DNA of 64,000 nucleotides from Deltaproteobacteria bacterium (GTDB taxonomy: Bacteria > Desulfobacterota > Desulfovibrionia > Desulfovibrionales > Desulfovibrionaceae): NCBI GenBank assembly GCA_009929215.1, contig SAAX01000002.1, forward strand, positions 1-64,000. The letters run 5' to 3'. Positions within the stretch are counted from its first letter, which is position 1. Each line of letters begins with the position of its first letter. The notes under the pieces were generated by a model. It was not told the origin of the DNA. It saw only the letters and a list, made by a program, of their open reading frames with translations, and made no database searches. Shown in pieces: positions 1-64,000 of this stretch. A program made the translations under genes and the position numbers.

Positions 1-63
1 GACAAAATGGGCGACCAGCCGGAAATCACCCTTCCGCCCCATTCCATGCCCGAGCGCTGGTAA
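1..63 (+). CDS. C-terminal end of a CDS truncated by the window start (…DKMGDQPEITLPPHSMPERW*)
   Basis: Open frame from base 1 to TAA at 61-63, followed by a hairpin terminator. Confidence 0.5.
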   Translation, partial: DKMGDQPEITLPPHSMPERW

Positions 64-111
64 GTAGCTTCACAGTATCTGGCTCATCAACAGGCCGTAG
101 CTGATCAGGGC

Positions 112-145
112 AAATAAAAAACCCGCCAAAAGGCGGGTTTTTTAT
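112..145. terminator. Rho-independent terminator, possibly bidirectional
   Basis: aaaaaacccgcc-aaaa-ggcgggtttttt perfect stem with A and T tracts on both sides. Confidence 0.8.
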
Positions 146-198
146 TTGGCTGAGCGCCCAAGGGCAACCCCCGAACGCTCTTGCAATCAAGCCGAGCT

Positions 199-921
199 TT
201 AGAAACCGAAACCGTCGTTATTGGCACCAGAGGAACCAAAGCCGAAATCATCCGGCACGGCGTTTTCTTCAGCAGCAGGAGCGGCATCGTCGCCAGCAGC
301 AGCGGCAGCACCAGCGGCCACGCCGCCCACAACCATGCCCTTAAGGCCGTCTTTAATGGCGTCCTTGATGTTCATCATCAGTTCGTCATGGTTGATGGCA
401 ACCTTGCCCTGGAATTCGGCCACCTGCTTGCGCAGGCCGCCCATATCGGTGTTCATGGTCTTGATCTTGGCTTCGAGTTCGTCAACCTTCTTGGAAAGGG
501 CGGCGGCGCGGGCTTCAGCGGGTTCAAGAGCGCGAACGCGTTCTTCAAGGGCAGCGGCGGCGGCAGTCTGAGCGGCCATGCTGGCGTAGGTATCGGCAAG
601 GTAGGTCAGCACCTTGTCGCACAGGGTCTTGGTAAGACCGTCCATGCAGGTAAGGGAAACATTGTCGCCCAGCATGCTGCGGCCGGTGCTGACAAAGGCT
701 TCCCACGACTGGCCTTCAACCCAGTTCAGGTCGGCAAACTTGGGGTACCAACGTGCCAACCAGGCGGCGGCAAAGGGGCCCACAGCCTTGGCGCAGGTAT
801 CACAGGCAACGGAACGACCGGCAACAAAACCGGCGATTTCCTTGACGTCTACGCCCTCCTTGCCCACTACCAGGGCAAGCACGGACTCCACGGGAAAAAC
901 TTTACGAGATGTATCAGACAT
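199..921 (-). CDS. Conserved hypothetical protein distal to qmoC (DVU0851/QmoD-like)
   Basis: 240-aa ORF directly downstream of qmoC; coiled-coil middle and Gly/Ala/Asp-rich tail; CDTC motif near N-terminus. Confidence 0.75.
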   Translation of the reverse strand: MSDTSRKVFPVESVLALVVGKEGVDVKEIAGFVAGRSVACDTCAKAVGPFAAAWLARWYPKFADLNWVEGQSWEAFVSTGRSMLGDNVSLTCMDGLTKTLCDKVLTYLADTYASMAAQTAAAAALEERVRALEPAEARAAALSKKVDELEAKIKTMNTDMGGLRKQVAEFQGKVAINHDELMMNIKDAIKDGLKGMVVGGVAAGAAAAAGDDAAPAAEENAVPDDFGFGSSGANNDGFGF

Positions 922-1025
922 GGCGGCCTCCTCCTCGGAGATCGTAAATATTTCAGTAAAAGCTCACGGGGAACTGTGCGCAACTTCAAGGGTGGCCCCC
1001 AGCACGCAGCCGGGGGCCAACGCCG

Positions 1026-2207
1026 TTAGCTTCTGCCGTACATGCGGGCGTAAACAAGGGCCGCCGTGCGGTACACGAAGTGGCCAAGCTTAGACCAGGG
1101 CAGGTAAGCGAAAAGCATCCACACAAATACCAGGTGCAGATAGTACACCAGGAAGGCGGGCACAATGGCGTCCGCCAGGCGGAAGCACTGCGACAGCACA
1201 CCGGTTACGGCCACCAGCCAGATGATGCCCAGCAGATACCAGTCGTGCCAGCTGGAACCCTGGAACTTGGGATTCAGCATCACACGGCGAACCGTAAGGA
1301 TGGCAAGACCAGCCAGCAGCATCAGCGCACCCAGGTTGGCCAGAATCTTCACGGGGAAGGTCAGCGGCATGGGCGTGTCAATGTGGATGAGCGGAATAAC
1401 CTTGCCGCCCCAGTGACCCACGGCAACCACGGCCGTTACAAAGGCCAGTATGGCAAAGCTGTAAACCAGCAGCATGTGGCCAAACTTGCGGTTGGGGGTG
1501 TCGGAGCCGGTGGCGGGGCCAGCTTCGCAGTCGTCAAACTTGCGGTGGGTGATCGCTTCATCCCACAGCACGTCCCACAGATGCCAGATCCAGCACTTTT
1601 GCTTGCCAATAACGGCCAGCGAGCCTTCTGGCTTAAACATGGCCCACAGTTTCATGACACCCCGGGCGATGATTAAGGCAGCGCCGAAGAAGGTGAGCAT
1701 AAAGATGGGGTCGATGGTGTAGTCGCCGTAGAACACCTGGCCAAAAACAATGCGGCCATCGGCAGCGCGGGGGAACCACTGGCCGCCGTTAAAGCCGGCG
1801 CGGATCCACCACACAAAGAGCCACAGCACTGCGGGGATGGCGAACAGCACGGGCAGGCCCGAGGGCTTGCTCATAAGTTTGCCAACGCAGGTGGGTTCGG
1901 TCAGTTCGCGGTAAATGACGTTGCGTGCCGCGCCCATAAGGTCGGCAGGCTTTGCGCCGCGCGGGCAAAGATCAGAGCAGTTGCCGCAGTTGTGGCAAAG
2001 CCACAGGTCAACGTCGGCGCGCAGCTTGTCTTTGAGGCCCCAGGAAGCCCAGACCATTTCCTTGCGCGGATAAGGCGCATTGGCCGGGGCGAGGGGGCAG
2101 GCCACGGAGCAGGTGGCGCACTGGTAGCACTTCTTGAGGGATTCGCCCCCAGATTCTTCCAGCGCCCTGACAAACTCCATATCAGGTTTGATTGAACATT
2201 GTGCCAT
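1026..2207 (-). CDS. qmoC: Quinone-interacting membrane-bound oxidoreductase subunit QmoC
   Basis: HdrC-like CxxCxxxCP motifs (CYQCATCSVACP, CHNCGNCSDLCPRG) plus HdrE-like multi-TM region; located after qmoB; start MAQCSIKPD. Confidence 0.93.
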   Translation of the reverse strand: MAQCSIKPDMEFVRALEESGGESLKKCYQCATCSVACPLAPANAPYPRKEMVWASWGLKDKLRADVDLWLCHNCGNCSDLCPRGAKPADLMGAARNVIYRELTEPTCVGKLMSKPSGLPVLFAIPAVLWLFVWWIRAGFNGGQWFPRAADGRIVFGQVFYGDYTIDPIFMLTFFGAALIIARGVMKLWAMFKPEGSLAVIGKQKCWIWHLWDVLWDEAITHRKFDDCEAGPATGSDTPNRKFGHMLLVYSFAILAFVTAVVAVGHWGGKVIPLIHIDTPMPLTFPVKILANLGALMLLAGLAILTVRRVMLNPKFQGSSWHDWYLLGIIWLVAVTGVLSQCFRLADAIVPAFLVYYLHLVFVWMLFAYLPWSKLGHFVYRTAALVYARMYGRS

Positions 2208-2220
2208 TGCTGCCATCCTC

Positions 2221-4482
2221 CTACATGCCCTTGAACGGGTTGGGGCCCATGGCCATGATGCGGTCAACGAAACCGTCGATCAGGTCGGGAACCTTGTCGT
2301 ATTCGTCAATGGCCACTTCAAGCTGTTCCACGCGTTCGGGCTGCACGCCAAGGCGGTTGAGCGTCTCGGCAATGTTTTCCTTACGGCGGGCGCAGATTTC
2401 AGAGCCCTTCACAAAGTGGCACTGGTAGTCGTCGCCATATTTGCAGCCCAGCAGCATAACGCCGTCGTAGCCCTTGCTCATGGCGTCAGACACCCAAATG
2501 GCGTTGACCGAACCAAGGCAGCGCACCGGAATGATGCGGCAGTAGGGGCTCCAGGGCTTGTTGCGTGCACCGGCCATATCAAGGGCAGGGTACGCATCGT
2601 TTTCGCAGGCCAGAATCAGCACGCGGGGGCCGTCAGCCTTGAAGTCCTTGGGAACATGAACTTCGCGGATCATGGAGCCGATCTGGTCGATATTGTAGTT
2701 GGCGAAGGAGATAACGCGTTCGGGGCAAGCACCGAAACAGGTACCGCAACGGCGGCAGCGAGCCGGGTTGGGCTTGGGCGTACCCTTTTCGTCGTCGTCC
2801 AGAGCGCCAAAGGGGCATTCTTCAGTGCAGCGCTTGCACTGGGTGCAGCGCACAAAGTTGAACACGGGGTACGAAAGGTCACCAGAGCGGGGGTGCACAG
2901 CCACACCGTGGCTGGCGGCCTCAATGCACTGCATGGCCTTGAGCACCGCGCCCTTGGCGTCTTCTTCGCAGGCGTCCATGGTCAGGGGCTGACGCACGCA
3001 ACCCGCTGCGTACACGCCGGTACGGCGCGTTTCGTAGGGGAAGCAGATGTAGTTGGAATCTGCAAAACCGTCGAACAGGTTCAAATCCGGGAAGTCCGGG
3101 CCCTGGCGGTAGTCAAAACAGACAGTCACGTCTTTGGCAGTGGTGGGCACAAGGCCCGTGGGCACAACAACCAGGTCAACGTCGAGGTCAAAATCCATAC
3201 CCAGCAGGGTGTTTTTGCAGCTCACAACCATGTGGTCGCCAGCTTCGCGGATTTCGGTCACGTCGGCCTTGGTCATCATGACGCCCAGGCGATCCTGCAT
3301 CTTCTTGTAGAAGCGTTCCAGAATGCCGGGAACGGTCATATCCTTGTACAGGATAAAGGTCTGACAGGTGTCGTTGGTCTTTTCGCAAACCGTGTTGGCA
3401 AGGCGAAGCATACCCACGCTGTTGACCGCGTTGGAGTAGGTAACATGGCGGAAGCTTTCGAGGTTTGCTTTCACAAAACCCTTTTCTTCGCCTTCGGCAG
3501 GCTTGGCTGCTTCTTCCGCAGGGGCGGCTTCGGCTTCTTCGGCTGCCTTTTTAACCGCTTCTTCGGCAATGGTGGTGTCGAGCACAAAGGCGATACGGCG
3601 GGCATTCACCTGGTCGGCTACCAGCATTTTGCCAAAGGTGGCGGCATCCACAACCTTGGTGCTCTGCCCAAGGCCCATGGAGGAAAGGTACTGCGGATCA
3701 AGCGGCACCCAACCGGTAGCCAGCACCACTGCGCCCACGTCGATGGTCTGTGCGCCAGCGGGGGTCACAAAGGTGGCCTTGAACTCGCCGGGCTGGCCTT
3801 CCAGCTTTTCCATGCGCGTGTTCATATGCACGGCAATCTTGCTGTTGCCAAGCACCTTGCTGATCTTGTCGGCCACGTTGGTGGGCTGCTTGTCAGTCCA
3901 GGGCGAAACCAGGGGCGAACCCATGGGAATGTTGTTGGCTGCGCCGCCGAGCTTTTCGGCCTTTTCAACCAGCACAACTTCATATCCGCTTTCGGCAGCT
4001 TCTGCGGCAGCGGTAAGACCCGTCCAGCCGCCACCGATAACCAGCACGCGCTGCACGCCGGTAACGGCGGCAGAATCGGGCACTTCGCTCTTTTGCAGCT
4101 TAACCACACCCATGTTCACATAGTCGCGGGCCATGATCGCCAGAAGTTCCGGCGCGCCGTTGGCTGTGTCCACGGGGGTTTTGTCAGGATTTTTATAGGC
4201 CTGCACGCACTGTTCGCGCAGGTTAACAAATTCCACCTGCACGGGCAGGCGGTAGATTTCCGAATCAACGCGCGGTGAAGCGCCGCACAGCAGTACGCCG
4301 TCCAGCTCTTGCGCTTCAATGTCGGCCTTGATTTCACTCACGGCCAGGGCCAGCACAGGAACAACCTTGACCACGGGCACAAGACCGCCCCACTTCTGGC
4401 TCGTCTGCTCGGCCAGAGCGGTCAGATCAAGCCCGCCGCCAATGTTTTGCTGGTCAAAATAGACGCCAATTTTACCCGACAT
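2221..4482 (-). CDS. qmoB: QmoB (HdrA-like flavoprotein with ferredoxin and MvhD-like domains)
   Basis: GGGWTGLTAAAEAAESGYEVVLVEK FAD motif, CTQCKRCTEECPFGAL and CRRCGTCFGACP clusters, C-terminal MvhD-like region. Confidence 0.95.
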   Translation of the reverse strand: MSGKIGVYFDQQNIGGGLDLTALAEQTSQKWGGLVPVVKVVPVLALAVSEIKADIEAQELDGVLLCGASPRVDSEIYRLPVQVEFVNLREQCVQAYKNPDKTPVDTANGAPELLAIMARDYVNMGVVKLQKSEVPDSAAVTGVQRVLVIGGGWTGLTAAAEAAESGYEVVLVEKAEKLGGAANNIPMGSPLVSPWTDKQPTNVADKISKVLGNSKIAVHMNTRMEKLEGQPGEFKATFVTPAGAQTIDVGAVVLATGWVPLDPQYLSSMGLGQSTKVVDAATFGKMLVADQVNARRIAFVLDTTIAEEAVKKAAEEAEAAPAEEAAKPAEGEEKGFVKANLESFRHVTYSNAVNSVGMLRLANTVCEKTNDTCQTFILYKDMTVPGILERFYKKMQDRLGVMMTKADVTEIREAGDHMVVSCKNTLLGMDFDLDVDLVVVPTGLVPTTAKDVTVCFDYRQGPDFPDLNLFDGFADSNYICFPYETRRTGVYAAGCVRQPLTMDACEEDAKGAVLKAMQCIEAASHGVAVHPRSGDLSYPVFNFVRCTQCKRCTEECPFGALDDDEKGTPKPNPARCRRCGTCFGACPERVISFANYNIDQIGSMIREVHVPKDFKADGPRVLILACENDAYPALDMAGARNKPWSPYCRIIPVRCLGSVNAIWVSDAMSKGYDGVMLLGCKYGDDYQCHFVKGSEICARRKENIAETLNRLGVQPERVEQLEVAIDEYDKVPDLIDGFVDRIMAMGPNPFKGM

Positions 4483-4487
4483 GCCGC

Positions 4488-5723
4488 CTACCTCCCTTTC
4501 ACCGTTTGAACCGCCTTCAGGGCGGCGGCTGTGCCAGACTGCGCAGAGCGCATCACATCAAGGGGCATGCGCGCGCAGCCAGCAGCAAAAATGCCAGCCT
4601 CATCTCCACCCGCAATAAAGCCGTCTTCATCAAGCGGCACGGGCAGGGGCGCATTTTCACCAGACAGCGAGGGCTGCATGCCCGTGGCCAGCACAACAAG
4701 ATCATAATCAAGGGTCATCTTTTCGCCGCGCACGGCGTCTTCTGCCGTGATGCGCACGCGGTTGCCCTCGGCCTGTTCGGCATTGGCAACCTTACCCTTG
4801 ACAAACTTAACATTAGGCAGCGCCTTGACCTTTTCAAGCACCTTAACATAGCGGCCCGGAGCGCGCAGGTCGATGTAGTACACCGTAATCTGCGTGTCGG
4901 GATTCTGCTCTGCGATGTACAGGCACTGCTTGAGAGTGGCCATACAGCAGATGTACGAGCAATAGTTGAGGTGGTTCTGGTCGCGCGAACCGGCACACTG
5001 CACAAAGGCAACACTGTGCGGGGCCCTGCCGTCGGTAGGACGGACAATGCGGCCGCCGGTGGGGCCAAAGGGCGAGGCAAGGCGTTCGAGCTGCATGTTG
5101 GACACGCAGTTCTTGACGCTGCCAGCACCAAGGTTGGTCAGGCGCGTAACATCATAGGGCTTCCAGCCTGTGGCAACAACAACCGCGCCCACGTTGAGAT
5201 CAATCTCACGCTGCGGTTCGTTGACGTCCAGGAATTGGGCCCCGGCAACCCGCGCGCTGTCAGATTTGGAGAGCGCGTCGAGATCGAGGGTGTAGCGGCT
5301 GGGGAAGGCGAAAGGCATATCCTTGTGCAGGGCCTTGCGCGTGGCAAGACCAAGCTCAAATTCGCTTTCCACTTCGCCGGTCAGGCTGGAGGCAAGCAGG
5401 CTGAAGTCCACGTTGTGCGGGGCGGTATGGCGGGGGCTGATGCGCACCTTCACCTTATAATCGCCCTTGACGCCCATGAACCCGACCACTTCGGCCTGTG
5501 TGAAAAATTTGATGCGCGGGTTCTTCCTGATGCGCTGGAACTGAATTTCCAGACCGCAGGAGGGGGGACAAAGTTTGGGAAAATACTTATTGAGCTGAGC
5601 CACGCGCCCACCAAGCCAGGGCGACTTTTCGACGATAAAGACGTCGTGGCCCAGTTCCGCCGCTTCAATGGCGGCTGTGAGGCCTGCAAAGCCGCCGCCC
5701 ACGACGAGAATGGCATTGGACAT
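4488..5723 (-). CDS. qmoA: QmoA (HdrA-like FAD protein)
   Basis: MSNAILVVGGGFAGLTAAIEAAELGHDVFIVEKSPWLGGRVAQLNKYFPKLCPPSCGLE. Confidence 0.95.
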   Translation of the reverse strand: MSNAILVVGGGFAGLTAAIEAAELGHDVFIVEKSPWLGGRVAQLNKYFPKLCPPSCGLEIQFQRIRKNPRIKFFTQAEVVGFMGVKGDYKVKVRISPRHTAPHNVDFSLLASSLTGEVESEFELGLATRKALHKDMPFAFPSRYTLDLDALSKSDSARVAGAQFLDVNEPQREIDLNVGAVVVATGWKPYDVTRLTNLGAGSVKNCVSNMQLERLASPFGPTGGRIVRPTDGRAPHSVAFVQCAGSRDQNHLNYCSYICCMATLKQCLYIAEQNPDTQITVYYIDLRAPGRYVKVLEKVKALPNVKFVKGKVANAEQAEGNRVRITAEDAVRGEKMTLDYDLVVLATGMQPSLSGENAPLPVPLDEDGFIAGGDEAGIFAAGCARMPLDVMRSAQSGTAAALKAVQTVKGR

Positions 5724-6042
5724 CCTGGATATCCTCCTGCGTTGTTGCATAGCGGCTGAAGAAGGAAAAGGACTCCCGCCGCGAAAAAAAAGGAGCGGCC
5801 CCGTGGCCGACCTCTGCGAGCGTCAGCGCACAAAACTGCCCGCACCACGCCCGCCGACAATGGGGGGCCTGCTGCCGGTCATCCCCTTGCCGAACAATTG
5901 CCTTGTGCAGCGCACCGCATGCCAAGCATGCAGCACACGAACAGGTGGCACGAAAACCGCTCTTTTTCCGGCAGGGCTAGGCCGCCACCGGCACGCGTTT
6001 TTCGCCGCCGCAAGCCCGGACAAAGCCAGAGCTTGCAGCAGA

Positions 6043-6066
6043 GGGGGCGGCCTTGCGGCCGCCCCC
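6043..6066. repeat. Strong GC hairpin in the aprA–qmoA intergenic region
   Basis: gggggcggcc-ttgc-ggccgccccc perfect 10-bp stem, no obvious U-tract on the minus-strand side. Confidence 0.6.
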
Positions 6067-6087
6067 ATTTGGCATCAGTGCCGCCGA

Positions 6088-8076
6088 CTAGTCGGGGATG
6101 ATCTGGTAGTAGGGCTTCTTGAAGATATGGGTCTCGCCGGTGGCGGGATTGTACTTCGAGTTCACGAAGCACTTCCAAGCGTCGTCGTCCAGGCCCATGA
6201 AGTCCGCACGGTAGTAGAAGCCGGGGTAGCGGGATTCTTCACGGAAGGAGATGTGCTGCATGTGCAGGCGCACCGTCCACAGACGATGGTAGTTTTCCCA
6301 GCAGCGAAGCAGTTCGTGCAGGTCACGGGCGGCCAGCTTGAAGGAATCTTCTTCCATCATGGCAAGCAGGTTGAAGCCGGTGTCGAGCAGAGCCTTCGAG
6401 GTGGTGTAGTACGTGCTCACGCCACCGCCGTATTCGTCGGTGCACTTCACGAGACGCATCATGAAGTTCTTGGGCGTGATGTAGTTCGGGTTCACCACGG
6501 GATCGGTAGAAGCGGCCTTGCCTTCTTCAAAGTTGTAGAAGGGACGGTAAACCAGCTTCTTCAGTTCTTCGGCGGTTTCAGCGAACTCAGGCTTGAAGTC
6601 CTTGTGATCGAGGCACCAGCGAACCATCTGCTTGCCAGCGATACGGCCTTCAGCATGCGAACCGGAGGAGAACTTGTGGCCGGAAGCGCCCACGCCGTCG
6701 GCGCAGGTGAAGAGGCCTTCAACGGTGGTCATGCGGTTGTAGACCTTACCGTTGGAAGCTTTCACTTTGTAGTCTTCGGGCACCCAAGCTTCATCGGGAC
6801 CGGAAACCCAGATACCGCAGCAACCGGAGTGGGAGCCGAGCAGGTAGGGTTCGGTGGGCATGATTTCGGAGCCGCGTTCTTCAGGTGCGGTGTTGGTGCA
6901 GGCCCAAAGGTTGGCCTGGCCCACGCACATGTCGAGGAAGTCTTCCCAAGCTTCGGATTCAAGATCCTTCTGCTGTTCTTCGTTAAGGGTCGCGAAGGTG
7001 GTCTGCAGGGCGGTCTTGGTGTCCATGTAGATGGGGCCGCGGCCTTCGCGCATTTCACGAAGCATCATGTGGTTACGCAGGCAGGTCGGAATGACATGGC
7101 CCTTGGCGTAGCCGCGATCTTCGTAAGGCTTCAGCATGGCGCGGTTGGTGGCGCAGTAATCTTCACCCTTGGAGTTGGTGGCTTTGGCCTTGAACAGGAG
7201 GAACCACGCACCCACGGGGCCGTAACCGTCCTTGAAGCGGGCGGGCACGAAGCGGTTTTCCATCATGGTCATTTCAGCGCCAACCTGAGCGCACATGGTG
7301 TAGGTCGAACCGGCGTTCCACACAGGATACCAGGCGCGGCCCATGCCTTCACCGGTGGAGCGGGGACGGTACACGTTAACGGCACCGCCAGCGGCCACCA
7401 TGATGGTGTTGGCTTTGAAGATGTGCACTTCGTTAGCGCGCAGGTTGAAGCCCACGGCGCCAGCGATGCGGTTGGGGGTATTCTTATCGAGAAGCAGCTT
7501 CACGATGAAAATACGTTCCATGATGCGGTCTTCACCCAAGGCATTCTTGGCAGCTTCGGCCACGATGCACTTGTAGGATTCACCGTTGATCATGATCTGC
7601 CAGCGGCCGGAACGCACAGGGGCGTCGCCCTTGCGCAGGCTCTTGCCAGCAGCCTTAGCGGCAGCGCCGTTCAGGTTGTGGCCGTCGTCACCCTTGATCC
7701 AGCAGGGAAGGCCCCAATCTTCGAACAGATGCACGGAATCGTCAACGTGACGGCCGCAGTCGAAGATAAGGTCTTCGCGAACCAGGCCCATAAGGTCGGT
7801 ACGGACCATGCGGACGTAGTCATCGGCGTCGTTATCACCCAGGTAGGTGTTGATGGCGGAAAGACCCTGAGCCACGGCGCCGGAGCGTTCGAGGGTGGCT
7901 TTGTCAACCAGCATGATCTTCAGGCCGTGCTTGTCGCCCCAGCGCACTGCTTCAAAAGCGGTGCCGCAGGAACCCATGCCGCCGCCCACGATCAGCAGGT
8001 CAACAGCATGTTCTTTCACTTCAGGCTCGGCAATGGCCACACCCTTCGTCGCTTCCTTGACGGGAATCATTGGCAT
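6088..8076 (-). CDS. aprA: Adenylylsulfate (APS) reductase alpha subunit
   Basis: 662-aa flavoprotein MPMIPVKEATKG…VDLLIVGGGMGSCGTAFEAVRW…; downstream of aprB. Confidence 0.97.
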   Translation of the reverse strand: MPMIPVKEATKGVAIAEPEVKEHAVDLLIVGGGMGSCGTAFEAVRWGDKHGLKIMLVDKATLERSGAVAQGLSAINTYLGDNDADDYVRMVRTDLMGLVREDLIFDCGRHVDDSVHLFEDWGLPCWIKGDDGHNLNGAAAKAAGKSLRKGDAPVRSGRWQIMINGESYKCIVAEAAKNALGEDRIMERIFIVKLLLDKNTPNRIAGAVGFNLRANEVHIFKANTIMVAAGGAVNVYRPRSTGEGMGRAWYPVWNAGSTYTMCAQVGAEMTMMENRFVPARFKDGYGPVGAWFLLFKAKATNSKGEDYCATNRAMLKPYEDRGYAKGHVIPTCLRNHMMLREMREGRGPIYMDTKTALQTTFATLNEEQQKDLESEAWEDFLDMCVGQANLWACTNTAPEERGSEIMPTEPYLLGSHSGCCGIWVSGPDEAWVPEDYKVKASNGKVYNRMTTVEGLFTCADGVGASGHKFSSGSHAEGRIAGKQMVRWCLDHKDFKPEFAETAEELKKLVYRPFYNFEEGKAASTDPVVNPNYITPKNFMMRLVKCTDEYGGGVSTYYTTSKALLDTGFNLLAMMEEDSFKLAARDLHELLRCWENYHRLWTVRLHMQHISFREESRYPGFYYRADFMGLDDDAWKCFVNSKYNPATGETHIFKKPYYQIIPD

Positions 8077-8113
8077 AATTGTTTCTCCTTATCGCACTAG
8101 CGGTTGCAATAGC

Positions 8114-8602
8114 CTAGCGGCCGTGTTCCATGCAGGTGAAGGACTTACCAGCGTCCTTAACATCGAACTTCTTGCCAAGGGCGGTCTTGGGAGCGACCAG
8201 GGCAGTCTCGGTGAACAGCAGTTCATCTTCGATGTTGGCGCCTTCAGGATGACCTTCGAAGGGCTTGATGGAACCTTCCGGCGTAGTGCGGATGGGGAAC
8301 TTGAAACGTTTCACATTGCCATTGCGGAACTTGACGGTCCACATGATGGAGTCGGCCGAGCGCATGGGGATACAGGTACCGCCCATGGGAGCAAAGTCTG
8401 CGTAGGGGCGAGCCGTGATGGCGCCCTGGGGGCAGATTTTAACGCAGGAATAGCATTCCCAGCAGGCTTCGGGTTCCTGATTGTAAGCCTTCATTTCCTC
8501 AGAATCCAGGATCATGAGGTCGTTAGGGCAAATGTACATGCAGGCCGTCTTTTCGCCACCCTTGCAGCCGTCGCACTTGGACGGATCGACAAACGTCGGC
8601 AT
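8114..8602 (-). CDS. aprB: APS reductase beta subunit (2x[4Fe-4S])
   Basis: MPTFVDPSKCDGCKGGEKTACMYICPNDLMILD … CWECYSCVKICPQGAI. Confidence 0.97.
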   Translation of the reverse strand: MPTFVDPSKCDGCKGGEKTACMYICPNDLMILDSEEMKAYNQEPEACWECYSCVKICPQGAITARPYADFAPMGGTCIPMRSADSIMWTVKFRNGNVKRFKFPIRTTPEGSIKPFEGHPEGANIEDELLFTETALVAPKTALGKKFDVKDAGKSFTCMEHGR

Positions 8603-9094
8603 ACGTATCCTCCAACTCTTTTAAAAGTGTTTCAGAAAAACCCGCCGGGTTCGGCGAGGCGCGCGGCAAAATCCGTCACGCCGGGGTTAGCCGAGCGCCT
8701 CCACAACGAAAGTTGGGCGTATGGCTTGCGCAATTAGTAACAAGCACTTAGCCTTTGCGTCAACCCCCCTCTGCAAAATTTCGTGGAAACTTCACAGAAC
8801 AGCCATGCAGATTTCCTACAGAATCAACGCCTTAGAAGCCTTGTGAAAAAAAATCTCTTGGCCATTTTTGAGCCTTGCGTGTCACAAGCATTTCAAATGC
8901 CTACTTCCAGACCATACATTGGTGCTGGGCGCACAACCCTTGCAAGAGAACTCATTTCAAGCTAACACGCTTGGGCAGATAAGGGAAGCCCCTGGGCCAA
9001 AACGAACCAAGAGTCGGCAACCCGTTGTTTTTCCAGCGCAGCGCCACGGGCGAACCCCTCCTATCCAAATTTCATTATCAGTACAGGACAAGGC

Positions 9095-10891
9095 ATGACC
9101 GACAACTCCAACGATTCCCGCGCACCACGTGATAAGCGCGAAGGACGGGGCCCCCGCGGCCCGCGCAGCCCGCGCAATAGCCATGACACCGGCGATTCGC
9201 GCGCCCGCAAGCCGCTGCGCGAAGTGGTTTGCGAAATAGACCGCGACATTCTGCGCCTGCTGCTGCGCCGTAACAACATTCTTGAACGCATGCGCGGCGA
9301 CAGGCCCCGGCTCGACTCTGCCGAAGAAAAAAATATTCGCGAATCGTGGGAGGCCGCCGTTTCCCACATCAGCCGCGATGCGCGCCTTTCCGGCCACTTT
9401 TTTTCGCTCATGCAGGAAGTGGAGTTTCAGCCCCGTCCCGCCTCTGCGCGCAACGATGCCGCTGAGGCTGGCGACAATGCTGGCGCAGCCATGCAGGAAC
9501 CGCCGCGCACGGCCTTTAACCTTGCGCCGCCCGCCAAACATGTACGTTTGCGCATGCCCGCGCCCCTGGCCTGCCGCGCCACCCGCGCATGGCTGATGCT
9601 GGCCGCCGCTACGGGTCAGCCGCTTCAGCTGTCGCCCTGTCTCATGAACGACCCCATTGTGGACTGCGTAAAGATGCTCAACCAGGCCGGGGCCTCGCTT
9701 ACCCGCGAGGATGAAGGCGTTTGCGCCCGCCCGGCGGCCCCAATTGGCGCGGCTGACAAGGTTTTGCACACCGGCGACAGCGCGTGGAACTTTTTCATGC
9801 TGCTGGGCCACTATCTTGGCCGCCCCTCGCGCGCCAAATTCACTGGCGATTCCAGCCTGAAACTGGCCGATTATTCTGCTGTACGGCACTTTCTGCCCGC
9901 CCTTGGCGCACGCCTTGTTCACATTGTTCCCAAGAGCGACGGCCTGCCCGCACGCCTTGAATGCTCTGGCATTCTGCCCGATTCCGTAAAGCTGCCCGCC
10001 GATGTGCCCGCCGAACTGGCCGAGGGCATTCTGCTGGCGGCCCCCGGCTACGAAAGGGCCATAACCCTTGATCTTTCCTCGCACCCCGACCACAGGCTCA
10101 TTGTGGCGCGCGTGCTACCCATTTTGCGCGCAGCTGGTGCAGACGTGCAGACCGAGGGCGCAAAAGTGCGTGTAAACCCCGGCCCGCTCAGCCTGCCCGC
10201 CAAGCCCGATGCGGGCATGGAACCTGAACTGGCGCTCTTTTTGCTGGCCCTGCCACTGGCCCTTGGCGGCGAAGCCCATCTGGGCGGCCAGTGGCCCGCC
10301 CTGCCCGCAGCAGAGGCTGGCTGGGACCTGCTGAAGCAGCTTGGCCTTGACCTGCGCTATGAGGCAGGCAAAGAAGGTGGCGAGGTCTGCGCCACGGCGG
10401 CTGCGCCCCTCAAGCAATACGCCAGGGGCGACCTGCCCGCTGGTTTTCCTGCCATGTGGGCTCCCCTGCCGCTGGCTCTGGCAGCCTGCGCAGCCCTGCG
10501 CGGCGAAAAGGCCGTTGTGCCCACATTGCCCAGCGGAACCGACAGAACGATGGTAGAAAGTTTTCTTTCGACAGTTGGGCTGGAATTGGATGAAAAAGGC
10601 TGCTTGTGCAAAAAAGAACAATCTGGCCCTAGAACGGGCTGGAATGCCCCCGACCCGGTATGGGCGATGGCACTGGCACTGGCTGCCTGCGCAAGCCCCC
10701 ACCAAAAGCTGGGCAACCCCGGCATCATGACCGGGCTCTACCCGCCTTTCTGGGCTCTGTACAATACGCTGCCCGAACCGGCCCTGCGCCGCTCTGCCGC
10801 GCCGGAAGCCCCGGCTGCCGCGCCCCGGCGTCGCATTATCACCGGTGCGGTGGCTGTGCCGCCTGAATTGAAAGACGAAGACGATTATTAG
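9095..10891 (+). CDS. Chorismate mutase-like N-terminal helical domain fused to a degenerate EPSP synthase-like domain
   Basis: LREVVCEIDRDILRLLLRRNNILERM…RES resembles AroQ-type CM; downstream region follows EPSPS segment order (MPAPLACRATRAWLMLAAATG…FTGDSSLKLADY…PALGA). Confidence 0.65.
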   Translation: MTDNSNDSRAPRDKREGRGPRGPRSPRNSHDTGDSRARKPLREVVCEIDRDILRLLLRRNNILERMRGDRPRLDSAEEKNIRESWEAAVSHISRDARLSGHFFSLMQEVEFQPRPASARNDAAEAGDNAGAAMQEPPRTAFNLAPPAKHVRLRMPAPLACRATRAWLMLAAATGQPLQLSPCLMNDPIVDCVKMLNQAGASLTREDEGVCARPAAPIGAADKVLHTGDSAWNFFMLLGHYLGRPSRAKFTGDSSLKLADYSAVRHFLPALGARLVHIVPKSDGLPARLECSGILPDSVKLPADVPAELAEGILLAAPGYERAITLDLSSHPDHRLIVARVLPILRAAGADVQTEGAKVRVNPGPLSLPAKPDAGMEPELALFLLALPLALGGEAHLGGQWPALPAAEAGWDLLKQLGLDLRYEAGKEGGEVCATAAAPLKQYARGDLPAGFPAMWAPLPLALAACAALRGEKAVVPTLPSGTDRTMVESFLSTVGLELDEKGCLCKKEQSGPRTGWNAPDPVWAMALALAACASPHQKLGNPGIMTGLYPPFWALYNTLPEPALRRSAAPEAPAAAPRRRIITGAVAVPPELKDEDDY

Positions 10892-10897
10892 AAAAAT

Positions 10898-10950
10898 AAC
10901 GCAACAGGCGCTGGCGGCACATCATTGCCCCCAGCGCCTGTTGCGTTTTG
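10898..10950 (+). terminator. Rho-independent terminator
   Basis: aacgcaacaggcgctgg / ccagcgcctgttgcgtt perfect 17-bp stem followed by tttt. Confidence 0.85.
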
Positions 10951-10954
10951 ACCG

Positions 10955-10993
10955 CAAAAAAACCGCCCCGAGCGATTAACCACTGCGGGGCGG
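10955..10993 (-). terminator. Rho-independent terminator for the minus-strand lipoprotein gene
   Basis: Minus strand: ccgccccg…cggggcgg followed by TTTTTTT. Confidence 0.75.
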
Positions 10994-11072
10994 AAAGCCT
11001 GTTTTCTACCATACAGCCCATGCCGCCCTCCAGAATTACAAGGCAAAGCTGGCAAAGGCGCAGGTGACAGGA

Positions 11073-11522
11073 TTACTCCTGGGTAAAACGGAAGACACGA
11101 ACAGAAATGGGCTGCATGCTCTGACGGTTCATGGCCGCCACAACAAAGGCGTACTCCCTGCTCTGCCCACTGGGCGGGCAAGGGCCACGGTAGTGGCGGG
11201 TCAGGCCGCCTTCAGGAATGATGCCCGTTCCATCGTTGTTCCAAAGACCGCCGCCCAAAAACATCTCCTGCGAATCGCTGGTAAACTCCATGAGGCGCAC
11301 GTCGTAATAATCCGTGCTGGCAGGAGTTTGGGCCACCTGAATTTCGGGCGAGATGCGTGAGCACCGATGGACATCGCGCAGGGTAACGGTAACGGCCATG
11401 CCGTCAGGAACTTCCTGCGTCTCCTTTGAGGCGCACGCGGGCAGCAGTGCCGCCGCAAACAGCGCAGGAATGAGCACCCGCCGGGCTTTGCCTAAAAATT
11501 CAAAACGCATCAGAGCCTCCAA
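11073..11522 (-). CDS. Small predicted lipoprotein, possibly PEBP/YbhB-like
   Basis: Signal/lipobox …ALFAAALLPACASKE; C-terminal YRGPCPPSGQSREYAFVVAAMN. Confidence 0.6.
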   Translation of the reverse strand: MEALMRFEFLGKARRVLIPALFAAALLPACASKETQEVPDGMAVTVTLRDVHRCSRISPEIQVAQTPASTDYYDVRLMEFTSDSQEMFLGGGLWNNDGTGIIPEGGLTRHYRGPCPPSGQSREYAFVVAAMNRQSMQPISVRVFRFTQE

Positions 11523-11598
11523 ATGACAATTGCTTTATACGGCTTTTGGAAGCATAACCAATAGTCAGGTCGAATACAACAACCAGTGGGAGCAGTAT

Positions 11599-12789
11599 AT
11601 GTCCATTCTTGCAGACAGTGTTTCGGGGTATCTGGAAAACGCATCGTGGATCCGGCGCATGTTTGAGGCCGGTGGCCAGCTCAAGGCCCAGTTTGGTGCA
11701 GACAATGTTTATGATTTCAGCCTGGGCAACCCCGACCTGCCAGCACCTCCTGCCGTGGTGTCCGGCCTGCGTTCTTTTGCCGAGCACGCTTCCGAGCCCT
11801 TTGCTTTTGGCTACATGCCCAACGGCGGTTTTGTGTGGGCGCGTGAAAAACTGGCCGCCCACCTCAGCAAGGAACAGGGCGTAGAGCTCACCGCCAACGA
11901 CGTACTGCTGGGCTGCGGCGCTGCTGGCGTGCTCAACGCCTTTTTGCGCGCCGTCATCAACCCAGGTGAAGAAATGCTGGGCTTTGCCCCCTACTTTGTG
12001 GAATACGGCTTTTATGTGGCCAACCACGGCGGCACGTTCCGCGCGGTCAAAAGCAAGCCCGACACCTTTGCCCCCGACCTCGCGGCGCTTGAAGAAACCA
12101 TTAGCCCCAAAACCCGCGTGGTGCTCATCAACTCGCCCAACAACCCCACCGGCGTGATCTACAGCCGCAAGGATCTGGTTGCGCTGACCGAGCTGCTTGA
12201 AAACAAAAGCCAGGAATACGGCAAGCCCATCTGGCTGGTGGCCGACGAACCCTACCGCTTTTTGGCCTATGACAATGCCGAAGTGCCCTCGGTGCTGCCC
12301 CTCTACCCCTATGCGGTGGTCATCAGCTCGTTCTCCAAAAATCTTTCGCTGCCGGGCGAACGCGTGGGCTTTGCCGCTGTGTCGCCCCTGCTGCACGAAA
12401 AGGCCGAGCTCATGGCTGGCCTTACCCTTACCAACCGCATTCTCGGCTTTGTGAACCCGCCCGTGGTGGGCCAGCACATCATGGCCGCCGCCCTGGGCAG
12501 CCAGGTTGACCTGAGCATCTACGCCGCCCGCCGCAAGGCCATGGGCGAAGTGCTTAAAAACGCTGGCTACGAGTTCCAGATGCCTGCGGGGGCCTTCTAC
12601 TTCTTCCCCAAGGCTCCCGGCGGCGACGACGTGGCCTTTGTAAAGAGGCTCGTTGAGGAACGCATTCTGGCTGTGCCCGGATCGGGCTTTGGCTGCCCCG
12701 GTCACTTCCGCCTTGCCTTCTGCGTGGACGAAAAGGTCATTCGCAAGGCTGCCGATGGCTTTGCCAAGGCCCGCGCTGCGTTCAAATAA
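11599..12789 (+). CDS. PLP-dependent class I/II aminotransferase
   Basis: FSLGNPDLPAPP, NSPNNPTGVIYS, SSFSKNLSLPGERVGF. Confidence 0.9.
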   Translation: MSILADSVSGYLENASWIRRMFEAGGQLKAQFGADNVYDFSLGNPDLPAPPAVVSGLRSFAEHASEPFAFGYMPNGGFVWAREKLAAHLSKEQGVELTANDVLLGCGAAGVLNAFLRAVINPGEEMLGFAPYFVEYGFYVANHGGTFRAVKSKPDTFAPDLAALEETISPKTRVVLINSPNNPTGVIYSRKDLVALTELLENKSQEYGKPIWLVADEPYRFLAYDNAEVPSVLPLYPYAVVISSFSKNLSLPGERVGFAAVSPLLHEKAELMAGLTLTNRILGFVNPPVVGQHIMAAALGSQVDLSIYAARRKAMGEVLKNAGYEFQMPAGAFYFFPKAPGGDDVAFVKRLVEERILAVPGSGFGCPGHFRLAFCVDEKVIRKAADGFAKARAAFK

Positions 12790-12844
12790 TTTTTATGCGT
12801 GCGGGGTGGCACAACCGCCCCGCAGAAATCACAGGGGAACAGAC

Positions 12845-13264
12845 ATGACGCAATCACCGTATGCAAAAGCACCACGCGGGCTGCTGCGTGGTTTTGTTGC
12901 GGCCTTTGCATGCCTTCTTTTGCTGGTGGCCGTCCAGGTTTCTGCCAAGGATATCAGCGTAAAAGAAGCTGCTGATCTTGTGCAAAACCCGCCGCAAGGC
13001 CTGGTCATCGTGGACGTGCGCACCCCTGCGGAATTTCGCGAGGGGCACATTGCGGGCGCGGTAAACATGGATTTTTTTGGCGCGTCCTTTGATTCGCAGA
13101 TACTTACCCTGCCCAAGGACAAGCCCATCCTGCTATACTGCCGCACGGGCAACCGATCGGCGGGAGCGTACGATACCATGACAAAAGAGGGGCTTACCAG
13201 CATTCTGCACATGAACCAGGGCATCACCGCCTGGCAGCAGAGCGGTTTGCCCTTGCAAAAATAG
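12845..13264 (+). CDS. Exported rhodanese-domain protein
   Basis: Signal peptide then VIVDVRTPAEFREGHIAGAVNMD…LLYCRTGNRSAGA. Confidence 0.88.
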   Translation: MTQSPYAKAPRGLLRGFVAAFACLLLLVAVQVSAKDISVKEAADLVQNPPQGLVIVDVRTPAEFREGHIAGAVNMDFFGASFDSQILTLPKDKPILLYCRTGNRSAGAYDTMTKEGLTSILHMNQGITAWQQSGLPLQK

Positions 13265-13294
13265 GGCTCTGCCCCGCGCAGGCGGCATTGCCGC

Positions 13295-13310
13295 TGGCAC
13301 AGATTCTGCT
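13295..13310 (+). promoter_or_regulatory. Candidate sigma-54 promoter upstream of flgE
   Basis: TGGCAC-AGATT-CTGCT against consensus TGGCAC-N5-TTGC(A/T); one mismatch, correct spacing. Confidence 0.5.
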
Positions 13311-13489
13311 TCTATCCAGGGCGGAGAGGAATGTTTTTCCTCTTCGCCCTTTACGTTGTCTGCCCATGTGTGCGGCAGGCCAGGCGTGCCGCACATATCT
13401 GCGGCACAGCGGCATACGCTCTCTCCCGCAGGGGCGGCTTGCCGTTACCGGGTATAGGGAAAATAATTCCCCCCGGCAGGAGGCAAAGT

Positions 13490-14980
13490 ATGAATTCGTC
13501 ATTGTACATCGGCGCCACTGGCATGAAGACCTTGGGTAGCGGCATGAACGTTATCTCAAACAACATCGCCAACGTGAGCACCATCGGTTACAAGCAGCAG
13601 ACCGCGCTGTTCTCTGACGTTTTCTACGCCCAACAGGGCGGCATCGGCGGCTGGTGGGATTCGCAGACAGATTCCAAGGTGGCCCTTGGGCAGGTGGGAC
13701 AGGGCGTACAGTTGGACGCTGTGCTCACCCGATACAGCCAGGGCGCGCTTGAGTCATCCAACACCGTCACCGACATGGCCATCAGCGGCAAGGGATTCTT
13801 TCAGGTAACGGATAAAAACAATGCGCAGTTTTACACCCGCGCTGGTGACTTTCGGCCTGACAACCAGGGCGTGTTGCGCACACCTGCGGGCATGGCCCTT
13901 ATGGGCTACCAATTTGCGGCAGACGGCACAAAGGGCGCACTGGCGCAGGTAACCATAGACAGATTTGCCAAAATGCCTGCCAAGGCAACCACCGCTGTGG
14001 ATCTGCGCCTGAACGTGGCGCAGTCAAAAGACACTGCCGTTGACGCCACCAACCCCTATTTCAGCCTTCTCGGCCAGTACAATTCTGCCAACACGCCACC
14101 CATCAGCAGTTCCGGCTACGGCTACGCCCAAAGTATAACCATGTACGGAGCCGACGGCACGGCCCACTCCGCCACCATCTATTTTGACGGAGCGCCCTCC
14201 ACCGGAACGGGTACTACGGCAGAATATCTTATCGCCTCCGATGCCGACACCAACGGCGGCACAGCACAGGCCCTCATGATGGGAACCCTGAGCTTCAATG
14301 CCAAGGGCGAGATCACTGGCATGTCGGCCTACACGCCGTCCACCGCTGGCAGTACCAATCTTGCCGACTGGAACGCAGCCACGCTTTCTGCCACCGGCCT
14401 GCCGCAAATGACCGCCAACGGCTCGACCGTCACGCTCAACCTGGGCATCACGGCCACGGGCGGCTGGCAAAACACGCCCGGCAACGCGGCCAGCGTGGGC
14501 ACAGACCCCAATGCTCTGGCAAGCATGGGCAATGCTTACACCCGCGCCACAGACGCCACCACCAACTACACGTCTTCCTCGCCGGTCTTGCGCACCAAAA
14601 GCCAGGATGGTTACGCCTCAGGCACACTGAACAACATCAGCATCAGCGAAGACGGCACTGTTGTGGGCAAGTTTTCCAACAACAAAAGTATGGATCTGTG
14701 GCAGATACCCGTATGTCGCTTTACCAGTGAGGACGGCTTGCGTCGCGAAGGCAACAACCTCTTTTCCGCCACAGAAGATTCTGGTCAAATGGAAATGGGC
14801 GTTGCCGGATCAGAAAACTACGGCAAGATCCATGCCTATAATATTGAAAATTCCAACGTGGATATGGCAACAGAGATGGTCAATATGATTGTCAACCAGC
14901 GCGGATTCCAGTCCAACAGCAAGGTTGTGACCACAGCAGACCAGATGCTGCAAAAGGCCATGGAACTCAAGCGCTCATAA
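13490..14980 (+). CDS. flgE: Flagellar hook protein FlgE
   Basis: MNSSLYIGATGMKTLGSGMNVISNNIANVSTIGYK … ENSNVDMATEMVNMIVNQRGFQSNSKVVTTADQMLQKAMELKR; RBS ggcaggagg. Confidence 0.9.
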   Translation: MNSSLYIGATGMKTLGSGMNVISNNIANVSTIGYKQQTALFSDVFYAQQGGIGGWWDSQTDSKVALGQVGQGVQLDAVLTRYSQGALESSNTVTDMAISGKGFFQVTDKNNAQFYTRAGDFRPDNQGVLRTPAGMALMGYQFAADGTKGALAQVTIDRFAKMPAKATTAVDLRLNVAQSKDTAVDATNPYFSLLGQYNSANTPPISSSGYGYAQSITMYGADGTAHSATIYFDGAPSTGTGTTAEYLIASDADTNGGTAQALMMGTLSFNAKGEITGMSAYTPSTAGSTNLADWNAATLSATGLPQMTANGSTVTLNLGITATGGWQNTPGNAASVGTDPNALASMGNAYTRATDATTNYTSSSPVLRTKSQDGYASGTLNNISISEDGTVVGKFSNNKSMDLWQIPVCRFTSEDGLRREGNNLFSATEDSGQMEMGVAGSENYGKIHAYNIENSNVDMATEMVNMIVNQRGFQSNSKVVTTADQMLQKAMELKRS

Positions 14981-15023
14981 CAGCCCGCAGAGCAGCTTGC
15001 AATTGCCATGCTCGCCCACATTT

Positions 15024-15047
15024 GCCCCGGTTCGCCGGGGTTTTTTA
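15024..15047 (+). terminator. Rho-independent terminator after flgE
   Basis: ccccgg-ttcg-ccgggg-tttttt. Confidence 0.85.
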
Positions 15048-15222
15048 TTGCCCGCAGACACCCGTGGCGCGTGCAACATATGTACACTCTCGGCTTTGGC
15101 ACACAAGCATGGCGTTGCGGCATTGCCCATGGCCGTTGCATAGGGTACAGTGCTCAACTATATTGCGGATTACTCTATAAAAACAAACGTTTTTGCCGCA
15201 CTTTTTTTAGGAGCACGCCCTC

Positions 15223-16104
15223 ATGAGCGCAGCCGCTTGCACAGCCGCCGGCACGGCCCTTTATGGCGTCACCGGTTGGCCCTTGAGCCAAAGTCTTTCG
15301 CCCTTGCTGCACAATACGGGTTTTGCAGCTCTCGGCATCAACGCCCTGTACCTGAAGTGGGAAGTGCCACCCCAGAAGCTGCCCACCTTTGTGGAAAGCG
15401 TACGGCTGCTCAATATTCGCGGCTGCTCTGTCACTATTCCGCACAAGGTAGAGCTGCTGCCGCTACTGGACGAGGTGAGTCCGCTGGCCCGCAGCGTGGG
15501 CGCGGCGAATACCATTTACTGGAAGGGCGAGAGCCTGTGCGGCGAAAATACCGATGTTGCGGGCTTTATGGCCCCGCTGGGCAACGAACCCCTTGCTGGT
15601 GCTGATGTGCTGCTGCTGGGCGCTGGCGGCGCTGCGCGGGCAGTGGCTGCAGGCCTTGTAACAACTGCCCCGCACAACCGCCCTGCCAGGGTGTTTGTGG
15701 CCACGCCCTCAAACAAATCCCATTTGCCGCTGGCCGATGAATTTGGCCTTACCCCCCTGCTGTGGCAAGACCGCCACGAGCCCGTGTCCATGCTGGTCAT
15801 CAACACCACGCCCCTTGGCATGCGCGGCAAGGCAGAGCAAGAAACTCCGTACGATTTTTCACAGGCCACGCCCCTAGCGCCCGCAAACGATGCCCATGCA
15901 ACACCATTGGCCTATGACATTGTGTACAATCCTCTTGAAACACGGTTTTTACGCGAGGCACGGGCCGCTGGCCGTCGCTGCATTTCGGGGCTCGAAATGT
16001 TTTTTGGACAGGGCGATGCGCAGTTTCGCCTGTGGACTGGGCAAGGCCTGCCGCCAGAATCTCGGCGTGCCCTCGAAACAGCACTGGGGCAGCAGCCCCG
16101 TTAA
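15223..16104 (+). CDS. aroE: Shikimate dehydrogenase
   Basis: YGVTGWPLSQSLSPLLHN, SVTIPHKVE, GAANTIYW, LLLGAGGAARAV, NTTPLGM. Confidence 0.95.
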   Translation: MSAAACTAAGTALYGVTGWPLSQSLSPLLHNTGFAALGINALYLKWEVPPQKLPTFVESVRLLNIRGCSVTIPHKVELLPLLDEVSPLARSVGAANTIYWKGESLCGENTDVAGFMAPLGNEPLAGADVLLLGAGGAARAVAAGLVTTAPHNRPARVFVATPSNKSHLPLADEFGLTPLLWQDRHEPVSMLVINTTPLGMRGKAEQETPYDFSQATPLAPANDAHATPLAYDIVYNPLETRFLREARAAGRRCISGLEMFFGQGDAQFRLWTGQGLPPESRRALETALGQQPR

Positions 16105-16128
16105 CCAGACACGAAAAGTGAGGCTTCC

Positions 16129-16596
16129 ATGCGAATTCTTGTGCTGCACGGCGTCAACCTGAACATGTTTGGCAAGCGCGACCCCTCACAGTACGGAACA
16201 GCTACCCTGGCAGATATCGATGCGGCTCTGCAAAGCCTGGCAAAAGATCTGGACGTGACTGTTGCATGCTTTCAGACCAACCACGAAGGTGCCATGGTTG
16301 AACGCATTCATCAGGCGCTGGACGAAGGGGTAAACGCACTTGTTATCAATGCAGGAGCCTGGACGCACTACAGCTATGCCCTGGCAGATGCCCTGGCCAT
16401 ACTGCCCGTGCCGGTGGTTGAGGTTCATATGTCCAATGTGCACGCACGCGAGGCCTTTCGACACCATTCTGTGCTGGCCCCGGTGTGCGCGGGCAGCATA
16501 TGCGGCTTTGGCGTAGAAAGTTATCTTTTAGGCTTGCGTGCAGCCCATACGCTTGTGATAAATAACGCAAAACAAACCAGAGCCGATACACAGTAA
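16129..16596 (+). CDS. aroQ: Type II 3-dehydroquinate dehydratase
   Basis: [21 protein letters not shown]…[14 protein letters not shown]…[16 protein letters not shown]…[17 protein letters not shown]. Confidence 0.95.
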
Positions 16597-16701
16597 ATGA
16601 TTTGTACGGGTGCGAGCCTAGATTTTTGACTTTTTCTGCTGTAGCGTTATAGCCAGCCATGTCACAGCGGCACCCCATCAGCTTCTAACCAGAGAGTTCC
16701 C

Positions 16702-17283
16702 ATGAACGACGCCATCAACCTGAACCGCCTGCGCGACCCCGCCTTTACGGAGGAAGTGGACGCGCATAGCGGGCAGAAAGTGTCCACCTGCTATCAGTGC
16801 GGCAATTGTACGGCCGGCTGTCCAGCAGGTTTCGTTTATGATTTGCAGGTCAACCAGATAATGCGGGCGGTACAGCTGGGCTTGAAGGACGCGGTACTCG
16901 ACTCGCGTTCCATCTGGATGTGCCTGTCCTGTTCCACCTGTAGCCAGCGGTGTCCCAACAATATCGACGTGGCCGGAGTCATGGAGACACTGCGCCACAT
17001 GGCCCGCAAGGAAGGCCGCGTTACCGTGCCCAAGGTGGAAAAATTCTGGTTTTCCTTCCTCGACACGGTGCGTACCTTTGGCCGCACCCACGAAATTGGC
17101 ACCATGGCACTCTACATGATGCGCTCGCTGCGGGTATTTACCGATGTTGACCTTGCGCCCGAAGCCCTCAAGAAAGGCAAGTTGGGGCTCAAGCCCCACA
17201 TTCTGCCCGGCGGGGCGGGGCCGGTTACCCGTATCTTTACGCGCTACAAGGAACGCGCCAAGCGCGAGGGGGTGCGCCCATGA
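16702..17283 (+). CDS. hdrC: Heterodisulfide reductase subunit C-like protein
   Basis: CYQCGNCTAGCPAGF and CLSCSTCSQRCPNNIDV ferredoxin motifs; followed by hdrB and hdrA. Confidence 0.92.
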   Translation: MNDAINLNRLRDPAFTEEVDAHSGQKVSTCYQCGNCTAGCPAGFVYDLQVNQIMRAVQLGLKDAVLDSRSIWMCLSCSTCSQRCPNNIDVAGVMETLRHMARKEGRVTVPKVEKFWFSFLDTVRTFGRTHEIGTMALYMMRSLRVFTDVDLAPEALKKGKLGLKPHILPGGAGPVTRIFTRYKERAKREGVRP

Positions 17284-18173
17284 ATTTCGCCTACTACCCC
17301 GGCTGCTCTGCCAGGGGGTCTTCTAAAGATTACGAAATGTCCACTCAGGCTGTGTGCAAAGCCCTGGACATGAGGCTTGTGGACATTCCCGACTGGAACT
17401 GCTGTGGCTCTACCCCGGCCCATGCCGTGGATACGGAACTTTCTGCCGCGCTGTGCGTACGCAATCTTGACATTGCCGCCCAGCAAAAGGCCGAGGTGCT
17501 GCTGACGCCCTGCCCCAGCTGTCTTTCAAACCTGCGCATGGCTGCCAAGCGCATGGAAAACCCCGCCTTCCGCAGCCGGGTTGACGAGCTGCTCGACGGC
17601 CCCTCGGCCAAGCAGTTTCCGCCTGTCACCTCCGTCATGCAGGGTATTGCCGCACAGATGGACATGGACGCCGTTGCCGCCCGCGTGCGCCAGAGCCTCA
17701 AGGGGCTCAAGCTCGTGGCCTACTACGGCTGCCTCATGAGCCGCCCGGCGGAAATTATGAACTTTGGCGACCCGGAAAACCCCACGCTGATGGAAGAAAT
17801 GATGTCTGCCTGCGGTGCAGAGATGCTCGATTTTCCGCTCAAGACTGCCTGCTGCGGCGCGTCCTTTGGCATCCCCGAGCGCCCCATGACGGCCAAGAAT
17901 TCGGGCCGCATCCTTGAGCTGGCCACCCGCCTTGGCGCAGACGCCATTGTGGTGGCTTGCCCGCTCTGCCAGATGAACCTTGACCTGCGTCAGGATCAGG
18001 CCAGCGCAGCCTTGGATACCAAGTTCCGCATGCCGGTGCTCTACTTTACCCAGATGATGGGCATTGCCTTTGGTCTGCCCGAAGAAGAGCTGGGCCTGAA
18101 CAAGCTGTGCGTGAGCCCCAACGGCCTTATGCGCAAGCTCGACGAACTGCGCCGCGCTGAAGGAGGCAGGTAA
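17280..18173 (+). CDS. hdrB: Heterodisulfide reductase subunit B-like protein (CCG domains)
   Basis: YYPGCSARGSSKDYE, WNCCGSTPAH, ACCGASFG; overlaps the hdrC stop. Confidence 0.93.
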   Translation: MNFAYYPGCSARGSSKDYEMSTQAVCKALDMRLVDIPDWNCCGSTPAHAVDTELSAALCVRNLDIAAQQKAEVLLTPCPSCLSNLRMAAKRMENPAFRSRVDELLDGPSAKQFPPVTSVMQGIAAQMDMDAVAARVRQSLKGLKLVAYYGCLMSRPAEIMNFGDPENPTLMEEMMSACGAEMLDFPLKTACCGASFGIPERPMTAKNSGRILELATRLGADAIVVACPLCQMNLDLRQDQASAALDTKFRMPVLYFTQMMGIAFGLPEEELGLNKLCVSPNGLMRKLDELRRAEGGR

Positions 18174-20134
18174 TGAGAATAGGCGTCTTTATCTGCCACT
18201 GCGGCAGCAATATCGCCGGAACTGTTGACTGCGCCAAGGTGGCGGCCATTGCCCGTACCTACCCCGACGTGGTCTATGCCGACGACCCCATGTACACCTG
18301 CGCCGAGCCGGGCCAGGCGGCCATTGAAGCGGCCATCCACGAGCACAAGCTCGACGGCGTGGTTGTTGCCTCGTGCTCGCCCCGCATGCACGAGCCCACC
18401 TTCCGCCGCACGGTGGAACGCGCTGGTCTCAACCGCTACATGCTTGAAATGGCCAATATCCGCGAGCACGTTTCGTGGATCGGCAAGGACATGGAAGCCA
18501 ACACAAACAAGGCTGCCGAACTGGTACAGCTGGCGGTGGAAAAGCTGCGCAACAACAAGCCCCTTGTGGCCAAGAGTTTTGACGTCAACAAGCGCGTGCT
18601 GGTCATTGGCGGCGGCGTTGCCGGTATTCAGGCGGCGCTTGACTGCGCCGACGGCGGCGTGCCCGTTGTGCTGGTAGAGCGCGATGCCACCATTGGCGGC
18701 AAGATGGCCAAGCTCGACAAGACCTTCCCCACCGTAGACTGCTCGGCCTGTATTCTCGGCCCCAAGATGGTGGACGTGGCCCAGCACTCCAACATCACGC
18801 TGTATGCTTATTCCGAAGTGGAAGACATTTCGGGCTATGTGGGCAACTTTACGGTCAAAATCCGCAAACGCACCACCTATGTGGACTGGAACCTGTGCAC
18901 GGGTTGCGGTGCCTGCACCGAAAAATGCCCGGCCAAAAAAACGCCCGACACCTTCAATGAACTGACGGGCACGACCACGGCCATCACCATTGCCTTTCCG
19001 CAGGCCATTCCCAAAAAGGCCGTCATTAATCCGCAGTTCTGCCGCCAGCTCATCAAGGGTAAATGCGGCGTATGCGCCAAGGTGTGCCCCACCGGGGCCA
19101 TCAAGTATGACATGGAAGATGAGATCATCACCGAAGAAGTGGGCAGCATTGTTGCCGCCACCGGTTACGATCTTATGGACTGGACGGTGTACAAGGAATA
19201 CGGCGGCGGAGCCTACCCCGACGTTATCACCTCTTTGCAGTACGAGCGTCTGCTCTCCGCATCCGGCCCCACGGGCGGTCATGTGAAGCGCCCCTCTGAC
19301 GGCAGGGAACCCAAGAACATCGTCTTTGTGCAGTGCGTGGGCTCGCGCGATAAATCCGTGGGCCGTCCCTACTGCTCCGGCTTCTGCTGCATGTACACGG
19401 CCAAGCAGGCCATTCTGACCAAGGACCATATTCCCGATTCCAAGTCCTTTGTCTTCTACATGGACATCCGCGCTCCAGGGAAGATGTACGACGAGTTTAC
19501 CCGCCGTGCCATGGAAGAATACGGCACGGAATACATCCGTGGCCGCGTGTCGCAGATTTACCCCGACGGCAACGGCCAGATGACGGTCATGGGCGTGGAC
19601 ACCCTTTTGGGTCAACCTGTTGAAATCAAGGCCGACCTTGTGGTGCTGGCCGTGGGCGTAGAGGCCAGCAAAGGCTCGCCCCAGCTGGCAGAAAAGCTGC
19701 GCATTTCTTACGACAGCTACGGCTTTTTTATGGAAAGCCACGTCAAGCTCAAGCCTGTGGAAACCAATACCGCCGGCGTGTATCTGGCGGGCGTGTGCCA
19801 GGGGGTCAAGGATATTCCCGCCTCTGTGGCCCAGGGTTCCGCCGCTGCGGCCAAGGTGCTTTCGCTCTTCGCCAAAGACAAGCTTGAAAGCGACCCGCAG
19901 ATCGCCCAGGTGGACATCCGCCGTTGCGTCAACTGCGGCAAGTGCATCCGCTGCTGCCCATTTGGAGCCATCAAGGAAGTGGAAATCCGGGGCGAGGGCA
20001 AGGCTCAGGTCATCGAGACCGTGTGCCAGGGCTGCGGCCTGTGTACGTCCACCTGTCCGCAGGGGGCCATCCAGCTTTCACACGCTACTGACAACCAGAT
20101 CCTTGCGGAGGTAAACGCCTTATGCCAGTGCTAA
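18173..20134 (+). CDS. hdrA: Heterodisulfide reductase subunit A-like flavoprotein
   Basis: VLVIGGGVAGIQAALDCADGG, CTGCGACTEKCP, two C-terminal ferredoxin clusters CVNCGKCIRCCPFGA / CQGCGLCTSTCPQGA. Confidence 0.95.
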   Translation: MRIGVFICHCGSNIAGTVDCAKVAAIARTYPDVVYADDPMYTCAEPGQAAIEAAIHEHKLDGVVVASCSPRMHEPTFRRTVERAGLNRYMLEMANIREHVSWIGKDMEANTNKAAELVQLAVEKLRNNKPLVAKSFDVNKRVLVIGGGVAGIQAALDCADGGVPVVLVERDATIGGKMAKLDKTFPTVDCSACILGPKMVDVAQHSNITLYAYSEVEDISGYVGNFTVKIRKRTTYVDWNLCTGCGACTEKCPAKKTPDTFNELTGTTTAITIAFPQAIPKKAVINPQFCRQLIKGKCGVCAKVCPTGAIKYDMEDEIITEEVGSIVAATGYDLMDWTVYKEYGGGAYPDVITSLQYERLLSASGPTGGHVKRPSDGREPKNIVFVQCVGSRDKSVGRPYCSGFCCMYTAKQAILTKDHIPDSKSFVFYMDIRAPGKMYDEFTRRAMEEYGTEYIRGRVSQIYPDGNGQMTVMGVDTLLGQPVEIKADLVVLAVGVEASKGSPQLAEKLRISYDSYGFFMESHVKLKPVETNTAGVYLAGVCQGVKDIPASVAQGSAAAAKVLSLFAKDKLESDPQIAQVDIRRCVNCGKCIRCCPFGAIKEVEIRGEGKAQVIETVCQGCGLCTSTCPQGAIQLSHATDNQILAEVNALCQC

Positions 20135-21570
20135 ACGGCAAAGAACTGAGAATTGTAGGTTTTCTCTGCAACTGGTGTTCGTATGGCGGCGCGGATACTG
20201 CCGGTGTGGCCCGCGCCACCCAGCCCACAGACCTGCGCGTCATCCGTGTTCCCTGCTCGGGCCGCATCGACCCGCTGTTCATCGTCAAGGCGCTGCTCAA
20301 CGGCGCGGACGGCGTGCTGGTTTCTGGCTGCCACCCGCGTGACTGTCACTATGCTGCGGGCAACTTTTACGCCCGCCGCCGCCTTGAGGTGCTCAAGCAG
20401 TTTTTGCCCGTGCTGGGCATTGACGAACGCCGCTTTGAATACACATGGGTTTCGGCATCCGAAGGCCAGCGCTGGCAACAGGTGGTTACGGTCTTTACCG
20501 ACCGCATCCACAAGCTCGGCCCTGCGCCCAAGTTTGAAGACCCCGAACCGCTGCTCAAAATCGCCGACATGGCGCTGACCTCGTTGCGCTCCCTCGGCAC
20601 TGGGCAAAACGCCGCCCTTGCCGAACTCAAGGAAGCCATCAAGGCCAAGCTGCCCGAGCTCGACTGCGTGCTGGGCTGGCAGCAGGGCTACGACGAGGCC
20701 CATACCGTGCCCCTGTTCATGAAGACCCCCGAGGACGTGGACAAGCTGGTGTGGGGGCCCTTTAACGTCAACAATCCTGCCGTGTACCTGCCCTCGTTCA
20801 AGGGCAAGAAGGTGGGCATTGTGGTCAAGGGCTGCGATTCGCGCTCGGTGGTCGAGCTGTTGCAGGAAAACCTGATCCGCCGCGAGGACGTGACCGTCTT
20901 TGCCCTGCCCTGCGAGGGCACGCTGGACATGGCCCGCGTCAATCAGGATCTGGGCCGCTACACCAAGATTGACGGCGTGAGCTACGACGAGGCCGGTGTT
21001 ACCATCACCGCCGACGGCAAGGCCCACCGCTTCTGCATGACAGACTACGCCCAGGGCAAGTGCTACGGCTGCACCACGCCTTCTGCCGTGCTGGCTGACA
21101 CCCTGCTGGGCCAGCCCGTCAAGGTGGACGGCGCAGCGGGTACCCCGCCGGAACTGGCCCTGCTCGATTCCATGACCCTGGACGAGCGGCTTGCCTTCTG
21201 GCGCGGCCAGATGGACCGCTGCCTGCGCTGCTACGCCTGCCGCAATGCCTGCCCCATGTGCGTATGCCGCGATTACTGCGTATCAGACAGCCGCGACCCG
21301 CACTGGATGACGCAGGAAGACAGCGCCAAGGAAAAACTCTTCTTCCAGACCATCCACGCCATGCACCTGGCTGGCCGCTGCACCGGCTGCGGCGAATGCC
21401 AGCGCGCCTGCCCCGTGGGCATTCCCATTCTGGCCCTGCGCCAGCAGATTGCCCGCGCTGTGGCCCAGCTTTTTGACGGCTACCAGCCCGGCCTCAACCC
21501 GGACGATGTGCCGCCCCTGCTGGGCTATGAAGTGGTTGAAAAGAACATTCACGAGAGGGACTGGAAATGA
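20122..21570 (+). CDS. MvhD-like (FlxD) domain fused to an FlxC-like iron-sulfur domain
   Basis: N-terminal FLCNWCSYGGADTAG…GCHPRDCHY MvhD signature; C-terminal CLRCYACRNACPMC / CTGCGECQRACPVG. Confidence 0.8.
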   Translation: MPVLNGKELRIVGFLCNWCSYGGADTAGVARATQPTDLRVIRVPCSGRIDPLFIVKALLNGADGVLVSGCHPRDCHYAAGNFYARRRLEVLKQFLPVLGIDERRFEYTWVSASEGQRWQQVVTVFTDRIHKLGPAPKFEDPEPLLKIADMALTSLRSLGTGQNAALAELKEAIKAKLPELDCVLGWQQGYDEAHTVPLFMKTPEDVDKLVWGPFNVNNPAVYLPSFKGKKVGIVVKGCDSRSVVELLQENLIRREDVTVFALPCEGTLDMARVNQDLGRYTKIDGVSYDEAGVTITADGKAHRFCMTDYAQGKCYGCTTPSAVLADTLLGQPVKVDGAAGTPPELALLDSMTLDERLAFWRGQMDRCLRCYACRNACPMCVCRDYCVSDSRDPHWMTQEDSAKEKLFFQTIHAMHLAGRCTGCGECQRACPVGIPILALRQQIARAVAQLFDGYQPGLNPDDVPPLLGYEVVEKNIHERDWK

Positions 21571-22652
21571 GCACGATACGCTTTGTAACACCCGACGGCC
21601 TGCCCGCGTTTCTTGCCTACCTCTCGCAGAATGGCCGCCGCGTGCTTGTGCCTGTAGAAAAGCCCGCCAACAAGCGCTCTGTGGTTTTTGAGCCCTGGCA
21701 AGAAGGCAAGCCCTTTACCATGGAAAAGGCCACCGTGCCCGCCAAGGAGGCCGTGCTGCCCCAGTGCGAGACCTTGGTGCGCTACAAAAAAACCAAGGAT
21801 CCTGATAACCTCGAACGCGTCACCATGAGCCTGGACGACAAGCCCGAGGCCCAACCCACTGTGGTTTTTGCCTGCCGCCCCTGCGACGCACGCGGCTATG
21901 TCGTACTTGACCGCCCCTACCTCAAGGGCCCCTACGCCGACCCCTACTACAAGGCCCGGCGCGATCAGCTTGCAGTGGTTACGCTCACCTGCGGCAGCGG
22001 CTGCAACACCTGTTTCTGCCACTGGGTTGGCGGCGGCCCAACCTCGCCCGAAGGCTCGGACGTGCTCATGACCGAGATCGAGGGCGGCTATGTGCTGCAA
22101 GCCATCACGCCCAAGGGTGAGGAGCTGCTGGCCAATTCTTCGCTTGCCGAAGGGGCCGAGCTGTTTCACAAGGCCGAAGCCGCGCGCAAAGAAGCCTGGG
22201 CCAGCCTTGTGCCTGCCCCCGATATCAAGAGCGCACCCGAAAAGGTGGCTGTCCGCTTTACTGACACGCAGTTCTGGCAGGATCAGACAGACCGCTGTAT
22301 CTCCTGCGGGGCCTGCACCTACTTTTGTCCCACCTGTTACTGCTTCACCATCACCGACGAGGGCGAAGGACTGAGCGAAAAGGGCGGACGCCGCCTGCGC
22401 AGCTGGGACAACTGCATGTCCTCGCTGTTCACGCGTGAGGCCAGCGGCCATAACCCGCGCATGCTCAAGGCATTTCGCATGCGCAACCGCGTGTCGCACA
22501 AGTACTCCACCTATCCTGAAAACTGGGGCTCGTTCTCGTGCAGCGGCTGTGGCCGATGCATCAGCAATTGCCCCGTCTGCGTGGATATCCGCGCCATCGT
22601 GCTGGCAGCCATTGATGACGGCAACGATGACAAGAAGTCCACGGACAAGTAG
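21567..22652 (+). CDS. flxB: FlxB-like 4Fe-4S protein (sulfhydrogenase beta/AsrA-like)
   Basis: VVFACRPCDARGYVVLDR, CISCGACTYFCPTCYCF, CSGCGRCISNCPVCVDIR; ATG overlaps the preceding stop. Confidence 0.82.
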   Translation: MSTIRFVTPDGLPAFLAYLSQNGRRVLVPVEKPANKRSVVFEPWQEGKPFTMEKATVPAKEAVLPQCETLVRYKKTKDPDNLERVTMSLDDKPEAQPTVVFACRPCDARGYVVLDRPYLKGPYADPYYKARRDQLAVVTLTCGSGCNTCFCHWVGGGPTSPEGSDVLMTEIEGGYVLQAITPKGEELLANSSLAEGAELFHKAEAARKEAWASLVPAPDIKSAPEKVAVRFTDTQFWQDQTDRCISCGACTYFCPTCYCFTITDEGEGLSEKGGRRLRSWDNCMSSLFTREASGHNPRMLKAFRMRNRVSHKYSTYPENWGSFSCSGCGRCISNCPVCVDIRAIVLAAIDDGNDDKKSTDK

Positions 22653-22660
22653 GAGCAGAC

Positions 22661-23674
22661 ATGGCCACCAAAAAAACTACCGACAAAACTACCGCACCCA
22701 AGTCTGCCCCTGAAAAGGCCGCAGCCAAGGCAGAAGCGGTTGTGGAAACCAAGCCCGCAGCCGCTGCCAAACCAGCCGCCAAGCCGGGCCTCAAGCCTGC
22801 GCCCGACGGCGGCATGCTGCGCGAAATAACCGCCCGTCCCATGATGCAGGGCAACCCCTACCTGCCCATGGCCGCCACCGTGGCCGAGGTTATTCAGGAA
22901 ACGGGCAACATCAAAACCCTGCGCGTGGTGCTCGACGACGAACAGGCCATGAAGTCCTTTACCTACGAGCCCGGCCAGGTGGGCCAGCTCTCGGTATTCG
23001 GCGCTGGCGAATCCACCTTTGTTATCAACTCGCCGCCCTCGCAAAAGAACTACCTTCAGTTCTCTGTCATGCAGGCGGGCGAGGTTACATCGGCCATCCA
23101 CCGCCTGTCGCCCGGCGACAAGGTGGGAGTGCGCGCCCCCCTGGGCAACCACTTTCCCTACGCCAACTGGAAGGGCAAGGACATCTTCTTTGTGGGCGGC
23201 GGCATCGGCATGGCGCCCATCCGCACCATCATGCTGCACGTGCTGGAACACCGCGCCGACTTTGGCAAGGTGAGCCTGCTCTACGGCGCACGCTCCCCGC
23301 GCGACATGGCCTTTAGCTATGAAACGGAAGACTGGCTGCGCCGTGATGATCTGGACTGCACCCTGTGCATCGACGCCCCCTTTGACGGCTGGCCGCACAA
23401 GGTGGGCCTGATCCCCAACGTGCTGCTTGAACTGAACCCCGATCCCAAAAACTGCGTGGCCGTGCTTTGCGGCCCGCCCATCATGATCAAGTTTACGGTG
23501 CAGGCCCTGCAAAAACTCAATTTTGCGCCTGAAAACATCGTGACGACGCTTGAAAAACGCATGAAGTGCGGCGTCGGCATCTGTGGCCGCTGCAACATCG
23601 GCGGCCGCTACGTGTGCGTGGACGGCCCCGTGTTCACCTGGCAGGAACTGCAGGATCTGCCGCCGGAACTGTAA
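22661..23674 (+). CDS. flxA: FlxA-like FAD/NAD(P)-binding oxidoreductase (sulfhydrogenase gamma/DHODH electron-transfer type) with Ala/Lys/Pro-rich N-terminus
   Basis: Flavodoxin-reductase-like fold; FFVGGGIGMAPIRTIM; C-terminal CGVGICGRCNIGGRYVCVDGPVF 2Fe-2S motif. Confidence 0.85.
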   Translation: MATKKTTDKTTAPKSAPEKAAAKAEAVVETKPAAAAKPAAKPGLKPAPDGGMLREITARPMMQGNPYLPMAATVAEVIQETGNIKTLRVVLDDEQAMKSFTYEPGQVGQLSVFGAGESTFVINSPPSQKNYLQFSVMQAGEVTSAIHRLSPGDKVGVRAPLGNHFPYANWKGKDIFFVGGGIGMAPIRTIMLHVLEHRADFGKVSLLYGARSPRDMAFSYETEDWLRRDDLDCTLCIDAPFDGWPHKVGLIPNVLLELNPDPKNCVAVLCGPPIMIKFTVQALQKLNFAPENIVTTLEKRMKCGVGICGRCNIGGRYVCVDGPVFTWQELQDLPPEL

Positions 23675-23870
23675 CAGCGTGCGGCATGCCGCATGCTGCA
23701 TTTGCGGGGGGCTCTGTGCTTGCCACTGGCAGCAGGGAGCCTCCCGCTCTTATTGTCCACGCCCGCATCTGTACCGCCTTGCACCCGAGTCTGACCGGCA
23801 CAAAAACGGCAGTTGACAGGGCCGTCAGTGTGGGTCAAGGAAGTACAACACTTTCTTCAAGGGAGTATTC

Positions 23871-24410
23871 ATGAAAAATATGCTCATTCTCTGTTGCCTG
23901 ATGCTTGGACTGCCTGTGGCTGTTCAGGCCGGTAACGACAAGATCGACCCCTCTGCCTATGTCTGCGCCGAACTCGTCACCCAGCCCATCGCCGAAGGCG
24001 GCCAGCCGCCCATTTTTGAAGGTCTGCAAATCGATGGCTATGTGAGCGCCAAGATGGGCAACCCCATTGCCGACCCCGAAACCCTCGCCCCCATGCTGGG
24101 CCAGGTGTACGCCGCCTGCCAGGTTGACCCCACCAAGAAGGTTGCCACCGCGTGGGAAGAAGCCCGCAAGACCTTTCCTGTGGATACCGCAAGCACCTGG
24201 CGTGCCGACAAAACCCTGTGCAAGGATTACACCGCCAATCCCGACGACGGCAGCGGTTTTGTGATCTGGCTTGACGGCTACAACCGTGGCAAAAGCGGCA
24301 AGTCCGAATCGGTGCTGGTCAACGACGACACGCTCAAGACCTACCTTGATGCCTGCGCCAAAAAGCCCGATGCCCTCATGCTCGACGTGCTGGCTGAAAG
24401 CGCAAAATAA
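23871..24410 (+). CDS. Secreted protein with two tandem HdeA/HdeB-like segments
   Basis: Signal peptide; YVCAELV…INGY/IDGYV…YAACQ and LCKDY…WLDGYNRG…YLDACAKKP repeated C…C pattern. Confidence 0.6.
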   Translation: MKNMLILCCLMLGLPVAVQAGNDKIDPSAYVCAELVTQPIAEGGQPPIFEGLQIDGYVSAKMGNPIADPETLAPMLGQVYAACQVDPTKKVATAWEEARKTFPVDTASTWRADKTLCKDYTANPDDGSGFVIWLDGYNRGKSGKSESVLVNDDTLKTYLDACAKKPDALMLDVLAESAK

Positions 24411-24432
24411 TTTTTTGCAGCCATAATGCAAA

Positions 24433-24472
24433 CAAGGCCGCTGATCCATGTGATCGGCGGCCTTGCTTTTTT
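24433..24472 (+). terminator. Rho-independent terminator
   Basis: caaggccgctgatc…gatcggcggccttg followed by ctttttta. Confidence 0.85.
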
Positions 24473-24496
24473 ATGGGCTTGCTGCTTTGCTCTGCG

Positions 24497-25432
24497 CTAA
24501 AAAATAACCATGTACAGAGGGATGGTAATCATGGAAAGCAGGGTTGAGAGGCACACGGCCTGCGCGCCAAATTCCGGGTCGGTATGGTAGTGGGCGCTCA
24601 ATATGGCCGCCTGGGCCATGACCGGCAGCGATGCCTGTATAATGAACACCTTGCCCATAAGCGCGGGAACTGGGAAAAAATGCAGAAAACCGCACATGAC
24701 CAGCGGCCCCAGCACCATGCGCCCTAAAATCAGCAGGGACATATCCTTACTGATCCTTATGCTGCGCAAGCCCATATCGTGGATGGTAATGCCAATAAAT
24801 ATCATGGCCAGCGGCGTAGTCAGGTTGCCCAGCGAACGCGCCACGTTTTGCAAAAACTCTGGCAGCTCTACGCCCAGCATGGTCAGGGCGATGCCTGTCA
24901 AAAAGCCCATGAACGGCGGCGAAAACACCTGTAGCAAACGCGTGCGCAAGGGTATGCGGCACTTGTCGTCGGTGATGTCGCAGGTGATGGAATACTGCCC
25001 CACTGTCCAGAAAAATACGGTGCTTGCGGCATAATACAGCAGCACATAAGGCACGGAACTTTCGCCAAACAGGGCCAGATTTACTGGAATACCCACAAAG
25101 ATGGTATTTGAATTGGACACGCTGGCGCAAAACAGGCCAAAGTGCTGCCGCTTGATACGCGCAACCTTGGCAAGAATAACCGCCAGCACAAAGGTCAGCA
25201 CCACAGAGCCCAGCGGCAGCAACGCCCCGCGCGCCAGCATGAGCAGGTCGTTGCGGTGGAACGAGTGCATGATGGTGTACATAAGAAAGGGCGGCAGGGC
25301 TATCTGCGTGATCAGCCTGGGCAGCATGATGCGGGTTTCTGCGCCAAACCAGTTGCGCGCCGCCAGCATAAAGCCCACAAAACCCATGAGCATGAGCCCA
25401 AAAACGCCACCCAGGGCATGCAGAAACGCCAT
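24497..25432 (-). CDS. AEC family (auxin efflux carrier-type) permease
   Basis: Multi-TM, LPRLITQIALPPFLMYTIMHSF…; C-terminal HYHTDPEFGAQAVCLSTLLSMITIPLYMVIF. Confidence 0.85.
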   Translation of the reverse strand: MAFLHALGGVFGLMLMGFVGFMLAARNWFGAETRIMLPRLITQIALPPFLMYTIMHSFHRNDLLMLARGALLPLGSVVLTFVLAVILAKVARIKRQHFGLFCASVSNSNTIFVGIPVNLALFGESSVPYVLLYYAASTVFFWTVGQYSITCDITDDKCRIPLRTRLLQVFSPPFMGFLTGIALTMLGVELPEFLQNVARSLGNLTTPLAMIFIGITIHDMGLRSIRISKDMSLLILGRMVLGPLVMCGFLHFFPVPALMGKVFIIQASLPVMAQAAILSAHYHTDPEFGAQAVCLSTLLSMITIPLYMVIF

Positions 25433-25469
25433 GTGTCCTTCCTCGCAAACGGCCCACTGCCGAGGGTCA

Positions 25470-25515
25470 GAAAACCCCCACGGGCAAGCATACGCCTTGG
25501 CCCGTGGGGGTTTTT
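25470..25515 (-). terminator. Rho-independent terminator (downstream of ilvD)
   Basis: cccccacgggc…gcccgtggggg 11-bp stem flanked by tttt on the minus strand. Confidence 0.8.
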
Positions 25516-25536
25516 ACTCACTATAGGCAGATACCC

Positions 25537-27222
25537 TTAAATATCCTTGTAACGCCCGCCGTTGGCCGCCGAGCTTACCAGGTAGGCATAACGCCGCAGC
25601 ACCGGGTAGGGGCAGTCTTTTTTGGGCACCACAAGAGCGGCGCGGCGCTTTTCAAGCTCCGCCTCGTCCACCAGCAAGTCAAGCTTGCGGTTGGGAATGT
25701 CGATATGGATGATATCGCCTTCCTGCACCAGGGCGATGACACCGCCGTCGGCAGCTTCGGGCGAAATGTGCCCAATGGCCGCGCCGTTGGTGCCGCCAGA
25801 AAAACGGCCGTCGGTCAGCAGGGCCACATCCTTGCCAAGGCCCATGCCGGTGATGGCCGCCGTGGGCGAAAGCATTTCGCGCATGCCCGGGCCACCGCGC
25901 GGGCCTTCGTAGCGAATCACCACGGCGTCACCGGCCTTGATCTTGCCGTCAAGAATGGCCTTCATGGCGTCTTCTTCCGACTCAAACACGCGGGCCTGCA
26001 CGTCGCGGCACATCATTTCGGGGGCCACGGCCGACTGCTTTACCACAGCACCGCCGGGGGCCAGGCTGCCGCGCAGAATGGCAATGCCGCCCTGCTTGGA
26101 ATAGGGGGCATCAACACTGCGGATAACCTCGGGGTTCAGAACGCGGGCGTTCATGTCCTTGAGGTTTTCGCCCACGGTTTTGCCCGTGGCGGTCATGCAG
26201 TCCTTGTTGATCAGGCCCAGCTTGTCCAGCTCGGTCATCACAGCAGGTATGCCGCCCGCATTGTCGAGGTCAACCATGTAGTGCTTGCCCGCCGGAGAAA
26301 GTTTGCACAGGTTGGGGCTTTTTTTGCTCACCTCGTCAAAAATATCGAGGCCCAGCTTCAGGCCAGCCTCGCCAAAAACGGCGGGCAGGTGCAGCACGGT
26401 GTTGGTGGAGCAGCCAAGGGCCATATCCACGGCAACGGCGTTGGCCACAGACTTGGGCGTAACAATATCCAGCGGGCGGATATTTTTGCGCAGCAGATCC
26501 ATAACGTGCATACCGGCCTTTTTGGCCAAACGGATGCGCGCGCCGCTCACGGCGGGGATGGTTCCGTTGCCGGGCAGGGCCACGCCAATGGTTTCGGAAA
26601 GGCAGTTCATGGAATTGGCCGTGAACATGCCCGCACAGGCGCCGCACCCGGGGCAGGCGCGCTCGGCCATGTATTCCAGCTCTTCTTCGGTCATGGCACC
26701 GCTGCGCACCTTGCCCACGGCTTCAAACACGGTGATCAGGTCGCCGCGTTTGCCGGGGCCGATGTCGCCGGGCAGCATGGGGCCGCCAGAAACCAGCACC
26801 GAGGGTATATTCAGGCGCATCATGGCCATGAGCATGCCGGGCACGCACTTGTCGCAGTTGGGAATAAAGACAAGCGCGTCAAAGGCGTGGCCACGGGCCA
26901 TAATTTCAATGGAATCCGCAATAAATTCGCGCGAGGGCAGCGAAAAACGCATGCCTTCATGGTTCATGGCAAGGCCGTCGCACACGGCAATGGCCGGAAA
27001 CTGCAAGGGCGTGCCGCCCGACACGCGCACACCGGCCTTGACCGCATCGGCCAGGGTGTTCAGGTGCATATGGCCAGGAACAACTTCGCTGGCGGCATTC
27101 ACAATACCTACCAGGGGACGATCCATCTCTTCTCTGGTAAGGCCCAGAGCATAGAGCAGGGAGCGGTGGGGGGCTTTTTCCAGCCCGGACTTCATTTTTT
27201 TGCTGCGTGCTTCATCATCCAT
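25537..27222 (-). CDS. ilvD: Dihydroxy-acid dehydratase
   Basis: [43 protein letters not shown]…; [19 protein letters not shown]. Confidence 0.96.
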
Positions 27223-27421
27223 GGCGGTATCCTTGTGGTATGAACAACAAACATTCCCCTTGCGCCCGCAAGGGAATGAAGATGGTACGGCAATTTTTTG
27301 CGCCCGTAAACACGGCCCGGCGGCCCTTCGGCGGCATAATTGCCGCTGCTCACGCAGGTATTTTTTGCTGGCATGCCTCCGCGCTCTTGAGCGCGCAGCC
27401 GAAGTGAGCTAATTTCCCGGC

Positions 27422-28969
27422 ATGCAAAGCTCTACCCCCACCCTGGCCCGCCGCTATATTTTCAAGCTTGTGGCCAATATTGCCTCTGTTCCCGTCTACC
27501 TTGCCATGGAGGCCATTCTGCCCCGTGCTCTCGGGCCGCAGATGTACGGCAACTACAGCTTTGCCACCAACCTGTTTCAGCAGCTTTCGGGCTTTCTGGA
27601 CATGGGCACATCCACCTGCTTTTATAATGCCCTTTCGCGCCGACAGACCGAAACAGGCCTTATTGGCTTTTATATGCGCGTTACGGCGGCGGTTTTTGGC
27701 ATTATTTTGCTGGCAGCCGCCCTGTTGCAGCTCCCCCTTGCGGGCGAGCTGCTCATGCCCGATGTGCCCCTGTGGCTGGCCCCGCTGGCGGCCATGTGGG
27801 CCTTTTTGACATGGTGGGGGCGCGTGCTGCGCTCCATGAACGATGCCGTGGGCGCGACTGTATCATCCGAAATGGTGCGCACGGCGGTTTCGCTGTTAAC
27901 GGTGGGCTTGCTTGGCCTCATGTTCTGGGCCGACTGGCTGAATATCCACACCCTTTTTGCCCAGCAATATCTCATGCTTGGAGCCACAGCGCTCGGGTAT
28001 TGGCTGGTGACGCGCACCTATTGGCGGCAGGCGAACATTCCCCTGCATTTTCGCCTTACACCAGAGCAAGCCCGGACCTATGGGCGCGAATTTTTCAACT
28101 ACAGCCACCCGCTGTTTGTTCAGGCGCTGCTCTCGTTCCTGCTGCTCTCGGCGGAGCGCTGGCTGCTGCAATGGTTTGACGGCAGTGTGGAACAGGGATT
28201 TTTTGCCCTTTCGCAAAAGGTGAGCATGGCCTGTTTTCTCTTTGTTTCAGCCATGACCCCCCTTGTGATGCGCGAGCTTTCCATTGCCTGGGGCAATAAC
28301 GACCGTGAGGCCATGGGGCGCCTGCTCACGCGCTTTGCACCGCTCCTGTATGTGGTTGCCGCCTATTTTTCGTGTTTTACGTTGGCAGAGGGTTCGGCCC
28401 TGGTGAATTTTTTTGGCGGTGCGCAGTTTGCCGCAGCCACGCTTTCTGTGCAGATCATGGCGCTCTACCCTCTGCACCAGGCATACGGCCAACTGGCGGG
28501 CTCGGTATTCCATGCCACCGGGCGTACCAAGATTTTGCGCAACATGGCAGCGCTTGAGTGCATTTATGGTTTCAGCACTGCCTGGTTTCTGCTTGCGCCG
28601 CCGGAATATTTTGGCCTTGGCCTCGGCGCGGTGGGCCTTGCCATCAAAACCGTGTGCGTGCAGATCATCACGGTCAACATTTACCTGTGGCTGGCCTCGC
28701 GCTTTATCCCCCTCAACTTCTGGCGCAATGTGGCCCATCAGGTGTGGAGCCTTGCCGTGCTGTTGCTGATGGCCTATGGCTGCCGCGAGGCCACGCTGCA
28801 TCTGGGCCTTGGGGACATTGATTCGCTGCCGCGCTTTTTGGTATCGGGCGTTGTCTACACGGCTGCCATTGGGCTGCTCTGCCTCAGCATGCCTGCGGTG
28901 ATGGGCTTTTCGCGGCAGGAGCTGCGCGAAATCTTCATACGGTTCAGCAAGTCCCGTTCACACGGCTAA
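27422..28969 (+). CDS. Polysaccharide flippase/oligosaccharide translocase (MATE/Wzx-like)
   Basis: 515-aa multi-TM protein, N-terminal ARRYIFKLVANIASVPVYLAMEAILPRALGPQMYGNYSFATNLFQQ. Confidence 0.85.
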   Translation: MQSSTPTLARRYIFKLVANIASVPVYLAMEAILPRALGPQMYGNYSFATNLFQQLSGFLDMGTSTCFYNALSRRQTETGLIGFYMRVTAAVFGIILLAAALLQLPLAGELLMPDVPLWLAPLAAMWAFLTWWGRVLRSMNDAVGATVSSEMVRTAVSLLTVGLLGLMFWADWLNIHTLFAQQYLMLGATALGYWLVTRTYWRQANIPLHFRLTPEQARTYGREFFNYSHPLFVQALLSFLLLSAERWLLQWFDGSVEQGFFALSQKVSMACFLFVSAMTPLVMRELSIAWGNNDREAMGRLLTRFAPLLYVVAAYFSCFTLAEGSALVNFFGGAQFAAATLSVQIMALYPLHQAYGQLAGSVFHATGRTKILRNMAALECIYGFSTAWFLLAPPEYFGLGLGAVGLAIKTVCVQIITVNIYLWLASRFIPLNFWRNVAHQVWSLAVLLLMAYGCREATLHLGLGDIDSLPRFLVSGVVYTAAIGLLCLSMPAVMGFSRQELREIFIRFSKSRSHG

Positions 28970-28985
28970 CCCCCCGTACAAAATG

Positions 28986-29007
28986 AAAAAGGCCGGAATT
29001 TCCGGCC
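28986..29007. terminator. Terminator between convergent flippase and proB genes
   Basis: ggccgga-att-tccggcc, minus strand followed by TTTTTC. Confidence 0.65.
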
Positions 29008-29071
29008 AGTTGGCATACATTTTTTGCAAAGAGCAAGACGAGAACAGCCGGGTTTTCCCGGCCGCTCGTAT

Positions 29072-30310
29072 TTATACCGCCGCGTCGAGCAGCAGGTTGT
29101 CGCGATGGATAACTTCTGGATAATGGGCATCGCCAAGTATGGCGGCAACCTCGTGCCTTTTCAGGCCCATGATTTTTTTAAGGTCTGAGGTGCTGTAGTT
29201 GGAAAGCCCCACGCCAAGGCTTTGGCCTTCGTGCAGCACGCGCACCAGCGCGCCCTGCTGAAAGCTGCCCTCAACGCGAAACACGCCCCCGGGCAGCAGG
29301 CTGCCGCCCTTGTGCAACAGGGCCTTGGCCGCGCCCGCATCCACATGCACGCTGCCCGCCGGGTCTGACTGATAGGCCAGCCAGAACTTTCGGCGCGGGA
29401 TGGCGTGCCGCGCAGGGCAAACCCATGTGCCGCCAGTAAAAGGCTCATGCCCTTGCGGTGCATTGCAAACGCCGCAAGCCGCAAAGGCACGCGTGATGAC
29501 GTGGGGTTCGCGCCCCGGCAAAATCAGTGTTGGCACGCCAATCTGCGCGGCACGGCGGGCCGCCAGCAGCTTGGAATACATGCCGCCCGTACCTACCGAG
29601 GTTTTACCGCCGCACAGCTGACCCAGATCAAGCGCGGCCACATCATCAATATGATCAAGAATGGGCGCTTGCGGATTTTTTTGCGGGTCGGCGGCCAGCA
29701 CGCCTGAAGCGGATGTGAGATTTATGAACAGATCCGCCCCGGTGAGATTGACCAGCAAACTCGCCAGGCAATCATTGTCGCCAAACTTCAGCTCGCTGAT
29801 GGATACCGTGTCGTTTTCGTTCACAATGGGCAGCACGGCCCATTCCAGCAGTTCGGCAAAGGTATTGCGGGCATTGAGAAAACGCTGCCGTGCCCGCAGG
29901 TCGTCGCGGGTAAGCAGCACCTGGGCGGTGGGCATGCGGTGGGCAAGAAAAACCTTGTCCCATGCCTGCATAAGCTGCCCCTGCCCCACGGCTGCCGCAG
30001 CCTGCCGAGCCGCAAGTCCCGTGGTTTCAACCACATGCCCGCGTGAAGAAAGGGCAGCCCTGCCAGCGGCCACAGCCCCGGAAGAAACCAGCACCAGGCG
30101 GCGAGGTTGCGTGCCGCCTTCAACGCCAGCGGTGCTTTCGGGCATCAGGTTGCGCAACTGGGCCAGCTGCGCGGCCAGATTTTCTAGCACAGGTATGCTC
30201 AGGCCGTTGGCATCGGTCAAAACCGCGCTGCCAACCTTAACAACCACAACCCGCGCCTGCGCAAGCACTTTTGCGCGTTCCTGCTGCCAGTCTTCCTTGG
30301 GGGCTGCCAT
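29072..30310 (-). CDS. proB: Glutamate 5-kinase with C-terminal PUA domain
   Basis: VVVVKVGSAVLTD, LVSSGAVAAGR, NENDTVSISELKFGDND, GTGGMYSKL. Confidence 0.94.
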   Translation of the reverse strand: MAAPKEDWQQERAKVLAQARVVVVKVGSAVLTDANGLSIPVLENLAAQLAQLRNLMPESTAGVEGGTQPRRLVLVSSGAVAAGRAALSSRGHVVETTGLAARQAAAAVGQGQLMQAWDKVFLAHRMPTAQVLLTRDDLRARQRFLNARNTFAELLEWAVLPIVNENDTVSISELKFGDNDCLASLLVNLTGADLFINLTSASGVLAADPQKNPQAPILDHIDDVAALDLGQLCGGKTSVGTGGMYSKLLAARRAAQIGVPTLILPGREPHVITRAFAACGVCNAPQGHEPFTGGTWVCPARHAIPRRKFWLAYQSDPAGSVHVDAGAAKALLHKGGSLLPGGVFRVEGSFQQGALVRVLHEGQSLGVGLSNYSTSDLKKIMGLKRHEVAAILGDAHYPEVIHRDNLLLDAAV

Positions 30311-30327
30311 AAATGCTCCACAGACCG

Positions 30328-31428
30328 CTATTCGCGGGTATAGATCACTTCGATTTCGGGGAATTCTTCGTCATCGTCCCCATCAAGTTCTGCAAAATGC
30401 AGAATGGGCGCGTGGCTGGCGGTGGCATCGCGCATGCGCCACAGCTCTTCTACAATGGGCTCGATGTTGATGCCGTCGCGCGCAGAAATAAAGAAGATGT
30501 CGCGGCCATCGGCCTTGGCGCGGGCCTTGAGCTCTTCCAGCCGCTCGGGCGTGATAAGGTCGATCTTGTTGACCACCTCAATCTGCTGGCGCTCACCCAG
30601 TTCTTCGTCAAAGCGACGCAGTTCCTCGTTGATGAGGTTAAAGCCTGCCCAGGGGTCGTCCTCACCCACGTCTTCTACGCTCAAAATATGCACCAGAAAG
30701 CGCGTGCGCTCTACATGCTTGAGAAAACGCAGACCAAGGCCCTGGCCTTCGTGCGCACCTTCGATGAGGCCGGGGATATCGGCAATGACCATGCGGCGGT
30801 CGGGATCAACCTCGTCGATCATAACACCGAGGTTGGGCGTAAGCGTGGTAAAGGGGTAGGCCGCAATCTTGGGCCGCGCCGCCGAAACCTGGGTGATGAA
30901 CGTAGACTTGCCCGCATTGGGCAGGCCCAGCAGACCGGCATCGGCCAAAATTTTCAGCTCAAGACGCAGGTTTTTTTCCTCACCCGGTTCACCGGGCTGG
31001 CAAAAACGGGGGGCGCGCATGGTCGAAGACTTGAAATGCTCGTTGCCCTTGCCGCCACGGCCACCACGGGCCACCAGCACTTCCGCATTGGGGTCGCTAA
31101 GGTCGGCCAGCAGTTCCTCGCCGTCGGGGCCTTCGACAAAAACCAGCGTGCCCACCGGCAGGTGCAGCACCATGTTTTCACCCTTTTTGCCATCGCACTG
31201 GCTGCCCTCACCGGGGCTGCCATTGCGTGCCTCGTACAGACGCTTGAGGCGAAAGTCGTAGAGCGACAGCAAACGACCGTCGGCCTTCAAAAGAACCGAG
31301 CCGCCATCGCCGCCGTTACCGCCGTCTGGCCCGCCGCGCGGCACGAACTTTTCGCGCCGGAACGAAAGGCAACCATGCCCGCCCTTACCGGCGCGCACCT
31401 GAATTCTTGCTTCATCTACAAAACGCAT
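30328..31428 (-). CDS. obgE: Obg/CgtA GTPase
   Basis: MRFVDEARIQVRAGKGGHGCLSFRREKFVPRGGPDGGNGGDGGSV; GLPNAGKST; NKIDL. Confidence 0.97.
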   Translation of the reverse strand: MRFVDEARIQVRAGKGGHGCLSFRREKFVPRGGPDGGNGGDGGSVLLKADGRLLSLYDFRLKRLYEARNGSPGEGSQCDGKKGENMVLHLPVGTLVFVEGPDGEELLADLSDPNAEVLVARGGRGGKGNEHFKSSTMRAPRFCQPGEPGEEKNLRLELKILADAGLLGLPNAGKSTFITQVSAARPKIAAYPFTTLTPNLGVMIDEVDPDRRMVIADIPGLIEGAHEGQGLGLRFLKHVERTRFLVHILSVEDVGEDDPWAGFNLINEELRRFDEELGERQQIEVVNKIDLITPERLEELKARAKADGRDIFFISARDGINIEPIVEELWRMRDATASHAPILHFAELDGDDDEEFPEIEVIYTRE

Positions 31429-31681
31429 GGGGTATCCTTGCGGTCAGTCCGCGCGGGGCACCAGCTGTACTGGAGCACCGATATGTATATGGGGCTGCCG
31501 TTCCAAACGTGCCGCAAGCATGGCGGCACTGCAAGCCAGCCCTTTGAGACAGGCCTTGCCTGCCACATGCTGGCTGTTTTTTGGCGGTGGCACTAGCGGC
31601 CACGCATACCCCAGCACAAACACCGAAAGGGAAGAAGCCTCGCGGCCCCTTCCCTCATCGGCAAATTCCACGCGGCCGCGC

Positions 31682-31951
31682 TTAGTCGGCGGCCGCTTCC
31701 ACATGCACGCGCGTGTGAACGCGGCGCTTGCGGATATACTTCTCAAAGCGCACAACGCCGGTCACTTTGGCGAACAGGGTAAAATCCCTGCCCATGCCCA
31801 CGTTTACACCGGGGTAAACGGTAGTGCCGAGCTGACGCACCAGAATATTGCCAGCCAGAACTTTCTGACCGCCAAAACGCTTTACGCCGCGGCGTTGGCC
31901 TTCACTGTCGCGGCCGTTGCGCGAAGAGCCGCCTGCTTTCTTATGTGCCAT
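31682..31951 (-). CDS. rpmA: 50S ribosomal protein L27
   Basis: [40 protein letters not shown]. Confidence 0.98.
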
Positions 31952-32087
31952 GGTAGCCTCCCTGGGGCGCCGACCCTTTGGACCGGCGGGGCAGAATATA
32001 AATATAGCTCAACGTACCCTGCACAAGTGCAGAGCAGCAATGACAGGCCATGCCCACGGCCCGCCCGAACCTCGGATAAACCGGGCT

Positions 32088-32396
32088 CTAGACGTTGATA
32101 CTCTTAACGCGAATGGTGGTGTAATCCTGGCGATGACCGCGCATTTTGCGCGAGTCGTTACGGCGCCAGCGCTTGAACACCTTGATCTTGGGTCCGCGCC
32201 CGTGATCCACCACTTCCGCTGTGACAGCGGCCCCGGCAAGATAGGGAGCGCCGACTTTGCATTCTGCGCCGCCGACCATCAGCACCTTGTCCAGAGAAAT
32301 TTCGCTTCCGGTCTGAACCGCAAGCTTTTCCACAACTACTTTGGAACCTTCTTCGACGCGGTACTGTTTTCCGCCGGTCTCGATAATCGCGTACAT
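32088..32396 (-). CDS. rplU: 50S ribosomal protein L21
   Basis: MYAIIETGGKQYRVEEGSKVVVEKL…RWRRNDSRKMRGHRQDYTTIRV. Confidence 0.98.
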   Translation of the reverse strand: MYAIIETGGKQYRVEEGSKVVVEKLAVQTGSEISLDKVLMVGGAECKVGAPYLAGAAVTAEVVDHGRGPKIKVFKRWRRNDSRKMRGHRQDYTTIRVKSINV

Positions 32397-32607
32397 ATCA
32401 ACCTCCAAAAAGAGAAAGGCATATTTGCCCCACAGGCCGACAAATGTCAAGCGCGTTTTGCAGAATATTTTGCAAAACTCGCCAAACAGTCCGCGACTTG
32501 CGCGAAGGGCGAGAATACACAACTCCACAGCTCGCAGCAATCACTTTTTGCGGGCAGCGTTTCGTGCCCTTGCACGGTGGCCTGCCTGCTGCTATCTGTT
32601 GATCGCC

Positions 32608-34401
32608 ATGAATACCGCCACCTCTCTTATTACTGTTGATATCACCGCGCTCTCGCACGACGGGCGCGGCATTGCGCGCCTTGCCCCCGCCGAGGGCCAA
32701 GGCCGGGGCGCTGTGGTTTTTGTGGCGCATGCGCTGCCGGGCCAACGCGTTGTGGCCCGCATTACGCGGCGCAAGGCATCCTTTATGGAAGCCGAAAAGC
32801 ACGAGCTGCTGCGCGATGCCTCCGACGCCGCGCCGCCCATTTGCCCACACCACGCCGAATGCGGCGGCTGCCCGCTGCAAACCATGCCTTACGAACAACA
32901 GCTTTTCTGGAAACGCAGCATAGCGCTCGATTCCCTGAGTCGTATCGGCGGCCTTGAGCGCGCAAGTCTTGAAACCCTGCTGGGGGCGGTTGCGCCCTCG
33001 CCTGCTTGCACGCGCTTTCGCAATAAAATGGAATTTGCCTTTGGGCCAGACACAGGAACAGACGCAGGAACAGACGCAGGATCACACTCGACACTAGGCG
33101 CGACAACAGACGCAACACAGGGCGGCGAGCTTCGACTTGGCCTACGCAAGCGCAACGGGCGCGATGTGGTGGCTGTGCCCGGCTGCACACTTATGCCCCC
33201 AGAAGCCCTGCGCATGGTGAGCATGGTTGGCGAACTGGCTGCCAAAACCAGCCTTGCGGCCTTTATTCCGCCCGCTGCACGGCCCGATTCTCGGCCAGAT
33301 TTTCGGCCAGACTCTCTGCAAACGCCACAACATGGCCGCCCCGCAGCCGACCCGCGCGCACAGCAGGGGCGTGACCGCCGCCACGGTCAAACCCGCCGCA
33401 CCCCCAATCATTATTATACACCAAAGCCTGAAGCAGCCGATTTTGGCTTTTGGCGCTTTTTTGTATTGCGGCGGGGGCTTGCCGCCGATCTGCGCACGCC
33501 ACGCTGGTGGGCGCTGTGCATCACAAGCCCCGGCGACGCACAGCAGCGGGCAACAGTGCGCGCCCTTGGGCGCGAGGTGCTGGCGGCGTTTCCGCAGCTT
33601 GCGGCCTTTATCCATGAGGAGCGCGCCACCGCAGACGCCTATGCTTTTGGCGAAAAGCGCGTGCAGACGCTGGACGCCACCGGCAATGAGAATCCTGCCG
33701 CAGCACGCCTTTTCTTGCCCCTCGACGGCAAATTTTTTGCTCTGGATGCCGCCTCGTTCTTTCAGGTTAACACCGCTGCCGCGCAGGTGCTGGCCCGCAC
33801 AGCCCGCAACATGCTGGCACCAGCAAAACATGCCAAATCTGACGAGGCCCCGCATCGGGGTTTGCTTGACCTTTATTGCGGCGTGGGCGCTCCCGGCCTG
33901 TTGCTGGCGGCTGATTACACCACCCTGCTTGGCCTGGAACAGGACAGCAAGGCCGTAAAGCTGGCAAAAATCAACGCCGCCAGCCACTGTCATGGGCACT
34001 GCCTGTATGAAGCGGGCGATGCTGCCCTGCGGCTTGAGCGGCTTGCTGCCTGCGACGCGCAAGAAATGTGGGCCACAATCGACGCTGCGAGCCATAGGCC
34101 GCACGGCGATCATACGCCAGAATCTCACGACGCTGACCTCGACGCCCGCAGGGGCAAAATCCATCCCACAATCACCGACGCACTGGTTGACCCGCCACGG
34201 GCGGGGCTTTCGCCGCGTGCGCTGGATGCCCTGCTGCGCATAGCGCCAGAACGCATCCTTTATATATCGTGCAATCCCGCCACCCTGGCGCGCGATGCCG
34301 CGCAGATATCCAAACATTACAGGCTTGAAGCTCTGCAAGCTGTCGACCTGTTTCCGCATACGCCCCACCTTGAGTGCGTGAGCCTCTGGTGCAAGGGGTA
34401 A
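32608..34401 (+). CDS. RlmD/RumA-family 23S rRNA (uracil-5-)-methyltransferase with low-complexity insertions
   Basis: TRAM-like N-terminus; CPHHAECGGCPLQ; LLDLYCGVGAPGLLLA; LVDPPRAGLSPRALDALL; LYISCNPATLARD. Confidence 0.88.
   Translation: MNTATSLITVDITALSHDGRGIARLAPAEGQGRGAVVFVAHALPGQRVVARITRRKASFMEAEKHELLRDASDAAPPICPHHAECGGCPLQTMPYEQQLFWKRSIALDSLSRIGGLERASLETLLGAVAPSPACTRFRNKMEFAFGPDTGTDAGTDAGSHSTLGATTDATQGGELRLGLRKRNGRDVVAVPGCTLMPPEALRMVSMVGELAAKTSLAAFIPPAARPDSRPDFRPDSLQTPQHGRPAADPRAQQGRDRRHGQTRRTPNHYYTPKPEAADFGFWRFFVLRRGLAADLRTPRWWALCITSPGDAQQRATVRALGREVLAAFPQLAAFIHEERATADAYAFGEKRVQTLDATGNENPAAARLFLPLDGKFFALDAASFFQVNTAAAQVLARTARNMLAPAKHAKSDEAPHRGLLDLYCGVGAPGLLLAADYTTLLGLEQDSKAVKLAKINAASHCHGHCLYEAGDAALRLERLAACDAQEMWATIDAASHRPHGDHTPESHDADLDARRGKIHPTITDALVDPPRAGLSPRALDALLRIAPERILYISCNPATLARDAAQISKHYRLEALQAVDLFPHTPHLECVSLWCKG
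33054..33087 (+). repeat. 12-bp imperfect tandem repeat (aggaacagacgc) in the coding sequence
   Basis: aggaacagacgc aggaacagacgc aggatcacac. Confidence 0.75.
33280..33315 (+). repeat. Three 12-bp imperfect tandem repeats (cggccMgatTYt) in the coding sequence
   Basis: cggcccgattct cggccagatttt cggccagactct. Confidence 0.8.
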
Positions 34402-34522
34402 GCTGCTTTTTTCGGGGCTTGCACACATTTTTTGAAGCCCGATTTTTGGTATCAACAGCTGCTTTTCCGGCCATTCTCGGCACAAGGAATGCAGCGTAAT
34501 CACAAGTTTCCGCCCAAAGTCA

Positions 34523-34549
34523 TTGACGCGTCAGGTCGCCTGTGATAAT
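34523..34549 (+). promoter_or_regulatory. Putative promoter of the F0 operon
   Basis: TTGACG-N15-GATAAT with extended -10 (TGtGATAAT). Confidence 0.4.
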
Positions 34550-34611
34550 TTGAACAGCGTTAAGGGGACCATGACGCTACAGGTTCCGAGAGCCAAGCGC
34601 GCGGAGGCCTT

Positions 34612-34965
34612 ATGTCGTTCAAGGATTTTCTTAAGCAGCAGCAAACCGGCATGGAAGCCATGGCCAATACAGGGGTCATTGGCCTGCATCTGGTGAGCGG
34701 CCCCGCAGTCGGTTTTGCCATTGGCTATGGAATAGACCACTGGTTTGCAACCGGCCCCTGGGGCAAGCTGGTTTTTCTGTTCATCGGCATTGCGGCAGGT
34801 TTTTTGAACGTGTACCGCGATACCCAGGCCCTGTTGCGCAAAATGGCAGCACAGGACGCCCGCCGAAAAGGCCTTGTGCCAGAACAGCAGAACGAAACGC
34901 CCCCAACAGGGCAAGGCAAGAAAAGCAGCCGTGCGCAGACTGAAACAGATGATACACAGCCTTGA
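34612..34965 (+). CDS. AtpI/AtpZ-like F0F1 accessory protein
   Basis: GPAVGFAIGYGIDHWFATGPWGKLVFLFIGIAAGFLNVYRD; precedes atpB and atpE. Confidence 0.8.
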   Translation: MSFKDFLKQQQTGMEAMANTGVIGLHLVSGPAVGFAIGYGIDHWFATGPWGKLVFLFIGIAAGFLNVYRDTQALLRKMAAQDARRKGLVPEQQNETPPTGQGKKSSRAQTETDDTQP

Positions 34966-35371
34966 CGCCTGGCTTTGGCGGCGCGGTATAGACCACCCGG
35001 CTATACGCGTGCTGTTGCGCAACGAAATTTTGCTCGCCGCATTTGGCCTTTTGGTCGGCGGGCTGGCCTTTACGGCCACACCCTGGTTTTTCTGGTTTGG
35101 AGTGGGCCTGACCATCATGGCCTGGACTTTTTGGGGACTGGCGCGCTTTTTTCTGCGCAAGGGGCTGGGCGATTACAGCACGGCTTTTTTGCGAATAGTT
35201 TTGGTGCGCTGGGTAGGCAGGCTTGTATTGGTTGGTGCGGTTCTTTATGTATCGCTGATCATCTACAAAGCTCCTGTTTTTGCCCTAGTAGGCGGCATGG
35301 TCGCCGCCGGAGCGTGTGCTCTGGCAAGTTATGCACTGGCAGCGCGAAGCCCGCGACGCAGTGCAGAATAA
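34949..35371 (+). CDS. ATP synthase subunit I-like membrane protein
   Basis: Four predicted TM segments, overlaps the previous gene, upstream of atpB. Confidence 0.65.
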   Translation: MIHSLDAWLWRRGIDHPAIRVLLRNEILLAAFGLLVGGLAFTATPWFFWFGVGLTIMAWTFWGLARFFLRKGLGDYSTAFLRIVLVRWVGRLVLVGAVLYVSLIIYKAPVFALVGGMVAAGACALASYALAARSPRRSAE

Positions 35372-35488
35372 GGCAAAGCTGCCACACTGGCAGGGCTAAG
35401 GCCCAAGCCACAAATTTTGGGGAATGGCCCGCACGGGTCCAACACTAACTGCCGCGCTCAGGCGCGTACTCACCAGGAGGCATGGCTC

Positions 35489-36193
35489 ATGGCAGGTGGT
35501 TTACCGCATCCGGTATTGCTCTCCACATTTATGGGCATGGACGAGATCGCCATCGGTGGAACGATGGTGGAATTCAAACATGTGTTCTACTCCTGGGTCT
35601 GTATGGCCATTTTGTTCACCGTGGCGTTGATTATGCGCCGTCGGCTGACCATGGTTCCCGGAGGCCTGCAAAACTTTTTCGAAGCCTTGGTGGATACCAT
35701 CGAGAACTTCATCCTAGCCACCATGGGCGATCACGGGCGCAAGTTCGTTGGCCTTCTGGCTGGCATGTTCATTTACATTTTTGGCATGAACCTGATGGGT
35801 CTTGTGCCCGGCTTTGACGCCCCCACGGCCAACCTTAACACCACCGTATGCATGGCTGTATTCGTGCTGGTATTCTACAACGCTGTGGGCCTCATCCGCT
35901 GGAAGGCGCACTACATCCACCACTTCACCGGCCCTTCCAAGGTGCTTATTCCGCTCATGTTTCCGCTTGAAGTGGTATCGCACCTGTCGCGCCCGGTTTC
36001 TCTTTCACTCCGTCTTTTCGGTAACATCCGTGGTGAAGAAATCGTTATGGTGCTGTTCTTCGTGATGGCTCCCATACTCGGCACCCTGCCCATCTACGCC
36101 CTCTTCCTGTTGGGCAAGACCATGCAGGCGTTCGTGTTCTTCATGCTGACCATGTTCTACATCAAGGGCGCGCTTGAAGCTCCCGAGCATTAG
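35489..36193 (+). CDS. atpB: ATP synthase F0 subunit a
   Basis: [21 protein letters not shown] and multi-TM; RBS aggagg. Confidence 0.96.
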
Positions 36194-36266
36194 GCCAATG
36201 GCCCAAGGCTGCCTGCGGCCTGCCGCCTGAAAACGGCAAATTGCGGGACGTTTACACGACACATAG

Positions 36267-36641
<375 letters not shown>

Positions 36642-36661
36642 ATTAGAATCGCTTTATTTGC

Positions 36662-36692
36662 AAAAAGGGCGGCCCTACGGTCGCCCTTTTTG
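36662..36692 (+). terminator. Rho-independent terminator after atpE
   Basis: caaaaagggcggccctacggtcgccctttttg stem with T tract. Confidence 0.8.
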
Positions 36693-37136
36693 TTGTTTCC
36701 TGGCCCGCATGAAGGCCCCACAAATTCTAATCGTTGTAATATTTGCCGCCCAGATTAGGCAAACATACAATCAAGGAAGACACAAATCTGGGGTACAGCC
36801 CTGACCCCGCAAGTTGTAGTTGCCTCGCCCATTCGACGGAACCAAGTTGTTCACACGCACTTGTCAACGGCTACAAGTAATCAATTCACTTAACCTTTGT
36901 ACCCAACTATGGTAGTAATTATCTACCACGAAACAATATTTTCGTAACCTCCCAAAATAACTACAACTGTAAATATAATTGCCTGTCAGATACCTAGAAA
37001 GTGGTGAAAAAAATTTTATCAAGAAAAAGTCGCTATAAGCTACATAAACCAAGCAGATGCAGAATAATTCGGTTTGTACATATGTTGCCGGAATATCAGC
37101 TATTTACTAATTATATCGGCATGTTAATCGGACAAA

Positions 37137-37153
37137 TTGTCATGAATTCACAA
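37137..37153. promoter_or_regulatory. Imperfect palindrome resembling a Rex operator upstream of rex
   Basis: TTGTCATGAATTCACAA; TTGT/ACAA ends, spacer one base shorter than the usual ROP site. Confidence 0.3.
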
Positions 37154-37241
37154 GGCTTGCGCCCAACGGCATTTCTGCTATAAAATCAATTTCACAAAGC
37201 TTGTAGCAACATGACACGCTGCGCATCCTAGAAGGTATACC

Positions 37242-37883
37242 ATGGTAAACCCACCCAAGAGCAAACACATCCCCAGAGCCACAATCCAGCGCCTTGCAAC
37301 CTATGTGCAGGTGCTTGAAAATTTTTCACGCGACAATGTCGAGGTCATTTCCTCAAATCCCCTTGCTGAAGCCTGCGGCGTCAACGGATCGCAGGTTCGT
37401 AAAGACCTGGCCTACTTTGGCGAATTTGGCATTCGTGGCGTTGGCTATCATGTAAAGTCGCTCATTGCCGCCATCACTTCTTCACTTGGCGTTGACCGTG
37501 AATGGCGCATGGCCCTCATTGGCGTGGGCAACCTCGGCAAGGCTATTCTGAATCATGGCGAATTTCGTTCGCGCGGATTCAATATTGTGGGCATCTTTGA
37601 CTGCGACCCCTTCAAGATTGGCGAGATTGTTCACGGACTTGAAGTGCACTGCACCCGCGACCTCAAGGACATGGTGACCGACCTGAATATTGAAATCGGC
37701 ATCATCACCACGCCGCCGGAACGGGCACAGCGGGCTGCGCAGCACCTGATGGATGCGGGCATCACCTCCATCCTCAATTTTGCCCCCTCGCGTATCAAGG
37801 TTCCCGACAGAATCAATGTGGAATACGTTGACTTTTTCCACCACCTGTACGCACTGGCATTCAACCACCCGCAAACCCGCTAA
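37242..37883 (+). CDS. rex: Redox-sensing transcriptional repressor Rex
   Basis: IPRATIQRLATYVQVLENF…SQVRKDLAYFGEFGIRGVGY…LIGVGNLGKAIL…NFAPSRI. Confidence 0.96.
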   Translation: MVNPPKSKHIPRATIQRLATYVQVLENFSRDNVEVISSNPLAEACGVNGSQVRKDLAYFGEFGIRGVGYHVKSLIAAITSSLGVDREWRMALIGVGNLGKAILNHGEFRSRGFNIVGIFDCDPFKIGEIVHGLEVHCTRDLKDMVTDLNIEIGIITTPPERAQRAAQHLMDAGITSILNFAPSRIKVPDRINVEYVDFFHHLYALAFNHPQTR

Positions 37884-37887
37884 GCCA

Positions 37888-38688
37888 GTGTCTTTCACTA
37901 CCATAACCACCTGGCCAGGGCGTTTTCATGACGCCCTGGCTTTTCTTACCCGCCTGGTACCACCGCGCGCAAACTGCACAGCCGCCTCACTAACGGCAGC
38001 CATGCCTTTTTTTGCGCCGGTGGGCCTTGTGGTCGGCGCGCTGTGCACTGTTGCGGCTATTGCCGCTTTGTGGATATTTGACAAGCCAGAGTATGGATTT
38101 GCCGGGCACTGCCTTGCCGCAGCCATAGCTGGCTGGGTGTGGATACTGTGCGAAATATGGTCCACGCGTGGCCTGCACTGGGACGGATTGTCCGACCTTG
38201 GCGATGCCACTGGCAGCGGAGCCCTTGGCGAGAAGTTTTGGACAATTCTGCGCGACAGCAGGCTGGGCGCATTTGGTGCGCTGCATTTGCTGGCAGCTTT
38301 CAGTGGCCTGTGGATCAGCCTCACAGGGCACTTGGCGCAGGGACAATGGGTTGCCCTGGTGCTTGCCCCGGCCTGGGGCCGAGCCGCCTGTATCTGGCTG
38401 GCCGCGTACAGTACTCCCTACGAGCAACGCTCGCTTGGTGGCCTGGCATGCGCTGGGTCAACGCCACAGCTGGCACGTTGGCAAATTCTGCTAGCTGTGG
38501 GCATGGCGCTGCTGGTGTTCATGACAAGCAGCTGCCCTTTTTGGCGCTTGCCCCTGCTGGGCCTTGGACAGTTTGTGCTGGTGCACAGCATGATTGATAA
38601 AACGCGCCTTCACGGCGGCGTTTCAGGCGATTTTCTTGGTGCGTGCATCCAGTGGAGCCAGTTGTGGTTTCTGCTGATCACAGTGTAA
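37888..38688 (+). CDS. cobS: Adenosylcobinamide-GDP ribazoletransferase (cobalamin synthase), GTG start suggested
   Basis: FHDALAFLTRLVPP…GLHWDGLSDLGDATGSG…LRDSRLGAFG; GTG 5 nt after the rex stop. Confidence 0.85.
   Translation: MSFTTITTWPGRFHDALAFLTRLVPPRANCTAASLTAAMPFFAPVGLVVGALCTVAAIAALWIFDKPEYGFAGHCLAAAIAGWVWILCEIWSTRGLHWDGLSDLGDATGSGALGEKFWTILRDSRLGAFGALHLLAAFSGLWISLTGHLAQGQWVALVLAPAWGRAACIWLAAYSTPYEQRSLGGLACAGSTPQLARWQILLAVGMALLVFMTSSCPFWRLPLLGLGQFVLVHSMIDKTRLHGGVSGDFLGACIQWSQLWFLLITV
37914..37946 (+). terminator. Terminator-like hairpin overlapping 5' end of cobS
   Basis: gccagggcgt-tttcatg-acgccctggc followed by ttttctt. Confidence 0.6.
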
Positions 38689-38746
38689 GGTACACCTGCC
38701 TGACGCAAACAATCGGGCCCAGCCCGTTGAAACCAAGGAGCTAGCT

Positions 38747-39325
38747 ATGGATTTCAGAGCACTGGCAGAAGCAGCGCGCACCTGCCGCCGCTTTCATGAA
38801 GATCAGCCGCTGGCCATGACTGATCTGGAATGGCTTGTGGACTGCGCCCGTGTTGCCCCCTCGGCCAAAAACGCTCAGGAACTGCGCTACGCACTGGTGG
38901 GCAATGGCGACACCTGCAAAAAACTTTTTGCGCTTACCCGTTGGGCTGGCGCTTTGAAAGACTGGGGCGGCCCGCACCCCGGTGAGCGCCCCACCGCCTT
39001 TGTGGCCATACTCATGCCCCAGTCGGGCAAGGAACTGACCTGCATTGACGTGGGCATTGCCGCCCAAACAATCCAGCTTGCGGCCACCAGCCGTGGCTGG
39101 GGTTGCTGCATAATCCAGTCTTTTGACCATCAGGCCGCACCAGCCCTGCTCAACGTGCCCCAGGACATGAAAATCGCCCTTGTGCTGGGCCTTGGTCTTG
39201 CCAAGGAAACCCGCATGGTTGACAGCATGCCCGAAAGCGGCGCTACCGCTTACTGGCGCGATGCGCAAGGCGTGCACCATGTACCCAAGCGCAGCCTTGA
39301 TGATCTGATCATTGCCCGCTTCTAG
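38747..39325 (+). CDS. Nitroreductase-family protein
   Basis: TCRRFHEDQPLAMTDLEWLVDCARVAPSAKNAQELRYALV…DVGIAAQTIQLAATSRGWGCC. Confidence 0.85.
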   Translation: MDFRALAEAARTCRRFHEDQPLAMTDLEWLVDCARVAPSAKNAQELRYALVGNGDTCKKLFALTRWAGALKDWGGPHPGERPTAFVAILMPQSGKELTCIDVGIAAQTIQLAATSRGWGCCIIQSFDHQAAPALLNVPQDMKIALVLGLGLAKETRMVDSMPESGATAYWRDAQGVHHVPKRSLDDLIIARF

Positions 39326-39346
39326 GGCGAGTTACGGGTTAAACGC

Positions 39347-39380
39347 AAAATCGCGGCAGTGTGTATCTGCCGCGATTTTT
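39347..39380. terminator. Bidirectional Rho-independent terminator
   Basis: aaaatcgcggcag-tgtgtat-ctgccgcgatttt perfect 13-bp stem between convergent genes. Confidence 0.88.
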
Positions 39381-39401
39381 AATTTGCTTTTACGGTCTGA
39401 A

Positions 39402-40625
39402 TCAGACGGCGTACTGCACAAGCCAGTCGCCAAGCAGCCGGGCAAGAGCGGCGTCACCAATCGAATATGCTGCCCTTCGCGCCAGCTGCACGCGAGCTTT
39501 TGATGCAGCCAAATCCCGCCCCGCACGCTCTGCCTCAAGAGCAACCAGCATTTCTTCCCCAAGCTGTGCATTTCTGGCAAGTTGCAGCATCTGCGCAAAA
39601 ACCTTGGGCGCAGGCATGATGCGCAGGCAACGGTTTAACGTGTTCTGGGCTGACGAAAGATCGCCGTCCGCTTCCTGATGTGCTGCCAGCAACAGCCAGC
39701 CATCGAGCCACAGGGGCTCGCGCTGCAACATGGCCTGGCAGGCCGCGCTGGCAAAAGCCGCGCCCCCCAATTCCTCATTGAGCCGCCTTTGGCGTTCTTG
39801 CGGCAGTTCTGCCCAGGTTGCCAGCGAAGGCCCAATACACAGCTGATAGCCATCCAGGTTCACAAGCATGTGCTCGTCTGGCCGAACAGCCCCGCCAAAA
39901 CGCTGCATAAGCAGGGTGCTGTTTTGCAGATCGTGCGCAAAACGCCCCGGCGTGCAGCTTGTATGGTGGTGGATCACGCTGCGGCTTTCCACCCGCAGCT
40001 TCTGGCCCCGCGCACGCAGGGTAAAACAGAGGTCAATGTCCTCAAAGCCGTTGCGGTACTCCTCATGAAAAGCCCCGCAAGCTTCAAAATCTGTTTTGCG
40101 CAGCATGATGGCCGCGCCGGTGATAGCCTGCAAAGGATGGTTCTTGCGCGCAGCGGCAAACGTGCCGGGCAGGTGCTCGTAAAGATGCCCCAAGGCATTG
40201 AAGGGCGTAACATAGATGCCGCAGTGCTGCACCGTGCCGTCCGGGTACAGCAGCAGCGGGCCCACTGCCCCCACCTTGGGGTCGGCCATGCCCTCGCGCA
40301 GGGGCGGCAGCCAGCGCGGGGTAAGCGTGGTGTCGTTGTTCAAAAAAAACAATAAATCGCCGTCCGCCGCTCGCGCACCGGCATTGCAGCCCCTGGCAAA
40401 ACCCACATTTTCAGGCATGCGCACAGCCTTGAACGACGTACCAAAAAGCGCCTCGCCCAAGGGAGCAAGCTCCGTGGCCGTGGCATCAGTGGAATGGTTG
40501 TCCACCACCACCACCTGCATGTTTTCGCCAGCCGAATGCGCGGCCAGCGAGCGCAGGCAGGCTTCTGTCATGTCCCAGAGATTCCAGACAGGAATGACCA
40601 CCGAAACGCAGCTGCTATCGTGCAC
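39402..40625 (-). CDS. Family 2 glycosyltransferase with C-terminal helical-repeat-like region
   Basis: VSVVIPVWNLWDMTEACLRSLAAH…VVVDNHSTDAT…LFFLNNDT; GTG start overlaps the cbiA TAG. Confidence 0.85.
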   Translation of the reverse strand: MHDSSCVSVVIPVWNLWDMTEACLRSLAAHSAGENMQVVVVDNHSTDATATELAPLGEALFGTSFKAVRMPENVGFARGCNAGARAADGDLLFFLNNDTTLTPRWLPPLREGMADPKVGAVGPLLLYPDGTVQHCGIYVTPFNALGHLYEHLPGTFAAARKNHPLQAITGAAIMLRKTDFEACGAFHEEYRNGFEDIDLCFTLRARGQKLRVESRSVIHHHTSCTPGRFAHDLQNSTLLMQRFGGAVRPDEHMLVNLDGYQLCIGPSLATWAELPQERQRRLNEELGGAAFASAACQAMLQREPLWLDGWLLLAAHQEADGDLSSAQNTLNRCLRIMPAPKVFAQMLQLARNAQLGEEMLVALEAERAGRDLAASKARVQLARRAAYSIGDAALARLLGDWLVQYAV

Positions 40626-42331
40626 TACACACTCCTCTGGCTCTCTGCGCTCATGGCAAAAGTCCTTGCCGCCGCAACAAAATTTGTGGCCCAGCAAGGT
40701 ATGGCCGGAGCGAAAATGTGCGTATACGAAGCCCACACGTTGCGCCGCAGCAGGCCGTCAATGTTCTGCCCTTTTTTGCCCGCATCGGGGCCTATGTCCT
40801 GCCCGTTCTGACCTTGGCCCATGTGCGGTCCCATGTACGGCCCCATGCCTTGGCCTTTGCGCAGAAGCATGCCGTGCTCGGGCGCGGGCCCCTGCCAGCG
40901 GCAGCGCGAATAATGGAATTCGTGCCCCAGAATTTCCATGCCCTGCGGAAAATAAGGATTGTCTGCGGTTACGGTTCCGCGCACATATCCCAACCCTTGC
41001 GGCTTGGGGCAAAACTGTGCCACCACGGGGAATATGCCGCTCATGGGCCACAGCTTGCCATCGCGCTCAATGCCCTGCGAAAGCAGCATGAAACCGCCGC
41101 ATTCCGCATAGATGGGCAGACCGGCATCGGCCCAGGCCGCAAGTTTGTGCAACTGCGGCGAGGCGCTGAGCACTGCCGCGTAGTCTTCAGGAAAACCGCC
41201 GCCAAGGTACAGGCCGTCAATCTCGCCGCCCGCCGCTGGCTGCCCACTACCGCGCAGCACCGGCCACTGGCCTGAATTTGGGCCAACAACCTCAAGCCGC
41301 ACCAGCTCCGCCCCGGCACGCTCCAGAGCCTCAAGATTTTCTTCGTAATAAAACCACAGGGCGCTGTCGCGCACATAGGCTATGCGTGGGCGCGGAACCT
41401 CCTGCGCATGCGGTGTGGCGAGAGTCGGCGTGACAACAGAGCCAGCCGGGGTTTGCGCAGTGGCGCATGTCGACGTAGACGCTGCGGCAGACCAGAACTG
41501 CTCTGCCGCTTCTGCCGCAGTATTTGCTCTTGGGCCGTCTGCGTCTGCATCAGCAGCACGGGCGGCGTTCATCACATCATCAAGGTTAACGTGCTGGCCC
41601 ACAAAATTGCCCAGAGTTTCAAGCACGGCCCGTGCCTGTGGCGAAAGCGCGTCGCCGCACGAGGCAATGCCCATGTGACGTTCGGGCAGGGGATTTTCTT
41701 TCAGGCGCGGCAGCACGCCCAGCACGCGCACGTCTGTGTATTCTTCAATGACCTTGCGCAGCAGATCTTCGTGCCGCGCCGTGCCCACCTGATTGAGCAC
41801 CACGCCCGCAAAATACAAACCCGGCTCAAAGGTGGTCATGCCGTGCACAAGGGCCGCCGTGGTGCGGGTCATCTTGGTGCAGTTGATGCTCAGAATGATG
41901 GGGCAAGCCAGCATGCGTGCCAGCTCTGCCGTGGAGCACGAACCGGCTACGTCCATGCCGTCAAAAAGCCCCCGGTTGCCTTCAATGACGCCAAGCACCT
42001 CGGGGCAGCCTGTCTGCGCCTGAGTTTTGTACATGGCGTGCACAAAGAGCGCCTTGAGCTGCTCTGGCCCAAGCATGTAGGGGTCAAGGTTGGTGGCGGG
42101 CCGCCCCGAGGCCATGGCCAGCCAGGCGGCGTCGATGTAGTCCGGCCCTTTTTTGAAAGCCTTTACCGCATGCCCCTGCGCGGCAAGTGCGTGGGTAAGC
42201 CCCAAAGATAGCAGAGTTTTGCCGCCGCCGCCCGAAAGGGCCGAAACGCACAGCCGTGGCATGCGCAGACCAGAAACGGGAACGCCTGTGGACGCGTCAC
42301 AAGAAGAGGAAGGCAGAAGGGATTGCAGCAT
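40625..42331 (-). CDS. cbiA: Cobyrinic acid a,c-diamide synthase
   Basis: PRLCVSALSGGGGKTLLSLGLTHALAAQG…FKKGPDYIDAAW…; GATase-like GLYLGGGFPEDYA…YAECGGFMLL. Confidence 0.93.
   Translation of the reverse strand: MLQSLLPSSSCDASTGVPVSGLRMPRLCVSALSGGGGKTLLSLGLTHALAAQGHAVKAFKKGPDYIDAAWLAMASGRPATNLDPYMLGPEQLKALFVHAMYKTQAQTGCPEVLGVIEGNRGLFDGMDVAGSCSTAELARMLACPIILSINCTKMTRTTAALVHGMTTFEPGLYFAGVVLNQVGTARHEDLLRKVIEEYTDVRVLGVLPRLKENPLPERHMGIASCGDALSPQARAVLETLGNFVGQHVNLDDVMNAARAADADADGPRANTAAEAAEQFWSAAASTSTCATAQTPAGSVVTPTLATPHAQEVPRPRIAYVRDSALWFYYEENLEALERAGAELVRLEVVGPNSGQWPVLRGSGQPAAGGEIDGLYLGGGFPEDYAAVLSASPQLHKLAAWADAGLPIYAECGGFMLLSQGIERDGKLWPMSGIFPVVAQFCPKPQGLGYVRGTVTADNPYFPQGMEILGHEFHYSRCRWQGPAPEHGMLLRKGQGMGPYMGPHMGQGQNGQDIGPDAGKKGQNIDGLLRRNVWASYTHIFAPAIPCWATNFVAAARTFAMSAESQRSV
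40818..40853 (-). repeat. 12-bp tandem repeats in the C-terminal coding part of cbiA (GPYMGPHMG)
   Basis: cccatgtgcggt cccatgtacggc cccatgccttgg. Confidence 0.7.
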
Positions 42332-42465
42332 GCGGCGGCCTTGTTAACGTTGGGGCAAAAAACCTGTGAAACCAAAAGCCGTGCGGCCCGGCGGCAAACG
42401 CAGAAAAATCTGCGCAAACCAGGCCGGGCCGCGTACCTGACAAATTCAGGGACAAAAAACCATTG

Positions 42466-43743
42466 CTAGTGCTTGAAGGAACGCTGCCCCGTAAACACCA
42501 TGGCAACCTGGGGCTTGGCCTCGTTGCAGGCCACAATCACTTCCGCATCGCGCATGGAGCCGCCGGGCTGGGCAATGGCCGCAACGCCCTGGGCAACAGC
42601 CACGTCAACACCGTCGCGGAAGGGGAAGAAGCCATCAGACACCAGGGCAGACCCGGCCAAACCGCCGTGCGAAGCTTCGGTGCGGCTTTCGATATCGGCC
42701 AGCTTGGCGGCCATAGCCGCATCGGTGGCGGCCTTTTCCTTAAGCTCGTAAAGCGACAGGCCCAGTTCGCGGAAGGCCAGCGTGTCGGCATACTTGGTAT
42801 GGGCCTTGTGAATGGCCAGTTCCACGCAGCCCACGCGATCCTGCTCGCCCGTGCCGATGGCAAGGGTGGCGCCGTCGCGCACAAAAATCACAGAGTTTGA
42901 GGTCACGCCAGCTTCCACGGCCCAGGCAAAGCGCAGGTCGTCCAGTTCCTGCTTGCTGGGAGCGCGGGCAGACACAGACAGGCCTTCCTTGGTGGTGGCG
43001 GTGGCAGGCAGAAAATCGCCAGCCTCAAGAATGCGGTTCACAAACGATTTCTGCACAATGATGCCGCCGTCGGCCAGGCTCTTGATGTCAAGAAAGGCCG
43101 AGCTGGTCAGCTCTTCGAGCCGCCCAAGGCCGGGCAGTTCCATGATGCGCAGGTTTTTGCGGCCCTTGAGAATTTCGACCACGCCTTCTTCAAAGGCAGG
43201 GGCGGCCACCACTTCAAAGTAGTTGGCGGCAACAATCTCGGCGGCCTCGCGGGTGAATGGGCGGTTGACCACCACGGCCCCGCCAAAGGCGGCGATGCGG
43301 TCGCACCAAAATGCCTTTTCAAGCGCGGCGGCAATGCCGTCGTTGCTCCAGGCTGCGCCGCTGGGATTGTTGTGCTTCAAAATCACCGCAGCAGGGCGCT
43401 CGGTGAGGTACTGCAAAATATTGGCCCCGTTGTCCACGTCGGTGAGGTTGGTCTTGCCGGGGTGCTTGCCAGCCTGAATCATCTGGGTTTCGGTGAGCGC
43501 CGAAACAATGCCGTTGCCGGGGCCGCGCCAGGTCAGACCGCCGCAGGTGATGGAGCCTTCCTTAAGGGCATAGAGGGCTGCGGGCTGATCGGGATTTTCA
43601 CCGTAGCGCAGGCCTTTTTCCTCGTTGTCCAGCGTCCAGGTGCGCTTTTGGTACACGAGTTTTTCGTCGCCCAGAATGATGGTCATGGTGTCAGGGAAAG
43701 CGTCCTTGTGGACGGTGCTGTACATGGACTTGAGATCTGACAT
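42466..43743 (-). CDS. purH: AICAR formyltransferase-type PurH, short form without an N-terminal IMP cyclohydrolase domain
   Basis: MSDLKSMYSTVHKDAFPDTM…GLRYGENPDQPAALY…LKHNNPSGAAW…AFGGAVVVNR…SNSVIFVRDGATLAIGTGEQDRV. Confidence 0.88.
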   Translation of the reverse strand: MSDLKSMYSTVHKDAFPDTMTIILGDEKLVYQKRTWTLDNEEKGLRYGENPDQPAALYALKEGSITCGGLTWRGPGNGIVSALTETQMIQAGKHPGKTNLTDVDNGANILQYLTERPAAVILKHNNPSGAAWSNDGIAAALEKAFWCDRIAAFGGAVVVNRPFTREAAEIVAANYFEVVAAPAFEEGVVEILKGRKNLRIMELPGLGRLEELTSSAFLDIKSLADGGIIVQKSFVNRILEAGDFLPATATTKEGLSVSARAPSKQELDDLRFAWAVEAGVTSNSVIFVRDGATLAIGTGEQDRVGCVELAIHKAHTKYADTLAFRELGLSLYELKEKAATDAAMAAKLADIESRTEASHGGLAGSALVSDGFFPFRDGVDVAVAQGVAAIAQPGGSMRDAEVIVACNEAKPQVAMVFTGQRSFKH

Positions 43744-44004
43744 GCGTGCCTCCAGATGTTCGCCGGTCAAGTGAGGCAATATTCTAGCACAAAACCTGTC
43801 AAACAACCAGCCCCGATTCTCTGCCGTCTGCGGTGCGAGCGGCTTTGGAGCACCGCCCAACAAACCGCCACGGGCAAAAATTTGGGGGCACTCGACCCGC
43901 GACAACCGGGCGCCTGACACGGCATGGCGGCAAACCTGCCCGGCCCTTGCGCGTTGACGAAATTTCGCGCGCACACTACAGTGCCTTGTTACATGGGAGG
44001 TAAT

Positions 44005-44370
44005 ATGGAAAAGCTGCTTGTCAGGCTGGCCCAGCAATTGGACGCCATTGACGAAGCCTCGCTTATGTCGTTGTGGAGCAAGTATGCCACTACGGCCAGT
44101 CGTTTTGAGCCCACCAAGAGGTGGGAAGAAGCCACGCTCATTTTTTCGCTTATTCAGGCCAAACGCTGGAAAAACCAGCTTTTTAACTATCACTGGTCCA
44201 GGCAGGCACAACCGCTGGGCAAGGGGCCTGAGGGCGGGGTCAATCCCATGCCGGACTTTGAACTTGAAAGGCCGGAAGAGGCCCCGGTGGCCAGCAAATG
44301 CAGGGTGTTGGAGTTCAAGCCTTCCAGATTGGACGGGCAGGACCCGGTCGACCCCAAGACTGAAAGCTGA
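44005..44370 (+). CDS. Conserved-looking small hypothetical protein
   Basis: MEKLLVRLAQQLDAIDEASLMSLWSKYATTASRFEPTKRWEEATLIFSLIQAKRWKNQLFNYHWSRQ; RBS gggagg. Confidence 0.7.
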   Translation: MEKLLVRLAQQLDAIDEASLMSLWSKYATTASRFEPTKRWEEATLIFSLIQAKRWKNQLFNYHWSRQAQPLGKGPEGGVNPMPDFELERPEEAPVASKCRVLEFKPSRLDGQDPVDPKTES

Positions 44371-44483
44371 CAATCAAGTGTACAAAATGGCCGTGCGTGG
44401 CCATTTGACTTGAATTTGCATACGGGATACGTACTATCAAAGGCTTTGCGTCCCGCTTTCGTAGCAGTGGGGCCGTAGGGTAA

Positions 44484-45851
<1,368 letters not shown>

Positions 45852-45869
45852 GGAAAGCCCCCGCAGGTC

Positions 45870-46769
45870 ATGGACACCCTGCTGCCCGCCATAGCCCATG
45901 CAGCGTTTGATCGGCTTAAGGCCGTGCTCGACAATCTGGGCGCGGCCCCGCCGCAGGTGCTGCTGCTTGAGGGCGGCAGCGAGGCCCAGCGCATGGATAC
46001 GGCGCGTTACTGGGCCATGCGCATCAACTGCCCCACGGCTGGCACAACCGGCACACCTTGCCTTGCGTGCCCCTCGTGCCAGCAGATAGCCGCAGGTGAG
46101 CACCTTGACCTAGCCGCCTACGATGGCCGCATAAGCAACCGGGAAGACGAAGAAAACCCTGGCCCTGTCCATGCTTTTAACATGGAGCGCGTGCGCGAAC
46201 TCAAGGTTCGGCTGCGCGATGCTCCGCACGGACAGGGACGCAGGGTTGTGCTGCTCATGGGGCTCAGCCTCACCCGCGACGAAGCTTCCAACGCCCTGCT
46301 CAAGGCCCTGGAAGAACCATCAAAAACTACTGTTTTTGTGCTGCTTGCGCCACAGCGCGAGCAGCTCTTGCCTACCCTTGTTTCGCGCTCGTTCTGCCTT
46401 ACCCTGCCCTGGCCAGATTGCCACGCCGACGACCCGGAAATGCAGCCGTGGGAGGACGCACTTGCGCAATTTCTTGTTCAAGGGCAAGGTTTTTTGGACA
46501 AGATTGCTGGCAAGGGAGCCATTGACGCAAGCGGGGCAACCCGTTTGCTGCTTTGCTGCCAAAAAGCCATGAGCAGAATACTTTCGGGCAGGCATAACCC
46601 AGCCCGCCCACTGGATGCGGCGCTGGTTTTACTGCACGGCAAGGGCCGTGCGGCGGCTTGCCAATGGTTTGCAGAAGCACAGGAAGCCCTTAACTACGGC
46701 GTTACTCCGGCCAGGGTTCTGGAAACTTTGGCGGCTCGTCTTTTTGCCCTGCGGCGAATGGCGGGTTAA
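45870..46769 (+). CDS. holB: DNA polymerase III delta' subunit-like
   Basis: CLACPSCQQIAAGEHLDL…VVLLMGLSLTRDEASNALLKALEEPSKTTVFVLLAPQREQLLPTLVSRS. Confidence 0.85.
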   Translation: MDTLLPAIAHAAFDRLKAVLDNLGAAPPQVLLLEGGSEAQRMDTARYWAMRINCPTAGTTGTPCLACPSCQQIAAGEHLDLAAYDGRISNREDEENPGPVHAFNMERVRELKVRLRDAPHGQGRRVVLLMGLSLTRDEASNALLKALEEPSKTTVFVLLAPQREQLLPTLVSRSFCLTLPWPDCHADDPEMQPWEDALAQFLVQGQGFLDKIAGKGAIDASGATRLLLCCQKAMSRILSGRHNPARPLDAALVLLHGKGRAAACQWFAEAQEALNYGVTPARVLETLAARLFALRRMAG

Positions 46770-46807
46770 CAAAACCGGCGTTTCAGCGCGTCACAAGGTT
46801 TGATCAT

Positions 46808-49756
46808 ATGGGCAACAGGCACGTTTTTACCATTGCAGCCCTGTTCTGCTTTGCCGTGCTGTGTCTGCTCCACATCTGCACGCAGCCAGCCAGCGCAGCC
46901 GAGCCGCGCACCGTGCGCGTGGGGCTGCCCCCCATCGGCCAGTTCTCGCGCCTGGAAAACGGCAAGCCCGTTGGATACATAACAGACCAACTGGAGCAGC
47001 TCACCCGCTACACTGGCTGGAACGTATCGTGCGTTATTCTGGATGACTGGGACGCATGCCTGCATGCTCTTGAAACGGGCAAAATCGATCTGGCCACACC
47101 TGCACGCTATTCGGCAGAACGCGCCCGCAAATACCTATACTGCGCTCAGCCCATTGGGACATCATACACTGCAATTATTGCCCCCAGCGAATCACCAGTC
47201 ATTTACGATGATATTGAAAGTATCTCGCGCATGCGCGTGGGCATGATACCGAATTCCATATGGCTCAATGATTTTGCCGCATTTATGCAACAACGCGGGG
47301 CCACCATGCCCACCATTATTGAGTACTCTGACCAGGAAGAACTGCGTGCCGCCACGCACAGTGGTCAAGTGGATGCCATTTTGGAATCGGTGCTGTTGCT
47401 TGAGGGCAATGAAAAAATCTTGGCCAAATGCAAGCCTTCGCAATACTTCTATCTTGCTTTACCAAAGAACACCCAACTTATGCACGAACTTGAGCAGGCC
47501 ATGGTGCAGCTCAAGATGGAGCAGCCCGACCTGGAATATCGACTGGGGCGGCAGTATCTTCCGCGCATGTACCAAACGCCGCTTACAAGTGCAGAGATGG
47601 CCTACATCGCCCAACGCCCGCCCTTACGCGTGGGCTACGACCCGGACCGCAAGCCATACTCGTGGCAAGACCCCACCACAGGCAGTGCCAAGGGCATTTT
47701 GCCCGATATTTTGCGCGATGCCGCCGAGCGAAGCGGCCTGCAATTTACCTTTGTGCCACACACTTCCACTGCCGCAACGTATACAGAAGTTTTTGCAAAA
47801 AATACTCTGGATATGATTCTGGGATCTTTTCCTGCTGCGGCCCTGCAAACCTGTAAAAGCTACCGTCTCACTGCCCCGCTTGTGCGTGCCAATCTCAACA
47901 TTTACTCCAAGCCAGATGCAAAGCTGACCCCAACATCTGCCTTTGTGCTGGCGGTTCCGGCCACGTTGCATAAAGGATCCGCATACGCTGCCCAAACATT
48001 TCCACAGGCCACCATACGTCTTTTTCCCAGTGAGGAAGCCTGCCTCACCGCATCAGGACGGCGCGAGGCCGATGCCGTGCTCGGCAGTTCTATGGCTATC
48101 AACAACCTCACCAATTCACCGCGCTTCAGCGAGTTTAATCCGTCTACAAGTTTTACAGATATTGAAGAAATTCGCCTTGCCATCAGGCAGGATCTGCCCG
48201 AAGTACTACGGGGTATTCTGAACAATCTGCTACTGACCATTGACGAAAAAAACAGAACCCAAATTATATCGGGCAATATTGCTGCGGCAACCACGCCCTT
48301 AACCCTGGGCGACATTATTTACGAACACCGATCGCTGCTCATTGTCATTGCCGAACTACTGGTTTTTATGTCAGCCCTTGTGGCCTACGCCCTGTATTTG
48401 CGCCGCAAAAGCGTCTTTAACCAGATCGCCAGCGACCAGCGCCTTGCCCACATTGCCGACAATATCAATGGCGGCGTGATCAGCATTTCTTCCCAGCCAC
48501 CGCTGCGCATTCTGGATGCCAATAACGGTTTTTGGCAGTTGCTGGGCTACGATGCCGACAAACCCCAGACAACAAATTTTATAGAGCTGCTGCACGCCGA
48601 AGACACCAAGAAGCTGCTGGACTTGATTGCCGAAAGCCACGCGGGCCCGCAAACGGCCACCATTGAACTGCGCCTGAGGCATAGCAACGGAGCATGGCTG
48701 CCCCTGCTCTTGCGCGGCACTTTTTCTGACAATACAGGCAGCAACGAGTCCATTGACTGCGTGGTTGTGGACATAACCGAGCAAAAGCGCATGCAGGAAG
48801 AACTGGAGCAGGAAAAAGAACGCTATCGGATTCTGCTCGAGCAGTCACAGGACATCTTTTTTGATGTGGATACAGAAAAACGCCAGTTCCGTTGCTCTCC
48901 CAATTTTCTGCTCAAGTTTGGCCGGGAGGCCACGCCCCTTTTCAATGGAAATGGCCGCCCCAATAACCGACAGATCGTGCATCCCGAAGACCTGCCTGCA
49001 CTCAATGAGCTGCGGCGGCGCATCCGCAGCGGCAAACCCACGGCCTTTGCCGTCATGCGCATTCCCACCGCCGAGGGTCGCTACATCTGGTGTCGGGTGC
49101 AGGCCACGCGCATCAGCAAGCCCGATGCCCCCCTGCGCCTGGTGGGCAAAATCATTGATATCGATGAAGAAGTGCGTAGACGCGCAGAGCTTGAGCGCCG
49201 CACCCAGCGCGACAGTCTCACAGATCTGCTCAACAAGACGGCCTTTCGCGAAAAAATCTGCGCTGCCATGCCCGTCAAGCCACAGCACGACAAAACAGAC
49301 GCCCTGCTGTTTCTTGACCTGGATAATTTCAAACTCATCAACGACACCTTTGGGCATGTCAAAGGCGATGCGGCACTGGTGGCAGCCAGCGAAGCACTCA
49401 AGCGAGTCTTTCGCAATGCCGATGCCGTGGGCCGCTTTGGCGGCGACGAATTCTGCGTGTTCGTGCGCGACATAACGCGCGAGGCGCTGGAAGAACGGGC
49501 GGCGGCCTTGCTCTCAGAGCTGCACACCTTTGTGGAACAGGACGGCCAGCGCGTTGAAATTACCACCAGCATTGGCATCTACCTGTTTGATGGCACCGAG
49601 ACCTCGTATGATGTGGCCCTGCACCGGGCAGACAACGCCCAGTATCAGGCCAAGCAGGCGGGCAAGAACTGCTACCGCTTTTATGACGAAATTCCCGATC
49701 CCTGGCTGGGCGAAATGGATAGTCCTCAATACCTCAGCGAAGATACGCTGCGCTAG
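46808..49756 (+). CDS. Membrane diguanylate cyclase with two periplasmic SBP_bac_3-like modules, TM segment, two PAS domains and GGDEF
   Basis: Signal peptide; two SBP-like modules (VRVGLPPIGQF…, LRVGYDPDRKPYSWQD…); TM near LLIVIAELLVFMSALVAYALY; RNADAVGRFGGDEF with I-site. Confidence 0.88.
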   Translation: MGNRHVFTIAALFCFAVLCLLHICTQPASAAEPRTVRVGLPPIGQFSRLENGKPVGYITDQLEQLTRYTGWNVSCVILDDWDACLHALETGKIDLATPARYSAERARKYLYCAQPIGTSYTAIIAPSESPVIYDDIESISRMRVGMIPNSIWLNDFAAFMQQRGATMPTIIEYSDQEELRAATHSGQVDAILESVLLLEGNEKILAKCKPSQYFYLALPKNTQLMHELEQAMVQLKMEQPDLEYRLGRQYLPRMYQTPLTSAEMAYIAQRPPLRVGYDPDRKPYSWQDPTTGSAKGILPDILRDAAERSGLQFTFVPHTSTAATYTEVFAKNTLDMILGSFPAAALQTCKSYRLTAPLVRANLNIYSKPDAKLTPTSAFVLAVPATLHKGSAYAAQTFPQATIRLFPSEEACLTASGRREADAVLGSSMAINNLTNSPRFSEFNPSTSFTDIEEIRLAIRQDLPEVLRGILNNLLLTIDEKNRTQIISGNIAAATTPLTLGDIIYEHRSLLIVIAELLVFMSALVAYALYLRRKSVFNQIASDQRLAHIADNINGGVISISSQPPLRILDANNGFWQLLGYDADKPQTTNFIELLHAEDTKKLLDLIAESHAGPQTATIELRLRHSNGAWLPLLLRGTFSDNTGSNESIDCVVVDITEQKRMQEELEQEKERYRILLEQSQDIFFDVDTEKRQFRCSPNFLLKFGREATPLFNGNGRPNNRQIVHPEDLPALNELRRRIRSGKPTAFAVMRIPTAEGRYIWCRVQATRISKPDAPLRLVGKIIDIDEEVRRRAELERRTQRDSLTDLLNKTAFREKICAAMPVKPQHDKTDALLFLDLDNFKLINDTFGHVKGDAALVAASEALKRVFRNADAVGRFGGDEFCVFVRDITREALEERAAALLSELHTFVEQDGQRVEITTSIGIYLFDGTETSYDVALHRADNAQYQAKQAGKNCYRFYDEIPDPWLGEMDSPQYLSEDTLR

Positions 49757-49915
49757 CAGATCAATTTGGTACCCGCTGTCTTTTTTGCAAATGCAGCGCC
49801 AAACGGATTGCAGAGGGGATGAATAACCGCAGCCCTTCAAAATAAGCAGTGCGATTTCAGGCCTACACAGGGCTTATGACCCAGATCAAACAAGCCACGC
49901 CCAAACACAAAGTTT

Positions 49916-49964
49916 GCGCAAATAGAGGGGCCTCCCGCCACGTGGGAGGCCCCTCTATTTGCGC
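49916..49964. terminator. Very strong inverted repeat, likely bidirectional terminator
   Basis: gcgcaaatagaggggcctccc-gccacgt-gggaggcccctctatttgcgc, perfect 21-bp stem. Confidence 0.7.
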
Positions 49965-50104
49965 CTAGAAGTTTCGGCGCGCGGGGTTGAAGGAAGTCTG
50001 TTGCTTCAGCCCGTATGCGTGGCATTACTGCCGCCCGACAAACAGGCTAAAAAAATTCGTCTGCCTTCACGCCTGCCTGTGCTCAGCTAACTCTTGGAAG
50101 TTAG

Positions 50105-50596
50105 CTACTTCCACAAACTGCTGTATTTGGCCGCTATGCCGTCTGTGCGTTCCACCAGCTTGTCCACCAGGCCTTCCACGTCTTCCACGCTCACCGTGCC
50201 AAGATCGCGGGCCAGCAGGTAGCCAAGGTAGCCACGGCCCTGCTTGAACACCCAGCACACCGAATACACCGAGCCCACAGCGGGCCGACCGGCAAATTCG
50301 GGCTGCGTACTCACCATCACATAGAGCTTGGGAATGTCTTTTTCTTCATCGTCGTTGAGGGTAAACAGGCTGCTCTGGTTAAAGCGCTCTTTCAGCCGTG
50401 TGCCCAGGCGCGCGCCAATGCTGTCTGTGCCCTCCAGCGACACACTGACCGTCGTTACGCGATCTACGGTTTTTTCGGGCTTGTCCTGCACAGGCTTTGC
50501 GGCCTGGGGCGCAGCTGCCTGCGTGGTTGCGGCAAAGACAGCGCCCGTAAGCGCCAGAACGCATATCAGTGTAAAAACGCTAATAATTTTTTTCAT
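50105..50596 (-). CDS. Secreted hypothetical protein
   Basis: Signal peptide MKKIISVFTLICVLALTGAVFAATTQAAAP; downstream conserved-looking domain. Confidence 0.7.
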   Translation of the reverse strand: MKKIISVFTLICVLALTGAVFAATTQAAAPQAAKPVQDKPEKTVDRVTTVSVSLEGTDSIGARLGTRLKERFNQSSLFTLNDDEEKDIPKLYVMVSTQPEFAGRPAVGSVYSVCWVFKQGRGYLGYLLARDLGTVSVEDVEGLVDKLVERTDGIAAKYSSLWK

Positions 50597-50846
50597 GCCA
50601 TTCCCTCAATTCCAGAATATGTCCGTCTGTTGCTGCCTGGCAGTTGCCAAAACCACAACAGCGGGAAAACACTTTTTCTTGACCCTGATCCATTCTATAT
50701 AATCTTTAGAAAAAGGTGAAGCGGGTATTTGCGCGTTTCCAATACCACAAATGGATGTATACTCGCCGCCCTGCCGCTGGCAAAAGACCACCTACCCCGT
50801 TTGCCCCTGCGGCAGACTGGGGTTTCAACAGCTTAAAGGATTTTTT

Positions 50847-51290
50847 ATGAAGCACATTCTCTTGCTGCTGGCCTTTGGGGCCGGTTGCTGCCTGCCCGTG
50901 CAAGCGGGCATCAATACACTACTGCGCCGTTTTTTGGGCGAACCCATGCAGGCCGCCCTTGTTTCCTTTGCCGTGGGCACGCTTGCCCTGTGGCTGTACA
51001 GCCTTGCTGCACGGCATACATGGCCCCCGCTGTCGCAGCTTTCGGCTGTGCCCTGGTGGATGTGGACAGGCGGCATACTGGGTGCCATTTTTGTGAGCTG
51101 CACCATCTTTCTTGCCCCGCGTCTGGGTGCCGCCACCATGACTGCCGTCATGCTGTCAGGCCAGCTGGTGGCCTCGGTGCTGCTTGACCATTTTGCCCTG
51201 GTGGGCTTTCCCGAGCACCCGGTTTCACCTCTGCGGCTGGTGGGCATTGTCCTGCTGTTTGCGGGCGCGTGGCTTGTGCGGGTATTTTAG
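50847..51290 (+). CDS. Small DMT-family (DUF606/YdcZ-like) membrane protein
   Basis: [38 protein letters not shown]…[16 protein letters not shown]. Confidence 0.85.
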
Positions 51291-51391
51291 CACGGGCAGG
51301 CGCCTCCACCTTCCTCTGGCGGCGGCATCTTGAGATGTGCCGCAGTAAGGGCTACACTGCCCGCAAATTGTCGTTTTACAAGGAACACGCC

Positions 51392-52756
51392 ATGCAAAGA
51401 ACCCTTATAATCGATGCTCTTGCCGCAACCGCGCCGCAGCCCTCCATCACCATTTGCGGCTGGATACGCACCCGCCGTGACGCCAAGGAATTTTCCTTTG
51501 TGGAGATCAACGACGGCTCGTGCCTTGGCAACATGCAGTGCATTGTAGACGCGGGCACAGATGCCCACCAGCAGCTTGCCAACGCCGACACTGGCGCTGC
51601 CGTCAGCGTTACCGGCGAGCTTGTGGCCTCACCCGGCAAGGGCCAGCAGTGGGAAATCCGCGCGCACAGCGTTACGGTATTCGGCCTTGCTGATCCTGAA
51701 ACCTTTCCTTTGCAGAAAAAACGTCATTCCGATGAATTTTTGCGCACCATCGCCCACCTGCGTTCACGCACCAACAAATACGGCGCGGCCTTCCGCATCC
51801 GCTCCGAGGCCGGGCAGGCCGTGCACCAGTTCTTTCAGGGCCGCCGCTTTTCGTGGGTGCACACGCCCGTGCTGACCGGGGCAGACTGCGAGGGCGCGGG
51901 CGAGATGTTCCGCGTTACCAGCCTTGAGCCCGGCAACAAGGACATGGCCGCCGACTTTTTTGGCCGCCAGTGCAACCTGACGGTTTCTGGCCAGCTTGAG
52001 GCCGAAGCCCTGGCCATGGGTCTTGGCCGCGTGTACACCTTTGGCCCCACCTTCCGCGCCGAAAATTCCAACACGCCACGCCACGCCGCCGAATTCTGGA
52101 TGATCGAGCCGGAAATGGCCTTTGCCGACCTGCAAGACCTCATGGAACTGGGCGAAAGCCTCACCCGCCACGTCATCGAACACGCCCTTTGCCACTGCGA
52201 AGCCGACCTCAAGCTTTTTGACAGCTTTGTGGACAAGGGCCTTGTTGACCGCCTCAAGGCTATGGTGGCCGAGCCCTTTGCACGCGTTTCGTACACCGAA
52301 GCCGTGGAGATTCTGCAAAAAAGCGGGCGCGAATTTGCTTTTCCCGTTTCTTTTGGCACAGACCTGCAAACAGAGCACGAACGCTACCTGGCCGAAGAGC
52401 ACTTTAAAAAGCCCGTGGCCGTGTACGACTACCCCAAGGAAATCAAGGCCTTTTACATGCGCCAGAACGACGACGGCAAAACCGTTGCCGCCATGGACAT
52501 GCTGGTTCCGCGCATCGGCGAGCTCATTGGCGGCTCGCAGCGCGAGGAACGCATGGACCGCCTGACCGCCCGTATCCAGGAAATGGGACAGAACCCCGAA
52601 GACTACTGGTGGTACATGGACCTGCGCCGCTTTGGCACTGCCCCGCACGCGGGCTTTGGCCTTGGCTTTGAGCGCCTGCTCATGATGCTGACCGGCATCA
52701 CCAATATCCGCGACGTCATCCCCTTCCCGCGCACGCCCGGCAACCTCGAATTCTAA
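51392..52756 (+). CDS. asnS: Asparaginyl-tRNA synthetase
   Basis: [33 protein letters not shown]…[28 protein letters not shown]…[15 protein letters not shown]. Confidence 0.97.
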
Positions 52757-52781
52757 GTCGCCGCGCGTCTACTGCCTACCC

Positions 52782-52818
52782 CGGCCAGCCCACTGCCCTT
52801 GCGGCGGGCTGGCCGTTT
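52782..52818 (+). terminator. Rho-independent terminator after asnS
   Basis: cggccagccc…gggctggccg-ttt. Confidence 0.6.
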
Positions 52819-52983
52819 CTTGCACTAACCTCAGATTGGCGTACAATTTACGCAAAAAAGCCCCCTCCAGCGCCCTTGCGCTTCGTGCGCGCCCTTCACA
52901 TTTGCGCTTTTGCCAGATATACTATCCGCTCACCTTTTTGGAGGCATAAGCCACCGTCCATCGCCCAAGGAGAGCGAAATACC

Positions 52984-54030
52984 ATGAGCAAGAAGCTGAC
53001 TGTAGCCGTTGTAGGCGCCACAGGCGCCGTAGGCCGTGAAATGCTCAAGACCCTGCACGAAAGGGACTTTCCCGCCACCGAAATCCGCGCTTTTGCGTCT
53101 GCCCGGTCTGCGGGCACCAAAGTGCCTTTTGGTAACCAAGAGCTTACCGTGCAAGAGCTTAAAGAAGATGTCTTTGAGGGCATTGATTTGGCCATTTTCT
53201 CCGCCGGCGGCAGCACTTCGCAAAAATTCGCCCCGCACGCGGCCCACGCTGGTTGCGTGGTGGTGGACAACTCTGCCGCATGGCGCATGGACGACCGCTG
53301 CCCCCTGGTTGTGCCCGAAGTCAACGCCCACGCCCTTGAAGGCCACAACGGCATCATTGCCAACCCCAACTGCTCTACCATCCAGATGCTGGTGGTGCTG
53401 AAGCCCCTGCACGACGCCGCCAAGATCAAGCGCGTTGTGGTTTCTACCTATCAGGCGGTTTCCGGCACGGGTCAAAAGGGCATTGAGGAACTGGAACGTC
53501 AGGTGCGCGACCTGTTCAATGGCCGCGAACCCGAATGCAATACCTATCCCTACCGCATTGCCTTTAACGCACTGCCGCATATCGATGTCTTCCTTGAAAA
53601 CGACTACACCAAGGAAGAAATGAAGATGGTTCACGAAACCGTCAAAATGCTTGAAGATCCTTCGGTCAAGGTTACGGCCACCTGTGTGCGCGTGCCGGTG
53701 TTTTACTGCCACGCCGAGTCGGTCAACATCGAAACCGAAAAGAAAATCAGCGCCAAGGATGCCCGCGTCATGCTTTCGCAGGCTCCCGGCGTGCGCGTGG
53801 TCGATAACCCGCGCGAGCGCATGTACCCCATGCCCTCGTACTGCGTGGGCGAGGACGAAACCTATGTGGGCCGCATCCGCGAGGATGAAACCATCGAAAA
53901 CGGCCTGAACATGTGGATCGTGGCCGACAACGTGCGCAAGGGCGCTGCCCTCAACGCCGTGCAGATCGGTGAAGAACTGATCAAGCGCGACCTGCTGCGC
54001 GTGACCGACAAAAACGTATTCCTGAAGTAA
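52984..54030 (+). CDS. asd: Aspartate-semialdehyde dehydrogenase
   Basis: VAVVGATGAVGREMLKTLHERDFPATEIRAFASARSAGTKV…NPNCSTIQMLVVLKPLHD. Confidence 0.96.
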   Translation: MSKKLTVAVVGATGAVGREMLKTLHERDFPATEIRAFASARSAGTKVPFGNQELTVQELKEDVFEGIDLAIFSAGGSTSQKFAPHAAHAGCVVVDNSAAWRMDDRCPLVVPEVNAHALEGHNGIIANPNCSTIQMLVVLKPLHDAAKIKRVVVSTYQAVSGTGQKGIEELERQVRDLFNGREPECNTYPYRIAFNALPHIDVFLENDYTKEEMKMVHETVKMLEDPSVKVTATCVRVPVFYCHAESVNIETEKKISAKDARVMLSQAPGVRVVDNPRERMYPMPSYCVGEDETYVGRIREDETIENGLNMWIVADNVRKGAALNAVQIGEELIKRDLLRVTDKNVFLK

Positions 54031-54036
54031 GCCAGA

Positions 54037-54069
54037 GGGCGCACGGGTTTGTAGCAAGCCCGTGCGCCC
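54037..54069 (+). repeat. Hairpin between asd and the class IV aminotransferase gene
   Basis: gggcgcacggg-tttgtagcaag-cccgtgcgccc perfect 11-bp stem without U-tract. Confidence 0.65.
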
Positions 54070-54091
54070 CTGTTATCTGGAGGCTTTTGCA

Positions 54092-55042
54092 GTGAAGGCT
54101 GTGGACGCTGATACATATCTCAAGGCCCTGCTTGCCGCGCCCCGCCCGGGGTCGGAGCAGGTTCTCGCCTTTTATGACCACCGCGTGGGGCATATCTGCA
54201 CTGACGCGCGTCTTTTGCTGCTGCCCCTCGACGACCATATCTGCCACCGTGGCGACGGCCTGTTTGAAAGCATCAGCTTTCGCCAGCGCACCATTTTTGG
54301 GCTCGATGCCCACCTTGCCCGCCTGGTGGACGGCGCTGCGGCGCTTTCCATCACGCCGCCCTGCGATTGGCAGGACGTGCGCCAGCGCATTATCGACGTG
54401 GCCCTTGCCGCTGGCGTGGACAACGGCGACCTGCGCGTTTTTCTGAGCCGTGGCCCCGGCGGTTTTGGTATTTCGCCCGCCGAATGCCCGCAGGCTGGCC
54501 TGTACATTGTGGCGCTCAAAAAGAATCTGCCCTCAGAGGCCCTGTACGCCAAGGGGTTTACGGCCTTTGCCAGCGCCATTCCGCCCAAGCAGGAATATCT
54601 GGCCCGCATCAAGAACACCAACTATCTGCCCAATGTCTTCATGGCCATGGAAGCCCGCCAAAAGGGCATGGATGTGGCTGTGACCTTTGACGAAAACGAC
54701 ATCATGGGCGAGGCCGCCGTGGCCAACGTGGGCCTTGTGGACGATCAGGGCCGCCTGCTGTGCCCCGAAATCAAGCGTATTCTGCCCGGCACAACCCTGC
54801 TGGCAGCCATGGAAGTGGCCGCCGATCGCATGCCTGTGGTGCAGATGCCCATTCCCAAGGCAGCCATTGCCACGGCCCGCGAAATGCTGCTGTTCACCAG
54901 CTCCACCCTTTGCGTGGGCATCACCCATTTTGACGGCAAACCCGTGGGACAGGGCGGTCAGGCAGGCAAACCCGGCCCCGTAGCCCTGTGGCTCAAGGAT
55001 GTTCTTTTGGACTATATGCTAAAAAAAGGCGCACACATCTGA
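54092..55042 (+). CDS. Class IV PLP aminotransferase (BCAT/ADC-lyase type), GTG start
   Basis: HRGDGLFESISFRQRTIFGLDAHLARL…IKNTNYLPNVFMAMEA…DENDIMGEAAVANV; RBS ctggagg. Confidence 0.85.
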   Translation: MKAVDADTYLKALLAAPRPGSEQVLAFYDHRVGHICTDARLLLLPLDDHICHRGDGLFESISFRQRTIFGLDAHLARLVDGAAALSITPPCDWQDVRQRIIDVALAAGVDNGDLRVFLSRGPGGFGISPAECPQAGLYIVALKKNLPSEALYAKGFTAFASAIPPKQEYLARIKNTNYLPNVFMAMEARQKGMDVAVTFDENDIMGEAAVANVGLVDDQGRLLCPEIKRILPGTTLLAAMEVAADRMPVVQMPIPKAAIATAREMLLFTSSTLCVGITHFDGKPVGQGGQAGKPGPVALWLKDVLLDYMLKKGAHI

Positions 55043-56310
55043 TGCGCGTTCTGCTTATTGCGCTGCAACAGACCACAGAAGGCCCGGCCTCACCCGCAGA
55101 ACAAGCCCAGTGGACAGAACTGGGCGCGCCCATGCGCACTGCCCGACTGGAAGAAGACCACGCCCTTGCCCTTGCCGCTGCCATGCGCGACGGCGGCAGG
55201 CTGGCCCCCATGCTGCTGTGCGCCAAAAATTCGCGTCTGCACCGCCGTGCTGCCGCCCTCAACCTGCCCACCCTTGCCGCTGGCGGCCCCATAGATTTTA
55301 CGCGCCTGTGGCTCTGGCAACGGCGGCACAAGCACCTGCTGGTGCAAACCTTTGGCGAATGCAGCATGGCTGCGGGCCGCCGCGTGCTTGCCATGCGCGC
55401 GCCCCAAAGCACGCTGCTCAGCCACGCCTTATTGCTGCGCGCGCCCCATGCCGAGGCATGCGCGGGCAAGGGCATGCTTGCTGCCCACAAAATTTTGTGC
55501 GGCTCAAACCATGTGCGCGAGCGCATTGCCAAGGGCAGCGGCATCACACAGGGCGAAACCCCGTGGCGCGGCCCCAAAAACCGCCAACTGCCCCTTGCGG
55601 GCGATGTGCTCACGCTGCGTGCGCCGTGCATGAACCTTGAGGGCTACGCCCCTGCGCCCGAATGGAAAGCAGAAGCCCCCCTTGCCGAAAGCACAGGCAA
55701 CAAACCACGTTTTATTTTTTGCATGGGTGACGCGCTCACCCCGCGTTCGGGTGTGCACGTTGTCATCCGCGCCATGGCGGCCATATGGCAAAGGCGCGAC
55801 CTGCCCCGGTGGGAAGTGCGCGCCGCCGGTGGGGGCCCCCGCTTTCAGGAAGTGCTTGAAGAAGCGGAATCTCTCGGCGTGCAAAGCCGCCTGTGCCTGC
55901 TCAACGAGCAACCTCTGCACCAGTTGCTGCACAGCTGCCACGCCTGGATTGCACCCGGATCGGCCCCGGACGAACTGCCCGATACCCTCGGCGCGGGACT
56001 GGCGGCCTACATGCCGGTTATCTGCGGGCAGGGCGACCTGCACAATCAGCGGCTCAAAGCCGCACCCGCAGCGGCCTGCATGTTTGAAGAAAACAATCCG
56101 CAGTCGCTGGCAGAGGCCATGATCAACATCATGACCAACAATGACCTGCGCCGCAGCACTGTACAAGCTGGCGACACCCTGCGGCCAAGCCTTGGCCTTG
56201 ATGCCTTTGCCGACAGCGTTTGCGCCCGGCACGAGGCATGGTGCGCGGAACTGGGCTGGCTTGAGCAAAACGCCCACCCCCACACAGACCACGACAAAGA
56301 ACAACAGTAA
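55042..56310 (+). CDS. Family 4-like glycosyltransferase
   Basis: ATG overlaps the previous TGA; C-terminal GT4-like GDALTPRSGVHVVIRAMAAIWQRRDLPRWEVRAAGGGPRF…. Confidence 0.75.
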   Translation: MRVLLIALQQTTEGPASPAEQAQWTELGAPMRTARLEEDHALALAAAMRDGGRLAPMLLCAKNSRLHRRAAALNLPTLAAGGPIDFTRLWLWQRRHKHLLVQTFGECSMAAGRRVLAMRAPQSTLLSHALLLRAPHAEACAGKGMLAAHKILCGSNHVRERIAKGSGITQGETPWRGPKNRQLPLAGDVLTLRAPCMNLEGYAPAPEWKAEAPLAESTGNKPRFIFCMGDALTPRSGVHVVIRAMAAIWQRRDLPRWEVRAAGGGPRFQEVLEEAESLGVQSRLCLLNEQPLHQLLHSCHAWIAPGSAPDELPDTLGAGLAAYMPVICGQGDLHNQRLKAAPAAACMFEENNPQSLAEAMINIMTNNDLRRSTVQAGDTLRPSLGLDAFADSVCARHEAWCAELGWLEQNAHPHTDHDKEQQ

Positions 56311-56391
56311 ACGAGCAAATTCGTGCGCGCCCCGCGCCAGCAGCTGCCGTTGCCAACCCGGGGTAATACCGCAAACACATACAGGAACCGT

Positions 56392-57300
56392 ATGAAATGT
56401 AAAATCTGCAAAGCTGAGGCCGTGGTGGCCCTGCGCAGCCACAATGCCGCCTTCTGCCCCGACTGTTACAAAGACTTTTTTGCCCGACAGGTAGAGCGTG
56501 GCATTGAAGGCCAAAAGCTCTTTACCCGCAACGAGCGAGTGCTGGTGGCCCTTTCTGGTGGCAAGGATTCGCTGGCCCTGATGCTCGAGCTTTCGCGCCA
56601 GGGCTACAACGTCACCGGGCTGCATATTGATCTGGCCATTCCGGTTTCTTCTGCTGCGGCGCGTGGCGTGGTTGAGCGTTTTTGCGCCAAGCACGACCTC
56701 AAGCTCATGGTTAAGGAGATGGCCGCCGAGGGTCTGCCCATCCCGCTGGTCAAAGAGCGCCTGAACCGCCCCATCTGCTCGGCCTGCGGCAAGATCAAGC
56801 GCCACTTTTTCAACAAGGTTGCGCTGGACGGAGGCTTTGACGCCCTTGCCACCGGCCACAACCTCGACGACGAAGTGGCCCGCCTTTTCAGCAATACCCT
56901 GCGCTGGGACACATCCTACCTTTCCGACCAGGGCCCGCGCCTTGACAGTGAGAACGGGTTTTCGCGCAAGGTCAAACCCCTGTGGCGGCTCTCGGAATTT
57001 GAAACCGCAAACTACGCCTTTTTGATGGGCATAGAGAACCACTACGCCCCCTGCCCGTACAGCCCCGGGGCAAGCTTTACCACGCTCAAGGGCCTGATGC
57101 AGAACCTCGAGTTCGCCATGCCTGGCCGTAAGCTCGACTTTTATCAAGGTTTTCTCTCGCGTGGGCGGCCTGTGTTTGCCCGCCGCGAGGCCGAAGAAGG
57201 CCTTACGCTGGCCCCCTGCACCGAATGCGGCTACCCCACCTCATCGGGCGACCGCTGCGGCGTGTGCCGTATCCGCTCTGCAGTGGCCGACCATGGCTAG
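56392..57300 (+). CDS. TtuA/Ncs6/TtcA-like tRNA thiolation ATPase
   Basis: N-terminal CKIC…CPDC Zn motif, LVALSGGKDSLAL PP-loop, ICSACGKIKRHF, TGHNLDDEVA, C-terminal CTECG…CGVC. Confidence 0.88.
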   Translation: MKCKICKAEAVVALRSHNAAFCPDCYKDFFARQVERGIEGQKLFTRNERVLVALSGGKDSLALMLELSRQGYNVTGLHIDLAIPVSSAAARGVVERFCAKHDLKLMVKEMAAEGLPIPLVKERLNRPICSACGKIKRHFFNKVALDGGFDALATGHNLDDEVARLFSNTLRWDTSYLSDQGPRLDSENGFSRKVKPLWRLSEFETANYAFLMGIENHYAPCPYSPGASFTTLKGLMQNLEFAMPGRKLDFYQGFLSRGRPVFARREAEEGLTLAPCTECGYPTSSGDRCGVCRIRSAVADHG

Positions 57301-57329
57301 AAGTCCAACATAGCCATATCATTCTGCAT

Positions 57330-57360
57330 CCGGCAGCCTCAGGGCTGCCGGTTTTCTTTT
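57330..57360 (+). terminator. Rho-independent terminator
   Basis: ccggcagcc-tcag-ggctgccgg-ttttctttt. Confidence 0.85.
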
Positions 57361-57411
57361 GTCACTGCTGCCGCACGGCAAAAACGCATTCCTGCTTGAC
57401 TTTCATCATTT

Positions 57412-57428
57412 TTGAAAATAAATTTCAA
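57412..57428. promoter_or_regulatory. Candidate Fur box upstream of feoB
   Basis: TTGAAAATAAATTTCAA, one mismatch to WTGAAAATNATTTTCAW. Confidence 0.6.
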
Positions 57429-57487
57429 TTCCATTTAATTTCAGCCTCACCGGCATGCCCGGCGCGGCACAGACAGGAGCCCAAAGC

Positions 57488-59794
57488 ATGCCGGAATCCC
57501 TATCCGCAACGGCAGTGGTGCGCGGCGGCCATGCCCGCACGCTTATTGGCGGTCTGGCCTATTCCTTGCGGCTGGCCATTGCTGGCAACCCCAACTGCGG
57601 CAAAACAACGGTTTTCAACGCGCTAACGGGTGCGCACCAGCATGTGGGCAACTACAGCGGCGTAACTGTTGAAAAAAAAGAAGGCTTTATCCGCCACGAA
57701 GGGCAGGAGATCATTTTGGTCGATCTGCCCGGCGCGTATTCGCTCTCGGCCTATTCGCAGGAAGAAGTGGTGGCCCGCAACGTGCTTTTGGGCGGGTCGG
57801 TGCAGGCGGTCATCAATGTGGTGGATGCGGGCATTCTGGAGCGCGGGCTGCTGCTGACGGCCCAGCTGCGCGAAATGGGCCTGCCCGTGGTTATTGCCTG
57901 CAACATGATGGACGAGGCCCACGCGGCGGGCATCAGCATTGATTTTTTGCGGCTCTCGGAATGCATGGGCGCAAACGCCGTGCCCACGGTGGGTACGGCT
58001 GGCAACGGTCTGCGCGAGGCCCTCTCTGCCGCGCGTCAGGCGGCGCTGGATACCCCCGGGTACGGTGGCAGCCCCTCACAGGGGGAACAACCAGCGGATC
58101 AGGCGCATGCCCTGCGCATCAGCTACGGGCCCCTGCTCGATCCCATTCTCGAAACCATGGAGCGGCGCATTGCGGCCAGCCCCGGCATTGCCGCCTCGCC
58201 CTATGGCCACTGCGCCCCGCGCTGGCTGGCCCTCAACCTGCTGCAAGACGATGCCGAGGCCATTGCGGCTCTGCATAAGGCAGATGCCGACCTTGCCGCC
58301 GACATGGCCCAGGTGTGCGGTTTTGTGCAGGAAGAACTGCACAGCATTGGCCGCGATGCCGAGGGAATCATCGCAGACGGCCACAGCGCCTTTGTGCGGC
58401 AGGTGGCTGCGGCCTGCATTGTCAAAACAGGCGACCGCCACCGCTTGAGCCTTTCGGACAAGCTCGACCGCGTGCTGGCCCACGCCCTGTGGGGTGCTGC
58501 GATCATGCTGGGCGTGCTCTATGCCATGTTTCAGATCACCATTGTACTGGGTTCGTACCCGCAGGGCTGGCTTGAGAGCGCGTTTGGCGCGCTGGCGGGC
58601 TTTGTGCGGGGCTCGCTTCCCGATGGCCTGTTTGCCTCACTGCTGGTGGACGGCGTGATTGCGGGTGTTGGCGGCGTGCTCAGTTTTGTGCCGCTGGTGC
58701 TCATCATGTTTGCGCTTATCGCCATTGTGGAAGACAGCGGCTACATGGCCCGCATGGCCTACATTGCAGACCGGGTGTTCCAGTTTTTTGGCCTGCACGG
58801 GGCCTCGGTGATGCCCTATATCATTTCTGGCGGCATTGCGGGCGGCTGCGCCATACCGGGCGTTATGGCCACGCGCACCATGCGCAGCCCCAAGGAAAAA
58901 CTGGCCACCATGCTCACCCTGCCCTACATGGCCTGCGGCGCAAAGCTGCCCGTGTACCTGCTGCTGGTGGGCACGTTTTTTCCGCACAATGCCGCCAACA
59001 TGATGTTTGCCATCATCATGCTTTCGTGGGTGCTGGCCTTCTGCGTGGCCCTGTTGCTGCGCAAAACTGTGCTTCGCGGCGAGGCCACGCCACTGGTCAT
59101 GGAAATGCCCCCCTACCGCATGCCCACCCTGCGTGGCATCTGCATCCACTGCTGGGAACGCACCTGGATGTACCTGAAAAAGGCGGGAACAGTGCTCGTG
59201 CCGCTGGCCATGCTTATCTGGGCGGCCATGACCTTTCCCGCTCTTGATCCGCAAGTAGCCCTGCCTTTTGAAAACGAAATTGCCCGACTGAGCGCCCGTC
59301 TTGAACGCGACGACCTCTCGGAACAGATGCGCATCACCTACGAACAGGCGCTGGCAAAATCGCAGGAAGAACTGGACGCGGAGCGGCTGCGCCACACCCT
59401 TGCGGGCAGCCTTGGCACATGGCTTGAAGGCGTCACCTCGTATGCGGGCTTTAGCTGGCGCACAGATGTGGCCCTTATTGGCGGCATTGCGGCCAAGGAG
59501 GCCATCATTTCAACCCTTGGCACAGCCTATGCCCTTGGCGCGCAAGACCCGGATGACCCGGCGTCGCTGGCAGAACTGCTGCGGGCCGACCCCTCGTGGA
59601 ATCAGGGCACAGCCCTGGCCCTGCTGGTTTTTGTCATGCTTTACGCACCCTGCTTTGTGACCCTGGTTGTCATTCGGCAGGAGTCGGGCAGCTGGAAGTG
59701 GGTTGCCTTCAGCATTGCCTTCAACACCCTGCTGGCCTTTGGCATGGCCGTGGGCGTTTACCAGACCTACCGTTTTTTATGGATGGGCTTATAG
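57488..59794 (+). CDS. feoB: Ferrous iron transporter FeoB
   Basis: LAIAGNPNCGKTTVFNALTGAHQHVGNYSGVTVEKKEG…LVDLPGAYSLSAYS; multi-TM Gate domains. Confidence 0.97.
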   Translation: MPESLSATAVVRGGHARTLIGGLAYSLRLAIAGNPNCGKTTVFNALTGAHQHVGNYSGVTVEKKEGFIRHEGQEIILVDLPGAYSLSAYSQEEVVARNVLLGGSVQAVINVVDAGILERGLLLTAQLREMGLPVVIACNMMDEAHAAGISIDFLRLSECMGANAVPTVGTAGNGLREALSAARQAALDTPGYGGSPSQGEQPADQAHALRISYGPLLDPILETMERRIAASPGIAASPYGHCAPRWLALNLLQDDAEAIAALHKADADLAADMAQVCGFVQEELHSIGRDAEGIIADGHSAFVRQVAAACIVKTGDRHRLSLSDKLDRVLAHALWGAAIMLGVLYAMFQITIVLGSYPQGWLESAFGALAGFVRGSLPDGLFASLLVDGVIAGVGGVLSFVPLVLIMFALIAIVEDSGYMARMAYIADRVFQFFGLHGASVMPYIISGGIAGGCAIPGVMATRTMRSPKEKLATMLTLPYMACGAKLPVYLLLVGTFFPHNAANMMFAIIMLSWVLAFCVALLLRKTVLRGEATPLVMEMPPYRMPTLRGICIHCWERTWMYLKKAGTVLVPLAMLIWAAMTFPALDPQVALPFENEIARLSARLERDDLSEQMRITYEQALAKSQEELDAERLRHTLAGSLGTWLEGVTSYAGFSWRTDVALIGGIAAKEAIISTLGTAYALGAQDPDDPASLAELLRADPSWNQGTALALLVFVMLYAPCFVTLVVIRQESGSWKWVAFSIAFNTLLAFGMAVGVYQTYRFLWMGL

Positions 59795-60961
59795 ATGTCT
59801 ACTACCACAGAGCGCGTCACCGGCATGAGCATACGCGCATATCTTGCACTGGGCCTCACCGTTATGGCCCTGCTTTTTACGGCCAGCTTTTTCTACTTTA
59901 TGAGCATGACGCGCGAAATGAGCGTTTCGGGCACCAAGACCTACGGGGCCTTTATGGCGCTTACCGAGGCCCGCAACAAGGCAGACCTTGCCCTGCTTGA
60001 GCGCCTGCGCGAAGCAGAAGGGGCGCTGAACGCCGCCCGCCAGAACGCCAATACCCTCGGTCAGGCAGACGCCGCCCTTGGGGCACTTGCCGCATCCATT
60101 GCCGAGCTCTCGGCCCCGCAGACCGCCACAGAAGACATGCTGCTGCAACTGCGCCGCACGGCCACTCTTGCGCACGACTTTGAAAACAATCTGCTTATGG
60201 CATTTTTGCTGCTTGGCGCTGGCCTTGTCACGCTCTTTGGCCTGTTGCGCCTGCACCTTGCCCGCCCGCTGCAAGGCATCATGGCCTTTCTCAACCAGTT
60301 GGGCACAGGGGCCGCCAGCCAGCCGCCCAAGCGCAGCTTTATTGTTGAGCTGGGGAACATTGCGGCATCGCTTGAAAATCTTGGCACATACCTTTCGCTT
60401 GCAACCGTGCGCTCGCAAAAACTGGCTTCGGAGCACGACCATTTTCAAAAAATGTCGCTGGTGGACGGCCTCACCGGGGTGGGCAACCGCCGTGCCTTTG
60501 ACGAAAAACTGCGAACCCTGTGGCTTCAGGCCCAGCAAGGGCAAACGCCCCTTTCGCTCATCATGCTCGATGTGGACACCTTCAAACGCTACAACGACAA
60601 TTTGGGGCATCAGGCTGGCGACGAATGCCTGCGCCGCGTGGCAGCGGCCATGAGCAGGGCCGCGCGCTCTACCGACGTATGCGCCCGCTACGGCGGCGAA
60701 GAATTTGCCCTGCTGCTGCCCGGTGCGGATGCCGCCAAGGCCCAGGTTGTGGCCGCCCGCGTGCATGCCGAGGTGGCCCGCGAACAGCTGCCCCACCCCG
60801 CCTCGCCCGTAAGTACCTTTGTGACCGTGAGCCTTGGCGTGAGCTGCATACGTCCGCAGCCCGACCAGGATATTGAAAGTCATACGCTGGTGCGCCAGAC
60901 CGATGCCGCCCTGTACGAGGCCAAGGCCGCAGGCCGCAACCGCACCTGCGTGTATGGGTAG
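59795..60961 (+). CDS. Membrane diguanylate cyclase (GGEEF)
   Basis: Two TM segments; MSLVDGLTGVGNRRAFDEKL…RSTDVCARYGGEEFALLLPGAD; ATG directly abuts the feoB TAG. Confidence 0.92.
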   Translation: MSTTTERVTGMSIRAYLALGLTVMALLFTASFFYFMSMTREMSVSGTKTYGAFMALTEARNKADLALLERLREAEGALNAARQNANTLGQADAALGALAASIAELSAPQTATEDMLLQLRRTATLAHDFENNLLMAFLLLGAGLVTLFGLLRLHLARPLQGIMAFLNQLGTGAASQPPKRSFIVELGNIAASLENLGTYLSLATVRSQKLASEHDHFQKMSLVDGLTGVGNRRAFDEKLRTLWLQAQQGQTPLSLIMLDVDTFKRYNDNLGHQAGDECLRRVAAAMSRAARSTDVCARYGGEEFALLLPGADAAKAQVVAARVHAEVAREQLPHPASPVSTFVTVSLGVSCIRPQPDQDIESHTLVRQTDAALYEAKAAGRNRTCVYG

Positions 60962-60969
60962 GAGCACAC

Positions 60970-61608
60970 CTAACCCACACCATTGCCAAATCTTTCTCTT
61001 AACACGGGAATAATCAATTTATCTGCATTTTCTTTGATCGAGTCTTCAATTTCTGCTATTTTCTTCAAAAAAATATTTTTATGTATTGATAAATCTCCAT
61101 ATTTTATATGAGCTATAGATCCTATCTCATCAATAAGATTACAAGCTTCTACCCCATAAAAGGATAACATTTGAATTTCAAGTTCATAAGCCTGATCTGC
61201 TTCCATCCATGCTTCTTCTTTAAACATTTTATGTATCCACCGGTCTGTTAACAATAACTGTTTTGAAATCATCTTCGCTTTCTGAACGACTTCTACAGAA
61301 ATCTCGTTCCATGATCCATCTGGAGGTAAAGAGAGGCTTACATCATTTAACTTTGAAAAAAATGATTCATCATGGTTTGCATAATACTGAAAAAAACAAT
61401 TTTCTATATCTTCAATCTGACTACTACAGGAAATCACAAAATCAGACAGTGCATCAATTATTCCTTAATATATATGGCAAGCTTTCCTTTTTTTATCTTC
61501 TTCTTTATTACGATGCACGTAAAAATTCCACGCCAGTGTTATTAATGCGCCTCCCAATGAACTTGATAATAGCATTGATATAAATACACTAAAATCAAAA
61601 TCTTGCAT
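60970..61608 (-). pseudogene. AT-rich gene for a membrane-anchored hypothetical protein, interrupted by an in-frame TAA at 61465-61467
   Basis: RBS ggaggg + MQDFDFSVFISMLLSSSLGGALITLAWNFYVHRNKEEDKKRKACHIY* then, in the same frame, GIIDALSDFVISCSSQIEDIENCFFQYY… to 60970. Confidence 0.6.
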
Positions 61609-61779
61609 TTTCCCTCCACCATAGCTAACTATAAAAAGTTTTTTAACTTCACAATAATTTCACCTCAACAAAAATATGGCAAGTGAACACCTTCCGCATG
61701 CCAGCCAAGTCCCATAGTATTACTCAATTATGTTCACTGGCTTATTCTTCGGGTAACAAAAGAACGCCCTGTCATAACG

Positions 61780-61803
61780 CAAAAACCCCGGCATGCCGGG
61801 GTT
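61780..61803 (-). terminator. Rho-independent terminator downstream of feoA
   Basis: aaccccgg-catg…ccggggtt, minus strand followed by TTTTT. Confidence 0.75.
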
Positions 61804-61840
61804 ATACGAAGCAAACACTGCCTGCCAAAAAATCAAATTG

Positions 61841-62083
61841 CTAGGGTGCAGATGTCTGCACCATGATGGCCCCGGCCTCTCTGCGGCGCAGGGCAATGGT
61901 GACCTCTGCGCAACGCAGGGCCAGCGGGTCGCGCAGGGGCGCGTAGCCCACCACCGATACAGGCATGCCAGATCCCAGCCCCATGTCGCGTATGCGGCGC
62001 GCAAGCTCTCCTCTGGCATTGATGCTCACAATGCGGGCCACCTCGCCCACTTTGAGGGAAGTAAGTGGAATTACTGAATCCAT
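61841..62083 (-). CDS. feoA: FeoA-domain protein
   Basis: MDSVIPLTSLKVGEVARIVSINARGELARRIRDMGLGSGMPVSVVGYAPLRDPLALRCAEVTIALRRREAGAIMV. Confidence 0.92.
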   Translation of the reverse strand: MDSVIPLTSLKVGEVARIVSINARGELARRIRDMGLGSGMPVSVVGYAPLRDPLALRCAEVTIALRRREAGAIMVQTSAP

Positions 62084-62493
62084 AATCCTCCACCGTCCTT
62101 TTAAAAACAACTTTCAATTTCAATTTACTTCTCATGCCCGCTGGCGTCAAGGATATAAGCATGGTCAGGCAGCGCGAGAGTTTGCGCGGCTGCACGCGCC
62201 GTAATGTAAGCCCGCTGCTCATGCGCTGCTGGTGTCGCCGTTGTTGCAACGCAGCCCAACAAGACTCGCCCGGCGACGGCCTGGGTTATGCCAAGTTTAT
62301 GACCAAGTTATGTTCAGAATTATGGACAGACTTATGCGCGTGGTTATGGGCAAATCTACGGCACTCCTCCAGCCCTGGCAGGGCAGATGCCCGCGTCCCA
62401 CTCGACCATGCGGCCCGACTCTGGCATGATGCAGGGCAGCGGCAGAACCTATGATTTCTGCCTGCATTCGCACACGCCAACAATGGAAACACC

Positions 62494-63180
62494 ATGAGCA
62501 TACTGAAAAAAGCTCTGGAGCGGGGGCTCACCCCCTCCAACGTCATAAGCTACCTGTGTCTGCAAATCATGCGCGTCAACGGCGCACTGTGGGGGAGCCT
62601 ACGTCTGCGCCTCAAGGCTCTGGCCCTTGGCGTGCGGGTTGAACCGGGTGTTTCGGCCCACGGCCCCGTGGGGCTCATGCGCTGGCCGGGCAGCAACATA
62701 CACATTGGCGCGGGCGCAAGCCTTATTTCATCCTGGCGGCGGGCCACCGCAGCCACCCTCTACGCCCCGGTGCGCCTGCGTACCTTTGGGCCGGGGGCCA
62801 ACATAGAGATCGGCCCCGGCTGCCAGCTCAGCGGCACGTCCATCACGGCCCGTTCCACGGTTATCCGCTTTGGGCGGCAGGTGATGTTTGGCCCCAACTG
62901 CATTGTGGTGGATTCTGACTTTCACGCCCACTGGCCGCCCGAAGCCCGCGCCACAGAGCCCGGCATGGAAGGCGACCGCCCGGTGAACGTTGGCGACTAC
63001 GCCTGGATTGGCATGAACTGCCTCATCCTCAAGGGTGTGACCATTGGTGAGGGGGCCATTATCGGCGCTGGCAGCGTGGTAACGCGCGATGTGCCGCCCT
63101 TCTGCCTTGCCGCAGGTTCGCCCGCTCGCGTGCTGCGCTGCCTCAAGCCCGGCGAAACGCCGCCTGCGGATGCGCACTAG
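62494..63180 (+). CDS. Hexapeptide-repeat (LbH) acyltransferase
   Basis: IGMNCLILKGVTIGEGAIIGAGSVVTRDVPPFCLAAGSPARVLR. Confidence 0.88.
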   Translation: MSILKKALERGLTPSNVISYLCLQIMRVNGALWGSLRLRLKALALGVRVEPGVSAHGPVGLMRWPGSNIHIGAGASLISSWRRATAATLYAPVRLRTFGPGANIEIGPGCQLSGTSITARSTVIRFGRQVMFGPNCIVVDSDFHAHWPPEARATEPGMEGDRPVNVGDYAWIGMNCLILKGVTIGEGAIIGAGSVVTRDVPPFCLAAGSPARVLRCLKPGETPPADAH

Positions 63181-63191
63181 GTCGCACTAAC

Positions 63192-64000
63192 GTGCCTGTT
63201 GGGGAATATATCGCCGCACTGCTGGCGTCTGAAAAGCTGGGGCGGCAGGTTACCTGCCATCGGCTTTTTGCGCCCGCCGAGCCGCACTACGCGCCCACCA
63301 GCCTGCCCTGGCCCGCTGCCATCAGCCGGGTGCTGGAGCAGCGCGGCATAGAGGGGCTGTACAGCCATCAGGCGCTGGCCACAGACCATATCCGCGCGGG
63401 GCATTCCATTGTTGCGGCCACGCCCACGGCCAGCGGCAAAAGCCTTATCTACAACCTGCCCGTGATCGATCGCTACCTGCGCGACCGCGATGCCCGCGCC
63501 CTGTATCTTTTTCCGCTCAAGGCGCTGGCGCAGGATCAGCTGGGCGCGTTCAACGCGTTGGTCACCGCCGCCCTGTACGACGGCGACACCACCGACCACT
63601 TTCGCCGCAAGATACGCCGCAACCCGCCCACGGTGCTCATCAGCAATCCCGAAATGCTGCACCTTGGCATCTTACCCCACCACGAGCAGTGGGTGGAATT
63701 TCTGGCGGGGCTGAGCCATGTGGTTGTGGACGAGGCCCACACCTACCGTGGCGTGTTTGGGGCGCACATGGCCCAGGTGTTCCGGCGGATCAACCGCATT
63801 GCTGGGCGCTATGGCGCACGGCCCGTCTATGTGCTGTGCACGGCCACCGTGGGCAACCCCGGCGAACTTGGGGCGGCGCTGACAGGCACTGGCAACCCTG
63901 CGGATACTGCAAGCCATGCTGCTGGCGCAGGAGTTCTGCCAGATAGCTGCCCTGACACTGCAAGCCATACGGCCGACAGCCCCGCAGCCGCCCGCACGAC
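63192..64000 (+). CDS. YprA/MrfA-like DEAD/DEAH-box helicase, N-terminal part (truncated at window end), GTG start
   Basis: LYSHQALATDHIRAGHSIVAATPTASGKSLIYNLPV…LFPLKALAQDQ…VLISNPEMLH…VVVDEAHTYRGVFG…CTATVGNPGEL; open to the window end. Confidence 0.8.
   Translation, partial: MPVGEYIAALLASEKLGRQVTCHRLFAPAEPHYAPTSLPWPAAISRVLEQRGIEGLYSHQALATDHIRAGHSIVAATPTASGKSLIYNLPVIDRYLRDRDARALYLFPLKALAQDQLGAFNALVTAALYDGDTTDHFRRKIRRNPPTVLISNPEMLHLGILPHHEQWVEFLAGLSHVVVDEAHTYRGVFGAHMAQVFRRINRIAGRYGARPVYVLCTATVGNPGELGAALTGTGNPADTASHAAGAGVLPDSCPDTASHTADSPAAART

Follow-up and report, generated by a model that had tools for sequence, protein, structure and literature searches.

The gene at positions 9095 to 10891 of the window (the whole stretch of DNA analysed here, 64,000 nucleotides long) encoded a protein in which a chorismate mutase (CM)-like domain was joined to a domain with the fold of EPSP synthase (EPSPS) and an erased EPSPS active site. 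This fusion protein, labelled FUS in this report, is well supported as a pseudoenzyme, and on balance it was probably repurposed as a non-catalytic binding protein, either an adaptor or a scaffold. The pseudoenzyme reading of the original prediction was strongly supported by the erased and unconstrained EPSPS site, a canonical aroA elsewhere in the genome, purifying selection and retention across the order. Within the open-access literature searched, including a search for EPSPS pseudoenzymes, no description was found of a FUS-like family or of any EPSPS pseudoenzyme that spans a bacterial order and keeps a remnant CM domain.

Layout and fold of the fusion protein

The open reading frame was confirmed on the forward strand with a length of 598 aa. 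The features of FUS and its surroundings are as follows.

6088 to 8076, reverse strand: APS reductase alpha subunit with FAD_binding_2, adjoining aprB; the name aprA is assumed from sequence knowledge
8114 to 8602, reverse strand: aprB, APS reductase beta subunit (Pfam APS-reductase_C), divergent neighbour of FUS
9095 to 10891, forward strand: FUS coding sequence, CM-like/EPSPS-like fusion of 598 aa, with intact orthologues in 179 of the 199 Desulfovibrionales genomes and dN/dS of about 0.1
9095 to 9211, forward strand: residues 1-39, RGP-rich disordered N-terminus (pLDDT from under 50 to 65), absent or different in other genera
9212 to 9430, forward strand: residues 40-112, AroQ-type CM-like helical domain, three helices in the model, with R59 and E78 invariant and W85 nearly so
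9509 to 10780, forward strand: residues 139-562, EPSP synthase fold with erased active site (Pfam, profile, AlphaFold, Foldseek and alignment)
9824 to 9970, forward strand: residues 244-292, new conserved N-lobe hairpin (K248, L255, G271, R273, P279, P285, R287, E289, G292), the best-conserved part of the EPSPS-like domain
10742 to 10753, forward strand: residues 550-553, P-P-F-W, also in the canonical AroA of the phylum as PxFW
10826 to 10837, forward strand: residues 578-581, RRRI, a basic motif conserved within the disordered C-terminal tail
10898 to 10947, no strand assigned: hairpin 3' of FUS with a 17-bp perfect outer stem

The AlphaFold model of the window protein (pLDDT 85.5, pTM 0.79) showed a mostly disordered stretch at residues 1-39, helices at 40-112, an alpha/beta two-lobe domain at 139-562 and a flexible tail at 563-598. 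The RGP-rich N-terminus noticed originally was therefore real, though it showed no conservation between genera. For a distantly related orthologue in genome G400, the model had the same pLDDT of 85.5 and a pTM of 0.83. Foldseek searches with both models returned EPSPS almost all the way down the list, with a TM-score on the target of up to 0.79, together with a single designed protein that has an EPSPS-like fold. A MurA-like identity was rejected because EPSPS ranked first.

The EPSPS homology and retained fold that had been proposed by eye were confirmed by Pfam and an orthologue profile as well as by the models. FUS matched Pfam EPSP_synthase with 25.4 bits, above the gathering score of 22.8. 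The match with the NCBIfam aroA model (TIGR01356) had an E-value of 5e-10 and 38.7 bits, far from the equivalog cut-off of 287.25, so FUS counts as a relative and not as a member. The aroA model matched 37 of 41 FUS orthologues, and a profile built from 41 orthologues aligned over almost the full domain with solved structures of EPSPS (E=3e-30). By models, Foldseek and profile, FUS has the EPSPS fold expected of AroA.

For the CM-like domain, the match of the window protein with the CM model TIGR01791 was weak (E=0.41). Pfam CM_2 was found in 25 of 43 FUS orthologues at E<=1, with a best value of 3e-11, and in 30 of 41 orthologues of a second set. The AroQ-type CM-like helical domain of the original prediction was thus borne out through the orthologues and the modelled helices, and was marginal in the window protein alone.

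Active-site residues and conserved positions

The alignment comprised 44 FUS orthologues, 50 canonical AroAs of the same phylum and E. coli AroA (sequence matched to 1g6s). Residue roles were assumed from established knowledge of 1G6S and E. coli chorismate mutase, and the CM residues were assigned on the E. coli CM sequence. K22, S23, R27, R124, S169, S170, Q171, S197, Y200, D313, K340, E341, R344, H385, R386 and K411 were identical in all 50 canonical AroAs; position 96 was G in 49 of them, and the position of E. coli N336 was H in all 50. When aligned with canonical AroA, the window FUS kept none of the 18 active-site residues, and the S3P/PEP-binding residues of AroA were accordingly missing. 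Most of the active-site columns were diverse across the FUS orthologues. Among 62 of these, mean entropy was 2.93 bits at the 17 comparable active-site columns compared to 2.33 bits at all comparable columns (permutation P=0.0015), while the active-site column entropy in canonical AroA was 0.02 bits. Since these columns exceed the average variability, the old EPSPS cleft is no longer under constraint, and this speaks against its hosting a new reaction. An EPSPS with shifted catalytic residues was rejected on the same variability of the cleft columns.

The loss of EPSPS motifs had been read correctly by eye with one small shift, as SSQ (E. coli 169-171) pairs with P-A-E and not with A-E-L. The statement that active-site residues are gone held for the EPSPS domain and did not hold for the CM domain. 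There, the equivalents of CM R28 and E52 (FUS R59 and E78) were invariant in the 62 orthologues and the equivalent of K39 was R or K in 54, R11 was retained in about a third, and R51, S84 and Q88 were mostly lost. FUS therefore lacks the full AroQ active-site set of R11, R28, K39, R51, E52, S84 and Q88. The fold without the catalytic residues was found in the EPSPS domain, and in the CM domain this was partly the case.

Residues that were invariant or nearly so in the 62 FUS sequences were R59, E78, W85, R273, P279, P285, R287, E289, G292, W523, N541, P550, F552 and W553. R273, P279 and E289 fall at positions that are variable in canonical AroA, and from EPSPS topology we take them to lie on a beta-hairpin off the cleft. 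In addition, the C-terminal tail motif (R/K)(R/K)R(I/V) was conserved across the 62 sequences. Judged from these alignments, conservation in FUS has moved to the N-lobe hairpin, the CM residues R28 and E52 and the basic C-terminal tail. The P-P-F-W of FUS is a trace of the ancestry held in common with canonical AroA.

Identity of FUS across families was low (about 25-30%). Comparison with the five closest orthologues gave an overall dN/dS of 0.09-0.11, and the lowest values were in the CM domain (about 0.05-0.10) and the tail (0.02-0.08). Overall, these values and the number of genomes with FUS showed that the gene is kept by selection, and a pseudogene was rejected by the dN/dS of about 0.1.

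Occurrence, canonical AroA and proposed function

FUS was found in 179 of the 199 Desulfovibrionales genomes, each at least 90% complete, and in 40 of 44 genera, normally as a single copy; a smaller search found it in 57 of 61 genomes. Among 297 genomes sampled from the phylum, the matches listed from beyond the order had either the length of canonical AroA without CM or CM only in PheA-sized frames, and a search of plasmids gave no match. As far as searched in this phylum sample and the plasmids, the family is specific to Desulfovibrionales. In the phylogenetic tree, FUS formed one clade and the Desulfovibrionales AroAs another, with a support of 100 each, which indicates one old paralogue and not repeated decay. 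FUS was missing from four genera (g15, g216, g227 and g229), all with AprA and AroA, so its role is not essential everywhere. Calls of absence hinge on assembly completeness. A search artefact was considered unlikely for these genera, as two queries failed on genomes G263 and G323 and in g229 the order of sat, a small coiled-coil gene, acn and ppiD was intact with FUS alone missing between sat and the coiled-coil gene.

The check for a canonical aroA elsewhere in the same genome (G000) found one away from FUS, in an aro operon behind a PheA-like gene; the FUS gene lies outside that operon. This aroA was split by a contig break, as contig C161 ends in it and C137 begins in it, with the same stretch on both ends, and a TyrA-like gene was next on C137. 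Canonical AroA was present alongside FUS in 57 of the 60 genomes searched for it. The same aro operon has been reported in D. desulfuricans 27774 (Ddes_0334-0338; PMC5701242) and D. hydrothermalis (PMC4162548), and several chorismate-pathway genes of D. vulgaris Miyazaki appear essential (PMC5764234), as would be expected if they had no backup. Co-occurrence of FUS with the chorismate pathway broke down in two genomes only, G400 (1.7 Mb, four contigs, 99% complete) and G475 (98% complete), in which MurA was present, AroA and chorismate synthase (AroC) were both absent and FUS was intact, with its CM residues as in the other orthologues. A function confined to making aromatics or to feedback on it is unlikely because these two genomes, of which one is a draft, keep FUS without AroA and AroC.

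The divergent aprBA beside FUS was correctly noted, and the proposed look at its conservation found it in 37-38 of 62 orthologous loci; sat was beside FUS in 17 of the 62. FUS occurred without true-type AprA in 11 genomes of eight genera (G008, G388, G400, G402, G454, G416, G444, G460, G470, G475 and G477), several of them at least 99% complete, and seven tested genomes with AprA lack FUS. FUS and AprA thus occur independently, so the aprBA neighbourhood is no guide to the function of FUS, and the adjacency looks inherited. This pattern of presence and absence weakened the functional tie to aprBA and sulfate reduction suggested by the original prediction, and a tie to aprBA or sat was rejected. 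The recurrent neighbours of FUS in the 62 loci (apr, qmo, sat, coiled-coil, acn, ppiD and aminotransferase genes) gave no clear functional hint.

An ancestral EPSP synthase was probably joined to an N-terminal AroQ chorismate mutase domain, lost its chemistry and became a non-catalytic binding protein. A partner would dock on the conserved N-lobe hairpin (R273, P279, P285, R287 and E289) and also on the flexible basic (R/K)(R/K)R(I/V) tail, and the CM-like bundle could provide either a helical interface or a weak pocket for carboxylates, given that R28, K39 and E52 are kept. The chances are about even that FUS belongs to the core proteins of the whole order and acts without catalysis in a process that concerns neither aromatics nor sulfate, with the new N-lobe surface and the basic tail as docking sites for its partners. 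Against the binding-protein reading, the invariant R28 and E52 with the basic residue 39 could point to a bound ligand or to some remaining activity.

A new enzyme, with another reaction located either in the CM-like pocket or somewhere new on the EPSPS-like domain, would account for R59, E78, R273, R287 and E289 being polar and invariant or nearly so, and pseudoenzymes can regain activity through migrated residues (PMC10211241). This is unlikely, however, as the EPSPS cleft columns vary more than average, Q88, S84 and R51 of CM are mostly lost and the conserved EPSPS-domain residues would, by topology, lie on the outer hairpin. The aromatic-pathway sensor or scaffold of the original prediction was weakened by the two genomes in which AroA and chorismate synthase are absent and FUS persists with unchanged CM residues. 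As a regulator or sensor of aromatic biosynthesis, FUS would bind chorismate or prephenate in its CM-like domain and its dead EPSPS domain would modulate canonical AroA or a different enzyme of the pathway. Precedent comes from the CM domain that some DAHP synthases carry, with feedback in known cases, both FUS domains stem from the pathway, R28, E52 and a basic residue 39 are conserved and canonical AroA coexists in most genomes. With the FUS gene outside the aro operon and four AroA-bearing genera without FUS, such a sensor is nevertheless quite unlikely.

The divergent aprBA and adjacent sat would fit an accessory protein of sulfate activation, acting with APS reductase or ATP sulfurylase, which was largely refuted by the 11 genomes with FUS and without true AprA and the seven with AprA and without FUS, and is very unlikely. 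That FUS still works as an EPSP synthase or chorismate mutase, using unusual residues, is highly improbable despite the full EPSPS fold and the partly kept CM pocket, since every EPSPS active-site residue is lost and unconstrained, the aroA score is far under the cut-off and a canonical aroA is present. A decaying pseudogene could explain the low identity across families, the genera that have lost FUS and the few internal stops seen in other genomes; it was effectively refuted by the dN/dS, by frames that are open in nearly all genomes with FUS and by retention in the 1.7-Mb genome.

Among known systems, AroA (TIGR01356, PF00275) has the complete two-lobe fold, motif order and C-terminal PxFW in common with FUS, whereas FUS has lost all substrate-contact residues, carries the CM-like domain and the tail motif and lies outside the aro operon. 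AroQ chorismate mutase (CM_2, TIGR01791) has a similar three-helix unit, with R28 and E52 invariant and K39 as R/K in FUS; FUS differs in that R51, S84 and Q88 are mostly lost and in being fused to EPSPS and not to PheA, TyrA or DAHP synthase. In the DAHP synthase/chorismate mutase fusions (NF009239) a CM domain is likewise joined to another shikimate-pathway protein, but in FUS it is joined to a dead EPSPS, and FUS outlives loss of the pathway. TyrA-AroA (NF011381), AroA-cytidylate kinase (NF008816) and AROM also hold EPSPS in a multi-domain protein; these fusions retain EPSPS activity, and none is a CM-EPSPS with an erased site. A Populus EPSPS reportedly acts as a transcriptional repressor, a precedent for a non-catalytic EPSPS role. 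This plant protein has a DNA-binding extension, unlike FUS, in which none was found. FUS represents a natural experiment, as it outlives its parent pathway and is independent of the adjoining sulfate-reduction genes, and its hairpin and tail are defined targets in genetically tractable Desulfovibrio strains. The labels "EPSP synthase" or "chorismate mutase" on FUS genes would be incorrect.

Downstream genes and flanking elements

In 26 of the 62 loci, FUS was followed in the same orientation, and sometimes overlapped, by a gene for a coiled-coil protein of about 83 aa from a family without Pfam match (e.g. L062:8645-8893, reverse strand). The gene lies behind FUS in most genera, and the family was found in 26 of 34 tested Desulfovibrionales genomes. 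In other genera (loci L055-L077 and L179-L189), FUS, the coiled-coil gene, aconitase and a PpiD-like gene lie beside sat and aprBA-qmo. The coiled-coil protein is a candidate partner that FUS might bind; it was not found in tested genomes of the window's genus and was retained where FUS is lost, so it is no obligate partner.

Beyond FUS in the window were a convergent lipoprotein-like gene, an aminotransferase, a rhodanese-like gene, a gene that we take to be flagellar-hook-like by our own reading, and aroE. The lipoprotein-like gene (11073-11522, reverse strand) was near FUS in 12 loci and had a sub-threshold match to phosphatidylethanolamine-binding protein. The aroE gene (shikimate dehydrogenase; 15223-16104, forward strand) followed FUS in the same orientation at a distance of 4.3 kb. 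Finally, the hairpin at 10898-10947 had a fold energy of -41.4 kcal/mol (z -9.4) and is likely a terminator common to FUS and the convergent gene.
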